Of a stretch of 43,203 nucleotides of DNA, positions 1 through 43,203 are shown one piece after another. The DNA comes from a virus: the IMG/VR virus record IMGVR_UViG_3300032220_002271, positions 1-43,203 of that record; one strand, written 5' to 3'. Below the pieces are notes generated by a model. It had not been told where the DNA came from. It made no database searches and saw nothing but the letters and a program-made list of their open reading frames with translations. Within the stretch, counting starts at the first letter, position 1; every line of letters starts with the position of its first letter. The position numbers and the translations under genes were made by a program.

Positions 1-321
1 ATGTGGTGCACTATCTATCGACTGTACAAAGACGGCCAGCGGCTTCCGCCTGAAGTCGCGCAGGCGAACGGCGCTTATGGGTGGCTGTACATGTATTCAA
101 AGCTGCCCGGCACTGGCATGCCCACATGCCAGGCTTACCTGCTCAAAGAGCCAGGCGCTCACCCAGGTATCAAAGACGTCATCGAGCCACTGAAATGTTG
201 CAGTCTGGCAGCCATCGACAAAGGCAGCATGAGACTGAATGGCAGTGACACGTACACGCAGCACTTCATCAGGCAAGCATGGCTATGCGTTCCGGGGGAG
301 AGGGTCGATGCCTCGCTCTGA
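1..321 (+). CDS. hypothetical protein at window edge
   Basis: Open reading frame of 106 codons from an ATG at the first base of the window; the true start could lie further left. I do not recognise the family. The protein is small and soluble-looking, with scattered Cys and aromatic residues, no membrane segment and no obvious motif. Its end overlaps the next plus-strand gene by 14 bases, which suggests a two-gene unit. It lies beyond the lysis genes and is transcribed against the late operon, the usual place for accessory (moron) genes near a prophage end. It could instead be host DNA next to the attachment site. Confidence 0.5.
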   Translation: MWCTIYRLYKDGQRLPPEVAQANGAYGWLYMYSKLPGTGMPTCQAYLLKEPGAHPGIKDVIEPLKCCSLAAIDKGSMRLNGSDTYTQHFIRQAWLCVPGERVDASL

Positions 322-520
322 CGCCAGGGAAGCCATCCTGAGCCACTGGATCAGTTGGTCGCACATGATCGATGAAGAAGGCGCTTTTCCACGGGCAGGA
401 ACGGCCATGCATCTTTTTTACGAGTACCTGAAGGCGCATTACCCCGAGGTCTTGGATTTCTCCAGCTACTCGCCATACCTTGAAATGAGGCAGTGGCTTG
501 CAGAGGATTGCGAGCCATAG
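308..520 (+). CDS. hypothetical 70-aa protein
   Basis: Small acidic protein beginning MPRSDAREAILSHW. I chose the ATG at 308 over an upstream in-frame ATG at 239 because a GGGGGAGAGG-like ribosome site lies just before 308. The start overlaps the preceding gene by 14 bases, so the pair is probably translated together. The sequence reads as one helical domain with Trp and Tyr residues (HWISWSHM, FYEYLKAHYPEVLDF). No catalytic motif or membrane segment is visible and I cannot assign a function. It converges on the methylase gene, and a shared terminator hairpin lies between them. Confidence 0.5.
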   Translation: MPRSDAREAILSHWISWSHMIDEEGAFPRAGTAMHLFYEYLKAHYPEVLDFSSYSPYLEMRQWLAEDCEP

Positions 521-525
521 AGCCA

Positions 526-553
526 AAGCCTCCCCGAAATATCAGGGAGGCTT
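526..553. terminator. bidirectional terminator between convergent genes
   Basis: Perfect 9-bp inverted repeat, AAGCCTCCC at 526-534 and GGGAGGCTT at 545-553, with a 10-base loop. It lies between the stop of the plus-strand gene at 520 and the stop of the minus-strand methylase at 573. On the minus strand the stem is followed only by a short TTT, so intrinsic termination may be weak, but the placement is typical. Confidence 0.6.
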
Positions 554-572
554 CGATCTACCTAGGCAACGC

Positions 573-1367
573 CTAGAACAAGCCCACAGGCTCAGAACTC
601 ACATCCCAGCTGCTGTAGACCAACTCCATGCGCGCCGCCGCCTTGCCTCCACCGGCAACCGTGTAGTTGATTGGCACTTCCTCAACGTGGAAGTCTTTGA
701 AGCATTCGCGGATTGCAGGATGGTCGTTGATGCTCAGGACCGCCTTGCCTTCCAAATTCCGCAAAACCTCTGCCATAGCCAGGTACTCCTCCCACGCAAA
801 CGGGACGCCGTAGCCCTCGGTTTCCCAGTACGGCGGATCGAGATAGAAAAGTGTGTGCGGGCGGTCGTAGCGCTTGATGACCTCTTTCCAATCCAAACGC
901 TCGATGTACGCGCCATGCAGGCGAAGGTGAGCTGCGCTGAGGTCTTCCTCCAACCGCAGCAGGTTGACCGTCGGTGCCGCCGTAGTGGTGGCGGTGCCCC
1001 ATGTCTGGCCCTGGACCTTTCCTCCAAAGCACTGTTGCTGCAGGTAGTAGAACCTGGCCGCGCGCTCGATGTCCGTCAAGGTCTCGGGCCTGGTGATCTG
1101 CAGCCACTTGAAAACCTCTCGGCTCGACAAAGCCCACTTAAATTGTCGGACAAATTCCTCCAGGTGTTTCTGCACCACCCGGTAGAGGTTCACCAGGTCT
1201 CCGTTGACGTCGTTGATCACTTCGACCTCGGCAGGGGGCCGCATGAAATAAAGGGCGGCACCGCCAGCGAACACTTCGCAATAACATTTGTGAGCAGGAA
1301 ACCTAGGAATGATGAAGTCTGCCAAGCGACGCTTGCCGCCGATCCAAGGGATGATAGGGTTTGCCAT
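573..1367 (-). CDS. dam: DNA adenine methylase (D12 class, Dam family)
   Basis: 264-residue N6-adenine methyltransferase that transfers methyl from S-adenosylmethionine to adenine, most likely in GATC, although the target cannot be read from sequence. Visible are the N-terminal PWIGGKRRL segment (family form of the SAM-binding FxGxK motif), EVFAGGAAL, and the catalytic DPPYW near residue 176. Length fits phage Dam enzymes. The ATG at 1367 is preceded by GGAG at a suitable distance. No restriction enzyme lies nearby, so it is an orphan methylase that may protect phage DNA or alter regulatory sites. It is the last gene of the leftward late and lysis strand. Confidence 0.9.
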   Translation of the reverse strand: MANPIIPWIGGKRRLADFIIPRFPAHKCYCEVFAGGAALYFMRPPAEVEVINDVNGDLVNLYRVVQKHLEEFVRQFKWALSSREVFKWLQITRPETLTDIERAARFYYLQQQCFGGKVQGQTWGTATTTAAPTVNLLRLEEDLSAAHLRLHGAYIERLDWKEVIKRYDRPHTLFYLDPPYWETEGYGVPFAWEEYLAMAEVLRNLEGKAVLSINDHPAIRECFKDFHVEEVPINYTVAGGGKAAARMELVYSSWDVSSEPVGLF

Positions 1368-1506
1368 GATGGGCTCCAGGGTTGATACACTGCGCCCCGC
1401 CTGTACAGGTGGACGGGGCCTTGGCTGGGCACACAGGCGCGATCTGTGGGTTCGGTGTCAGCGGCGGTGTTAGCGCACCCCCGCTGTCGCTCCGTTCTTT
1501 TTTTTT

Positions 1507-1998
1507 TCAGTCGGCGCTCAATGAGCGCTCGATCTGCACTTGCTGGCTGAGCAGCTTTACTTCGTCGTCTCGCCTTGCAAGATCACCTCGGAGTCTTGCA
1601 ACCACTTCGACGCCTTCGACAATGTGTCGGTCGTAGGCTTCGAGTCGATCTGCAAGATCGATGCCGGCAGCGGCGTTGGCTTGGGCTTGCGCGCGGTAGG
1701 TTGCGGCCCGTCGCTCGACATCGAGCCGCAGGCGCTCAGCGCGATCGAGATCAGCACGCAGCTGAGCATCGCGGCCAGGTTGTTTTTGCGTGAATTCATC
1801 GCTTGCTTTCTGAGTGTCTGCGGCGTGCTGCCGCTCTAGGGTTCCCGTCTTTCGTTCGGCCTTCACGTCTGCCTGCGCCTGGCGCTTTTCCGCCTTTGCA
1901 TTAACAGCCTCAGTGCGCCAGCTCTGCGCGTGCCAGCCGGCCAAAAATGAGAGCGCGAGCAAAAGCAATGCCAGCAGCCCCTTTGTGCGATCAGTCAT
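1507..1998 (-). CDS. i-spanin (Rz-like)
   Basis: 163-residue inner-membrane spanin subunit. It starts with MTDRTKG, then one hydrophobic segment (residues about 7-24, LLALLLLALSFLAGW), followed by a long Ala/Arg/Glu-rich coiled coil in the periplasm. I chose the ATG at 1998 because it overlaps the stop of the preceding gene (1991), whereas a longer frame has no such support. With Rz1 it would fuse inner and outer membranes in the last step of lysis. An o-spanin gene is embedded in another frame, the classic lambda Rz/Rz1 layout. The stop codon is followed by an A-rich homopolymer. Confidence 0.85.
   Translation of the reverse strand: MTDRTKGLLALLLLALSFLAGWHAQSWRTEAVNAKAEKRQAQADVKAERKTGTLERQHAADTQKASDEFTQKQPGRDAQLRADLDRAERLRLDVERRAATYRAQAQANAAAGIDLADRLEAYDRHIVEGVEVVARLRGDLARRDDEVKLLSQQVQIERSLSAD
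1557..1799 (-). CDS. o-spanin lipoprotein (Rz1-like), embedded in Rz
   Basis: 80-residue lipoprotein encoded entirely inside the i-spanin gene in a different frame. It has a basic start (MNSRKNN), a hydrophobic stretch and a lipobox ending LSAC near residue 24, where signal peptidase II would cleave and lipid would be attached. The mature part is Pro/Lys-rich (PTARKPKPTPLP), typical of outer-membrane spanins. An internal Met (MLSCVLIS) could also be the start. It would bind the i-spanin coiled coil across the periplasm. The embedded position and lipobox are directly visible; the role follows from the lambda Rz/Rz1 family. Confidence 0.82.
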   Translation of the reverse strand: MNSRKNNLAAMLSCVLISIALSACGSMSSDGPQPTARKPKPTPLPASILQIDSKPTTDTLSKASKWLQDSEVILQGETTK

Positions 1999-2296
1999 GA
2001 GCCTCCCAATCAGGTAAATCAACGGTCTGACCCGCCAGTTGGTGCGAGCAATCGGCCAGGAACTGAATGCGGCCATCCGTCACGTATGAGTGACAGCGGC
2101 TAGGGACTCCATCCGACATATCAGCGTCTGCGCCGTTGTAGGTCGCCAGCACCGAAGGCGTGAATGTTGGTGTGGTATCGCTGCCGTTCCAGGACCATTG
2201 CGGCCCCGGAGGATGGATGCCCACGGCATGAGGACCATCGCAGCCGGGGCACCAGAACATGACCGCAGTAGGGCCGTATTCCTTGAGCTTAGGCAT
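1991..2296 (-). CDS. DUF6527-like phage protein
   Basis: 101-residue protein with a probable metal-binding CPGC pair near the N-terminus (FWCPGCDGPH) and a C-terminal VTDGRIQFLADCSHQLAG segment, a pattern I associate with DUF6527 proteins that often sit among phage lysis genes. Biochemical role unknown. The ATG at 2296 shares one base with the stop of the transglycosylase gene (TGATG) and has a G-rich ribosome site about five bases upstream; a GTG at 2299 is also possible. Its own end overlaps the i-spanin start. The coupling places it in the lysis cassette. Confidence 0.7.
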   Translation of the reverse strand: MPKLKEYGPTAVMFWCPGCDGPHAVGIHPPGPQWSWNGSDTTPTFTPSVLATYNGADADMSDGVPSRCHSYVTDGRIQFLADCSHQLAGQTVDLPDWEAHD

Positions 2297-3276
2297 CACA
2301 CCCCCAGCATCTCGACGTACTTGGCCCGCCGCGACTGCAGCGGGACCGTGTTGCGAACGTGACCCCGATTCACGTCATAGGCGCTCTGGCCGTAGCCTTG
2401 CCACTTCTCGCGGCTCTTGACGCTGTGCATCTCCACATGCCCAAACCATTTATTGGGGTTGCAGCCAGGCGTCATGCCGCAGAGCTTGCGGTCTTGCTGC
2501 AGATGCGCCCAGCCGCCGTTGTAGGCAGCGCCGCACATCGCCACGCGGGTGAGGTCATCGAGGCCGGGGGTCAGCCTGGTCAGGTTTGCATCACAGTTGC
2601 GCAGCTTGACGATCGCGGCACGCACATTGAGATCCGCGCGCTGATACAGCGTCTCCCAGTTCAGCTCCTCCAGTGCCTTGGGGGCCATGGCCTTGACCTC
2701 GGCCAGCGCATCAAAGCGCTGCGCGCCGGCAGCCGTCCAGGCCCGCGTGAACTGGGTCAGACCACCGCCCTCCTCGCGCGAGGTCTTAAGCTGGGCCGTG
2801 GTGCTCCAGCACATGCGATGCGACAGGCTCGGGCAGCTCTCCTGCTCGATCAACGCCCCGAGGTAGCTGCGCCGGGGCATGTCGGCCCAGTGCTGCTCGA
2901 TCTCGCTGACCACCATGGGGGCCAGCGCTCGGGCGCGCTGGATGCCGGCAGGCTCCGCCGCATTGGCAAACTGCGTCATGCTGGCCCACACGATCGCAAT
3001 CACCATGGCCGAGCGCAGCAGGCACAGCGCCAGGAAGGAAAGCCCAGCACCAATCGGATGCTCCAGCGACTTCTGCCAGGCCTCGCGCCCATGGGCATAG
3101 TCCGCCATGGCTTTGCTGGCCGAGAGCGCGATCGACACCGCGACCGCCGTCCAGGACAGCCACAGCAGCCGCACCACCGGCTCACGCCAGCCATTCGGCC
3201 CCATGGCATTGAGCACAATCACCACCACGGGCAGCACCAGGACTGCCCACCAACGCCAACGCTTGATCGGGTTCAT
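2296..3276 (-). CDS. membrane-anchored lytic transglycosylase (endolysin, possibly holin fused)
   Basis: 326-residue protein with two parts. Residues 1 to about 110 hold three hydrophobic segments (near 10-26, 36-55 and 77-105). The rest resembles SLT-type lytic transglycosylases: a putative catalytic Glu in ALIEQES near residue 143, a GGLTQFT segment in place of the family GLMQ motif, and AAYNGG near residue 245. It would cleave peptidoglycan from the periplasmic side. No separate holin or soluble endolysin is visible in the window, so this protein may combine both functions or export itself as a signal-anchor enzyme. The ATG at 3276 has a strong GAGGAGGGG ribosome site. Catalytic class is likely; the holin role is inference. 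Confidence 0.75.
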   Translation of the reverse strand: MNPIKRWRWWAVLVLPVVVIVLNAMGPNGWREPVVRLLWLSWTAVAVSIALSASKAMADYAHGREAWQKSLEHPIGAGLSFLALCLLRSAMVIAIVWASMTQFANAAEPAGIQRARALAPMVVSEIEQHWADMPRRSYLGALIEQESCPSLSHRMCWSTTAQLKTSREEGGGLTQFTRAWTAAGAQRFDALAEVKAMAPKALEELNWETLYQRADLNVRAAIVKLRNCDANLTRLTPGLDDLTRVAMCGAAYNGGWAHLQQDRKLCGMTPGCNPNKWFGHVEMHSVKSREKWQGYGQSAYDVNRGHVRNTVPLQSRRAKYVEMLGV

Positions 3277-3301
3277 AACCCCTCCTCTCTTCTACGGACA
3301 C

Positions 3302-3333
3302 AAAAAAGCCTGCCGGTGTTGCCACGGGCAGGC
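3302..3333 (-). terminator. intrinsic terminator between tail and lysis genes
   Basis: On the minus strand a 7-bp perfect stem (GCCTGCC with GGCAGGC) is followed directly by six T residues (3307-3302). It lies between the last tail gene and the transglycosylase, so it could set the ratio of lysis to tail transcripts. It closely resembles the hairpin at 17387-17417. Confidence 0.8.
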
Positions 3334-3359
3334 ACATAAAAAACTCGGGAGCGATGCGG

Positions 3360-3593
3360 CTAGATCTCAGCCCTCACGTAAGTGAGAGTGGGAGCGCGCT
3401 CCACAATCTCCGCATCGCGCACAAACACCGCCTGGTCGACCGGGGCGGCAATGGGGTTGCTGACCATGACGCGCACACCACCGGGGTACTCGATCTGGGC
3501 CTGGTTGCCGACCAGGGCCTTGACCGTGGCAAACAGCTTGGGGGACTGCCGCTGCAGGGCCTGCAGGCGCAGATACAGGTTGATGGGGGTCAT
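3360..3593 (-). CDS. small tail-operon protein, unknown
   Basis: 77-residue protein starting MTPINLYLRLQALQ. No recognised domain. The N-terminal half is helical and the C-terminal half reads as short beta strands (AQIEYPGGVRVMVSNPI). Its start overlaps the end of the tail hub gene by four bases, and a strong terminator follows, so it is the last gene of the tail block. It could be a minor tail or baseplate component or an assembly factor; nothing in the sequence decides between them. Confidence 0.65.
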   Translation of the reverse strand: MTPINLYLRLQALQRQSPKLFATVKALVGNQAQIEYPGGVRVMVSNPIAAPVDQAVFVRDAEIVERAPTLTYVRAEI

Positions 3594-5479
3594 TGAAAGC
3601 GGTCAACGGTCAGGGTTTGGGTGAATTCAGGCATGTTTTCATCCAGGGATAGGTGGCGCACCAGGCCGCGCCAGGTCTCGCCAGGCTCCTGCACTTCAAT
3701 CAGGTAGCCAGGCAGGATCAAGCCCGGGGCCGTGCCGCCCGTGATCAGGGGCACGCTGACCTCCTGCCGCCAGCGCAATGCAGAGTCGGCCAGCGGCACG
3801 ATGCCGCGCTGGCGCACGGCGATCACATCGGTCATCAGCGGATCTGTGATCTGGGCGGCCAGCAGATCGCCAGCGGTACCGGCGCGCACAATCTGGCCTA
3901 CCACACCACCCGCAGCGGAGCCCGACACGTAGACGGCGTTGCGCAGCTCCTGCTCCAGATCCGTCAGAGTGTCCTGCACGATGATCTGCCCAGGCATGAC
4001 GACATCCGGCACCACGCCGGCCCAATTCCAGGGCAGCGCTTTGTACTCGGGCACCAGCTGCAGCACCGGGTCGGTGCGATGGCTGCGAACCACGGCACCG
4101 GCTGCCTCGGCAATGCGCTTGATGACCGACAGCGGCGTGCCCGTGTGCGACCAGGCAGCAGCCGGCACTTGCCAGTCTTCAGCACCCCAATCCAGCGTAA
4201 TGCCTGTGTTCTGCAGCGCCTCGCTGGCAATCTGCTGCACCGACATCTGACTGCTGATGCTCCAGGCCTTGGCGCGCCAGTAGCGTTCCCCGATCAAGGA
4301 CGTCACGCTCTGGCCCGATACAGACGCCTCCCAGCCGTCAAAGCTGCGCGATCGCACCGGCTGCTTGACCGCGAACACCCAATCGATACCGTTGATGGTG
4401 AGCCGGATCTGCTGGGGCACCCCACCCTGCGGAGCCAGAAGCCCCACCAGGTCGACCGGACCAGAGGCAGACAGCGTCCAGCCGAATCCATCGTCACCGC
4501 TCTCGATACGCACACCCGTCAGCGGCACCGGCGCACCAGAGGGCAGCAGCACTGCATTGGATTGATAGACAAGCATGTAAACCTTCAACAAGGGAATGAC
4601 AAACTGCGAACCTGGCTCAGGCGTGGACTGGCAGCAGTAAAAAACAAGGTCTGCCGAAGCAGACCAGGACTTGCAGAACACCAGCTTGATCGGCCCACCG
4701 ACCAGCTGCTCATAACAACCGGGCTTTTCCGGCTCGGGCGGTTTAACCTGCGACTTGCCAGCGGGCGGCTTCATGGCCTGCTGATAGCGGCCCTCAAAGC
4801 CCCTGTAGAGCGGCAGCGATGGGCCTGCACCTGTAATGAAGAGGTGCTGCAGACCCATCGCATCCTGTGCCGTTGCATCGACCATGCGGCGACGGTCGCG
4901 CAGGGCTTCCTGAAACCGCACGGCCCAGCCAGCCCGCACGGGCGCGGCATCCTGGGCTGTGGCCTGCAGCCCCACGCGCACGCTCTGGGCCTCCTGCCAG
5001 CGGGCCTGTGTTGTTGCTCCAGGTAGAGGCCGGGCCTGCTGAAACCTGCCCTGCATTGCCACCCCTTGTCGCTGACCGTCCTGCCAGGAAATGCCGAACT
5101 GCTCTTGCAAGGGCATTGCGTCTTGCGCGGTCGAGACCCAGCCAGCAGGCAGCGCATCCGTGTCTTCCCATCCCGTGACCCAACCTTGCCCCACAGGCTG
5201 CGCCTGCTGGGCACTGGCGGCCACCTCGGCCACCACAGGCCGAGGCGTATCGGTGTTGTAGCGCACGACCGCGCTGCAGCGCAGACCGGGCATGCGGCCA
5301 GCGGCAACCAGATCCTTGCGCACATGCACCAGGGATCTGACCCGCAGACCCGGCATGCGCGCTGCAACGACCAGCGTTGCATCGGGCACCTGCCCGCCGC
5401 CGCCGTCATCGCCAAACACCAGCTCGACCGGGTTGCCGGTCTTGAAGGCGCGGTTAAAGATCAGGTCGATGCCGGCCAT
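3590..5479 (-). CDS. tail hub / baseplate protein with N-terminal repeat region
   Basis: 629-residue structural protein. The C-terminal half (from about residue 300) looks like a phage tail hub: beta-rich stretches (RLTINGIDWVFAVKQPV), an inserted helical part (SVQQIASEALQNTGITLDW) and a DLEQELRN segment, resembling late-control D or gp27-like hubs. Residues about 88-240 hold roughly ten degenerate repeats of an aromatic-or-Ala, Gln, acidic-or-Gln, Ala unit (TAQDAMPL, RFQQARPL, RWQEAQSV, RFQEALRD, RYQQAMKP), separated by about 10-20 residues. The start overlaps the upstream stop by one base. The hub call rests on position (distal tail module) and general fold pattern, not a diagnostic motif. 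Confidence 0.6.
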   Translation of the reverse strand: MAGIDLIFNRAFKTGNPVELVFGDDGGGGQVPDATLVVAARMPGLRVRSLVHVRKDLVAAGRMPGLRCSAVVRYNTDTPRPVVAEVAASAQQAQPVGQGWVTGWEDTDALPAGWVSTAQDAMPLQEQFGISWQDGQRQGVAMQGRFQQARPLPGATTQARWQEAQSVRVGLQATAQDAAPVRAGWAVRFQEALRDRRRMVDATAQDAMGLQHLFITGAGPSLPLYRGFEGRYQQAMKPPAGKSQVKPPEPEKPGCYEQLVGGPIKLVFCKSWSASADLVFYCCQSTPEPGSQFVIPLLKVYMLVYQSNAVLLPSGAPVPLTGVRIESGDDGFGWTLSASGPVDLVGLLAPQGGVPQQIRLTINGIDWVFAVKQPVRSRSFDGWEASVSGQSVTSLIGERYWRAKAWSISSQMSVQQIASEALQNTGITLDWGAEDWQVPAAAWSHTGTPLSVIKRIAEAAGAVVRSHRTDPVLQLVPEYKALPWNWAGVVPDVVMPGQIIVQDTLTDLEQELRNAVYVSGSAAGGVVGQIVRAGTAGDLLAAQITDPLMTDVIAVRQRGIVPLADSALRWRQEVSVPLITGGTAPGLILPGYLIEVQEPGETWRGLVRHLSLDENMPEFTQTLTVDRFQ

Positions 5480-5874
5480 CAGTCGATCCTTGTATCGCCA
5501 AGGATGGCTTTGCCACCTGCGTAGAGCTGGGTACCGGTGCTGCCCAGCAGCTTGAAGTGCCCAGCGCCTGCCTCGTCCGTGACCAGGCCGCGCCCGATCA
5601 GTTGGCCGTCGCTGGTGCTCCAGACGCCGATAGCGGCCTGGCCGTTCGCCAGGATCATGTCGCCGCTGCCGCTGGCCTGGGTCAAGAGCAGATAGCCGCC
5701 GTCCACGATCTGGCCACAGGGCTTGGTGAGCGTCAGCGTGACCAGCAGGCGCTCGCTGGCGTCGTAGAGCGCAATGCTCGATGCATCTGGGCCAGAGTCT
5801 GCAAAAGCAAGAGTGGCCTGCAGGCGGGCCAGTGCATGAGCTGCCGAGATCTCGAATACGAGTGCATCGCTCAT
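5479..5874 (-). CDS. minor tail protein, unknown
   Basis: 131-residue beta-rich protein. I chose the ATG at 5874 (MSDALVFEISAAH) because it overlaps the end of the upstream gene by four bases (ATGA), rather than the longer frame starting at 5937. The middle (GGYLLLTQASGSGDMILANGQAAIGVW) looks like repeated beta strands of a small tail or fibre accessory protein. It lies between the carbohydrate-binding-like tail protein and the hub. No specific family recognised. Confidence 0.65.
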   Translation of the reverse strand: MSDALVFEISAAHALARLQATLAFADSGPDASSIALYDASERLLVTLTLTKPCGQIVDGGYLLLTQASGSGDMILANGQAAIGVWSTSDGQLIGRGLVTDEAGAGHFKLLGSTGTQLYAGGKAILGDTRID

Positions 5875-7199
5875 GCCACCACCTCGGGGATCTGGTTGTT
5901 GGCTACCGCCGAGAAATAGTTCTTCTCGTGATCCCAAGCCTCAATGTCGTACTCGTAGCGCTCGTTGATGCCTTCAAAGCGGTAGCTGCCGTCTGCTGCG
6001 CTCCAGACCTCGCGCACCAGATAGCCGTCACGGCTGCGAAACAGGCGCACGCGGCGCTGCAGCAGGGTCTTGCTCTTGTCGTCACTGACCATGCCGTAAA
6101 AGCGACCGCGCCCGCCAAACTCGATATCCAGGCCTGCAGGAGATTCGCATGCCGCAAACTTTGCAGCTGCAGGCGCAATGCCCAGATCCTTGGTCATGGC
6201 CTGCAGCTGCATACCCGGGGCGCGCGAGTCCAAGATGGGCCGCACCGCATTCAAGTGACACGAATAAGTGATGTAGCCGCCAATGTAGAAAAAGACCCCC
6301 AAGCGAACCGTGGCGAGCATCGTTGCCGGAGGATTGAACACCACCGAGACAACGCCATTGAGCTTCACCGTGATGCCCCCAAAGTCGTCCACCACAATGC
6401 CCATCGTGTATCTGGTGTTGGTCATAAGACCCCCCAACGGCATGGGCAACTGCTGGTAGACCGTTTCTGCATTGCCGAAAGCGCCCGCAAAGTAGCTCAG
6501 CACCAGAGTGCCATCCAAGGTGGCGATGCGGTAGCCATAGGTCGGCCTGGCGGGGTCAAACAGAAAAAAACCAATGTGCCGACGTGAAGTGGCGTCGTCC
6601 ACGATCTTGAAATCGAACTCGGCCCCCATACCCTTGAAGCTCGCCTCTTGAGGCAAAGCGTCAAAGGCATAAACCATGGAGTTGCTGCTCACCGAGGTAC
6701 GCACGCCACCGTCCTCCATGCTCTGGCTCGCAAAACCGCCCAAGGGCATTTCCAGGTTTCGGACATCACTGATCTGCGTGAAAACAGCGGACAGGTCATC
6801 GCCGGGACTCAGCGAAAACAGCCCGGTGATGGCATCCTTCTGAAACCGCCCGATCACAGTCGCCCAGGCGCCCTCTGCCTCGTAAAACGCCTCCAGCACA
6901 AAGCCATACAGCGGCTCTGTATCGACCAGCAACTGCGTGGGCTCCACAGCTGCCGCGAACGTCCACAGGATGCTCCAGCCTGAGGCCTTGATGTCAGTGA
7001 CCGCAAATGCTGCCGCCGTGCCGGCATCGCCGTCCGTCAGAGCACCCAGGCCGTCACCGCCTACCGGCAAAGGGCAAGACAGAGCCGCAGCGGCATCGAT
7101 GGGGCCATTGGCATCACACAGACGCAGTGCCCGTGCCGACCAGGAACCGCTTGCCTGCCCCGTTTCCAGGGCTCGGATACGCCAGCGCATCGCGGCCAT
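5871..7199 (-). CDS. tail protein with LamG-like and carboxypeptidase-regulatory-like domains
   Basis: 442-residue protein of the distal tail. The middle region (about 165-330) reads like a concanavalin/LamG-type jelly roll (GAEFDFKIVDD, HIGFFLFDPARP, YRIATLDGTLVLSYF). The C-terminal 75 residues resemble a carboxypeptidase-regulatory or Ig-like fold (GMVSDDKSKTLLQRRVRLFR, then GSYRFEGINERYEYDIEAWD). Such modules often bind host surface sugars. Start and stop are coupled to both neighbours. A receptor-binding role is inferred from domain type and location. Confidence 0.6.
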   Translation of the reverse strand: MAAMRWRIRALETGQASGSWSARALRLCDANGPIDAAAALSCPLPVGGDGLGALTDGDAGTAAAFAVTDIKASGWSILWTFAAAVEPTQLLVDTEPLYGFVLEAFYEAEGAWATVIGRFQKDAITGLFSLSPGDDLSAVFTQISDVRNLEMPLGGFASQSMEDGGVRTSVSSNSMVYAFDALPQEASFKGMGAEFDFKIVDDATSRRHIGFFLFDPARPTYGYRIATLDGTLVLSYFAGAFGNAETVYQQLPMPLGGLMTNTRYTMGIVVDDFGGITVKLNGVVSVVFNPPATMLATVRLGVFFYIGGYITYSCHLNAVRPILDSRAPGMQLQAMTKDLGIAPAAAKFAACESPAGLDIEFGGRGRFYGMVSDDKSKTLLQRRVRLFRSRDGYLVREVWSAADGSYRFEGINERYEYDIEAWDHEKNYFSAVANNQIPEVVA

Positions 7200-8380
7200 C
7201 AGTCAGCCCTCCAAGGGCCTTTGGCATCAAAAAACGCCACACCCTGATCGTAGTTTGTGTTCGGACTACCGCCCCAGATTGACAACAAGGTCTTGCCGGC
7301 GAAGTCGCCGCTACCGTCCCGGAAGCGCACGTCCTGGCCGATCACCGAGGTCAAACCGGTTTGCGGGCAATGCAGGGCACCCGGCAACTCCCCCCTAGGC
7401 CCGTTGGCACGCAAACCGTCGAAGATGGTGATGGCACACAAGCGCAGCGAGTTGTCGGCCCGGGCCGGAAACACGCCCATGCCCCCGGCAAGGCCTGACA
7501 TGCCGGTGTTACCCCAGGTCGCCTTGTCGCAGATGATGGAAGACCCCATGCCATGGCTGGCCCTTTGCAGGGTCAGCCCCGCGTTATTTCCGGTAGCAAA
7601 GACATCCCCGCTGGTGTCGTACCAGACGGAGTTCACCTGGCCAGAAAGAAACGCCGACCAGGCATCGCCGCTCTTGCTGGCGATCAGATCCCCCACATAT
7701 TTGATGTTGACCGGGTAGCCGTTCTGCGTCGCTGCATTGCTGCTCTCATAAGGCGCATTGCACAGATAGAAGCCCCGAGAGTCGCCAATCATCAGCCAGT
7801 ACAGCGGGGAGCCTGGGGCTGCGCTGCTCTTGGCCCAGTAGTAGCCACCGGAGATGGAAGGAGCCGCGCCCGAGCCCGTATCCACATCGATCATGGACTC
7901 ATACATTTGCACGCGGGCAACGGTTGCGTTGCTGTCGTCGATGCGAAAAAAGGGACGCGTGCCACGCGGGTCCAGGGGACGATAAACCGCCTTGTTAGTG
8001 CCCGCAAACACTTTCTCCCAGCCCAGCGGTGCCATCTTGAAGCTGATGGAGCCCGTGACGGCACCATCGGGTAGATTGGTCTTGAATTCCACCCAGCCAT
8101 TGGCAGCGCCCGTGACTCGCTGTTCTCCATTCAAGGCAGCGGGCGACGCCCCCGAGACCGCAATAACCGCATGGATCTCGGCCGCACTCTTGCCGCTGGC
8201 AAAACTCAGGCGGCAGATGCCGTTGATGATGACCGCCGAATCCACGGCCTTTGCGCCCCAACCGTTGACTAGGAACGCATCAAGCGCGCCAATCAGGGAG
8301 CCGACCGTACCACCAATGGCCGGCGCCCCGGCCATGGAGCTGTATGCGTGCTTGACGCTGGTATCTACAGGGGATGCCAT
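7199..8380 (-). CDS. tail fibre-type protein, unknown
   Basis: 393-residue beta-rich protein starting MASPVDTSVKHAYSSMAGAP, with GGAG ahead of the ATG at 8380. It contains repeated short Gly/Ser/Trp segments (GGYYWAKSSAAPGSPLYWLM, CAITIFDGLRAN) such as occur in phage tail proteins that present an exposed surface. No enzymatic motif seen. The stop shares a base with the next gene's start. Its place between the very large tail protein and the LamG-like protein suggests a tail-tip or fibre component. Confidence 0.6.
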   Translation of the reverse strand: MASPVDTSVKHAYSSMAGAPAIGGTVGSLIGALDAFLVNGWGAKAVDSAVIINGICRLSFASGKSAAEIHAVIAVSGASPAALNGEQRVTGAANGWVEFKTNLPDGAVTGSISFKMAPLGWEKVFAGTNKAVYRPLDPRGTRPFFRIDDSNATVARVQMYESMIDVDTGSGAAPSISGGYYWAKSSAAPGSPLYWLMIGDSRGFYLCNAPYESSNAATQNGYPVNIKYVGDLIASKSGDAWSAFLSGQVNSVWYDTSGDVFATGNNAGLTLQRASHGMGSSIICDKATWGNTGMSGLAGGMGVFPARADNSLRLCAITIFDGLRANGPRGELPGALHCPQTGLTSVIGQDVRFRDGSGDFAGKTLLSIWGGSPNTNYDQGVAFFDAKGPWRAD

Positions 8381-8405
8381 ATCTATCTCCGCTCTCTCAG
8401 GTTCT

Positions 8406-11400
8406 TCAGTTGGATTGCGGGCGGTTCACATCGCCGCGCGCCAGGATGGAAAAGCTGTGCTCGATGCCGGTCTCGGGACCGGGCTGGATGGTTCGCACCA
8501 CCCAGAAGGGATAAATCGCGCCCACGGTGTTGATGCGCAGAATGTTCCCCACGGCCCAGCCGCTACCCCAGCCCAGCGGCTTGATCGTGAAGTAAGGCTT
8601 GCCCGTGGCCGGGTTGAGCGGCGAGCAGATGCTGTTGATGTCGCCCGTGGCAATCACGCCCACATGCTCGCCAATCACCCGAAACTGCGTGGTGCTGGTG
8701 AACTGCAGCACCCAGCGCTCGGTGCTGCCGCCGGCGTTGGTGATCTCTATCGGGGAAACGCTCTGGTCGTACTTCGCTGCAATCCCTGGCCCACTGGGTG
8801 CATCGGACCAGGCGTTATCGACCCAGGTCTGCTGCTCAAACACCAGGCTCACCCGCGCGAAACGGTCGCTGGCCTGCAAGGCGCTGGACACATAGGTGCC
8901 GTCCTTGGGGTATTCATGGGTCAGCGCCCGGTTGAAGGTGATCTCGCCAGAGATCTGCACATCGGTGGCGACGGCCATGTCCTCGATCCGGTCCTCGATC
9001 GTCACCGGCATGGTCATGGCAGACACATCGGTAAAGGTGACCAGGCCGGCCTCCAGATCCACGGAATAGCCGGTGTTCAAGGCCTTGCCGTTCGCATCGC
9101 GTACCACCACCCGCGCCAGACGCACGCGGGCCAGGTTGATGGTCTGGTTGTTGCTCACCACCAGCTGGTTGCTGGTCTTTGTGTGGCCGACCACGCACAG
9201 CGTGCCAGGCCTAAAGATCGGCACCTTGCCGTCACTGGGCAGGCGCACCGGGTCGATACCGATGATGTCGGCATTCATGGGCAGATAGGCATAGGCCACC
9301 GCCGAGTAGCGCAAGGCACTGGCAACCACGGGCTGGGGCTTGAAGATCTTGCCGTCGGGCTGCACGTTGGCCGCGTCATACCAGGGCTCGGCCTCATTGC
9401 CTGCGGCAACGACCAGGGCACCAAAGCCCAGGCGTACCAGCCCGGTCTCGTAGTCCACCGTACCGACCACGCCGGGGGCCGTGATCGCGCCGTCAATGCC
9501 AGCGCTGACGTTCTGCGATCCGCCCGAGGCCCTGGGCACCTGCACCGTGAGAGAGCCAGGGCGCAGGGGAGCTGCCGCTGTGCGAAACACATAGGCGCTG
9601 CTGATGGCGTCGCCCAAGGTGGTGATACAGCCTGCCCGACGCAGGCTTGGGTTGCCGCCCACTTCCCAACTGCTCAGGCTGATGCGGCCCGTGGCGTAGT
9701 TGATGCTGCCGCGCGCCACAAAGCCGGAACCAATCAGAACCCGCAGCACGCCTCTGCCGTCATCGCTCCAGGGCTGACCATTGCGAGGCATCAGCACGAC
9801 CGAGCCAGGCACCAGCGGGGCCTGTACGCCTGTGACCAGGTCAAACTCGGGCGCAAACGTGACCTGCAGCGTACGGCGGGTTGCACTGCCCGTGGTGCGA
9901 AACCGGATCTTGACGTAGCCGCTTTCGTCATTGGGGTAGATCGAGGGCGCGCTCAGGTACTCGATACCCTCATAGTTGAGGCGGTACTGGGCCACCTCGC
10001 CATTGAAGCCGCCGCCGCTGACCTGGCTGGATGAATAGACCGGCTTCGGGATCTTGATGACCACATCGGGATTGAAGTCCACCGCCCCAGTGCTGTAAGT
10101 GACCGTGCCGACCTGTACGCCATCCAGCATCAGCTTGCCGTTACCGTCATCGCGGGCGATCTGGGTCGGATCGACAAGCGTCACACCCATTTCCTTGAGC
10201 TGGTCGCGGGTGTACAGACCGAGAACGCTTTGATCGGTCAAGGTGTTCCACTCCACCTCGACCGTGAACGGCACCAAAGCACCCTGGCCTGGCGAGACCG
10301 CCAGGCGGCCCTGGCCGTTGCGGGACGGATGCGCCAGGTTCACCTCGACCGCAGGCGCAGTGTCGACCGTGACATCGAGCACCGTGCCCACGGCGGGCAG
10401 CAGCTTGGGCGCAAACAGCACTTCGGAACGACCCACCCTCACCTCGCCCGTGGCATCGCCCTGGAGCTGCCAGGCAGCGGTGGCCGTGGCCGTGCGCTGG
10501 TTCGCTCCATCCATCCAGGTCATGGAGAAAGCGCCAGGATAGAGAGCCTGGCCCGCAGGCAGGGCCAGGGCGATGGTCTGGCTGATCAGCAGGTCAACGG
10601 CAGGCTGCACGGTTTCCTGGGTCGGCACGCCCCAGTGCTGGACGATGGAGCTGCCCACATCGGGCAAGGCACCCAGCGTGACGACAAAGCTGCCGGTCTC
10701 GGCGCTATAGGTACCAGCGCCATAGCTGGAGTCGGTACCGCGCAAGGTGCCATCACCCGAGTCAGACAGCACATACCAGCGGCCCTGCGCCCGGTAGCTG
10801 AAAGATAGGGTTCCGCGCGCCGGCAGTGGCGTGATGAAGCCCGTGTAGCTCTGGCTGCGGTTCTCAGCCGTGATGCGGATCTCGCTGGACTGCGGCATGC
10901 GCTGCATATAGGCGGCAGGCCGGTAGCTGATGGTCTTGATGCCGCCATAGTTGCCAGAGCTTGAGGTGATGACGCCATTGGCGTAGTCCACCAACCCGAT
11001 CTGCTGGGTGCCCGACATCAGAATGCCGCCCTTGTCGATGAAGGTCAAACTACCCATCACAATGCTCAGCGAGCCTGGCAGGCAACCGCCAGGCAGGGCC
11101 ATACTAGTGGTGCTGCTCCAGGCCTGATCGGTGTTGAAGGTCACCACCTCGGCCGCAGAGATGGGAAAGCCCGCTGCCGCATAGGGAATGGCGGCGGGGA
11201 TGGGCGTCTCGCTCTGGGCCGAGGGCACGATCTGGGTCATGATCGTCTTGGCGATGATGGTGAAATCGCCCAGGGCGGCTGCCTTTTGCAGCGGGGTCAC
11301 GCCCACATAACTGCCCGCATCGGCCACCACCGTATCCCTCAGATGGGCGCTATTGGCCTGCCGGGCAAACTGGCGGCTGGCCGGGGAGCCCGTGAAGTCA

Positions 11401-11999
11401 TAGCGCAAGGCGTCCGACAGCTCCACCGTCACCACCAAGGCTTGGTAATCCTTATCCGTGTCATAGGTGAAGGAACGCTCCACGCTTGTCACGCGAATGG
11501 CGCGGACATATTGCTCTTGCTCGTTGGCCTGCCCTTCATTGCCCACCAGCACCAGGGTCTTGCCTGTGGCTGGCAGCTCGGTGCCGGGGCGCTGGAAGAT
11601 CTGAATGACGCGCTGGCCCTTGATATGGTTCTCGTAGAGATAGCCCGCCCACTCGGCCCCCTTGTTGAGGTAGGCCTCCAGCCGCGCCTGTGCCTGGGCA
11701 CGGGTGTCATAGACGCCGGCCGTGGCAAACAAGGTGATGGAGATATTGGGATCTTCGGGGGGCTTTGCCACGATGACGTTGCTGCCCTGGTAGGTGTCGC
11801 GGTCTTCGGTGTCCACGCCCACAAACACCTGACGCATGTTGTCGCGGCCAATGGCACGGTCCATCTCGGAGACGTCGGGCATGATGGCGTTTTCTTCGCC
11901 GGACTCGATCACCACATTCGACGGGCCGCCGCCGCCCTCGGGTACATCGTCCATGACGCGGCTGGCTCGCAGCTGGATGTCGCCTTGTTTGATACTCAT
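8406..11999 (-). CDS. large tail structural protein (1197 aa)
   Basis: 1197-residue beta-rich protein, the second largest in the window. The N-terminus (MSIKQGDIQLRASRVMDDVP) is followed by a segment that looks like a small attachment domain, then many repeated Ig- or beta-sandwich-like stretches, each with a pattern of GTVDYETGLVRL, NYATGRISL, YANGVITSSSG and YSTGAVDFNP. The repeated [YF]xxGxxxF/L motif suggests tandem domains. Its place just after the tape measure and a small distal-tail protein fits a tail-tip or central fibre protein. The start overlaps the upstream gene by four bases. Exact role not determined. Confidence 0.65.
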   Translation of the reverse strand: MSIKQGDIQLRASRVMDDVPEGGGGPSNVVIESGEENAIMPDVSEMDRAIGRDNMRQVFVGVDTEDRDTYQGSNVIVAKPPEDPNISITLFATAGVYDTRAQAQARLEAYLNKGAEWAGYLYENHIKGQRVIQIFQRPGTELPATGKTLVLVGNEGQANEQEQYVRAIRVTSVERSFTYDTDKDYQALVVTVELSDALRYDFTGSPASRQFARQANSAHLRDTVVADAGSYVGVTPLQKAAALGDFTIIAKTIMTQIVPSAQSETPIPAAIPYAAAGFPISAAEVVTFNTDQAWSSTTSMALPGGCLPGSLSIVMGSLTFIDKGGILMSGTQQIGLVDYANGVITSSSGNYGGIKTISYRPAAYMQRMPQSSEIRITAENRSQSYTGFITPLPARGTLSFSYRAQGRWYVLSDSGDGTLRGTDSSYGAGTYSAETGSFVVTLGALPDVGSSIVQHWGVPTQETVQPAVDLLISQTIALALPAGQALYPGAFSMTWMDGANQRTATATAAWQLQGDATGEVRVGRSEVLFAPKLLPAVGTVLDVTVDTAPAVEVNLAHPSRNGQGRLAVSPGQGALVPFTVEVEWNTLTDQSVLGLYTRDQLKEMGVTLVDPTQIARDDGNGKLMLDGVQVGTVTYSTGAVDFNPDVVIKIPKPVYSSSQVSGGGFNGEVAQYRLNYEGIEYLSAPSIYPNDESGYVKIRFRTTGSATRRTLQVTFAPEFDLVTGVQAPLVPGSVVLMPRNGQPWSDDGRGVLRVLIGSGFVARGSINYATGRISLSSWEVGGNPSLRRAGCITTLGDAISSAYVFRTAAAPLRPGSLTVQVPRASGGSQNVSAGIDGAITAPGVVGTVDYETGLVRLGFGALVVAAGNEAEPWYDAANVQPDGKIFKPQPVVASALRYSAVAYAYLPMNADIIGIDPVRLPSDGKVPIFRPGTLCVVGHTKTSNQLVVSNNQTINLARVRLARVVVRDANGKALNTGYSVDLEAGLVTFTDVSAMTMPVTIEDRIEDMAVATDVQISGEITFNRALTHEYPKDGTYVSSALQASDRFARVSLVFEQQTWVDNAWSDAPSGPGIAAKYDQSVSPIEITNAGGSTERWVLQFTSTTQFRVIGEHVGVIATGDINSICSPLNPATGKPYFTIKPLGWGSGWAVGNILRINTVGAIYPFWVVRTIQPGPETGIEHSFSILARGDVNRPQSN

Positions 12000-12418
12000 T
12001 GTTCGCCTGCTTCCAGAAAGCGCAGCACCAGGCTGCCGTAATAGTCGTCGTCCTGCTTGTCGCAGAAGTCGATGACGGACTGCATGCCGAGCGCCCTTGT
12101 CTCGTCGGCATCGCCGTGGTCAAAGACCACGCTGAAGGTCTCGCCACGGATATCCAGATCCAGGCGCAAGCCAGGCACACTGCCCCACTGCTTGATTTGC
12201 TTGAGCGCGCGGCGCTCGATCCAGGCGCTGCCACCCTCACCCTGCAGGGTGATGCGCTGGCCGCCCTGCAGCTGCATGGCGCTGATGATCAGCGTGCCAA
12301 AGGCGCTGCGCTTGCTGCGCTGGACCACATTGGAGGCAGTCAGTTCGTCCACCCAAATCAAATCGGGCGGCAGGTCCAAAGCCACGCCGCCCGAGGTCAA
12401 AATGATTCGATCGCTCAT
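11996..12418 (-). CDS. probable distal tail protein
   Basis: 140-residue protein starting MSDRIILTSGGVALDLP. I chose the ATG at 12418, two bases after the tape-measure stop, rather than the upstream ATG at 12466 that lies inside the tape-measure gene. The fold looks mixed alpha/beta with alternating strands (RLDLDIRGETFSVVFDHGDA), as in small distal-tail or tail-tip adaptor proteins placed directly after tape-measure genes. No specific family recognised. Confidence 0.65.
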   Translation of the reverse strand: MSDRIILTSGGVALDLPPDLIWVDELTASNVVQRSKRSAFGTLIISAMQLQGGQRITLQGEGGSAWIERRALKQIKQWGSVPGLRLDLDIRGETFSVVFDHGDADETRALGMQSVIDFCDKQDDDYYGSLVLRFLEAGEQ

Positions 12419-12420
12419 AG

Positions 12421-15400
12421 TCAGTTGCCGGTCTGGCTCCGTTGTTGCTCCATGATTCGCACCCATTCGCGGCCCATGGCCTCCAGCGAGTTCTGGCCGG
12501 TCTGATTGGTCGGCACCGGATTGGCCGGCGCGCTGTTGAAGTACAGATTGACGATGCGATCGATCTGCTGGCCGCCGCCGTTGCCTCCACCAGTACCGCC
12601 GCCAGAGCTACCACCAGACCCTGCACCGCCACCTGTGCCACCACTCCCGCCGCCAGATCCGCCGCCGCCATTACCTCCGCTGGGCTTGCTGGACTCGGCT
12701 TTCTTGCGAGCCTTTTCCATGGCCTCGCGCTGCGTGACCTGGTCCAGCTCGCGGTCGAACTCAAACTTGGTCAGGTCGTGCATGTAGTTGCCGAGCTGGC
12801 CGCCGCTTTTGACCGAGAAGGGGTTATCTCTGGCGTACTGCTGCTCCCAAGTAGCCCACCAGGCCTCGGCCTCGGCACGGCTGCTGAATGAGGGAACGGC
12901 GTCGACGGGGTTTGTCTTGCCCCGGTTCATGTACTTGGAGCCCTCCAGCTCCGCATTCCAGTTGTCTTGACGCTGCTGGAACGCCCCAGCCAGCATCTGG
13001 CCGTCCTGCACCAGCTTCTGGACCTTTTCCGAGACGCGCTCGGCCTCTATGCCCATGGCCTGCAGTGCCGCGACAGCCTGGTCCTTCATGCCCGCAAAGC
13101 CGCGCCCGGCGTTGTTGGAGCTGCCGTTCAAGTCATCCAGGGCACGCTTGGAGTCGTTCACGCTAACCAGGGTGGCCTTGCCGGCCTGGTCGACCTCCAC
13201 ACGCCAGCCGCGCACAGCGGCCTGCGACTTCACCCACTCGGGTGCCACGCCCTTGTTCGCAGCGATCGCATCGTCTGCCGCCCTCTTGAAGGCATCGCCC
13301 AGCTCGCGGGCGCTGGCCGTGCCGCTGCTGGCGACAATGTCAAAGGCTTCCTTGGACTTGGCCGCGACATCCTTGAAGGATTGATCAGTCTTCACGCCCA
13401 GCTGATCCAGGGCTTCCTTGAGGCTGTTGATACCTGGCTTGGCCTTGTCTGCCGCGTCCTTGAGCGCATCGATCTTGGTCTTGGCCTGGTCCAGCAGGCC
13501 ATCGGCCACACGCTCGCCCAGCTTGCCGCGCAGCTCCTCGATCCGGCGCGTAACCTCCTCCACGGCCTGCTGGCTGTCCGCCGTATCAAGCGCCTTGACA
13601 AAGCTGGCCTCCAGGACGCGCCCCGTGTCGACGCCCTGCTCCTTGAGCCTGCCCAGGCCGTTGATGACGACATCGAGGTCATTGATGACCGAGCGCGACG
13701 CTGTGGTCATACGCCCCTGCAGGTCCGTGAAATCCAGCCCCGTGCGGCGCACGGCCTCGCGCAGGGTCTGATCCATCATCTGTGCGACACGCTCGGTCTC
13801 GCGGCCCGCAGCAGCCATGGCCCCCTCCAGGCGATCCTGCATGGCCTTGATGACCTCGGGAGACGCGCCCTTGCTGATGGCCTCCTCGATCTGCACGCGC
13901 AGCTTGTCTGCCTCTTGACCGGCGCTGGCGAAGGCCTGGCGCGCCAGGATCTCGAACTTGGCGAGATCCTTGCCGTCCAGAGCCTGCGCCCAGGCCGCCT
14001 GCACCTCACTGGCCGAGAGCTTGCCGTCTGCAGCCAGCTTGTCGAGCACTGCCGTGGCCGATCGGATGCCCGCTGCATTGGACAGATCAAAGTCCTTGCC
14101 GATCTTGGCAATGGCGTCGGCAGCGCTGTCGCCGCTTTGCCGCAGCTGGTCAAACTTGGAGACCAGGCCCCGGGATTCCTTGCCCAGGTCAAACTGGCGG
14201 CTGCGCGCCTCCTCCATCAAGGCATTGTTTCTGCGCAGGCTTTCGGCGTGTACCTTGGCTGCCTCGTCGGCCACACGCATCTGGCGCTCTGCCTCCTCGA
14301 TCGCCTTGCCGTAGCCCATCCACTTGGCGGCCTGCTCGCCCAAGGCTCGGCCCAAACCCAGGATCTCGGGCGTGAGCGCGGCGACCGCAATGCCCCAAGG
14401 CCCCATCAGGGCCGAAGCGCCACGCCAGACGATGCCGGCCTTGGCTGCCTGCGCTGCATTGGCCGCGACCGCAGCTGTATTGGCCGCCGTGGCAGCAGTG
14501 GCTACGCCCTGAGCGGTACCGGCAGCACGCGTGAACGCGCCGATATCGCCCCAAGCCTTGGCATTGGCTGCGCGCGCTGCCGTGTTGGCCGTGGTCGCAG
14601 CGGTGTTGCTGGCCTGGGCCACCGTGTTCTGGGCGCTGGCTGCCGTGTTGGCCTGCTGGGCGACCGTATTGCGGGCAGCTGCAGCAGTATTGACCTCCAG
14701 CTCCTTGGTGGCCGCCATGGTGCTGGTGGCCCAGCGCGCGAAGTCGGCCACCAGGCCGGAGATCTTGATGGCTGCCCAGGCCTTGCCTGCTGCGGTGAGA
14801 GTGCCGACCACCAGATCCAGATTCTGGGCCAGGGCGTTGATCACCTTGGCAGCGTTCTCCGTACTGAGCAGCCCCTTGTTGGACTCGCCTACATAGATCG
14901 TCCATTGGGTGGTGAGGTTCTGCAGCGCACGGCCCACCGTGGGGCGCAGGCTCTCAAACTCGCGCGCCACGACCTGGGACTGGTTCTCCAGGGCACGCAT
15001 GACGGTTTCAGCCGTGAGGAAGCCTTCACCGGCCAGCTTGCGCAGTTCGCCCGTGGTGACGCCCAGGCCATTGGCTAGGGCCTGCGCCAGGCGCGGAGCC
15101 TGCTCCATGACGGAGTTGAACTCTTCGCCGCGCAGCACACCGGACTGCAGGCCCTGGATCAGCTGGATCAGCGCGGCCTGCGACGATGCCGCCGAAGCGC
15201 CCGACAACTGCGTGGCCTGGTTGATGGTGGTTGCCAGACCGAGGGCACGCTCTTGCGCCTGGGCGGCGGCCATACCGCCCTCTTCTGAGGCCTTCTTGAG
15301 ACGGGCAAACAGGGTGCCCGTTTCCTCCAGGCCCGTGTTGGTCTTGAGTGCCACCGCCTGCACGCCGGCCAGGCCCTTCTCAAACTGCGCGCCGGCACCC

Positions 15401-16371
15401 GTAGCCAGGCGGACGCGATCTTCCAGATTGGTATAGGCGTCGGCGGTGTTCGCCAGGCCCTTGATCATTCCACCAAAGTAGCTGCCGGCGAGTGCCGCCG
15501 TGGCGATATTCTGGACGCGCTGCAGCTGGACGCTGATCGAGGTCATGCCCTCGCGCAGCGTGCGCTGGTTCTGCGCCTGGACCTGCGTGGCAGCGGTCGA
15601 CGCATTGGCTGCCTGCTGATACGCGGGCACTAGGGCAACGATCTCGGCGCGAGCCTGGGCGACAGCCGCCTGCAGCGCCTTTTCCTGCTGGGCCACGCCG
15701 CTGGTGCTCATGCCCATGCCTTCGAGGGCTCCACGGGTCTGCTGCAGCGCCGTATTCTTGCGGCCCAGCTCGGCGGACAGCCTGGCCGATGCGCCGATGG
15801 CTGTTTCGTATTCCTTGCGCAGCGCGGCCTCTGCATTCACGCCCTGACGGGCCGCACTGGCAGCACTGTCCAGGGCGCTGCGCTGGGTTTTCAGCTCCTT
15901 GGTGGCGGCTGCGATGCCCTGCTTGAGCCCATCGACCGTGTTGCGGTATTCATCGGTGCGCTTGCCCGTGGCGTTGGTTTCGTCGCGCAGGCTGCGCAGC
16001 GCATTCTTCTTGGAGACCAGGGCTTGCTGGGCTGCAAGCACTGACTGGCTAGCCGTCGCTTCTGCCTGGCCCAGCGCCTTGGCCTTGGTCGAAGAGTCTT
16101 CCAGCTCGCGGCCCAGGCGATCCACGACCGTCACCGAGGAGTCGAGCTGACGCGTCAGGCTCTGCGTCTCGACCCGCAGCTCGCTGAATCCACGCAGCGC
16201 CCGTTGCTTGGAGCCCAGCGCATCGAGAGCGGCAGCAGCGTCAGTAGCCCCTTGCTTGAGGTCGCCTTCGAGCACATCCCCGACATTGCGCATGGCCTTT
16301 GCAAGATCATCGGCGTCAGTTGCCCCCTTGACTGCAGCCTCAATGTCATATTTGATCTTGGGGTCAGCCAT
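12421..16371 (-). CDS. tail tape measure protein
   Basis: 1316-residue protein that sets tail length and is later released with the DNA. Residues about 1-280 are mainly coiled coil. Residues about 300-480 match the tape-measure domain (ADAYTNLEDRVRLATGAG, ALIQLIQGLQSGVLRGEEFN, GVTTGELRKLAGEGFLTAE). A low-complexity Ala/Asn/Thr run with repeated NTVA and NTAA units follows near residues 560-660, and then a hydrophobic helix. A Gly-rich linker (roughly bases 12560-12690) precedes the C-terminal tail. No frameshifting tail-chaperone gene lies upstream, unlike lambda. The ATG at 16371 has TGAGG six bases before it. Confidence 0.92.
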   Translation of the reverse strand: MADPKIKYDIEAAVKGATDADDLAKAMRNVGDVLEGDLKQGATDAAAALDALGSKQRALRGFSELRVETQSLTRQLDSSVTVVDRLGRELEDSSTKAKALGQAEATASQSVLAAQQALVSKKNALRSLRDETNATGKRTDEYRNTVDGLKQGIAAATKELKTQRSALDSAASAARQGVNAEAALRKEYETAIGASARLSAELGRKNTALQQTRGALEGMGMSTSGVAQQEKALQAAVAQARAEIVALVPAYQQAANASTAATQVQAQNQRTLREGMTSISVQLQRVQNIATAALAGSYFGGMIKGLANTADAYTNLEDRVRLATGAGAQFEKGLAGVQAVALKTNTGLEETGTLFARLKKASEEGGMAAAQAQERALGLATTINQATQLSGASAASSQAALIQLIQGLQSGVLRGEEFNSVMEQAPRLAQALANGLGVTTGELRKLAGEGFLTAETVMRALENQSQVVAREFESLRPTVGRALQNLTTQWTIYVGESNKGLLSTENAAKVINALAQNLDLVVGTLTAAGKAWAAIKISGLVADFARWATSTMAATKELEVNTAAAARNTVAQQANTAASAQNTVAQASNTAATTANTAARAANAKAWGDIGAFTRAAGTAQGVATAATAANTAAVAANAAQAAKAGIVWRGASALMGPWGIAVAALTPEILGLGRALGEQAAKWMGYGKAIEEAERQMRVADEAAKVHAESLRRNNALMEEARSRQFDLGKESRGLVSKFDQLRQSGDSAADAIAKIGKDFDLSNAAGIRSATAVLDKLAADGKLSASEVQAAWAQALDGKDLAKFEILARQAFASAGQEADKLRVQIEEAISKGASPEVIKAMQDRLEGAMAAAGRETERVAQMMDQTLREAVRRTGLDFTDLQGRMTTASRSVINDLDVVINGLGRLKEQGVDTGRVLEASFVKALDTADSQQAVEEVTRRIEELRGKLGERVADGLLDQAKTKIDALKDAADKAKPGINSLKEALDQLGVKTDQSFKDVAAKSKEAFDIVASSGTASARELGDAFKRAADDAIAANKGVAPEWVKSQAAVRGWRVEVDQAGKATLVSVNDSKRALDDLNGSSNNAGRGFAGMKDQAVAALQAMGIEAERVSEKVQKLVQDGQMLAGAFQQRQDNWNAELEGSKYMNRGKTNPVDAVPSFSSRAEAEAWWATWEQQYARDNPFSVKSGGQLGNYMHDLTKFEFDRELDQVTQREAMEKARKKAESSKPSGGNGGGGSGGGSGGTGGGAGSGGSSGGGTGGGNGGGQQIDRIVNLYFNSAPANPVPTNQTGQNSLEAMGREWVRIMEQQRSQTGN

Positions 16372-16394
16372 CTAATGCCTCAGGAGTTGGAGAA

Positions 16395-16577
16395 ATGAAC
16401 GGTTTGCTCTGGTGTGTAGTCTTGGTGTGCGTCGGCTTGCCGCTGGCCCTGCTGGGCCTGCTGCTGGATTCCGAGCGCATGATGGCCCTGGGGGCCGGGG
16501 CCATCGCCACCGTGGTGGTGGGATGGCCCGTGCTGCTACTCATGGGCCTGGTACAGACGCCTGTACGCAAGCGCTGA
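16395..16577 (+). CDS. small two-helix membrane protein on the opposite strand
   Basis: 60-residue ORF with two hydrophobic segments (LLWCVVLVCVGLPLALLGLL and ATVVVGWPVLLLMGLV) and a basic tail. The ATG is preceded by GGAG at a good distance (bases 16383-16394). It faces against the leftward late operon and fills the gap between tape measure and tail tube, where tail chaperones usually lie. Its last codons contain a 16-bp near-palindrome (16551-16566) repeated twice elsewhere in the window. It may be a lysogeny-expressed accessory gene, for example in superinfection exclusion; that role is a guess. Confidence 0.5.
   Translation: MNGLLWCVVLVCVGLPLALLGLLLDSERMMALGAGAIATVVVGWPVLLLMGLVQTPVRKR
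16551..16566. repeat. 16-bp repeat GTACAGACGCCTGTAC, copy 1
   Basis: Exact copy of a 16-bp near-palindrome: arms GTACAG and CTGTAC around ACGC. It lies eleven bases before the end of the small membrane gene at 16577 and encodes VQTPV. Other copies lie at 25122-25137 and 34745-34760. Confidence 0.75.
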
Positions 16578-17369
16578 TCAGGCAGAAACGCCGGGGAAGC
16601 GGATCTCGTAGCCCTCGGTCATGCCCTTGGGCGTGACGATCTTGCCGGTCAAGGTAATGGCGCTGAAGTCACTGCCCAGGAAGTCGAAGCCGTTATTCGA
16701 GCCCAGCACGCACTCGTGAACATCGGCTTCCACGGCTTCACCATTGACCATGTTTTTGCCGTCAAATCGGGCCTGGCAGCGCACCTGGGTCACACGACCG
16801 CCGAGGATCTTCTTGCCGTCGACTGCGCCCCACTTGGCCTCGATCTTGACCTTGGCACCCTTGGCGACGCCATTCTCGACGGCCAGGAATCGGAACTCGC
16901 CGCGCTGGTAGTTCACCTCGAAGTGCGTGCCCAGCACCAGGGTCTCGGTGCCTGCCTCATTCTTCACGACCAGGTCAGCATCCCCATACAGATTGCGCTT
17001 GCCATAGGGCAGCCAGATCCCGAGTTCGGTCACCGTAAAGTCAGCGCCGCCCCCAGCGGTTTGCCCACCAGACTGCGTCAGTTGCTCCACGATGCCCTGG
17101 AACTGCATCGCCAGGGCCTTGGTGTCTCCCGCAGACAGCTCGATCGTGAGTTCCGTGGGCTTTGCCAGAATGACCGAGGCGCGCGCCTGGCCGTAGTCCA
17201 GATGCGAGCGGGACTCGGAGGTCTTTTCTTCAAAGTTGGGCTTGATCTCGAACTTGTCGGCATCGAGCGCTTCACCGAAGCCGTCGTATTTTTGAGTGAC
17301 GGTGTTCCAGAGATTCAGGTTCACCAGGCCTGCGCCCAGAATGGCGCGTGCGGTAGAGGTTTGAGACAT
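16578..17369 (-). CDS. major tail tube protein
   Basis: 263-residue protein starting MSQTSTARAILGAGLVNLNLW. It resembles siphophage tail tube proteins: an N-terminal strand region with a conserved-type EALDADKFEIKPNFEEKTSESR segment, a central beta sandwich and a C-terminal TLTGKIVTPKGMTEGYEIRF strand pair. The order after the tail terminator gene and before the tape measure fits. The ATG at 17369 has AAGGA eight bases upstream. A terminator hairpin lies in its leader, so expression must depend on read-through, antitermination or a local promoter. Confidence 0.8.
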   Translation of the reverse strand: MSQTSTARAILGAGLVNLNLWNTVTQKYDGFGEALDADKFEIKPNFEEKTSESRSHLDYGQARASVILAKPTELTIELSAGDTKALAMQFQGIVEQLTQSGGQTAGGGADFTVTELGIWLPYGKRNLYGDADLVVKNEAGTETLVLGTHFEVNYQRGEFRFLAVENGVAKGAKVKIEAKWGAVDGKKILGGRVTQVRCQARFDGKNMVNGEAVEADVHECVLGSNNGFDFLGSDFSAITLTGKIVTPKGMTEGYEIRFPGVSA

Positions 17370-17386
17370 TTGCGTGTCCTTTCAAC

Positions 17387-17417
17387 AAAAAGCCCGCCGG
17401 TGCATGCACGGGCGGGC
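17387..17417 (-). terminator. intrinsic terminator in the tail tube leader
   Basis: On the minus strand a perfect 7-bp GC stem (GCCCGCC with GGCGGGC) is followed by five T residues (17391-17387). It lies between the tail terminator gene and the tail tube gene, inside an otherwise continuous late operon. Stem, loop and downstream sequence closely match the hairpin at 3302-3333. Confidence 0.75.
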
Positions 17418-17440
17418 AGATAGCCAACATAAAACCGAGA

Positions 17441-17899
17441 TCAACTCGGGTCGCGGTAATCGATCGAAAACGCACCCAGCACCAGGGAGCCACCCACGTC
17501 GATGTTCTCCAGCCGGTACCGGACTTCGCCCTCCTGCAATCCCTTGCCGTCAAGGCGAATGCCTGCGTCCGTGATCAGCTTCATGCAGTCATTGCGCAAG
17601 ATGCGCTTGACCAGGCGGTAATCGCCATGCGCTTGTACGCGGGCAGTCTCAGAGCGGGCAATCACGCCCACGCTGAAGTGATAGATGCGCTTTTGCACCT
17701 GGCCGGGATCGTCCACAGGCACGTCCCGCTGCTCTTCCAGGAACACAAGACGATCACCGTCCACCAAGGCACTCGCGCGCTCGGGGTTGTCCAGGACCGT
17801 GACGCCAGCCAGACCGGGATCGGCGCGCAGTGCCTCGATCAAGATCCGGCCCAGCTCAAACGGCACGCCGTTGGGGCACGTGTCTGCAGCTTTGCTCAT
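17441..17899 (-). CDS. probable tail terminator / tail completion protein
   Basis: 152-residue protein starting MSKAADTCPNGVPFELGR. The pattern of helix, strands with a conserved-type LVFLEEQRDVP segment, then a helix and LENIDVGGSLVLGAFSIDYR resembles lambda gpU or Mu-like tail terminators that cap the tail tube at the head end. Its place directly upstream of the tail tube gene supports this. The start overlaps the previous gene by four bases (ATGA), and a terminator follows. Confidence 0.65.
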   Translation of the reverse strand: MSKAADTCPNGVPFELGRILIEALRADPGLAGVTVLDNPERASALVDGDRLVFLEEQRDVPVDDPGQVQKRIYHFSVGVIARSETARVQAHGDYRLVKRILRNDCMKLITDAGIRLDGKGLQEGEVRYRLENIDVGGSLVLGAFSIDYRDPS

Positions 17900-18231
17900 G
17901 ACCGAGTACTCCCAAGCAGCACCACCAGCTCAGCGCCATCGTTGACGCGCTCCGGCACGTCGAGCACGCGGAACCTGCTCCCTTCGGCCAGGCCGAGCTG
18001 GGGGACAGCCTCCAGCAGCTGCACGACATCGTCAGCACGCAGATCCACCAGGCCAGGGCACTGGAGGGTGCGCGATGTCGCCATCGCATGGCCCTCCAGT
18101 GCCTCCCTGTCGGTCATGCCCACAATGCCCTGGAACTGGAGATCTTCCACACCAGGACGAACGCGCTTGAGCTGCAGCGCGAAGTCCGGGCCGTAGAAGA
18201 CCGCCTCCATGTCATGGTCGAGGTCGAGCAT
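17896..18231 (-). CDS. probable head-tail joining protein
   Basis: 111-residue protein starting MLDLDHDMEAVFYGPDFALQ. Small beta-rich size and position between capsid-linked genes and the tail terminator fit lambda FII-like head-tail joining proteins. The start shares one base with the previous stop (TGATG) and the end overlaps the next start by four bases. No motif proves the function. Confidence 0.6.
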   Translation of the reverse strand: MLDLDHDMEAVFYGPDFALQLKRVRPGVEDLQFQGIVGMTDREALEGHAMATSRTLQCPGLVDLRADDVVQLLEAVPQLGLAEGSRFRVLDVPERVNDGAELVVLLGSTRS

Positions 18232-18695
18232 CAGGCCAACGGCAGCGTCTTGCCCTTGCCGCCCTTGCCATCGACTGCAGAGGCAGAATCAGCTAGCGCC
18301 TTTTCAGCGGTTGCAGCACGGGTCGAGGCTTCGGCCAGTGCCTTCTCCGCCGCATCGGCCCGAGCCTCGGCCTCTGCGCGCGCCTTGGCATCGGCTTCGG
18401 CGCGTGCCGCGGCTTCCTCACGGGCACGAACTTCTGCTTCGAGCTGGCTCCGCAGCTCAAGCAACGCGGTTTGAGCTGCTTCGGCGCGCGCTTCTGCCTG
18501 ATCACGGGCGATGACCGCGATCTTGAGCTTGTCCTCGACCAGGGCACTCGCCTGCTGATCGCCGCTCGATGGCGACTGCAGCACCACCGCGTCGCCCAGA
18601 TCCTCGGCATCCTTATCGGACAGCTCCAGGGTAGAACCGACAGGCAGGCGCTTGCCGCCGTGTCGCACCTGATGGCGGGTAATGTATTTGCGCAT
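18231..18695 (-). CDS. coiled-coil protein downstream of the capsid gene
   Basis: 154-residue protein. The N-terminal 45 residues (MRKYITRHQVRHGGKRLPVG, then LELSDKDAEDLGDA) resemble the small DUF7210-type domain found beside phage capsid genes. Residues 60-145 form a nearly uninterrupted Ala/Glu/Arg coiled coil (heptad-like ARAEAEARADAAEKALAEA). It may be a head accessory or neck protein. It starts two bases after the capsid gene's stop and is coupled to the head-tail joining gene. Confidence 0.6.
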   Translation of the reverse strand: MRKYITRHQVRHGGKRLPVGSTLELSDKDAEDLGDAVVLQSPSSGDQQASALVEDKLKIAVIARDQAEARAEAAQTALLELRSQLEAEVRAREEAAARAEADAKARAEAEARADAAEKALAEASTRAATAEKALADSASAVDGKGGKGKTLPLA

Positions 18696-18697
18696 GA

Positions 18698-19642
18698 TCA
18701 GGCTCCCTTACCAGCGTTCTTGAACAGGAAGCCCGCCGTTGCGCCCACCAGCACAGGCCGGCGCGCATCGTTGACGGGGTAGTACCAGGTCTTGGGGTTG
18801 CGCTCGTAGTAGGCCTCCTCCACATTGGGACGCCCCTGGAGCTGGTAGGTGTAGCCGTAGCTGGGAGATCCGCGCTGCTGCATCGTGGCCGGCGTAGTGA
18901 AGGCCAGAACAGCCTCGGCACCCCACATGTCTTGAAAGTCCACCCCATTGTGATAGGTGGCTTCGCCCTCGACGATGCGCTCGATCTCGAACAGACGCTG
19001 CAACTGCTCGATAGTGGCGGGAACGCGATCGGCAGTGATGCTGATGCGGTCCATGACCTTGGGGTGATTGCGCAAGGCGAGCAGCGCTGACGGAGACAGC
19101 ACCAGTACGCCAGGCTTCTTGCCCGTGCTCTTGCGAATGGCTTCGCGGCCTTCGTTGACTTGTTCAAAGGGATTGCTGGCCGAGTTGGTCCAGTAGTCCG
19201 TGCTGGACAGTACGATTTTGTGCTCGGCGTCGTAGTTGTTGACGTCGAGCGCCAGATCAGCTGCCTGCTTCTCGCGCTCATTGGCCATGACGTCCTGCAC
19301 CGTGTTGACGGCGTGGCTGCCCAGGTCGATGCCGGGAACAGTCTGCGCCTCCTCCTCGGTCTCGATCGGCACTTCGCCTTCCAGGCTGTGATCGACCAGC
19401 GAATAGTCGTTACCGGCATAGCCGAGGCGGATGCGCTTGGTGTTCGCGCCAGGCGCACGGGCCGAATTGACCAGCTTGAACGAGTCGGGCGGGAACACCA
19501 GAATCTTGCCGGAACGGCTGGTCACGTCGACGCGCGGGAACAGGATGTCAGCGATCTTGGCATTGGGCGAGCCATAGCCACGCGCGACGGCGGTCAGGAT
19601 CGGATCGACGACTGCCGCTTCGCGGGGGGTCATTTGGGACAT
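18698..19642 (-). CDS. major capsid protein
   Basis: 314-residue protein expected to form the icosahedral shell. It carries the pattern common to E-type capsid proteins: an N-terminal arm (DPILTAVARGYG, ADILFPRVDV), a spine-type region (ANEREKQAADLALDVNNYD), a PGVLVLSPSALLALRNHPKV strand-helix and a C-terminal GYTYQLQGRPNVEEAYYERN segment. Its position after protease, scaffold and decoration genes is that of lambda gpE. Strong AGGAGA ribosome site before the ATG at 19642. The HK97 fold is inferred. Confidence 0.85.
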   Translation of the reverse strand: MSQMTPREAAVVDPILTAVARGYGSPNAKIADILFPRVDVTSRSGKILVFPPDSFKLVNSARAPGANTKRIRLGYAGNDYSLVDHSLEGEVPIETEEEAQTVPGIDLGSHAVNTVQDVMANEREKQAADLALDVNNYDAEHKIVLSSTDYWTNSASNPFEQVNEGREAIRKSTGKKPGVLVLSPSALLALRNHPKVMDRISITADRVPATIEQLQRLFEIERIVEGEATYHNGVDFQDMWGAEAVLAFTTPATMQQRGSPSYGYTYQLQGRPNVEEAYYERNPKTWYYPVNDARRPVLVGATAGFLFKNAGKGA

Positions 19643-19674
19643 GAATTTCTCCTGAAAATCTGGGTTGCGATGGC

Positions 19675-20031
19675 TCAGGCCACCAGTTGAGCCGTAGGGG
19701 TGAGCAGGACTTCGATGCGATCACCGGCTGCAGAGGCAGTGCCCATTGCCTTGGCTACGCCAGCCTTGCCGGCTGTCAAGGGCACGGCGCGACCTTCGGC
19801 ATCCACCATCAAAGGGGCGTCCAGCGCAATAGCTGCACCAGCGGTCACGACGGCGGTGCCCACCACATCGACCGGCACCAGGTCGCCCTTGGCTGCGGCA
19901 TTGGTGCGAGTGACACCGAAAGCCGAAGCACCGGCTGCCGGATATACGCCCGCCTGGGTGATGAAGCGCTCCACGGCCAGAGGGCCGCCTGCAGCCACCG
20001 TGAGCGCAAGAATAGAAATGCTTGTTTGCAT
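19675..20031 (-). CDS. capsid decoration protein (DUF2190-like)
   Basis: 118-residue beta-rich protein starting MQTSISILALTVAAGGPLAV, with GDLVPVDVVGTAVVTAGAAI, GVAKAMGTASAAGDRIEVLL and similar strands. This is the pattern of DUF2190 proteins that lie between protease/scaffold and major capsid in many siphophages and decorate or stabilise the shell. AGGAG precedes the start codon. Confidence 0.75.
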   Translation of the reverse strand: MQTSISILALTVAAGGPLAVERFITQAGVYPAAGASAFGVTRTNAAAKGDLVPVDVVGTAVVTAGAAIALDAPLMVDAEGRAVPLTAGKAGVAKAMGTASAAGDRIEVLLTPTAQLVA

Positions 20032-20063
20032 GTTGATGCTCCTTATTAATGCTTGAGCACTGA

Positions 20064-20486
20064 CTAGGCGTAGCCCAGTTCCTTGAAGGCGGCGACCAGA
20101 GAGCCGCCGTTCGCCTTGACATAGGCCTGCGCCTCTGCCACCTGCTGGTCCTTGGTCTTCTCGCCATTGGCAGGAGCTGCGCTCGACTTCTGGGCGGGAG
20201 GAGCCTCCTCCTGGTGCGCAGCCACCGCAGCGGCGCGCGCTGTCTTTTCAGCGGTCAGCACGGCCAGGCCAGCCACCTCTGCAGTGGTCTTGCCGTCGAA
20301 GGCCAGACCCTGCAGCAGCTCGGTGTGGCCCGGCAGGCCATCACCCACGGCCAGAACGGCCTGGATGCGCTCACGCTCTTGCGTGGCACCCAAGGTCAGG
20401 AATTCAGCGCGGATCTGCGCAAACAGGGGCGCGTGGTCTTGCTCCAAGGACGCACGCGTGATGGGGGTTGCATTGGGGTCACCCAT
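20064..20486 (-). CDS. internal scaffold protein (Nu3-like), same frame as protease
   Basis: 140-residue in-frame product from an internal ATG at 20486 (MGDPNATPITRASLEQDHAP). Directly visible is a strong ribosome site, GAGGTG at 20498-20493, six bases before this ATG, in the middle of the protease gene. The product is mainly helical with an Ala/Glu/Lys C-terminus, as expected for a capsid scaffold that is later cleaved by the protease. Lambda C and Nu3 share this nested arrangement. Confidence 0.65.
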   Translation of the reverse strand: MGDPNATPITRASLEQDHAPLFAQIRAEFLTLGATQERERIQAVLAVGDGLPGHTELLQGLAFDGKTTAEVAGLAVLTAEKTARAAAVAAHQEEAPPAQKSSAAPANGEKTKDQQVAEAQAYVKANGGSLVAAFKELGYA

Positions 20487-21416
20487 GGTTTTCACCTCAC
20501 GTTTAGGGGTTGTGTCTTTGGGCGCAGCACCGGCGCTTGGGGACGGTTTGCCCAGCGCAAACACCGCTTTGCGGCGCTTGGCGAACTGGGAAGGATCTGC
20601 AGCCATTTGCGCGACCAGCTCGTCCAAGGTGGAAACACCGTCCACCAAGCCCGCATTCATCGCGTTCTGACCACGGAAAACACGGCCATCGGCCATGTGT
20701 TCGAGTACCTGCTCGCTGGTCGCACCGCGAAAGCGCGCCACGTCATCCACGAACAGGGTGTAGACATAGTCCACATCGGCCTGCACCTCGGCGCGGGCCT
20801 CCTTGGACAAAGGCTCTGCCGCATTCACCATGCGCTTGTATTTGCCAGCAGCGACAGACTCCTGGCGCTTGGTGGAGCCAGGTTCATAGCTGCGATCCAT
20901 CACCACGCCGATCGAGCCGATGCTGACGACGTTGGAGCTGATGTAGACCGCATTGGCAGCGCTGGCCGCCCAGTACCCGGCGCTCAAAACCTGCTCGTCG
21001 GAGAAGACCACCAGGGGTTTCTCGGCAGCAGCATCAAAAATGGTCTGGGCCAGCTCGGGCACGCCCAGCACGTTGCCGCCCGGTGTATTTAGCACCACGA
21101 CCATGCCCTTGACGCGCTGATCGACCACGGCGCTTTCGATCTGGCGGGCCGCCACCTGGGTGCTGATGCCTCCCGAGACGCGGGCAAACAGATTGGCCTT
21201 GGGGGCCATCACACCGGACAGCTGCAGCACGGCCACGCCGTCGGGGTTAACCTCATATTCCTGCTGCTCATTGGCAAGCGGGCGGCCCAGGCGAGCCTCG
21301 ACCGCAGCCAGGTCGATCTTGTCGCCGCGCAGATGGGTTTCGTAAATGGCCTGAATCTCGCTGAGCATGGCCGGCTCAAGCGCCCAGGCACCCTGGATCA
21401 AGTCACGCAGGTTCAT
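20064..21416 (-). CDS. S49-family head maturation protease with C-terminal scaffold region
   Basis: 450-residue protein. Residues about 55-280 form a SppA/ClpP-like serine protease: putative nucleophile Ser in LSAGYWAASAA (about residue 146) and general-base Lys in GKYKRM (about residue 196), the S49 Ser/Lys pair; VVVLNTPGGNV forms part of the oxyanion region. After a linker, residues from about 311 are helical and charged, ending in a coiled coil, as in scaffolding proteins. A second start inside the gene (20486) probably gives a separate scaffold, as lambda C/Nu3 does. The start overlaps the stop of the preceding gene (ATGA). Confidence 0.85.
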   Translation of the reverse strand: MNLRDLIQGAWALEPAMLSEIQAIYETHLRGDKIDLAAVEARLGRPLANEQQEYEVNPDGVAVLQLSGVMAPKANLFARVSGGISTQVAARQIESAVVDQRVKGMVVVLNTPGGNVLGVPELAQTIFDAAAEKPLVVFSDEQVLSAGYWAASAANAVYISSNVVSIGSIGVVMDRSYEPGSTKRQESVAAGKYKRMVNAAEPLSKEARAEVQADVDYVYTLFVDDVARFRGATSEQVLEHMADGRVFRGQNAMNAGLVDGVSTLDELVAQMAADPSQFAKRRKAVFALGKPSPSAGAAPKDTTPKREVKTMGDPNATPITRASLEQDHAPLFAQIRAEFLTLGATQERERIQAVLAVGDGLPGHTELLQGLAFDGKTTAEVAGLAVLTAEKTARAAAVAAHQEEAPPAQKSSAAPANGEKTKDQQVAEAQAYVKANGGSLVAAFKELGYA

Positions 21417-21706
21417 GGTGTGGCCTGTGTAGTGGTGGTGCCGCTGCTGCGGCTGATAAAGTTGAAGGTGCGCTGCAGCTCTTTGACATCAGCGCGGATG
21501 TCCGAGAGGGTTTCCTTGAGCCGGCTGTCCTGGTCGCGCACATGCGTGGAGCTGGCGACGATCTGCGACTCGATCAGCGTGACGCGCTTGTCCAGCGTGC
21601 TGTAGGCCGAGAAGCCCGCGATCATGAAACCGACGAAGGTCAAAACGTGACCCAGGTTGATGGTGGGATCGAAGGCAACGCGGCGGCGCTGCATGATGTC
21701 GCTCAT
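21413..21706 (-). CDS. small membrane protein with coiled coil in head operon
   Basis: 97-residue protein starting MSDIMQRRRVAFDPTINLGH; I chose the ATG at 21706, which overlaps the portal stop by four bases. One hydrophobic segment (about 19-37, VLTFVGFMIAGFSAYSTL) is followed by a coiled coil (TLIESQIVASSTHVRDQDSR, then LKETLSDIRADVKELQ). It is embedded between portal and protease genes. Similar small membrane proteins occur at this place in other phages; function unknown. The end overlaps the protease start. Confidence 0.7.
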   Translation of the reverse strand: MSDIMQRRRVAFDPTINLGHVLTFVGFMIAGFSAYSTLDKRVTLIESQIVASSTHVRDQDSRLKETLSDIRADVKELQRTFNFISRSSGTTTTQATP

Positions 21707-23313
21707 GTCTGAGGCTCCTCGGGTGGTTTTTTCTGCTGTGGTGCCGGTGCGCCGGCCTTCGGCACGGGCAGGATTCCATCGGCGCGCATGCGGTCCTCTT
21801 CGGACTTTTTCTGCGAATAGGTGTCTTCCCAGCTTGACCCCCACAGTTCCCACTCCGCGCGCTCGCGAGTCATGAGTCGGGCCTCGATCGCCGCAACATA
21901 GGCCGCGACCTCATCCTTAGGATTGATGGAGCCCATCGAATCGCCAGGCCAGGCGGCGCGGGTGTATGCCCAACGGATCAGGGGGTCGGCAAAGAATCCA
22001 GGGGCCTCGATCCGCCCAATGCCGACCGCCTCGGCCATCCAGGTCTCGAAAACGGGCTGGCAGAATGACTGCGAGAGCCAGTAGCGCACGCTGCGGAAGT
22101 AGACCCAGGCATCGAGCAGAGCAGCCTTGCTGGCCGAGTAGCTGGCATTGAACTGCTTGACCAGCAGCTCGTAAGGCAGACTCAGCGCCATGCCCATCTG
22201 CTTGATGACTGCCAGGATGAAGGGCTCGAAATTGGGATTGGGTCTGCCAGGGTTGACCATGTTGGCCTTTTCGCCAGGGGCCAGGCCGACCACAGAGCCC
22301 ATACTCAGATCGATCTCGCCAGACGCCTCCTCCTGAGCAGTCTCACCTTGGAATACCCCTGATGGCGTGCCGTTCGGGGTCTCGATGAACACAGTCAGGT
22401 AAGCCGTGACGACAGCAGCCATGATCTCGGCCTCTGTGTAGCGCGCGATCTGCTTGATGCAATCAATGATGGGGGCCAGATAGGGCGTGCCGCGTACAGA
22501 GCCTGGGCGCAGCTTGCGGAAGTGATGCAGCACGCGGCGGCGGCGAGAGCGTGCACCCAGGCGCTCCACCCACTGCCCTTTGTACGCACCGCCCTTGATG
22601 CCCGCCAGGGAGCCAGGGTGCTGGTCGTAGATGTAATAGGACTCAGGTGCGCCGCTTGGATTCAGCCTGATGCCACCGGCCATGGTGGGGGTGTCCATAG
22701 CGCCTAGGGGGTTGCCAACTCGGTCAGCCTCAAGAACCTGGATACGCAGCGCATAGGGCTGGGTGGCGGTGCGCTCCCCATCTGGCAGGTTGCTGAAGCA
22801 GTCGCCCGACTCCAGCGTGCTGCGCAGCACAAGCGCCTGCAGCTGGTAGAAATTGAGGGAGCCTTCGAGGTCGCAGTCAGTGCTATCAGCCCAAAGGCTG
22901 AATTCCTGGTGCACCTTGGCACGCCATGCCAGAGCGCGCTCCGGCGACCAACCCAGCACGGCCAGCGCAGGCTGGGAAACCAGAGCCAGGCCGGTTCCGA
23001 CAACGCGATCGATATTCGTGTTGATGGCACCCACGGCTATGGGCGATGTGCGAGCCAGCTCGCGGGATGCGCCACGCTGCAGCGGCAGCTTGCTCATCGT
23101 GTCAGCACGGGCGTCGCGCGGGGACGGGCTCCACCAGCGGCTGGAGCGAGACATGGTCTCGTTGCTGTCGCCTGCCCCCATGGCCTTGAGGCCTTCGCCT
23201 GCAGCCAGGTTGACCTGCTCAGATAGCGCGATCTGGACTCTGCTCTTAGCGCGTTGCGCTGCCCAGCCTGGTGCAACGCTCGCAATGGCCCGGTCAAGTA
23301 GATTGAGCTGCAT
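21703..23313 (-). CDS. portal protein (lambda gpB family)
   Basis: 536-residue portal that would form the dodecameric DNA channel at one capsid vertex and the start point of head assembly. I chose the ATG at 23313 (MQLNLLDRAIASVAPGWAAQ), just after the adaptor stop, instead of a longer frame that overlaps it. Family features: RTSPIAVGAINTNIDRVVGT near the N-terminus, RKLRPGSVRGTPYLAPIID near the middle, and NFEPFILAVIKQMGMALSLP with YELLVKQFNASYSASKAALL, characteristic of lambda-type portals. The C-terminus is Pro/Lys-rich. Confidence 0.9.
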   Translation of the reverse strand: MQLNLLDRAIASVAPGWAAQRAKSRVQIALSEQVNLAAGEGLKAMGAGDSNETMSRSSRWWSPSPRDARADTMSKLPLQRGASRELARTSPIAVGAINTNIDRVVGTGLALVSQPALAVLGWSPERALAWRAKVHQEFSLWADSTDCDLEGSLNFYQLQALVLRSTLESGDCFSNLPDGERTATQPYALRIQVLEADRVGNPLGAMDTPTMAGGIRLNPSGAPESYYIYDQHPGSLAGIKGGAYKGQWVERLGARSRRRRVLHHFRKLRPGSVRGTPYLAPIIDCIKQIARYTEAEIMAAVVTAYLTVFIETPNGTPSGVFQGETAQEEASGEIDLSMGSVVGLAPGEKANMVNPGRPNPNFEPFILAVIKQMGMALSLPYELLVKQFNASYSASKAALLDAWVYFRSVRYWLSQSFCQPVFETWMAEAVGIGRIEAPGFFADPLIRWAYTRAAWPGDSMGSINPKDEVAAYVAAIEARLMTRERAEWELWGSSWEDTYSQKKSEEDRMRADGILPVPKAGAPAPQQKKPPEEPQT

Positions 23314-23314
23314 A

Positions 23315-23554
23315 TCAGCAGGGGCGCAAACGAACGATGCGACGACCGCGTGGTGAACTAGCCGCCTGCAGCTGCCCGATCTTTTGCTGGCACTCGCTGA
23401 TGCCCTTCTGCACCTGCACCAGCTCGGCCCGGCGATTACGGCGAGCTGCCGAACCTTGGCCGATCTGGTACTCCTGCGAGTCCAGAATGCGCTTTTCGGC
23501 ATTCAGATAGCTGGTCAGACGATCTTTCCAGCTTTGGAGTTCTTCGGCGCTCAT
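23315..23554 (-). CDS. head-tail adaptor (gpW / DUF6148-like)
   Basis: 79-residue helical protein starting MSAEELQSWKDRLTSYLNAE. Size, helix-helix pattern (RRAELVQVQKGISECQQKIG) and position directly before the portal match lambda gpW-type joining proteins or DUF6148 proteins. It would sit at the portal vertex after packaging. The start overlaps the stop of the previous gene by one base. Confidence 0.7.
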   Translation of the reverse strand: MSAEELQSWKDRLTSYLNAEKRILDSQEYQIGQGSAARRNRRAELVQVQKGISECQQKIGQLQAASSPRGRRIVRLRPC

Positions 23555-24303
23555 TACCAGCGTCCTTTCGATTTCATGGATGCAACGGCCTTGGCAAATT
23601 CAGCCGGGAATTGCTTGCGCGCCACCCCCTGCACCACACCCGAGAAGTCCAGACGGGGGCGGTAGGTGGGCACTGCGTTGGTGAACACGTAAAGGGGGCG
23701 CAGCCGCTTGCCTTCGCGCCGCCAGATGCCGTCAGGGCGATTGCCGCCCTGAGGCTTGCCGACAAACAGCTGATTGGCGAGTTGGCGCCCCTTGGCGAGA
23801 CGCTGGCCGCTACGGCTGCGCGTGGCACTGACCGCTTTAAGGTTCTTCAGCGCCTTGAGGATGGTGCGAATGTCTGCGCCCTTGACGTTGCCATTGGCAT
23901 CCAGCGATGTCGCTGCGCCTGGCACTACAAACTTCCCCGCAGTCAGCAAGCCCGCGTAGCGCAGAGCGTTCTCCATGCGCTTGGAGCCACGTTGACCGCC
24001 CTCGACCTCAGGCTGCAGATAGCTTTCCTGCGCGTTGCCGCTGGTCATGGCTTTGGTCTTGACCAGGACGCGGGCACTGAGCTTGTTCTTGGTGGCAGGC
24101 TCAATGCGCAGCGCGTTCAGGGTGTAGCTGGTGGGGTTGTCGAAGGCCTTGCGCATGGCCTGGGGCAGATCTTCCACCTGGGCCTGCTTGGCGCAACGCG
24201 TCAGCGCAGTGGCCGTCGCATAAGGAATTAGGCGCGCGGGCACCCCTCGCACCTGGTTTGCCATGTCTGCGAGAGACTGGCCTGTGCGTGAGATGTTGAG
24301 CAT
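23554..24303 (-). CDS. minor tail / head-associated protein (gpZ-like, tentative)
   Basis: 249-residue basic protein starting MLNISRTGQSLADMANQVRG. The pattern of an N-terminal helix, TATALTRCAKQAQ, a central Lys/Arg-rich part and an aromatic C-terminus (YVFTNAVPTYRPRLDFSGVV) resembles prophage minor tail protein Z, although it lies between terminase and portal rather than near tail genes. A terminator hairpin precedes its start, so transcription here requires read-through or its own promoter. Assignment is tentative. Confidence 0.55.
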   Translation of the reverse strand: MLNISRTGQSLADMANQVRGVPARLIPYATATALTRCAKQAQVEDLPQAMRKAFDNPTSYTLNALRIEPATKNKLSARVLVKTKAMTSGNAQESYLQPEVEGGQRGSKRMENALRYAGLLTAGKFVVPGAATSLDANGNVKGADIRTILKALKNLKAVSATRSRSGQRLAKGRQLANQLFVGKPQGGNRPDGIWRREGKRLRPLYVFTNAVPTYRPRLDFSGVVQGVARKQFPAEFAKAVASMKSKGRW

Positions 24304-24316
24304 CTGGATCGTCCAA

Positions 24317-24352
24317 GAAAAAGCCCCCGACTCCTTTCGGAGTGCGGGGGCT
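24317..24352 (-). terminator. intrinsic terminator upstream of the head genes
   Basis: On the minus strand a 13-bp stem with one bulged base (AGCCCCCG-ACTCC paired to GGAGT-CGGGGGCT), a GAAA loop and five T residues (24322-24318). It lies between the HTH regulator gene and the 249-residue head gene. It is the strongest terminator in the late operon. Confidence 0.82.
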
Positions 24353-24437
24353 CTGCCTGTTTTGCAGGCGGCTGCGGCGGTTGTTTCGTCTCAGGCGGAA
24401 TTTTTAGACCTACCTGAATTAGCCCGAATTTTGGGGC

Positions 24438-24475
24438 AAAGTGTCTTATCAAGTCGAGGACTAAAGTGTCTTATC
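24438..24475. repeat. 13-bp direct repeat at the end of the regulator gene
   Basis: AAAGTGTCTTATC occurs at 24438-24450 and again at 24463-24475, 25 bp apart start to start. The second copy overlaps the last codons of the HTH regulator gene (on the minus strand GATAAGACACTTT). It lies about 90 bp upstream of the terminator. It could be a protein binding site for the regulator or a processing signal. Confidence 0.65.
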
Positions 24476-24976
24476 TGGAGCTGACAATTTAGCGCTTGAC
24501 ATCTCTGCAGCCTTTTGCAAATTGACGGCCAGGACGTTTTTTGCAGCTGCATGGACGCGCTTGCGAAAGTCCCCCAGCACCAGGTAGAAGTGGCTGCGGC
24601 TGATGTTGAGTGCCGCCGCTGCAGTCTTGACCGGCGCGACGCGATGCACGTAATACAGGTCGAATACACGCTTGTCCAGGGCGTCGGGCTGACTGGAATA
24701 CGCGATGTGAAACGCTGCCAGCTCCGCACTGCAGAACGCGTCCGGGCCGTCAGATTTGAGCGCCCTGGTCCGAGATCCGCTGAGCTGGCCGAGGATGGAG
24801 CCCATATTCGACGGCGGCGCGTAAAACCGGCGTGTGGACTTCCAGGCGACCCAGCGCTCGCACAGGTTGTCGAGATCCTGCTGCTCTTGGCTCGCTTCTG
24901 GATCTGGGTCATGGTTCTGCGGTGCGGTGGCTGCCAGGCGCAGAGCATCAGGGTCATGAAGGTTGTTATCGGTCAC
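24461..24976 (-). CDS. HTH regulator, sigma-70 region-4-like (Q/RinA-type)
   Basis: 171-residue protein. Residues about 98-150 look like a region-4-type helix-turn-helix (LDKRVFDLYYVHRVAPVKTA, then ALNISRSHFYLVLGDFRKRV). The YYV..........L.ISR..FY pattern is seen in late-gene regulators and antiterminators of the Q and RinA type. The N-terminal 50 residues are acidic and probably disordered. It starts on the last base of the terminase gene and is followed by 13-bp repeats and a strong terminator, so it could control its own downstream operon. The alternative is a terminase-linked DNA-binding protein. Confidence 0.6.
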   Translation of the reverse strand: MTDNNLHDPDALRLAATAPQNHDPDPEASQEQQDLDNLCERWVAWKSTRRFYAPPSNMGSILGQLSGSRTRALKSDGPDAFCSAELAAFHIAYSSQPDALDKRVFDLYYVHRVAPVKTAAAALNISRSHFYLVLGDFRKRVHAAAKNVLAVNLQKAAEMSSAKLSAPDKTL

Positions 24977-27162
24977 TAGCGTATCCCTCTCGAAAGTATG
25001 CGACGCCCCACTGGAGGCCTATTGATGGCGGCTGCCACTGGTGCCGGGGCCAGTGGCGCAGGGGCTGGAGCAACCGGGGCAGGAGCTGCAGGCTCTTGTG
25101 CCGGGGGTTGCGGCGGCGGGGGTACAGACGCCTGTACGGTCTGCGCCGTAGGTTCAGGCTCTGTCGCGGGTATAGGTTCGGGCTCTACAGGCACGGCTGG
25201 CGCAATGTCGGCCATGGGAGCGGGATCTGGTGCAGGGGCCAGCACAGGGACGGAAACGGGCGCAGGCTGAGGAGCAACAGCAAACAGATCAAGATTGGCC
25301 GGGATCAGCCTGTCACGCAGGCGCTTCCAGTCCAGCGCAGACCACTTGTGCAGGCCGAGCTGGTGCGCCAAAGCCAAGTTGTAGACGGACACGTCCCAGG
25401 CCTCATTACGCGCGCCGTTCGGCTTGACCCACTCGCGCACCGGGCGGCCCTTTCGCCATTTCGTATGGGGCTGCTCCACGACCATCATGTCGAACCACTC
25501 AGGCGGCAAATCTTCGTGGAAGTGCATTGCACCGCCGCCCTCAGTGAGCAGCATGCGATTGCTGAGCCAGTCCTTGGCGACGTCAGTGCCGACCGTCCAC
25601 AGTTCCACGCCTCCCTTGACTTTCTCACCGCCCCAATCAATGTCCACCTTGCTAGGCGCGCTGCCCATGATGGGGCGATTGGGACGACTGGAGCCGTGAA
25701 GCACCACGCAGTTGAGCGCCCTGCGCGCCTGGCCGTAGTTGTAGACGTCCTGGGTGTTGGCACCGCCCGAGTCAATGCCGTAGGCACTCAACATGATGGG
25801 CCTGCCGCTGGCATGAAGCAGCGGAGTGCGGCGGATCGTGTCCAGCCGTTGCCAGACGCTGCCTGGGACATCAGCGCTTTCCGTGGGCGAGCCATTGAGC
25901 ACGATGTAATCGATCACCCAGTGCTCCAAACCAGGCCCCCAGGCCTCGATTTGAACTTCCAGGCGATTGGGCTGCGTATCCACCGCCATGGTCGCCACCA
26001 GTGCAGCATCGGGCAGCACGCGCAGGGGGTAGTCTTCGGCGCGACGGCGCAACTGCTCGGCTGTGGTGGTCGATTCGCTATTCTTGTAGCTGAGGCCTAG
26101 ACGCGTGTTGTAGAACACCTGCATGGCTTCGTGATCACCACGCTTCACCCGGTCGCGCGCCCGGGCCAGCTGACGGGCCAGAGCCAGCCAGGTAATGGCA
26201 CCAATCGGCATGTAGAAGGCCGACAGTGTGAAGCTGACAGTTTCTCCATCGCCCTTGGCAGTCGCCACCCAGCGCGCCTGGCCTCCTGCAGCTTCATCCG
26301 GAAGCATGGTGACCTTGTGGCGTTCATCTATATCCGCACCACATTCTGGGCAAACAAACCAGGCTCGATCCATGAAGCCGGTTTCTTCATCCCGCGCATA
26401 TTTGAAGTTCTCCAGCTCCAGGGAGTGCAGATGCCCGCAGTCATCATGCGGGCACGGAACAAAGTACTTTTCCTTGGTGCCCATTTCATAGAGGGTGTCG
26501 ATCTTGGAAAAGCCTTCAATGCCGGGGCTGGAGGTGTACAGGAACTTGCAATCGTTGGCGTATTGCGTGGCGCGGGCCTCGGCCAGCTCGACCGGATCGC
26601 CCTCCCCGTCGACATCGAGATCCAGACGGTCGATTTCGTCTATGTAGATGTAGGGCGCGGAGACTTCTGCCAAGTTGGCCGCAGAGCCTGCGGTATTCAT
26701 GTACAGCGTCGCATCACCCAGAAAGTCCTTGGCCTGGGTGGTGTTGCGAGAATCGCGGCTCTTGGCTGCTGCAACACGTTCGCGCAGCTCCGGCACGCTG
26801 CGGATCATCGTGGAAACGCGCGCTGAAAAGCGCTTGACCAGGGTGTCTGTCGGCTCAAGCGCGAGGATATTGCGCGGCCTACGGTGCATCAGCGAGCCAA
26901 TCCAATTCAAGGCCGTCTGAGTCTTGAACATCTGCGAGGCGACCTTAGCCACCACGCGCTTTGCAGGATGGGAGGGCGACAGCACCTGGTGCACACGCCT
27001 GGCGGGATAGCTGCGATCAAACCGGAATGGACCAGGCTGCGGGCCGCTCTTCGGCAAGACCATGTACTGCTCTGCCCACTCATCGCAACGCAGCTCAGGG
27101 TCAGGCCTTGAAGCCTCGATTGCGGCCTCCAGCATGAGCGTGTAACCGTCCGCAAGATTCAT
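24976..27162 (-). CDS. terminase large subunit (lambda gpA family)
   Basis: 728-residue packaging ATPase and cos nuclease. A gpA-type core is visible: WAEQYMVLPKSGPQPGPFRF near the N-terminus, a degenerate Walker A in KVASQMFKTQTALN (about residue 93), Walker B YIYIDEIDR (about residue 176), a Cys cluster (CPHDDCGH and CPECGAD) and nuclease-region residues near VATMAVDTQPNRLEVQIEAW. Compared with the roughly 640 residues of lambda gpA, it has an extra Pro/Ala/Glu-rich tail of about 90 residues. The tail contains an inverted copy of the 16-bp repeat (25122-25137). The start overlaps the small subunit stop. Confidence 0.92.
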   Translation of the reverse strand: MNLADGYTLMLEAAIEASRPDPELRCDEWAEQYMVLPKSGPQPGPFRFDRSYPARRVHQVLSPSHPAKRVVAKVASQMFKTQTALNWIGSLMHRRPRNILALEPTDTLVKRFSARVSTMIRSVPELRERVAAAKSRDSRNTTQAKDFLGDATLYMNTAGSAANLAEVSAPYIYIDEIDRLDLDVDGEGDPVELAEARATQYANDCKFLYTSSPGIEGFSKIDTLYEMGTKEKYFVPCPHDDCGHLHSLELENFKYARDEETGFMDRAWFVCPECGADIDERHKVTMLPDEAAGGQARWVATAKGDGETVSFTLSAFYMPIGAITWLALARQLARARDRVKRGDHEAMQVFYNTRLGLSYKNSESTTTAEQLRRRAEDYPLRVLPDAALVATMAVDTQPNRLEVQIEAWGPGLEHWVIDYIVLNGSPTESADVPGSVWQRLDTIRRTPLLHASGRPIMLSAYGIDSGGANTQDVYNYGQARRALNCVVLHGSSRPNRPIMGSAPSKVDIDWGGEKVKGGVELWTVGTDVAKDWLSNRMLLTEGGGAMHFHEDLPPEWFDMMVVEQPHTKWRKGRPVREWVKPNGARNEAWDVSVYNLALAHQLGLHKWSALDWKRLRDRLIPANLDLFAVAPQPAPVSVPVLAPAPDPAPMADIAPAVPVEPEPIPATEPEPTAQTVQASVPPPPQPPAQEPAAPAPVAPAPAPLAPAPVAAAINRPPVGRRILSRGIR
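25122..25137. repeat. 16-bp repeat GTACAGACGCCTGTAC, copy 2
   Basis: Second exact copy, within the Pro/Ala-rich 3' part of the terminase gene. Because that gene is on the minus strand, this copy is inverted relative to its host gene and is read as VQASV. Confidence 0.75.
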
Positions 27163-27734
27163 TTTGCCTCCGGGGTGATGGGCAGCAATGCCTGCAGCCG
27201 CTTTTCTGCGATCTCGAAGGCCTTGCGCAGCTCTTCGCGGAATACGTGCTCGATCTCACGGGTGTCAGCCAGGCCGATGACGCGCGGAGCGGCGCGCTGG
27301 GGCGCATTCATGACGTCATCACGCAAAGCACGAAAGGCGTCGAAGGTGCCGCGACGGGCGGCGCTTTTGTCCACCAGCAGGCCGGCATCCTTGGCGTTTT
27401 CACGCTCCTCGCGCTCCACCGCCGCCATTTCACGGCGCACGCGCAGGGCCTGGTAGTCATCCTTGGCGGTAGAAGCCGAATCCGGGGCCTGTGGCGCGTT
27501 ATTTGCGGCCTGGGGTGCATCGCCCATGCCTTCCACCTGTTCGCTCGCTGGGCGGCCCGCATCGGCCCGAGCGCGGGTGTTCTGAGCCCATTGGATATCG
27601 GCCACTGCCGGGTCGATCTTTCCATCGATCAGGGTGATGCGGCCTTCTTTCACTGCCTTCGCTACTGCGGACTTGGCGACGCCACGGCGGCGGGCGTATT
27701 CCGCCTGCGAGATGAGATTGATTCGACCGTTCAC
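27159..27734 (-). CDS. terminase small subunit (Nu1-like)
   Basis: 191-residue DNA-recognition subunit of the packaging terminase. The N-terminal winged-HTH-type segment (ISQAEYARRRGVAKSAVAKA) fits Nu1-like proteins. The middle is Ala/Gln-rich and the C-terminus (VFREELRKAFEIAEKRLQAL) would contact the large subunit. The start is a GTG at 27734 that overlaps the stop of a 59-codon upstream ORF (GTGA), which suggests coupled translation. The end overlaps the large subunit by four bases. Confidence 0.85.
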   Translation of the reverse strand: MNGRINLISQAEYARRRGVAKSAVAKAVKEGRITLIDGKIDPAVADIQWAQNTRARADAGRPASEQVEGMGDAPQAANNAPQAPDSASTAKDDYQALRVRREMAAVEREERENAKDAGLLVDKSAARRGTFDAFRALRDDVMNAPQRAAPRVIGLADTREIEHVFREELRKAFEIAEKRLQALLPITPEAK

Positions 27735-27910
27735 TTTGCCTCCCTGCGTTCACCACTTCGTTCACTTTTCCCCAGACCGTCGACTAGCGTCCGCGCGGGG
27801 GCCGAATTACCCTCATGAATCCATGCGGCAGGAGTACCTACAAGGGGGGTAGACAACGCCGCTACCACGGAGCCGGCTGTCATGGCCGTCGCGATCTGGG
27901 TCAGTTCCAT
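27731..27910 (-). CDS. unlisted 59-aa ORF coupled to terminase
   Basis: Reading the minus strand from the ATG at 27910 gives 59 codons, beginning MELTQIATAMTAGSVVAALS and ending in ERREAK. Its TGA stop overlaps the GTG start of the small terminase by four bases (GTGA), as in other coupled pairs in this phage. An AAGGAAAGAGAG ribosome site precedes the ATG. The first half is weakly hydrophobic and the rest is charged. No family recognised. It is the first gene of the late operon next to the origin-like array. Confidence 0.55.
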   Translation of the reverse strand: MELTQIATAMTAGSVVAALSTPLVGTPAAWIHEGNSAPARTLVDGLGKSERSGERREAK

Positions 27911-27916
27911 CTCTCT

Positions 27917-27945
27917 TTCCTTTTCTTTTTTAATAAATAAACAAA
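27917..27945. other. AT-rich stretch next to the iteron array
   Basis: A pyrimidine tract followed by TTTTTTAATAAATAAACAAA stands out against the GC-rich surroundings. It lies immediately left of the GTTAC iterons, so it could be a DNA unwinding element. The minus-strand sequence could also serve as part of the late promoter and ribosome site for the 59-codon ORF. Confidence 0.5.
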
Positions 27946-28173
27946 GTGGTTACAGCGTTACGGGCGCGCGTAACCACACAACCCGCACCACGCCTAGCTT
28001 GTTACGACGTTACGACGTTACGCATGTATCGCTCCCGCACACGCACCCATGTGTGTGCGCATCTGCGCACGCCTGCACATACCTACGCGCAGTGGTCGTA
28101 ACGGCGTAACCTCGTAACAAACCGCGCCAGTGCTGGGTTTGCGTGTTACGGCCTGCTGTAACGCTGTAACCAT
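27946..28173. other. putative replication origin: dyad array of GTTAC iterons
   Basis: Twelve GTTAC/GTAAC pentamers. Forward copies start at 27949, 27957, 28001, 28009, 28017 and 28145; reverse copies (GTAAC) start at 27970, 28098, 28106, 28114, 28158 and 28166. Within clusters they repeat every 8 bp. All six pairs mirror exactly around 28059.5, so arms 27947-28022 and 28097-28172 form an imperfect inverted repeat. The 74-bp centre contains alternating purine-pyrimidine CACACG/GTGTGTGCGC sequence. It is non-coding, lies beside an AT-rich stretch and follows the helicase gene. P4-type primase-helicases bind comparable iterons at ori/crr; the origin role here is inferred. Confidence 0.75.
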
Positions 28174-28189
28174 TCATCGAGTCCATGCC

Positions 28190-29857
28190 TTATTCATTCC
28201 CCTCTGCTGCAGCAGAATCAGGGGCCGGGGAGCCAGCTCCATAGCCCAGGTACTTGCGCAGCTCGCCCTCGAACGACTCCACGGCCTTGGTGGCCCACGC
28301 GCCCTCGGTCATCTTGCTTTGGCCCTCACCTAAGACAGGCTCAGCCACCAACAGCATGCGATGGGACTTTCTTGCCGCCCCCGGCTGCGCCACGTTCATG
28401 ACCTTGATCCGCGCTGGTGAGTTCATCGTGTCTGAGAAACGCGTGAGAGTGCTTGAGAACTTCGTTTCGTTATCTGGAAACCGCTCCCCTGTGCGTTGGC
28501 ACCATTTGATGTAAGCCCGATAGGCCTGAGAGCGCGAGCATGAGCGATACGGCAGATCCAGCTCGCCATCAGACCATTCAGCCCAGAATCGCTCAGGACT
28601 CTTGCGATTGAGGCCGATCAGGTTGCCCTTGGCCTCGGTCATGGGCGGCTTGGTGTAAGGGCTGAATCCATCCAAGGGATATGTCAGCAGGTACTCATAG
28701 AAGGCCTCAACCCCGCCGTTGTCACGCCACTCGCCCAGGTCGATGTAGTACTGATCCTCTTTGGCCTTGGGCGTGTACACGACCAGGTAGCGCCGGTCCG
28801 TGTTGTCGAGGGCCAAAGGCTGCGTTTCATTCGAGAGAAACACGATATTCATGTGGTTCTTCTCTTCGCGCCGGATCTGGTGCTTGGAGTTGATCTGCAC
28901 CGTGGGCGAGGTGATCAAGGCCTTGAGCCGGTTCTTGTTGTGCACCAGCTCGGACCGGCTCATGATTTCGTCGCCCACCACAAACTGCTTGCAGCTGCGC
29001 CAGTCATTGAACTTGTCCTCAAGCTCATCCTGACCAACGATGCTGGCGTATTTGCCGTAGATCTGCACCACGGTCTCAAACAGAAAGTTCTTTCCCGCAC
29101 CTTCATCGCCATGCATCACCACGGACGATCGCATCTTGGCCCCAGGGTGCTGCAGTGGGTATGCCAGCCAGCGGATAAGCCACTCCATCACCAGGCCGGT
29201 CTCGGTCTCATCAGACGTGGCCCGACTTACCAAGAACTTGATCAAGTCGAGCATGGGCTGGACGTTGCCCTTCTTCGGCACCATCGCCATGCCCTCATAC
29301 ATGTTGATGACGCGATCGGTGTCGCACTTCATCGTCGGATCGAACACCAGCTCGTCGGCGCGTATCGTGCGGCGCTTCTCGCTGGCCTTCCACATCGCCA
29401 CCAACTGGCTGCCGTGGGCGTGCCCCATGTTGCTGATCTTCATGATCATGCGCTCGGAGTCATCCCAGACCGTGTCTGTGCCATAGAGCAGAGCGAAGTT
29501 TTCAACCAGATGGTTGAACTTGCCCCAGTCGATGGTTTTCTCCTTCTTACGGCCCTGTACGGGCTTCTCAGCGGTATCGCCGGCACCCTCCTCGCTCCCC
29601 CCATCCCCTTTGGTGCGCGCAGTAGCGCGCTTCTTCGGGGGGGCGGGGGGCGGGGGTGCGCCGGCCTCTGCCGGCACTCGCACCCCTGCTTGAAAGTCAA
29701 CGCGCACAACTGAGCCTGCTGCAGATTCGCCCGCAGCAGGAGACCCATCCAGCGACGCATTCGCGTCGGGGGCAGGCAACGCCTGCGACTCTTCGGTCGC
29801 AGGCGGCGGTGGCGCAAGCGCTCCGCCATCATTCAACTCTGTATCGTTATCGGCCAT
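28190..29857 (-). CDS. SF3 replicative helicase (DUF5906-like primase-helicase)
   Basis: 555-residue replication protein. The N-terminal 100 residues are Pro/Ala-rich and probably disordered. The helicase part has Walker A GDEGAGKN (about residue 250), Walker B FVVGDE (about residue 292), a sensor-type IVFLSN (motif C) and an Arg-finger region DNTDRRY. It would unwind DNA as a hexamer at the phage origin. The iteron array lies 17 bases past its stop codon. The start overlaps the end of the Toprim gene by 11 bases. A shortened, motif-less relative is encoded at 34810-35448. Confidence 0.88.
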   Translation of the reverse strand: MADNDTELNDGGALAPPPPATEESQALPAPDANASLDGSPAAGESAAGSVVRVDFQAGVRVPAEAGAPPPPAPPKKRATARTKGDGGSEEGAGDTAEKPVQGRKKEKTIDWGKFNHLVENFALLYGTDTVWDDSERMIMKISNMGHAHGSQLVAMWKASEKRRTIRADELVFDPTMKCDTDRVINMYEGMAMVPKKGNVQPMLDLIKFLVSRATSDETETGLVMEWLIRWLAYPLQHPGAKMRSSVVMHGDEGAGKNFLFETVVQIYGKYASIVGQDELEDKFNDWRSCKQFVVGDEIMSRSELVHNKNRLKALITSPTVQINSKHQIRREEKNHMNIVFLSNETQPLALDNTDRRYLVVYTPKAKEDQYYIDLGEWRDNGGVEAFYEYLLTYPLDGFSPYTKPPMTEAKGNLIGLNRKSPERFWAEWSDGELDLPYRSCSRSQAYRAYIKWCQRTGERFPDNETKFSSTLTRFSDTMNSPARIKVMNVAQPGAARKSHRMLLVAEPVLGEGQSKMTEGAWATKAVESFEGELRKYLGYGAGSPAPDSAAAEGNE

Positions 29858-30917
29858 GGTGCTTGGTTATTTCCTGAATCACGCCCATCAGCTGGTCGCT
29901 CACCGCGCCCAGCCCCTCCAGGACATGCAGGTCGTTAAAGTCCGTGTCCTTGGGACCACGGTTCGTGGGAAAAATGGGCCAGACGAAGTCGCAGCGCTCC
30001 GTCTTGCGGGCCACGGCCTTTGCAGCCGTGCGACCGGGGTTATTCAGCTGGCCGGTGCGCTTGTCGCGCGTGAGGTAGTCGTCATCGGCCAGGATCAGCA
30101 TGCGCACATCGGGATACAGCTCGCGCAGCAGCGGCACCACATGGGCCAGGTTGCCGGCGTCCATAGCCACGAAAACGGGCCAGGCGTAGGCTGTGGCGCG
30201 GCGGGCCGTGCCGCCCGTGGCATAGCCCTCCACCACTAGCATGAGCGCCGTGTCGGCCTCGATCTCACCCAGGCGAATGCAGCAGCCTGGCTTGTCAAAC
30301 TGGCGCAGGTAAATCTTGGAGCCGTCGGGCTTGATGAACTGCACGCCGCGCATCGCCTCGGCGCGCGGCATGTCATAGCGCATCAGCGGCAGCACCAGCG
30401 TGCCGGCAGGCAGCGTCCAGACCGTGTCATCCTCGCCCCTGCGCTTGGCGGGCCAGCGCAGCGTCAGGCTCTGATCGAGCATGCGGCAGGTCTCTCCGAT
30501 GACCTGCTTGCGCTCCAGGTAGGGCGTGGTCTGCGTGGGTACGGCCTTGCGCCAGATCGTCAGGGCGTCTGCACTGGCGTTCGCAATCTCCTTGGCGCGC
30601 TCGATGGCGGCTGCAGCCTTCTTGGCTTCGCGTTCCGCCTTCATGCGGGCGCGCTCCTCCTCGCCCAGCTCGGCCCAATCCACAATCACGTTGCGCCAAT
30701 CACCGCCAGCGCGGTATGTGCCAAACGTACCCGTAACCCACTTCTTGGTGGAATCCTTGGGCTGGAACAGATATAGCTTGTACCAGTCCTTGCCACCCTT
30801 GCCGCATGTCACGCGCTTGCCGCAGTCGATCTTGTAGGGCAGTTGGGCGAGATCCTTATCGCGCAGCTCGATGCCGAACAGCTCCATCTGACTAAGCACG
30901 TCCTGGTAGTTCTCCAT
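29847..30917 (-). CDS. Toprim-domain primase
   Basis: 356-residue protein starting MENYQDVLSQMELFGIELRD; I chose the ATG at 30917, which shares a base with the preceding stop (TGATG). The N-terminal part contains CGKRVTCGKGGKDWYKLYLF, resembling the zinc/primase N-region, then a Lys/Ala-rich helix. The C-terminal half has Toprim signatures: LMLVVEGYATGG (catalytic Glu) and MLILADDDYL (Asp pair). It would make RNA primers together with the downstream SF3 helicase; in many phages these two activities are joined in one protein. No separate zinc-finger protein is visible. Confidence 0.85.
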   Translation of the reverse strand: MENYQDVLSQMELFGIELRDKDLAQLPYKIDCGKRVTCGKGGKDWYKLYLFQPKDSTKKWVTGTFGTYRAGGDWRNVIVDWAELGEEERARMKAEREAKKAAAAIERAKEIANASADALTIWRKAVPTQTTPYLERKQVIGETCRMLDQSLTLRWPAKRRGEDDTVWTLPAGTLVLPLMRYDMPRAEAMRGVQFIKPDGSKIYLRQFDKPGCCIRLGEIEADTALMLVVEGYATGGTARRATAYAWPVFVAMDAGNLAHVVPLLRELYPDVRMLILADDDYLTRDKRTGQLNNPGRTAAKAVARKTERCDFVWPIFPTNRGPKDTDFNDLHVLEGLGAVSDQLMGVIQEITKHHGR

Positions 30918-31315
30918 CAGACCACCCCACCCTGCTGGCCGGCCTGCTGCAAGCGCTGGGCCTGCTCCATCAGATCCTGCAGCTTGGGCACCAACAGGCT
31001 GATCTGCGCCGTCAGCACCGCCGCCTCGGACACCGGCGCGATCGGCACGGGTGCCTGGTAGCCGGCCTGGCGCATCCACCAGGTTGCAAAGCCATGAAAG
31101 CCAGCCTCACGCGACATACGCATCAGCATCAACACCTGCGAGGGCGTCAGGCGCTCAGCGCGGGCCGGGTTCAGGGCATCCATCAGGTAGCGCGCAGCAG
31201 CGTCGACAGACTTGTCGGGGAACATCTGTGGCCCCACCTTTTTAGGCCCACCCGCATGGCGCACCGCCTCCCGCGCTGCGTCTAGTTCGTCTTCGTAATC
31301 CAGGCCGATTTCCAT
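30917..31315 (-). CDS. CII-like regulatory / replication accessory protein
   Basis: 132-residue protein, first gene of the leftward replication operon. The segment AAREAVRHAGGPKKVGPQMF and the next 40 residues (ARYLMDALNPARAERLTPSQ, VLMLMRMSREAGFHGFATWW) fit the HTH-like pattern of the phage CII (CP76) family. The C-terminus is a Gln/Leu-rich helix. It may regulate transcription or load replication proteins. AGGAGGG precedes the ATG at 31315; the stop is coupled to the primase start. TTCCGA repeats lie 30-60 bases upstream. Confidence 0.6.
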   Translation of the reverse strand: MEIGLDYEDELDAAREAVRHAGGPKKVGPQMFPDKSVDAAARYLMDALNPARAERLTPSQVLMLMRMSREAGFHGFATWWMRQAGYQAPVPIAPVSEAAVLTAQISLLVPKLQDLMEQAQRLQQAGQQGGVV

Positions 31316-31346
31316 CGTTTAGCCCTCCTGTAAGTGAGCGCTGACA

Positions 31347-31376
31347 GGTTCCGACGGGTTCCGATTTTGTCGGAAC
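31347..31376. repeat. TTCCGA cluster 1 (operator-like)
   Basis: TTCCGA at 31349-31354 and 31359-31364, then its complement TCGGAA at 31370-31375, spaced by about one helical turn. It lies 30-60 bases upstream of the CII-like gene. The 30-base block is repeated almost exactly at 31494-31523. Confidence 0.7.
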
Positions 31377-31390
31377 ACCCACGAAATGCC

Positions 31391-31451
31391 CGCAAACGCA
31401 AGCTGCAAGCCGAACACGACGCAAAAAGGCATAGCAAAACCTGCGTTTGCG
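31391..31451. repeat. 10-bp inverted repeat between the TTCCGA clusters
   Basis: CGCAAACGCA at 31391-31400 and its exact complement TGCGTTTGCG at 31442-31451, 41 bases apart. It lies within the control region between the leftward replication operon and the immunity genes. It may be a protein binding pair or an RNA stem. Confidence 0.55.
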
Positions 31452-31493
31452 TCACGAAAAATGGGGCTCAAAATCCGGGCTCTATAGGCAAAG

Positions 31494-31532
31494 GGTTCCG
31501 ACGCGTTCCGATTTTTTCGGAACGTGTCGGAA
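31494..31532. repeat. TTCCGA cluster 2: 16-bp-arm palindrome
   Basis: Two TTCCGA (31496, 31506) and two TCGGAA (31517, 31527), each pair 10 bp apart, build a palindrome with 16-base arms (31496-31511 and 31517-31532), one mismatch and a TTTTT loop. The first 30 bases repeat cluster 1. Repressor operators or a structured RNA are both possible. Confidence 0.72.
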
Positions 31533-31594
31533 TGACTTTCCGTTGCAGCGGGGCAAAACTTCGCCCCATGCACACCAACCCGAGTGATCCACGC

Positions 31595-31631
31595 AAAAAA
31601 ACCGCCACCAGGCACTGCTGCCTGGTGACGG
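31595..31631 (-). terminator. tR1-like terminator ahead of the replication operon
   Basis: On the minus strand a 13-bp stem with one mismatch (core CACCAGGCA with TGCCTGGTG, 31606-31627) is followed by seven T residues (31601-31595). It lies downstream of the Cro/YdaS-like gene and upstream of the replication genes, so leftward transcripts must pass it to express replication functions. Confidence 0.8.
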
Positions 31632-31638
31632 ACAATGC

Positions 31639-31662
31639 CCTCGGGGGCACTACGCCCCGAGG
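31639..31662. other. 8-bp GC hairpin upstream of small plus-strand ORF
   Basis: CCTCGGGG (31639-31646) and CCCCGAGG (31655-31662) form a perfect stem with an 8-base loop. No T-run follows on either strand. It lies eight bases from the terminator at 31595-31631 and 30 bases before the TTG start at 31692. Confidence 0.5.
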
Positions 31663-31691
31663 TACCCACGAAATCAAAACCGGAGCAACCC

Positions 31692-31919
31692 TTGAGCAAC
31701 GAAACCCAAATGCCCTTGAACGCCGAATCAATGAACGCCATCGTCAACGCCCTCGGTGCCCTGGTGTTCGCAACCGTGCGACAACTGCCCGAAGAAAAGC
31801 AAGCAGCCTTTGCCAGCGACCTGGCGCGCCTGGCGAAGCTGGAAGAGAAGCGCGGCGACCTGGCGACCGAGACACTGCTGCTCGATCTGCACAGGGCGGC
31901 AACGGCTGCTGCAAGCTAG
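31692..31919 (+). CDS. small helical protein in immunity region
   Basis: 75-residue protein. I propose a TTG start at 31692 because GGAG (31682-31685) lies six bases before it; an ATG at 31635 has no ribosome site and lies inside hairpins. The sequence (SMNAIVNALGALVFATVRQL, then EEKQAAFASDLARLAKLEEK) reads as amphipathic helices. It is transcribed against the Cro/YdaS-like gene and its terminator. No family recognised; small size and place suggest a regulator or an antisense-coupled gene. Confidence 0.5.
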   Translation: MSNETQMPLNAESMNAIVNALGALVFATVRQLPEEKQAAFASDLARLAKLEEKRGDLATETLLLDLHRAATAAAS

Positions 31920-31984
31920 CTGCAGGCACAGCCACAACAAAACGCCTGGACAGGCTCCAGGCGGCGAATCGAGCTTCCAGATCG

Positions 31985-32248
31985 TCAAGCATTGACGGCC
32001 TCCATGTGCTGCAAAGCTTGTGCGGCACGCAACTCCGGCCAGATCTCCATCCAGTCTTCGGGTCTCAACTCGGTGCGCTTCACCGCACCCGCAGAGTTCA
32101 TTTCAACCAGCGCGCACACCTTTTCCCGAAGCAGCCCACCCGTCGAACAGGCTTTGCGCATGTATCCGACAGTGGTGCCGCATCGCAGTGCGAAATCGAC
32201 CTGTTCCTGCCTGGACAAGCCGTTGAGGTAGATGAGGAGCTTTTTCAT
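31985..32248 (-). CDS. Cro / YdaS-type HTH repressor
   Basis: 87-residue DNA-binding protein starting MKKLLIYLNGLSRQEQVDFA. The HTH (QEQVDFALRCGTTVGYMRKA) and the following REKVCALVEMNSAGAVKRTE, then LRPEDWMEIWPEL, are typical of the Cro/YdaS family. I chose the ATG at 32248. No ribosome site precedes it, and a TAATAT -10 element (32262-32257) ends only nine bases before the ATG, so the mRNA is probably leaderless like lambda cI. It diverges from the CI-like gene at 32337 with shared operators between. Confidence 0.8.
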   Translation of the reverse strand: MKKLLIYLNGLSRQEQVDFALRCGTTVGYMRKACSTGGLLREKVCALVEMNSAGAVKRTELRPEDWMEIWPELRAAQALQHMEAVNA

Positions 32249-32258
32249 AAGCCCGCAT

Positions 32259-32312
32259 ATTACCATTTGGTATTTCAAAACCAATACTTTTTGGTGTTTT
32301 ACTTAACGGTAA
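32259..32312. promoter_or_regulatory. divergent operator region (immunity switch)
   Basis: Three palindromic sites lie between the Cro-like and CI-like genes: TACCATTTGGTA inside 32259-32274, ACCAA/TTGGT arms at 32280-32295, and TTACTTAACGGTAA at 32299-32312. The first overlaps a TAATAT -10 for the leftward gene (with TTGGTT 16 bases further upstream as a possible -35). The first and third recur at 33487-33502 and, inverted with one difference, 33513-33526. Confidence 0.75.
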
Positions 32313-32336
32313 TCGCTCTAGAGAATCGAGGGCGAT

Positions 32337-32801
32337 ATGAGTGACACCGAAGACCCAGTCGTTGCAAACCGACGCAGTAGGCTCAAACTCTGGATCGACA
32401 CGCGCTGTGACGGCTCCCAGAAGCAATTCATCGCCTCTACAAACGATGGGGAAAAGCAGATCAACCAGGGCGAGCTTTCTGGGCTGCTACGCAGCAAATC
32501 TTTCGGAGAAAAGCGCGCAAGGTCTCTAGAAAAGCAGGCACACATGCCTGCAGGCTTTCTAGATGCTCGCTCTGACGCGTCCGAACAATCGGCACTCATC
32601 GCTGCAGAACCAACACCCGTTTACGGCCCCTCCTGGCCGTTCCGCAGGGTCTCGCATGAACGGCTCACGGCTTTACGCCAGCACTTGGGCCCGCAGAGAT
32701 TCGCAGATGCCATTGATGACATGGACGAGCTGCTGGAGTCGACGCTTATCAAATGGGAACGCAGAGCGGAGACAGACGCCGTTAAAAGCGCTGCCGCGTA
32801 G
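32337..32801 (+). CDS. CI-like repressor without peptidase domain
   Basis: 154-residue protein. The N-terminal 75 residues (RRSRLKLWIDTRCDGSQKQF, INQGELSGLLRSKSFGEKRA, RSLEKQAHMPAGFLD) match the HTH domain of S24-type phage repressors in Burkholderiales. The expected C-terminal autopeptidase (Ser/Lys) domain is absent; instead there is a short helical tail (RVSHERLTALRQHLGPQRFA, DDMDELLESTLIKWE) likely for dimerisation. It would maintain lysogeny by binding the operators at 32259-32312 and 33487-33526. GAGGG precedes the ATG. Induction cannot occur by standard self-cleavage. Confidence 0.78.
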   Translation: MSDTEDPVVANRRSRLKLWIDTRCDGSQKQFIASTNDGEKQINQGELSGLLRSKSFGEKRARSLEKQAHMPAGFLDARSDASEQSALIAAEPTPVYGPSWPFRRVSHERLTALRQHLGPQRFADAIDDMDELLESTLIKWERRAETDAVKSAAA

Positions 32802-32877
32802 AACGGCGCGTATTTACCAGTTTCCAGCCAAGCGCATCGAACGCCCAAGCCTGGATCAATGACAAGAGAGGGAGAGG

Positions 32878-33468
32878 ATGAAACACCACAGCCACGCCCA
32901 AAATGGGCTAAGCCTTATAGCTGTCATCCTAGTGGTCGCAGTTCTCGGCATGGGTGCAGCAATTTTCTTGAACGAGCGTGGCAAAAGCGCTGAGCGCGAA
33001 GCTCGCCAGAAAGAGATTGCTGTCCAGCGCGCTGAAGAAGCTGCGCAGAACCAGCGAGCAGAAGCTGAGCGGGCGGCGCTGCAAAAACAGGCTGCGCAGG
33101 CGGCCAAACCTGCAGATCCGCTCGCCACTTCCCTCAAAGCTGCAGATGATCTCTATCTCCGCTGGCAAGACGCCCGCGAGGTCGCCACCAGCAGCAGCCG
33201 GATGGCTCTTTCCGGCCCTCTAGCCACGCTGCAGGCAGTCCGCCGTGACGCGAAAGAGCTGAATGTGCCGCCCTGTCTCGATCGCGGCAAGGAAGAGCTG
33301 CTCGCCGGCATGGACCTCACAATCGAGGGCGTGCTTGTGTTCATGCAGAATCCGGCCAAGATGGGCGACCTCTTGGCACAGGAAAAGTTTTTAGACGCTG
33401 GAAAGCGCTTCCAGAACTATCGGGCCGATCGCTCAATGTGTCCCTCGCCCAACGAACCTAGGGCTTAG
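32878..33468 (+). CDS. prepilin-like membrane protein, probable lysogeny gene
   Basis: 196-residue protein with an N-terminal hydrophobic segment (NGLSLIAVILVVAVLGMGAA) that resembles a type IV prepilin signal (Gly before a hydrophobic helix) but lacks the usual Glu at mature position five. A charged coiled coil (residues about 34-75) and a helical C-terminal domain with two Cys follow. Strong GAGAGGGAGAGG ribosome site. It lies directly after the repressor gene in the same direction, so it is probably expressed in the lysogen. Superinfection exclusion by interfering with pili or DNA entry is a reasonable guess, not shown. Confidence 0.6.
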   Translation: MKHHSHAQNGLSLIAVILVVAVLGMGAAIFLNERGKSAEREARQKEIAVQRAEEAAQNQRAEAERAALQKQAAQAAKPADPLATSLKAADDLYLRWQDAREVATSSSRMALSGPLATLQAVRRDAKELNVPPCLDRGKEELLAGMDLTIEGVLVFMQNPAKMGDLLAQEKFLDAGKRFQNYRADRSMCPSPNEPRA

Positions 33469-33486
33469 ACAGTCGAAATTCATCAA

Positions 33487-33529
33487 ATTACCATTTGGTA
33501 TTGCAAAGCTAATTACCATTAAGTAATAT
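33487..33529 (+). promoter_or_regulatory. early rightward promoter with repressor operators
   Basis: TTGCAA (33501-33506), 17 bases, then TAATAT (33524-33529) forms a plausible sigma-70 promoter. Operator ATTACCATTTGGTATT (33487-33502) touches the -35, and TTACCATTAAGTAA (33513-33526) covers spacer and -10. Both sites also occur in the divergent region 32259-32312, so the same repressor should shut off this early operon. Confidence 0.75.
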
Positions 33530-33531
33530 CA

Positions 33532-33559
33532 CCTCCGAACCCATCCCGGGTTGCGGAGG
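33532..33559 (+). promoter_or_regulatory. hairpin that sequesters the first early ribosome site
   Basis: CCTCCG (33532-33537) pairs with CGGAGG (33554-33559), extended by AACCC (33538-33542) with GGGTT (33548-33552), one bulged G and a five-base loop. The Shine-Dalgarno GGAGG (33555-33559) is buried in the stem, and TTTT follows just before the ATG at 33564. It may act as an attenuator, a terminator or a translational lock. Confidence 0.65.
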
Positions 33560-33563
33560 TTTT

Positions 33564-33860
33564 ATGTTTTTACATCCATTGATAGCGCTGCTGGAGGCGC
33601 TACAACAGGCCGAGCGGTTCGCCGCGGGCTTTGAAGACGATGCAACCCAGCAGCCCGCAGTCAACGATCTGCTGGTCAAGTTGCGTACCCAGATCCAGGT
33701 CACGCTGATTGCGATCGACACCCTGCGCGTGCAGATGGCCTGCCGCGTCGCCAACACCAGCTTCAACGAATGGGCCACTAAAAAGCTCTTCCAGGTCGCG
33801 CCAGGCCAGCCCGACGCCGACGCTGCAAACACCCCTCAAGAGCCGGGGGTGCAGCCATGA
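33564..33860 (+). CDS. first early-operon protein, unknown
   Basis: 98-residue helical protein starting MFLHPLIALLEALQQAERFA, with a C-terminus that is Pro/Ala/Glu-rich and ends in GVQP. No recognised domain. It is the first gene behind the early promoter, and its ribosome site lies in a hairpin. Its stop overlaps the next start by four bases (ATGA), within a 19-bp sequence repeated at 35566-35584. It may be a regulator or host-takeover factor by position only. Confidence 0.65.
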   Translation: MFLHPLIALLEALQQAERFAAGFEDDATQQPAVNDLLVKLRTQIQVTLIAIDTLRVQMACRVANTSFNEWATKKLFQVAPGQPDADAANTPQEPGVQP

Positions 33861-33865
33861 GCAGC
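33847..33865. repeat. 19-bp direct repeat at gene junction, copy 1
   Basis: GGGTGCAGCCATGAGCAGC spans the stop of the first early gene and the start of the second. An identical copy lies at 35566-35584, at the junction of the 44-codon gene and the next membrane gene. The repeats bracket 1.7 kb. Confidence 0.75.
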
Positions 33866-34798
33866 ACCGAGCACAACTCCAGCAACCTGCCTTTGCAGCT
33901 ATCAGTGCTGCCTCAGGATCTGCTTCGCACTTTGCAACGTGCAGCCAATAGCCTCGATCTGGACATCGATGGACTCACCGTTGCTGAGGTCGTAGAGCGT
34001 TACTCCGCTTTGGGATGCCAAATTACCCTCGACTTCGCAGCCCGCATCCTGAATGAATCCCCCTCTGCGGGCGCGCGCCACAGAGATGTCTCCGTTCGCC
34101 AAGAGAATAAAGGCGACCTGTCGGTCAGCGGTAATGAAGACGATGGTGCCTTTGATCATTTGCACAGTGTAAGCAGCAATCTCACGCTGCGCTTCTACGA
34201 ATGGCAGTGCGGCCACCACGGCACACGCCCGCAGGACATCCCTGTATCCAGCCCCGAGCAGGCGACCGCCATCTTGGTGGCGATGAGCCACTGCATCAAC
34301 CAGCCAGGCCATTTCTGCGCCTGGCTGATGGATGAAAAGTACGCCGTCGACGCCTATGTCACCGACGACTATGTGTCGACGACGACCGGGCACAGCAAGA
34401 GCTTCCCCGTCTGGTCTGAGCTGAATTTCAACGACGAGCGCCCCCTGCTGATCTACGGCACTGCAGATCAGATTGCTGAATTGCGCCACCCAGACAACGC
34501 CGAGGCCGTGGACTGCATTTGGTTCTACGAATCGCTGCCCTCTTGGGACGGGAAGACGTTCCTGGACCATGACGTCGCCACCACCACGCTCACCCTCGCA
34601 GAGCTGGAAAACATCACCCGACCACACGAGTGGTATGAGCCTGGCAGCGCAAGCCTGTTTGCCCTGCCTCCCATCTTCAAGACCGCCGAATCCGCCCTTG
34701 AAGAAGTACGCCAAGAGCGCGCCAGCATCGCCGCCTGCAGCGACGTACAGACGCCTGTACCTGCGACCGATCCCACCCTCCCCACCACAGCCGATTAA
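33857..34798 (+). CDS. early-operon protein, unknown (313 aa)
   Basis: 313-residue acidic protein. The N-terminal 70 residues are helical (LPQDLLRTLQRAANSLDLDI, LTVAEVVERYSALGCQITLD). The rest is a mixed domain rich in aromatics (RFYEWQCGHHG, CINQPGHFCAWLMDEKYAVD, VWSELNFNDERPLLIYGTAD). No catalytic signature seen and no family recognised. Its 3' end carries the third 16-bp repeat copy (34745-34760). It starts within the 19-bp repeat and is followed after 11 bases by the helicase relative; both lie in the repeat-bounded cassette. Confidence 0.65.
   Translation: MSSTEHNSSNLPLQLSVLPQDLLRTLQRAANSLDLDIDGLTVAEVVERYSALGCQITLDFAARILNESPSAGARHRDVSVRQENKGDLSVSGNEDDGAFDHLHSVSSNLTLRFYEWQCGHHGTRPQDIPVSSPEQATAILVAMSHCINQPGHFCAWLMDEKYAVDAYVTDDYVSTTTGHSKSFPVWSELNFNDERPLLIYGTADQIAELRHPDNAEAVDCIWFYESLPSWDGKTFLDHDVATTTLTLAELENITRPHEWYEPGSASLFALPPIFKTAESALEEVRQERASIAACSDVQTPVPATDPTLPTTAD
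34745..34760. repeat. 16-bp repeat GTACAGACGCCTGTAC, copy 3
   Basis: Third exact copy, in the last codons of the 313-residue gene, again read as VQTPV in frame. It lies 36 bases before the stop codon. Confidence 0.75.
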
Positions 34799-34809
34799 GC
34801 GAGGCTTGC

Positions 34810-35448
34810 ATGACTACAACCACTCACACCCCTCATGAAAGCGCCGTCATGGGGCTGATCCGTCAGTTAGCCAACAACGATGAAGCCAAGGTGCAGCAGC
34901 TACTGGCATGGATGGCTGCCCCACTCCAAAAACCCGGCCACAAATTGCAGCAAGGCCTGCTGCTTGCAGAGCGCCAGTTAGGCGGCAACTGGCTGCTGGC
35001 GGCAATTCTTTCGGAGATCTACAGCGACAGCGGCCTGTGGATGTATGCAGAGAACATGAGCGCCAAATTCACATTTTTGCGCCCCGAAACCCGCTTGCTT
35101 TGCGTCAGTCACGCCGGGTTCGACCTGTTTCGCGGCAGCCGATCCAATCCGCCCACAGCTGAAAAGCTCAAAACCCTGATCACCAGCCAATCGGTTCAAC
35201 TGAACCCCAGGCACCAAGAGCCCCAAACCATCCCAAACCACCTGAATGTCGTGTTTCTCACAGGTGCCGCAAACCCCTTTAACGAGTCCGACCGCCGCTG
35301 GTTCGTCATCGAGCCCAAGCACGACCTGCAGCTCAGCCAGCAAGACGATTACCTGCTGAGCTACTCCAACCGCCTGGAGCGCACCCTGGCTCTGAAAAAC
35401 CTGCTCATGCGCCACAGCATCAACAGCAACGCTCTGGAGGCCGTATGA
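34810..35448 (+). CDS. ATPase-dead relative of the phage SF3 helicase
   Basis: 212-residue protein that aligns with the core of the helicase at 28190-29857. Matching segments, in order: LLAWMAAPLQKPGHKL (helicase IRWLAYPLQHPGAKM), LKTLITSQSVQLNPRHQ (LKALITSPTVQINSKHQ), NHLNVVFLTG (NHMNIVFLSN) and NESDRRWFVIEPKHD (DNTDRRYLVVYTPKA). The Walker A position holds ERQLGGNW instead of GDEGAGKN, and the Walker B position holds LLCVSHAG instead of FVVGDE, so ATP hydrolysis is not expected. The N- and C-terminal helicase extensions are missing. It may dampen or regulate the active hexamer, or have a new role. GAGG precedes the start. Confidence 0.78.
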   Translation: MTTTTHTPHESAVMGLIRQLANNDEAKVQQLLAWMAAPLQKPGHKLQQGLLLAERQLGGNWLLAAILSEIYSDSGLWMYAENMSAKFTFLRPETRLLCVSHAGFDLFRGSRSNPPTAEKLKTLITSQSVQLNPRHQEPQTIPNHLNVVFLTGAANPFNESDRRWFVIEPKHDLQLSQQDDYLLSYSNRLERTLALKNLLMRHSINSNALEAV

Positions 35449-35579
35449 CCCAGCGCTACCAGGTCAAGGTCGGCAAGCTGCGCTATGTTGGTGAGTACAC
35501 CTCCGCCAGCGTTGCCATCCTCATTGCGCAGTGCATCTTTGGCGTGCACTCCGCATCTGCCCTGCGGGTGCAGCCATGA
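35445..35579 (+). CDS. unlisted 44-aa protein
   Basis: Reading from the ATG at 35445 gives 44 codons (MTQRYQVKVGKLRYVGEYTS, then a hydrophobic AILIAQCIFGV part, ending RVQP). The start overlaps the preceding stop and the stop overlaps the next start, both as ATGA, which is strong evidence of a real coupled gene. No function recognised. Its last bases belong to the second copy of the 19-bp repeat. Confidence 0.65.
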   Translation: MTQRYQVKVGKLRYVGEYTSASVAILIAQCIFGVHSASALRVQP

Positions 35580-35584
35580 GCAGC
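35566..35584. repeat. 19-bp direct repeat at gene junction, copy 2
   Basis: Identical to 33847-33865. Both copies straddle a stop/start ATGA junction, so recombination between them would remove three genes and leave an intact junction between the first early gene and the membrane gene at 35576. Confidence 0.75.
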
Positions 35585-35755
35585 CGCCCTACACACTTCA
35601 TCACGCGCCACGACACCGCGCATACGCGGGAAATGCGCCGGCAGCGCCGCGTGTTGGCAGGCATGGCTGTTGCGCTGGCGGTGGTCATGGCGCTGACCGT
35701 GTCGGCCCCGTTCTGGGCCTCGCTCTACCTGTGCGTTCGCTGGGGGTGCCAGTAA
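35576..35755 (+). CDS. small single-span membrane protein
   Basis: 59-residue protein from the ATG at 35576 (MSSRPTHFITRHDTAHTREM), with a basic N-terminal half and one hydrophobic segment (VLAGMAVALAVVMALTVSAP) before a short tail. I chose this start for its ATGA overlap with the preceding gene. The stop overlaps the next start (TAATG). Orientation by charge suggests the N-terminus is cytoplasmic. Role unknown. Confidence 0.62.
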   Translation: MSSRPTHFITRHDTAHTREMRRQRRVLAGMAVALAVVMALTVSAPFWASLYLCVRWGCQ

Positions 35756-36081
35756 TGGAGCAAGCCACCGCCAACACCATGCAGCTGCGCATCAAGGGCA
35801 CCGTGACGGACTGCGTCTGCCGCACAACGACCAGCGGCCACGCTCAGCTCGAGATCAAGCTGGCAGCACCAGGCCAGCAGCTGGTGCGCGCCATCCACAC
35901 CTACCCCAACAAGAGCCAGGCCAGCCTTCACGCGGCCAGCAGCCTGGCGCGCCAGCTCAAGGGCAAGCAGGCCGAGCTGTACGCCACAGAACCCCGCTTT
36001 GCACGCCAGCGCCTGGACTGCATTGCCCAACACATCGCCTTTGAACCCTCTACGCCCTCGCGCAAGGACATCGACTCATGA
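35755..36081 (+). CDS. early protein, possibly OB-fold-like
   Basis: 108-residue protein from the ATG at 35755 (MEQATANTMQLRIKGTVTDC), which overlaps the preceding stop by one base (TAATG). The first half shows alternating strands (QLRIKGTVTDCVCRTTTSGH, AQLEIKLAAPGQQLVRAIHT) and the second half is basic and helical. This loosely fits a small nucleic-acid-binding OB fold such as an SSB-like protein, but no diagnostic motif is present. It ends in an ATGA overlap with the next gene. Confidence 0.6.
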   Translation: MEQATANTMQLRIKGTVTDCVCRTTTSGHAQLEIKLAAPGQQLVRAIHTYPNKSQASLHAASSLARQLKGKQAELYATEPRFARQRLDCIAQHIAFEPSTPSRKDIDS

Positions 36082-36365
36082 CCCGCTTTGACCTCGACCC
36101 CATCGACCTGCAAGCCCAATTCGGCGCGAGCCAGCGCAGCCGCCACTCGCTGGCTCACCCCGTGCCTACGGCCAAGGCCTTGAACATGCGCCGCCAGGAC
36201 GAGCGCCTGCAGGTCGCCACCTCCCGAATCAGCAACGGCACCACCCGAGAGCCTTATCGCGGCGGCGAGCTGATGGCAAGCCCCCGTGCCGGCGCAATGG
36301 ACGCCCAAAAGCTCCCCAGCGTACTGATGGGCGAACGCACCTACCCCAAGGCCACACAGCCATGA
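36078..36365 (+). CDS. early protein, unknown (95 aa)
   Basis: 95-residue basic protein (MTRFDLDPIDLQAQFGASQR) with many Arg, Gln, Pro and Ser residues, probably with little fixed structure. Both ends overlap neighbours by four bases (ATGA). No family recognised. Confidence 0.6.
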   Translation: MTRFDLDPIDLQAQFGASQRSRHSLAHPVPTAKALNMRRQDERLQVATSRISNGTTREPYRGGELMASPRAGAMDAQKLPSVLMGERTYPKATQP

Positions 36366-36583
36366 CCACCGCCTGCAAGAACTGCAGCCAATGGCAACCG
36401 GACAGCAGCGCTGCACGCATGGTGCAGCACGGCTTTGCCAACTGCAGCCGCCAGCGCCTGGCCTGGCGCTATGTCAGCGCCGACAGCAGCTGCAGCCGCT
36501 TTGATGCCCTGCCCGCCGACCAGGTCGAGGCCCGCCGCAAAGCCGCAACGGAAGCCGTGCGCGCACTCAAGGAGAAAAAGTAA
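36362..36583 (+). CDS. small Cys-containing early protein
   Basis: 73-residue protein starting MTTACKNCSQWQPDSSAARM. Cys residues at about 5, 8, 28 and 44 (CKNC, NCSRQR, SSCSRF) could bind a zinc ion, followed by a basic helix ending KEKK. A second protein of similar size and Cys-rich design lies at 41091-41303 and also ends in a Lys/Glu-rich tail. It overlaps the previous gene by four bases and the ParB-like gene by one base. Zinc binding is inferred. Confidence 0.62.
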   Translation: MTTACKNCSQWQPDSSAARMVQHGFANCSRQRLAWRYVSADSSCSRFDALPADQVEARRKAATEAVRALKEKK

Positions 36584-38754
36584 TGGCTACCAAAGACCCC
36601 CTGCTCGACCGCCTGGTCACCATCAACGACGACGCCACCACCAGCAAGGGCAGGCCACATCCCCAGGCCGGCCTGCAAGCCAAGGTGATCGGCAAGACCC
36701 CCAACGGTCGCCAGTACCAGCTCGACTGCGAAGGCACGCTGATCAATCTGCCTATGGCCGATTTCAGCCTGGTCAAAGCCGACAGCGCTGAGCCGCTGGC
36801 TGAGTCCGATGCCACGTCCGAGCAGCCATGCGCCGAGCTGCACAAGTTCGTCCCCAGCCGCACCAACCGAACAGTCGCGGAAGACGACGAGCTGCACGCG
36901 CTGGCCGCGACCATCAAGGCCTACGGGATACTGCAGCCCATCATCGTGCGCAAGCTGCCGGCAGAGCGCCTGCAGGACACCTTCGAGAATCCTGCAACCC
37001 GCAAGGCAGCTTTCGAGATCATCGCCGGCGAGCGCCGCTTTGTGGCCGCTCGCGTTGCCGGCCTGCGCTCGGTGCCATATCTGCTGGTAGAGGCCGACAA
37101 TCAGTTGGCCCTGCAGATGCAGCTGATTGAAAATCTGCACCGCCAAAACCTCAACCCCATCGAGGAGGCCCGACAGCTGCAGATGCTGATCGAGGACTTC
37201 CAGCTCACCCGTGACGACGCCGCAGACGCAGTCCGCAAGAGCCGCACCCATGTCTATGAGACTCTGCGCCTGCTGTCGCTACCCCACACAGCGATGCAAG
37301 CCCTCAAGGATGGCCGGCTGCCGCGCAGCCACGCGCTGCTGGTGCTGCAGCGCCCCACGGTCGCCATGCAGGAGGAGTTTGCCGAGCGCGTCCTAACTGG
37401 TGGCCCCGACGGCGGCACCATGAGCTTTCGCAGCGCCCAGGATCTGGCTCGCCGCAACTACATGACAGAGCTGGACAAGGCTCCGTTTGACCTGGCGGAT
37501 GCCCTGCTCTGCCCCAAGGCCGGCGCATGCACCAAATGCCCCAAGCGCACCGGCGCAACGCCAGACTTGTGGGACAAGCAAGTCCCCGACTCCTGCACAG
37601 ACACTGCCTGCTTTGCAGACAAGAAAGAAGCCCAGCTCGCCCGCGTGAAAGCCGAGGCCGTCCAGGCTGGCCGCCAGATCATCAGCGGCAAGGCTGCGCG
37701 CGACATCATGCCGACCGAGACCGGCACCCTGCGCGGCTATATCGCCCTGGACAAGGCCAGCCAGGGCAGCAAGGCCGAAACGCGCCAGGTGCTCGGCCAG
37801 GACGTGCCCGCCAGCCGCGTCGTGCTGATCGAGACCCCCAGCGGCGGCTTTACCGAGGCCGTGCCCGTGCATGCCGCAAGCGCAGTAGTGCAGGCCCAGT
37901 CAGCTACCGCCAAACCAGAGAAGACAGCCAAGAAAGACAAGGCCCCGCCAGCAGTTGAACCATCACGGGCCGAGCTGGAGGCCGAGTACTCCCGCCGCTG
38001 GCGCGAGGAAGCGGTCGCCTCCACGATCGACGGCCTGTACTGCTGCAAACCCGACTCACTGAGTTACATCCCCAGCCACGCAGCGCTGCACATCCTCAAG
38101 AAACTGGCTGCAGGCGTTTCGCGGGAGTGCCTGTTGATGATCTTTCACATCCCCCCGAATTCCACCCGGGCCGATGACGAACTTCAAGAAGCTATCGAGA
38201 GCGCCGCAGAGCAAGATTTGCCAGAACTGATCAGCTACATGCTGCAGCTGGCCTGCACGGCAGACCTTAAGGAAGATCCTGCACGCCCGGGCGATGCCCC
38301 GATCATCGAGGAGCTGCGCGACCTGTCCAACTGCGACCTGGAGACCATCCAGACCGAGGTGCAGGATGAAATGAAGGCCGAAGCCGCAAAGCGTGCGGGC
38401 AAGCCGGCCAGCAAACCCACCGGCAGCAAGGGCACGACCAAGGTCAAACAGCAGGAGGCCAGCGCAGCCATTGCCAAGGCTATGCAGGCAGCGGATGCGG
38501 CGATCGCAGCGACTGAATTTGAACCAGGCCAGACCGTCCGCATCAAGGTCGACCTGCGCGGTCCTGAAAAGGCCTTGCTGCCCACGCGCCAGCGCCTGGC
38601 TGTCATCAAGCAAAAGATGGGCGACCGCGCCTTCATGGTGGAGCTGCCCGCAGATCCCAAGGCAACCCCGACCGACATGGTCGAGCGCTGGGTCATCAGC
38701 GCCGACTACACCGAGCTGCAGGCCGTAGAGCAAGCGGAGGCCCAGCATGCGTAA
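36583..38754 (+). CDS. large ParB-like protein
   Basis: 723-residue protein. Residues about 85-200 form a ParB/Spo0J N-terminal domain with GERRFVAA (about 148-155, the CTP-binding type motif) and LIENLHRQNLNPIEEA. A KorB-type HTH region follows (about 200-265). A Cys cluster near residue 305-345 (CPKAGACTKCPKRTG, CTDTACF) could bind zinc. The C-terminal 350 residues are long helices and a basic Lys/Ala-rich part. No ParA is encoded in the window, so classical partition is unlikely without a host partner. It may act in replication, recombination or transcription. The start overlaps the preceding stop (TAATG). Confidence 0.82.
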   Translation: MATKDPLLDRLVTINDDATTSKGRPHPQAGLQAKVIGKTPNGRQYQLDCEGTLINLPMADFSLVKADSAEPLAESDATSEQPCAELHKFVPSRTNRTVAEDDELHALAATIKAYGILQPIIVRKLPAERLQDTFENPATRKAAFEIIAGERRFVAARVAGLRSVPYLLVEADNQLALQMQLIENLHRQNLNPIEEARQLQMLIEDFQLTRDDAADAVRKSRTHVYETLRLLSLPHTAMQALKDGRLPRSHALLVLQRPTVAMQEEFAERVLTGGPDGGTMSFRSAQDLARRNYMTELDKAPFDLADALLCPKAGACTKCPKRTGATPDLWDKQVPDSCTDTACFADKKEAQLARVKAEAVQAGRQIISGKAARDIMPTETGTLRGYIALDKASQGSKAETRQVLGQDVPASRVVLIETPSGGFTEAVPVHAASAVVQAQSATAKPEKTAKKDKAPPAVEPSRAELEAEYSRRWREEAVASTIDGLYCCKPDSLSYIPSHAALHILKKLAAGVSRECLLMIFHIPPNSTRADDELQEAIESAAEQDLPELISYMLQLACTADLKEDPARPGDAPIIEELRDLSNCDLETIQTEVQDEMKAEAAKRAGKPASKPTGSKGTTKVKQQEASAAIAKAMQAADAAIAATEFEPGQTVRIKVDLRGPEKALLPTRQRLAVIKQKMGDRAFMVELPADPKATPTDMVERWVISADYTELQAVEQAEAQHA

Positions 38755-39001
38755 GGTCATCACCAGCTGCTTTATCCGCTCCTACTACGAGCAGGGCGTG
38801 CTGTACCACTGGGAAGTGCTGCTCAACCCCGAACAAATCCGCCCCGGTGTGATCGCTTGCGACGAAATCGCCATCTTTCACGAAGAGCACCAGGCGCGCG
38901 ACTTCGTCCGCAACCTCAAAGCCGAATACCCCGATCTCGCAGAGCTGGCCATCGTGCCCAGCGACTGCCCTCAGGCGTCACCACACGGAGCCAATGAATG
39001 A
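38747..39001 (+). CDS. early protein, unknown (84 aa)
   Basis: 84-residue mixed alpha/beta protein starting MRKVITSCFIRSYYEQGVLY. It overlaps the ParB-like gene by eight bases and the next gene by four. The pattern of strands then an acidic helix (FHEEHQARDFVRNLKAEYPD) suggests a small compact domain. No family recognised. Confidence 0.62.
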   Translation: MRKVITSCFIRSYYEQGVLYHWEVLLNPEQIRPGVIACDEIAIFHEEHQARDFVRNLKAEYPDLAELAIVPSDCPQASPHGANE

Positions 39002-39720
39002 CAACCGCTCATGCACAGAGGCCTGAGGCGTCAAGGCCCAAAAAGAAACGCACTCATTGGACATCTGCGATGGACAAGGTGCTACGCGCTCTCTACCCCA
39101 CAACAACAGCGCAACGGATTTCCGAGCAACTAGGTTGCCACCTGACTACGGTCAAAAAACGGATCAAACGGCTGAAGTTGCGCAAACGCCATCCAACCAC
39201 CCCAAGAAATCTTCAAGACACTCAATCCTTTGCATCATGGACCTCAGCAGACGAACAACTACTTCGGGATCTGTACCTGACAACACCCACCAGGGCCCTG
39301 GCAAAGCGTCTAAAGAGATCAGTGAACGCTCTTCATGTGCGCGCTCGAGTACTCGATCTGCCGAGAAAGAAGGCCCCGCTTCCAATTGGAGCAGAACGGG
39401 TGAATTCCAAGGGGCTGAGAGTTCGCAAGATTGCGAAAACAGGCAATCACCATCGCGATTACAAGCGCGTCGACCTAATCGAGTGGGAGCAGAAACATGG
39501 ACCGCTTCCTGCGGGAATGATTCTTGTGATTGCGAACCCATTCCTACCTCGCACGCCGGACAACTTGATTCCGATGACAGCACAGCAGCTGACAGCCCGT
39601 ATATCAGGACAAGAAATCTGCCCGGATATCAAAGAGCTTTGTCAGTTGCAGCGACAGCTGACCAAAGCACTCAAGCCTGCATCAATGAAGCCAAAGCGAC
39701 GCTGCGACAGCTCCTTCTGA
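38998..39720 (+). CDS. tandem HTH protein with degenerate HNH-like domain
   Basis: 240-residue basic protein. Two Myb/SANT or homeodomain-like HTH repeats: HWTSAMDKVLRALYPTTTAQ with ISEQLGCHLTTVKKRIKRL, and SWTSADEQLLRDLYLTTPTR with LAKRLKRSVNALHVRARVL. The C-terminal part (HHRDYKRVDLIEWEQKHGPL, PAGMILVIANPF) resembles phage HNH proteins, but the usual His of the HxxxWE strand is replaced (VDLIEWE), so nuclease activity is doubtful. A DNA-binding role seems likely. ATGA overlap with the previous gene. Confidence 0.65.
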   Translation: MTTAHAQRPEASRPKKKRTHWTSAMDKVLRALYPTTTAQRISEQLGCHLTTVKKRIKRLKLRKRHPTTPRNLQDTQSFASWTSADEQLLRDLYLTTPTRALAKRLKRSVNALHVRARVLDLPRKKAPLPIGAERVNSKGLRVRKIAKTGNHHRDYKRVDLIEWEQKHGPLPAGMILVIANPFLPRTPDNLIPMTAQQLTARISGQEICPDIKELCQLQRQLTKALKPASMKPKRRCDSSF

Positions 39721-39761
39721 AAGCACAAGCCAATAAGCATGAGTTATGCGATGAGCGCCGA

Positions 39762-39881
39762 ATGGCGATTCTTGCCGGCGTAGCGACCCTCGTCGACAGC
39801 ATCAGAACGCAAATTGCGCACAAAGCGCTTCCTCAAAGCGACGAATCGGAATTCTTCAAATCATCGGGAGAGTCGGTATGA
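39762..39881 (+). CDS. possible small coupled ORF
   Basis: The frame ending at 39881 overlaps the next start by four bases (ATGA), as real genes do in this operon. The shortest ATG start (39762) gives 39 residues (MAILAGVATLVDSIRTQIAH). The frame stays open upstream and looks protein-like (LRQLLLKAQANKHELCDERR), overlapping the end of the HTH/HNH gene; a TTG near 39637 would be the start of a longer form. Start undetermined. Confidence 0.4.
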   Translation: MAILAGVATLVDSIRTQIAHKALPQSDESEFFKSSGESV

Positions 39882-40219
39882 CTGCCACAAGAACAATTGA
39901 AACACTTCGATCGATTCTGTTTGACCAACTAGAGGCGCTCGCCTCCCCAGAGAAGTCGGTAGACCTCGGACGCGCCCGCTTGGTTAATGAAACAGCCCAG
40001 TTGATTGTCAACACCGCCAAGGTTGAAGTGGAACACGCCAAGGTTTTGAAAGGTGCACTAACGCTCCCATTCATTGAAGACCAAGAGAGCTTGCTTGAGC
40101 GGCCACACCAGCCAAACCCAGAAGCAAGTCAACCTCAAAAACTCTCGACGCAAGAAAAACTTCTCAACGGCAACGCCAACCACCCATGGCGAACCCTTGG
40201 AACTTGGAACAGGAGCTGA
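39878..40219 (+). CDS. small early protein of a phage family paired with HNH genes
   Basis: 113-residue protein. The first 60 residues (TIETLRSILFDQLEALASPE, then ARLVNETAQLIVNTAKVEVE) match a small helical family that commonly follows HNH/HTH genes in phages of Pseudomonas and Burkholderiales. The C-terminus is variable and probably disordered. Role unknown. The start overlaps the preceding stop (ATGA) and the stop lies just before the next start. Confidence 0.65.
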   Translation: MTATRTIETLRSILFDQLEALASPEKSVDLGRARLVNETAQLIVNTAKVEVEHAKVLKGALTLPFIEDQESLLERPHQPNPEASQPQKLSTQEKLLNGNANHPWRTLGTWNRS

Positions 40220-40221
40220 GC

Positions 40222-41094
40222 ATGCCCATCAACAAGACTCTTCCCCAATGCGACTGCATCAACTCTTGCGGCGATGACGACCGTGTTGGGCAAGGCGCAG
40301 CGCAGCCCTGTAGCGCCTACCACAAGATGCTGGCCTCACAGGCTGACCACGAGGCTGTCCGCAACCTCTCGTGCGCCATGATGTCAAAGCTGCAAGACTC
40401 CCGCTCCAAAGGTCGCAGCGGCTGGAACGACAAAACCCAATGCTCAGCAGAGCATCTGTCTCAACTGCTGCGCGAGCATGTGGAAAAAGGCGATCCTGTG
40501 GATGTCGCAAACTTCTGCGCATTCCTTTCGGCACGCGGCGAAGGCATTACGCCCCAAGCAGCGCCCATAGCCGCTGCAGTGTCTGGCGGATGGCAGGAGC
40601 TTGCGGCACGCGTGATGGATGCATTGGCTGACGCTCAGGATCGCACTAATGCCAAGTACCCAGAGCATGTGAAGTGCTACCCAAACTGGGAGACAAAGCC
40701 CAGACATCTGCGCTGGCTTGCAGAAATGTTTCGCACTGGCAAACCTATTGGGAACGGAGCCGGCCAGCCTGACGTCCTCGCCGCGCTTTGCGCCACCCAG
40801 GGAACAGCCGCGCCAGTAGTGTCTAGCAAACTGATCGAAGCAGTGGACGCCTGGTTCGCGCACAACACGGGACTCGGCGGATGCTCTGATAAAGATGTAG
40901 CGGAGCTTGCCGCAATCTTTGCAGCAGACTCAAGTGATGCAGCACGCTATCGCTGGCTTAGAGACATCAGCGTCCCCCCTCACAACTTTTACTTGTCCGT
41001 GCCCGAGGAATTCGCGGGCGTGAAGTACGCAAAGAACGAAGTAGACAACTACATTGACGCCGCCATTGCCGCCCAGCGGGGAGACGCAGCATGA
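40222..41094 (+). CDS. phage protein with DUF551/eae-like segment
   Basis: 290-residue protein. I chose the ATG at 40222 (MPINKTLPQCDCINSCGDDD) because AGGAG lies about eight bases upstream and it starts two bases after the previous stop; an ATG at 40186 overlaps that gene. Residues 50-120 contain the HLSQLLREHVEKGDPVDVAN and FCAFLSARGEGI pattern common in lambdoid accessory proteins, and the C-terminus has an ARYRWLRDISVPP segment also common in them. The N-terminal Cys cluster (CDCINSC) may bind a metal. Function unknown. Confidence 0.62.
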   Translation: MPINKTLPQCDCINSCGDDDRVGQGAAQPCSAYHKMLASQADHEAVRNLSCAMMSKLQDSRSKGRSGWNDKTQCSAEHLSQLLREHVEKGDPVDVANFCAFLSARGEGITPQAAPIAAAVSGGWQELAARVMDALADAQDRTNAKYPEHVKCYPNWETKPRHLRWLAEMFRTGKPIGNGAGQPDVLAALCATQGTAAPVVSSKLIEAVDAWFAHNTGLGGCSDKDVAELAAIFAADSSDAARYRWLRDISVPPHNFYLSVPEEFAGVKYAKNEVDNYIDAAIAAQRGDAA

Positions 41095-41303
41095 GCGCAC
41101 AAAAGCATTCCCACGGCTGCTGCGCAGACAAGGCGTGTAGCGAAAAGACCTGCATGGAGTTACCCGAAGGCAAGACTTGCGGCCACTGCGTGCATGAGCG
41201 CAGGTGCTGCACGATCTTTGGGCACACGCCCTCCGACACCTATTGCGACTGGTTCCCTAGGCGTTTCGCAGAAAAGCCAGCGCAAGCAAAGGAGAAGAAA
41301 TGA
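41091..41303 (+). CDS. Cys-rich small protein
   Basis: 70-residue protein with ten Cys, several paired (GCCADKACSEKTC, CGHCVHERRCC) and a C-terminal YCDWFPRRF with a Lys-rich tail. A zinc-ribbon or metal-binding fold is plausible. It resembles the other Cys-containing protein at 36362-36583 in size and basic end. ATGA overlap on both sides places it in the early operon. Confidence 0.62.
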   Translation: MSAQKHSHGCCADKACSEKTCMELPEGKTCGHCVHERRCCTIFGHTPSDTYCDWFPRRFAEKPAQAKEKK

Positions 41304-41707
41304 TCCCCGCACTGAGCATTCGCCAACCGTGGGCCTGGCTGATCGTCAACGGCCACAAGGACATAGAAAACCGCGACTGGCCCACGAATTTTCGTGGCCG
41401 TCTGCTGATTCACGCCGGCCTCACCATGACCCGCAAGTACTACGACCAGGTCGTGCAGGAACTGGACGGCCTGGGCCTGCTGCCGGCAGACCTTCCAGCC
41501 TACGAGGATCTGCATCGCGGTGGCTTTGTGGGCTGGACGCATGTGGCCGACTGCGTCCAAGAGTCCAGCTCGAAGTGGAAGCAAGAAGGCACCTGGGGCT
41601 TTGTCTTGCACAGCAGCTCGCCAATCGACTTCCTCCCCTGGAAGGGCAAGCTCAATTTCTTCAATGTCCCCAACGGGGTACTACAGGATGGAGTCAGCCA
41701 TGGCTGA
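41300..41707 (+). CDS. ASCH-domain protein
   Basis: 135-residue protein. The beginning (PALSIRQPWAWLIVNGHKDI, ENRDWPTNFRGRLLIHAG) is the hallmark of ASCH domains, beta-barrel folds related to PUA that often bind RNA or modified nucleotides. Here it could bind tRNA or phage RNA; no catalytic residue is proven. It overlaps its neighbours by four and eight bases. Confidence 0.8.
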   Translation: MIPALSIRQPWAWLIVNGHKDIENRDWPTNFRGRLLIHAGLTMTRKYYDQVVQELDGLGLLPADLPAYEDLHRGGFVGWTHVADCVQESSSKWKQEGTWGFVLHSSSPIDFLPWKGKLNFFNVPNGVLQDGVSHG

Positions 41708-41957
41708 AGTAACCATAACACTGCTCCCCGCAGCCCTGGCAAAGGAACAGGCAGCGCCTTTTCTGTCCCTGAGCGAGTCGACCTTTGAGAAGCTGGTGCG
41801 GGAGGGCAGTCTTCCCAAGCCCAGGCAACTGGCAGACCGGCGCGTAGCCTGGGTCCGATCGGAGCTGGAAGCCTGGCTCCTGCAGCGGCCTCATTCTCAA
41901 CAGCTGCCCCCACCGAACACAGGGGCACCTAAGCGGCGATCAGAGCCTCCAGCTTGA
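41700..41957 (+). CDS. AlpA/excisionase-type HTH protein
   Basis: 85-residue DNA-binding protein with a MerR/AlpA-type HTH: FLSLSESTFEKLVREGSLPK, then ADRRVAWVRSELEAWLLQ. Such proteins bind near attachment sites and steer integrase towards excision. I chose the ATG at 41700, which has GGAG six bases upstream; an ATG at 41688 is also open. Its 3' end overlaps the convergent integrase gene by 29 bases, as often seen for xis/int pairs. Confidence 0.78.
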   Translation: MAEVTITLLPAALAKEQAAPFLSLSESTFEKLVREGSLPKPRQLADRRVAWVRSELEAWLLQRPHSQQLPPPNTGAPKRRSEPPA

Positions 41958-43203
41958 CGCTCAAAGCACTCAGCCACTCGATGCGCTCCGCATCGTAGTG
42001 GTAGAGGTTGTAATCACCGGCCACGCCGGGAAGAACGTGCCCCAGAATAGCCTCCCCCACCTCGTGGGGGCACCCCATAGAAGCTAACAAAGTGCGTCCA
42101 GTGCGCCTCAGGTCATGGGGCGACCAATGCGTAACCGTCAGTCGCTCCCGCTGGTGGTCATCACGCGAATTGCTGTAGGGCTGGAAGTAATGCACCTTGG
42201 ACTGCATGTATGACTGGTGCTGGACTTTGATCGTCCCATCGCGCCCCTTACAGGGGAACAGCAGTTCCCCATGATCAGCCAGCAGGCGCTGCACGATCTT
42301 TTCAGCCCTGCCAAATAGGGGCACCCTCAAGTGATACGCAGACTCAATATGGCGAGTCTTCATCCCGCTCTTGGGGATGGTCCACCACCATTGACCATCC
42401 TGAGCCTGGCTGATCTGACTGCGCTGCATGCGGCATATCTCAATACCACGGGTACACGTCCACAGCTGCAGCTCTAAGAAGTCACGCACCTGCTGGCTGA
42501 ATCTAGGCAGATCCTCCAGCACCAGTAGCTTGATCTCTTGATCCGACAGCACCCGCTTGTCCGTCCCCTTGTGCTTGCCTTCTCGCATTGCCCCCTTGCT
42601 ACGAAGCTTCAAAGAGGTCTTTTGCTCCCACCAGTTGGGCAAGTCATCACTCACGCGGCCAGATTCCTGAGCCAATCTCCAGGCCGCTGCCATCTCGGAT
42701 TTGACCGACCTGGCGAGCATCGGTCTGTCAGATAGCCCCCGGATAAGCTCGAACACCACACCACGCGACACCGAGTGCGCCGGCAAGACAGCGATCGACG
42801 CGACTGCCTTTCGCAGCCGCAGAGTCACCTGATGTGCCCCCTTGGGCGCTCGACTTACTTGCAGATACTTGACGCTGTAGTCCTCCACCATCTGACTCAC
42901 GGTGTAGGAACCAGGCACCGAACCCACCGGCGCAGCACGACTGACTTTCTTCTCGATCGCCGGATCTCGCCCTTCGTTTCTGGCCGCCTGGAGCTTTTTC
43001 CATTCAGCTATCGCATCAGATATAGAGACCTCCGGCCATATACCAATCTTGATCTGCCGCAGCTTCTGATCCAAAGTGCTGCGGTAGCGATATGTCCAGG
43101 TTTTTCTGGTGATCGAGGATTCAAGCCTCAACCCCGGACAGCCTTGGACGACAATATGCTGACCAGGCTGAAGTGCTTTGGCGTTCCGCGCATCGAAATA
43201 CAT
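41929..43203 (-). CDS. tyrosine integrase
   Basis: 424-residue site-specific recombinase, complete and starting at the last base of the window. N-terminal arm-binding region, then a SAM-like core-binding domain and the catalytic domain with family residues: Arg in CTRGIEICRM (about 254), HDLRR (about 370), GHVLPG (about 393) and a Tyr in the YNLYHYDAERIEW segment near the C-terminus. It would integrate and, with the neighbouring AlpA-type protein, excise the phage. The attachment site is expected just beyond the right edge and is not visible here. Confidence 0.92.
   Translation of the reverse strand: MYFDARNAKALQPGQHIVVQGCPGLRLESSITRKTWTYRYRSTLDQKLRQIKIGIWPEVSISDAIAEWKKLQAARNEGRDPAIEKKVSRAAPVGSVPGSYTVSQMVEDYSVKYLQVSRAPKGAHQVTLRLRKAVASIAVLPAHSVSRGVVFELIRGLSDRPMLARSVKSEMAAAWRLAQESGRVSDDLPNWWEQKTSLKLRSKGAMREGKHKGTDKRVLSDQEIKLLVLEDLPRFSQQVRDFLELQLWTCTRGIEICRMQRSQISQAQDGQWWWTIPKSGMKTRHIESAYHLRVPLFGRAEKIVQRLLADHGELLFPCKGRDGTIKVQHQSYMQSKVHYFQPYSNSRDDHQRERLTVTHWSPHDLRRTGRTLLASMGCPHEVGEAILGHVLPGVAGDYNLYHYDAERIEWLSALSVKLEALIAA

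Follow-up and report, generated by a model that had tools for sequence, protein, structure and literature searches.

Among described systems, the replication origins of SaPI and PICI elements come closest to the locus considered here. SaPI Rep uses its C-terminal domain to bind, apparently as two hexamers, the iteron origin that directly follows its own gene; Cch2 binds iterons of 5 nt, and its C-terminal domain binds the Cch2 iteron region (PMC7581432). The rep-ori of a Gram-negative PICI contains two sets of iterons with an AT-rich centre: it replicates a plasmid in E. coli, and deletion of ori from the rep-ori plasmid reduces replication (PMC6092414). Opposed hexamers of the SF3 helicase T antigen likewise assemble at their origin, where a pair of inward-directed rings is able to melt the DNA duplex that lies between the two (PMC9894130). 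For NrS-1, the structure paper names only two 8-nt sites as a possible origin (PMC7102993).

The locus lies in a viral sequence of 43,203 nucleotides (IMG/VR record IMGVR_UViG_3300032220_002271), the whole of which is referred to below as the window. An integrase, along with genes for portal, head protease and a minor tail protein, marks the window as a tailed temperate phage; it is closest to a prophage of Comamonas suwonensis (the terminase small subunit, terS, is 97% identical). Reading leftward, the gene order is Toprim primase, DUF5906 helicase, iteron array, terS and terminase large subunit, with primase and helicase encoded by separate ORFs (Table 1). The helicase gene ends 17 bases to the right of the stretch 27946-28173, as a first, sequence-only reading had noted.

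Table 1. Coordinates of the array, its parts and the neighboring genes in the window.
Feature	Position	Strand	Basis
12-site GTTAC iteron array, candidate replication origin	27949..28170	.	direct count and mirror test
Left arm: two forward, one reverse, three forward sites at 8-bp phase	27947..28022	+	self-match and positions
Right arm: three reverse sites at 8-bp phase, one forward, two reverse	28097..28172	-	self-match and positions
Central spacer, 74 bp, candidate strand-opening region	28023..28096	.	composition
Longest unbroken alternating purine-pyrimidine run, CATGTGTGTGCGCAT, across the mirror centre	28048..28062	.	run search
Second conserved element, GGCGTGGTGCGGGTT (minus-strand reading), between left-arm iteron clusters	27980..27994	-	conserved in relatives
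Second conserved element, GCACTGGCGCGGTTT (minus-strand reading), between right-arm iteron clusters	28119..28133	-	conserved in relatives
DUF5906 SF3-type helicase, 555 aa, probable initiator	28190..29857	-	Pfam PF19263, AlphaFold2, Foldseek
Toprim primase, upstream of the helicase	29847..31079	-	Pfam Toprim_3, PHROG 2249 DNA primase
Lambda-type terminase small subunit (terS)	27159-27734	leftward	PHROG 57
GpA-type terminase large subunit	24976-27162	leftward	

Direct counting places forward GTTAC sites at 27949, 27957, 28001, 28009, 28017 and 28145, and the reverse form, GTAAC, at 27970, 28098, 28106, 28114, 28158 and 28166 (all starts). The description given by the sequence-only reading – six forward and six reverse sites in mirror arrangement, clusters at 8-bp phase, and arms forming an imperfect inverted repeat – is borne out at each point: 12/12 sites are mirrored about 28059.5, the outer coordinates of every pair sum to 56119, the positions agree with the claimed number and orientation of sites per arm, and self-matching gives arms of 76 bp each (77% match when inverted) on either side of the 74-bp spacer. 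With just 11 further copies of GTTAC/GTAAC in the 43-kb window, approximately 0.06 are expected in 228 bp, and the array is thus not a product of chance. Random placement of the same number of sites reached 12/12 mirrored in 0 of 1000 trials. When positions were fixed and orientations shuffled, full mirroring was reached in 8% of shuffles: the symmetry therefore resides mainly in the positions of the sites. An Rfam search of the window gave no RNA family, and GC skew shows no clear turning point at 28 kb. An AT-rich stretch reported to the left of the array does exist (27918-27948, 19% GC), but it falls outside the array; it is a purine-rich leader directly before an ATG, and recurs in relatives.

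A structural model of the helicase was generated with AlphaFold2 from 62 sequences (the window plus IMG/VR or genome loci; mean pLDDT 81). At the C-terminus the model places helices at residues 420-429, 442-456 and 464-477, followed by a hairpin at 483-489/497-503: this is the order of a winged helix, and the predicted domain spans about residues 420-505. The first Foldseek match of the model is the NrS-1 primase-polymerase CTR (E 3e-19) and the next is the SaPI5 primase-helicase (E 3.5e-11), while by sequence the closest solved structure is the NrS-1 helicase domain (6k9c, E 4e-26). We consider that the DUF5906 helicase probably reads the GTTAC iterons as initiator. The window also encodes a 212-aa DUF5906 helicase-core paralogue (34810-35448, plus strand, opposite to the helicase) that is 28% identical and has neither the Walker A lysine nor the C-terminal winged helix. 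Similar degenerate paralogues are present in L011, L012, L014, L018, L020 and L047 (loci collected in this study carry the prefix L), and that of L048 keeps GSGKS; such a protein, as an inactive subunit, could tune the helicase ring or block it.

Comparison of the region beside DUF5906 helicase genes had been proposed as a check on the array. Searched as DNA against named phages, the array region gave no match, and relatives were obtained by protein-level search: 80 IMG/VR helicase relatives plus named phages were examined, leaving 68 dereplicated loci (the window and 67 relatives). The array and, mostly, its mirror plan are kept. Across the 68 loci the array is found no more than about 330 bp 3' of the helicase stop and has a median of 10 exact sites; it is mirrored at p<0.01 against random placement in 40/68 loci, and fully so in 12/68. 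Neither the symmetry nor the 8-bp phase, both of which had been thought unusual, is unique to the phage of the window. A few relatives have irregular arrays (L007, L126, L152 and L083).

The array is directly 3' of the helicase gene in relatives found via helicase or via terS, and in the helicase-collected relatives the gene before it is helicase; the gene after it may be terS, a tail protein gene or an antitermination gene. This variation bears on the idea that the array is a packaging (cos/pac) site with the terminase small subunit bound at the iterons, an idea suggested by the facts that a lambda-type small subunit (PHROG 57) is the next gene downstream and that lambda cos sits just upstream of the lambda small-subunit gene. 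However, a tail-type gene separates array and terS in L037, L060, L072 and L025, and in Halomonas phage H4907 the array is followed by an antitermination gene: linkage to terS is broken in all of these, and cos was rejected as an explanation. Where the terminase is elsewhere, the array remains beside the helicase gene; it is therefore not cos, and a packaging role is very improbable. Moreover, a separate candidate cos block is present at about 27729-27845, with a similar block upstream of terS in L010, where there is no array. This candidate (27729-27845), marked by GTAGGTACTCC...GGGTAATTCGGCCCCCGC and, as read on the minus strand, by GGTACTCC...GGGTAATTCGGCCCCC, is conserved in terS-linked relatives; GTGAAC then occurs three times (27729, 27748 and 27760), a pattern reminiscent of lambda cosB.

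The position of the array between replication and packaging genes also brings to mind a transcription control region between the two operons, bound by a regulator or – as autoregulation – by the helicase, whose binding could affect transcription too. Against this, relatives differ in the gene that comes after the array but keep the array beside the helicase gene, and the mirror plan together with a conserved property of the spacer (see below) fits helicase loading better than promoter control; we regard control of transcription as a very improbable function of the array.

The iteron motif varies between phages, but is largely uniform within each array. Most relatives have GTAAC. The iteron is GCAAC in L106, L112, L118 and L145 (twelve copies in both L112 and L118), GTGAC in L025 (twelve copies) and L113, and GTAAA in L037 (twelve copies); among named phages it is TGTGCGGG in Stenotrophomonas phage S1, TCAGACA in H4907 and TGTTGGGT in Pseudomonas phages pAN and LPPA56 (the arrays of these last two were read directly from sequence, as the motif finder skips their iterons as low complexity). 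Mixed motifs are found in L099, L105 and L131. Such joint change, at 10 to 12 dispersed sites, would be expected under selection by one DNA-binding protein. A second conserved element (consensus GGYGCGGKTT) is present as one copy per arm; its two copies have the same orientation in 22 loci (close relatives) and are inverted in a more distant clade. Since this element is kept where the iterons change (L025), another factor may read it.

When 479 helicase columns are ranked by mutual information with iteron base 2, residue 486 – in the wing hairpin – comes first, with a value attained by 2 of 300 label permutations, which ignore sequence kinship; a z-score version of the test is weaker, chance giving larger maxima. 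Residue 486 is mostly V, P, A or N with GTAAC and T, Q or A with GCAAC, and in 6/6 helicases with GCAAC (C-type) it is changed relative to the nearest GTAAC (T-type) relative. That residue 486 tracks iteron base 2 is suggestive, though not proof, and points to the winged helix as reader of the iterons.

The same association argues against a partition centromere. A 723-aa protein with ParB_N and HTH_ParB domains is encoded in the window (36583-38754, plus strand), and, iteron arrays being known to form some centromeres, it could be imagined to bind the array; an array in an unrelated match, L061, even adjoins an actin-like gene. Yet it is to the helicase gene that the array is linked, and iteron type goes with a residue of the helicase. 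In addition, an integrase is encoded by the phage, and a Pfam scan of ten of its larger proteins gave no ParA match. A centromere therefore seems a most improbable identity for the array. For the L061 array itself (5245-5354, ATTACC-type, mirrored, beside an ALP/MreB-like gene), a role in partition may apply instead of one in replication initiation.

An exact pattern scan of IMG/VR returned 54 stretches. Some lie beside other primase/helicase families: DUF927 with a Cch HTH (L027), PHROG 1139 (L044), PHROG 35358 (L070), PrimPol-PriCT2-DUF5906 (L071) and a primase with a DnaG-type zinc finger (L058). Others are in head-gene modules of AT-rich phages, often with two arrays each. The records behind L034, L046, L055, L057 and L076 (G001-G005) are AT-rich phages with two GTTAC mirror arrays set 0.46-0.54 of the contig apart, roughly half a genome; the second array of G004 is weaker on one side. 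The paired arrays are possibly two origins. In G001 and G003 one array has a PHROG 8841 primase/helicase at a distance of ~6 kb; the helicase of these phages belongs to another family, and some 6 kb or more separates its gene from both arrays: adjacency is thus no rule for all such arrays.

How does the locus compare with the known systems? Resemblance to SaPI and PICI origins is found in the position of the iterons, which directly adjoin the 3' end of the helicase gene (in the window as in the 67 dereplicated relatives), and in the two iteron sets that flank a centre (here six plus six sites and the 74-bp spacer). The modelled fold matches the SaPI5 primase-helicase, and its predicted winged helix and the association of residue 486 with the iterons would agree with a hexameric SF3/AAA+ initiator that binds iterons through a C-terminal domain. 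The centre, AT-rich in those elements, is here GC-rich (62%) and alternating; here, too, the two sets of six sites form an exact mirror, and primase and helicase are separate genes. PICIs are satellites that rely on virion genes of a helper phage, whereas the present element, a tailed phage, itself encodes terminase (with the large subunit), portal, head maturation protease and a minor tail protein. Because the centre is not AT-rich, we class the array as working like a SaPI/PICI origin, and not as a member of that group.

The sequence-only reading had invoked phage P4. The analogy is fair insofar as the iterons of P4 are short and recognized by the helicase and crr also lies directly 3' of the gene for the initiator, alpha, but SaPI and PICI origins are closer: crr is a 120-bp direct repeat with 4/10 sites mirrored (2/6 in ori), alpha is one fused primase-helicase protein in place of separate ORFs, and the second iteron region of P4, ori, is kilobases away, while the window has a single GTTAC cluster. 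P4 nevertheless prompts the question of whether the array is a helper element, such as crr or an incompatibility or copy-control site, with the true origin elsewhere, given that crr, at the corresponding place, carries the same iterons as ori. Against this stand the presence of one GTTAC array only in the window, the direct-repeat plan of crr, which is not a mirror, and the fact that SaPI/PICI arrays at the same position are functional origins (PMC6092414); a mere helper role is highly improbable. NrS-1 provides the closest helicase by sequence and fold, a ring-shaped SF3 enzyme, but there helicase is fused to primase-polymerase. The SV40 origin has short inverted sites. SV40 T antigen and papillomavirus E1 work alike, as opposed SF3 hexamers at an origin, with no close kinship to the helicase of the window; their DNA-binding domain is N-terminal (PMC7581432), that of the window helicase C-terminal (predicted).

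The spacer has a GC content equal to that of the window and is not AT-rich. Its distinguishing feature is alternation of purines and pyrimidines, which holds for 0.79 of steps as against 0.52 in the window background. In the family the longest alternating run of the array has a median of 22 bp (8 in background windows), and in 67/68 loci the longest run in the array region is within the top 10% of windows. Among 48 mirrored arrays of the helicase family, the run lies within 42 bp of the mirror centre in all 48 and exceeds composition-preserving shuffles at p<0.01 in 46, while mean spacer GC is 60% against 63%; lower-GC members (L129, L143, L148 and L149) have AT-rich spacers. In the arrays of other phages spacers are AT-rich (mean 26% vs 44% GC) and an unusually long run (p<0.05) is found in 12/25: given these weaker runs, alternation is a mark of this helicase family and not of all such arrays. 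Possibly, although we lean slightly against it, the conserved alternating (TG/CA/CG) tract between six-site arms that load opposed hexamers replaces the AT-rich melting element; such a tract would be prone to Z-DNA or another supercoil-driven transition.

That the array is an origin bound by the neighboring helicase, as the sequence-only reading had proposed, is the best-supported reading: the array tracks the helicase gene throughout a diverse family, iterons switch in concert, and predicted fold and layout match SaPI/PICI initiators, for which the iteron regions downstream have been tested as origins. We think it very probable that the array is the phage replication origin at which the adjacent helicase loads as two opposed rings. 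We infer that the helicase binds the array and that the array has origin activity, and likewise that a double hexamer is loaded and the duplex opened at the spacer; the most economical model would be a self-loading initiator helicase. According to this model the helicase would bind GTTAC sites via its C-terminal winged helix, one hexameric ring would form on the six sites of either arm, and through the mirror layout the two rings would come to stand face to face across the spacer, which – with its long alternating tract – would open. From there the pair of helicases would drive forks in both directions, with priming by the neighboring Toprim primase and extension by host polymerase.

Our search of openly licensed literature gave no account of such origins for these phages, and the genome paper for H4907 contains neither "origin of replication" nor "iteron". 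The earlier claim of a new origin holds for this phage family but not for the kind, the layout being known from satellites and, in part, from P4; what is novel is the phage-wide family, the grouping of the sites into two sets of six, and a spacer that is GC-rich and has a long alternating run in place of AT-richness. A large family of tailed phages, mostly of Burkholderiales as judged by bacterial matches, thus joins the satellites as carriers of this type of helicase-loading origin. The family also provides natural sets of helicases with matching iterons, which make it directly testable how the winged helix reads DNA and whether two opposed rings are needed. Were the alternating tract to act as suggested, a GC-rich origin would open by helical transition or helicase shearing and not by easy AT melting, and in GC-rich genomes the alternating spacer would offer another solution than the AT-rich unwinding element.

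Follow-up and report, generated by a model that had tools for sequence, protein, structure and literature searches.

Two junctions between overlapping genes in the early operon of a temperate phage carry the same 19 bp. This raises the question of whether the three genes between them form a removable unit, or whether the junctions instead mark sites at which neighboring genes have been exchanged. The window analyzed here is the complete 43,203-bp viral record IMGVR_UViG_3300032220_002271, which by gene content is a tailed temperate phage: The terminase, portal, capsid, and tail genes lie on the minus strand, the ParB-containing early operon lies on the plus strand, and an integrase is found at the right end. 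The features needed to follow the argument are:

33564..33860, + strand: g98, a 98-aa gene (ORF), left neighbor of the interval in question
33847..33865, + strand: left copy of GGGTGCAGCCATGAGCAGC (exact match), a mosaic breakpoint
33857..34798, + strand: g313, a 313-aa gene (ORF) with relatives in L009, L047, and L045, and a C-domain in L176
33868..34185, + strand: N-terminal module of g313 (blastn gap between 33867 and 34186; protein alignment)
34810..35448, + strand: g212, a 212-aa inactive relative of DUF5906 (D5-like AAA+) helicases (Pfam; alignment)
35445..35579, + strand: g44, a 44-aa gene of the operon core (ORF)
35566..35584, + strand: right copy of GGGTGCAGCCATGAGCAGC (exact match), the conserved g44/g59 joint
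35576..35755, + strand: g59, a 59-aa gene with one membrane span predicted by eye (ORF and relatives)
35755..36081, + strand: a 108-aa gene conserved in the operon (ORF and relatives)
41929-43203: tyrosine integrase of ordinary type

The repeat pair is exceptional for its length

Each copy of GGGTGCAGCCATGAGCAGC spans an ATGA stop/start overlap, the left one between g98 and g313 and the right one between g44 and g59. A preliminary description of the window had located the repeat at these two overlaps, with a 313-residue gene, a dead helicase relative, and a 44-codon gene between them; the exact matches, the ORFs, and a DUF5906 match all agree. The ninR genes of phage lambda are interlinked by ATGA.

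Within the window, the pair is both the longest exact direct repeat and the only one of 19 bp, and we find no further match with three or fewer mismatches (0.05 expected from shuffling). Repeats of 19 bp occurred in none of 300 first-order Markov simulations. Among 1777 junction pairs from 135 loci in other viral contigs, exact identity around ATGA extends over 12 bp at most, compared with 19 bp here. In 2.9 million viral contigs, a set that may omit records very close to the window, exact matching recovered the 19-mer from a single contig, the sister, through its left copy, so that the repeat is not a common feature of unrelated junctions, as it would have been under one objection foreseen in the preliminary description. 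In all 229 loci fetched, the matches to the 19-mer are known left or right joints only.

Relatives were collected in three ways. Sequence search of viral contigs gave the sister (IMGVR 3300010214_000037, or L009; 92%-95%), and sequence search also gave a related Comamonas terrae prophage (L045/L005). L046 and L047 were added by genome search within the genus of C. terrae, and a DNA-motif scan added nine phages (L175-L183) whose ParB proteins are 52%-58% identical to that of the window. No relatives of the interval were found among phage GenBank records at either the DNA or the protein level. The g44/g59 joint was compared in 10 phages (the window, L009, L045, L046, L047, and L175-L179), with ParB identity down to ∼55%.

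One joint is conserved and the other is a breakpoint

The sequence GGTGCAGCCATGA is kept at the g44/g59 joint in 10 out of 10 phages that have this joint, despite ParB divergence of up to ∼45%. The right copy is thus an ancestral operon joint, and g44, which is retained with the same C-terminal VQP in all 10, belongs to the operon core. This conservation bears directly on the earlier proposal that recombination between the copies would remove three genes and rejoin the operon undamaged. The geometry is right, since g98 and g59 would be left with a proper ATGA joint after collapse, but the core gene g44 would be deleted as well.

The left copy has a much narrower distribution. Near-identical copies are limited to the close clade of the window, with a couple of bases different in L046, and the left joint of L176 is one base shorter (GGTGCAGCATGAGCA). 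The N-terminal part of g98 is conserved in L009, L047, L046, and L175-L179 (it is missing from L045), and its C-terminal part is replaced relative to L175-L179. Between the window and the sister, 146 of 150 positions are identical immediately to the left of the left copy, whereas identity immediately to the right is at background level. Homology stops at the left copy in all three comparisons made (window vs. sister, L047, and L046): The left copy is a true mosaic breakpoint. More widely, 66 homology ends fall within 20 bp of the junction motif against 16.6 expected, from pairs that are not independent of each other, and the enrichment per joint at other ATGA joints is nearly equal to that at the motif. 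Since these other joints break homology nearly as often, we do not claim that the 19-mer itself promotes exchange.

How two joints with such different distributions came to share 19 bp can be explained in two ways. Under pure convergence, preferred codons in GC-rich DNA would have produced the same sequence twice. Both upstream genes do end in Val-Gln-Pro-stop and both downstream genes start with Met-Ser-Ser; a related joint that is one base shorter is found in L176 at the equivalent left position, and in L180 and L055 at other joints; and the first base of the sister's right copy already differs. An identity beyond that of every null junction pair, none of which shares >12 bp, is nevertheless uncomfortable for convergence alone, which we consider unlikely, and points to local copying between joints. 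In that case gene conversion or intragenomic exchange would, in the course of an earlier swap of modules, have transferred the g44/g59 joint to the end of g98, as the replaced C-terminal part of g98 and the breakpoint at the left copy would also suggest. We advance this only tentatively, given that L176, L177, and L179 already have a similar left joint and that left and right copies differ by a few bases within L046 and L047, which indicates that no homogenization is ongoing.

Genes between the joints vary independently

The gene content of the interval, which we refer to as the slot, differs among relatives:

Window, L009, and L047: g98-g313-g212-g44-g59
L046: g98, an unrelated-looking 251-aa gene, g44, g59; both joint copies present
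L045: g313-g44-g59, without g98 and g212; right joint only
L175 and L178: g98-g212-g44-g59
L176: g98-g212-g313 C-domain-g44-g59
L177 and L179: g98-(g212 fused to a domain of the L046 gene)-g44-g59
L180-L183: no match to g98; the conserved 108-aa gene and parB are preceded by other genes

The difference between the window and the sister is confined to the N-terminal third of g313 (positions 33868-34185), with identity resuming downstream. L009 and L047 have a different, shorter module here, and the N-terminal type of the window is common to L045. Thus g313, its N-terminal module, and g212 are each present, absent, or swapped independently. The varied gene sets indicate that modules are combined freely, with the left edge and the middle of the slot changing independently of each other.

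These data weigh heavily against a removable cassette, in which recombination between the copies deletes three genes as a unit, or in which the unit was once inserted with duplication of its target. The region between the repeats is indeed variable, and the preliminary description was correct in seeing a site of gene turnover, with a break of homology at the left repeat; what turns over, however, is not one unit. Apart from the retention of g44 and the separate histories of g313, its N-terminal module, and g212, we find neither a recombinase nor a transposase in the segment, and recognize none among the early genes scanned. Every product of collapse would contain the 19-mer, so a scan that returns only the left copy of the sister reveals no collapsed form. 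The relatives that had been suggested as a check, lacking the cassette and carrying a single 19-bp copy, are accordingly absent both from the 10 phages and from the viral contigs scanned. Nor is the locus fixed, with both genes and both repeats in all relatives: Gene content and copy number vary, in a manner that is not cassette-like. We regard the cassette as very improbable, although a rare deletion may occur within a lysogen population, the comparison having covered contigs and loci rather than reads.

Searches of g313 against Pfam, PHROGs, and PADLOC gave no match, and a PDB profile search with the 313-aa family gave matches at chance level only. The AlphaFold2 models have mean pLDDT values of 47.8 for the 313-aa protein and 35.0 for the 212-aa protein.

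Several further features were seen in or near the slot. The fusion of the helicase relative with the domain that is unfused in the L046 slot gene lies at 4779-5924 in oriented L177 and 4825-5970 in oriented L179. Upstream of g98 or the slot, L177, L178, L179, and L181 have a gene resembling a zinc ribbon with membrane helices (MISKQCLKCG...). In the window, a 30-bp A+T-rich repeat containing ATTACCATTTGGTATT occurs at 32256-32285 and 33484-33513 (87% alike, ∼1.2 kb apart); its copies flank a repressor-like gene (32337-32801) and a 196-aa gene and are possibly operator or promoter sites.

Stepwise loss of catalytic motifs in g212

The match of g212 to DUF5906 scores 27.8 bits, against a curated Pfam cut-off of 27.6. 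The same phage encodes an intact divergent paralog, to which g212 is 29% identical:

28190..29857, − strand: 555-aa primase-helicase, DUF5906, VapE-like

The Walker A, Walker B, and sensor-1 residues, all retained in the 555-aa protein, are missing from g212, which has AERQLGGNW and CVSHAG where the intact form has HGDEGAGKN and VVGDE (Walker A and B). An alignment from 10 phages shows intermediate states among the helicase copies of the slot. Walker A is intact (GSGKS) in L180 and L183; its lysine is replaced in L175-L179 (GNGT, GNGQ), with Walker B still DE in L175, L176, and L178; and every catalytic motif is gone in the window, L009, and L047. L045 and L046 have no g212.

The dN/dS ratio of g212 relative to the sister is 0.18, which indicates that the protein has been kept, though not as an active enzyme. 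Between the window and L047, dS is 1.7 for g212 compared with 0.3-0.4 for g98 and g108. The alleles of g212 are far more diverged than the backbone and must therefore have been exchanged. The gene is an old resident of the slot that has been progressively inactivated, not the cargo of a recent cassette. Its product might be an inactive subunit working with a D5-type helicase, or it might interfere with the helicase of a rival. In oriented L180 (∼4930-5254) and L183 (5094-5423; both in reverse-complement coordinates), another short piece of this helicase family (ITIFFTSGAVDFLPPEGTNDRRFMV) seems to be fused to the small membrane protein downstream from the 44-aa gene.

A degenerate form of the junction in early operons

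Among 103 candidate ATGA joints from the early operons of 15 phages, 24 have a degenerate version of the joint, GG[TC]GC[AGT]GC(C)ATGA; the corresponding counts are five of 1029 ATGA joints in other viral contigs and none of 31 on the minus strand of the window. Such joints recur at the boundaries of slots, and L176 has three of them, one preceding g212, one preceding the g313 C-domain, and the third at g44/g59. By inspection, the only candidate for a ribosome-binding core is GGTG or GGGTG five bases from the ATG, and the structure at the two 19-bp joints is unremarkable, with no special RNA fold. The most economical function for the joint would be coupled ribosome entry, through GGTG, a spacing of five bases, and ATGA. 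Our preferred interpretation is that the repeat is a start-associated sequence marking the boundaries of a variable slot.

A parS-like palindrome in the tail of g313

The operon that harbors the slot also encodes a ParB-like protein, and the 3′ end of g313 contains a candidate site for it:

34745..34760, + strand: GTACAGACGCCTGTAC, a 16-bp near-palindrome in the g313 tail, probable parS-like site
16551-16566 and 25122-25137: further copies of GTACAGACGCCTGTAC, in the same orientation as the copy in g313
36583..38754, + strand: 723-aa ParB-like protein with ParB_N (PF02195), including a GERRF motif, and HTH_ParB (PF17762)

The 16-bp palindrome GTACAGRCGYCTGTAC is present in two to three copies per prophage, and also in L225-L229, L046, and L045. 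The G045 prophage, the G052 prophage, and the sister have three copies each, spaced 8.6-12 kb apart, and the G045 and G052 genomes (4.7 and 6.1 Mb) have no exact copy elsewhere. In L046, where the remainder of the slot gene is different, 26 bp around the palindrome are retained and the palindrome is perfect.

In viral contigs, a scan with GTACAGRCGYCTGTAC matched 95 stretches. A relative of the window's ParB is encoded in 15 out of 18 tested records of at least 30 kb with the motif, but in only two out of 20 with the reversed motif. With three records set aside because the palindrome lies within parB itself, a possible coding coincidence, the count is 12 out of 15 (P ∼ 5 × 10⁻⁵), a strong association but, since shared phage ancestry inflates it, not proof of binding by ParB. 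In these ParB-bearing phages the 16-mer is perfect and its flanks have diverged. We found no mention of the perfect palindrome GTACAGACGTCTGTAC in the papers searched. Judged by sequence, GTACAGACGCCTGTAC is probably a parS-like site of the phage's own ParB-like protein. It is possible that this is an orphan ParB with dispersed parS-like sites (GTACAGRCGYCTGTAC), and that selection for the one in the slot gene preserved its 3′ tail while the rest was swapped at start-associated boundaries.

A probable variable accessory slot

The explanation that we favor, and hold with good though not full confidence, is that temperate phages of a Comamonas-type group have, between g98 and g44 of their early operon, a variable accessory slot in which genes are exchanged piecewise at start-associated joints. 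Three kinds of module would come and go singly: a fragment of a D5-like ATPase turned pseudo-enzyme, the domains of g313, and the domain shared by L046, L177, and L179. Exchange would take place at gene starts, and the repeat would be a boundary sequence in which an SD-like GGTG, about five bases, and the ATGA overlap couple the translation of neighbors; such coupling would be the reason for the conservation of the joint. The right copy would be ancestral and conserved, and the left copy would have been made identical to it in the clade of the window by copying or convergence. The slot genes may have accessory functions, for example, in superinfection or directed at the host. Read in this way, the locus offers, in place of a tempting cassette, a clear example of genes exchanged piece by piece at coupled joints.

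Comparison with known systems

In cluster K mycobacteriophages, start-associated sequences provide the closest parallel to the joints: a 13-bp GGGATAGGAGCCC that contains a core SD and is located a few bases ahead of the start, in ∼15 copies per phage (PMC3203893). The joints described here resemble these sequences in being short, phage-specific rather than host-wide, and recurrent at the starts of non-structural genes, in a single orientation and in the position of a ribosome-binding site. They differ in that GGTGCAGC(C)ATGA includes the stop/start overlap, that it carries no more than a weak GGTG, and that each phage has just one to three copies. Phage mosaicism has also been proposed to be guided by short conserved boundary sequences (discussed in PMC3029335). 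The short identical sequences at joints where the homology of relatives breaks fit this description; unlike in that proposal, other ATGA joints here break homology about as often.

With D5/DUF5906 phage primase-helicases (solved relatives by sequence, 6k9c, 6k9e, and 6lrb), g212 shares an alignable AAA+ core but neither the Walker A, Walker B, and sensor-1 residues nor any of the flanking domains. Its path from active-looking to inactive ATPase can be traced stepwise at one operon position.

The ParB-like protein has the ParB_N and HTH_ParB domains and the GERRF motif of ParB/parS systems, together with a multicopy 16-bp palindrome that is specific to the replicon. Unlike in those systems, no ParA was recognized among the proteins scanned (a part of the ORFs), and the candidate sites are 9-12 kb apart and mostly inside genes. 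Orphan phage proteins with the ParB-CTPase fold, which may have a role beyond partition, have been described (PMC12704722), and the protein of the window shares the ParB_N domain with GERRF and the HTH_ParB domain with them. The most valuable by-product of this analysis is a candidate binding site for an orphan phage ParB family.
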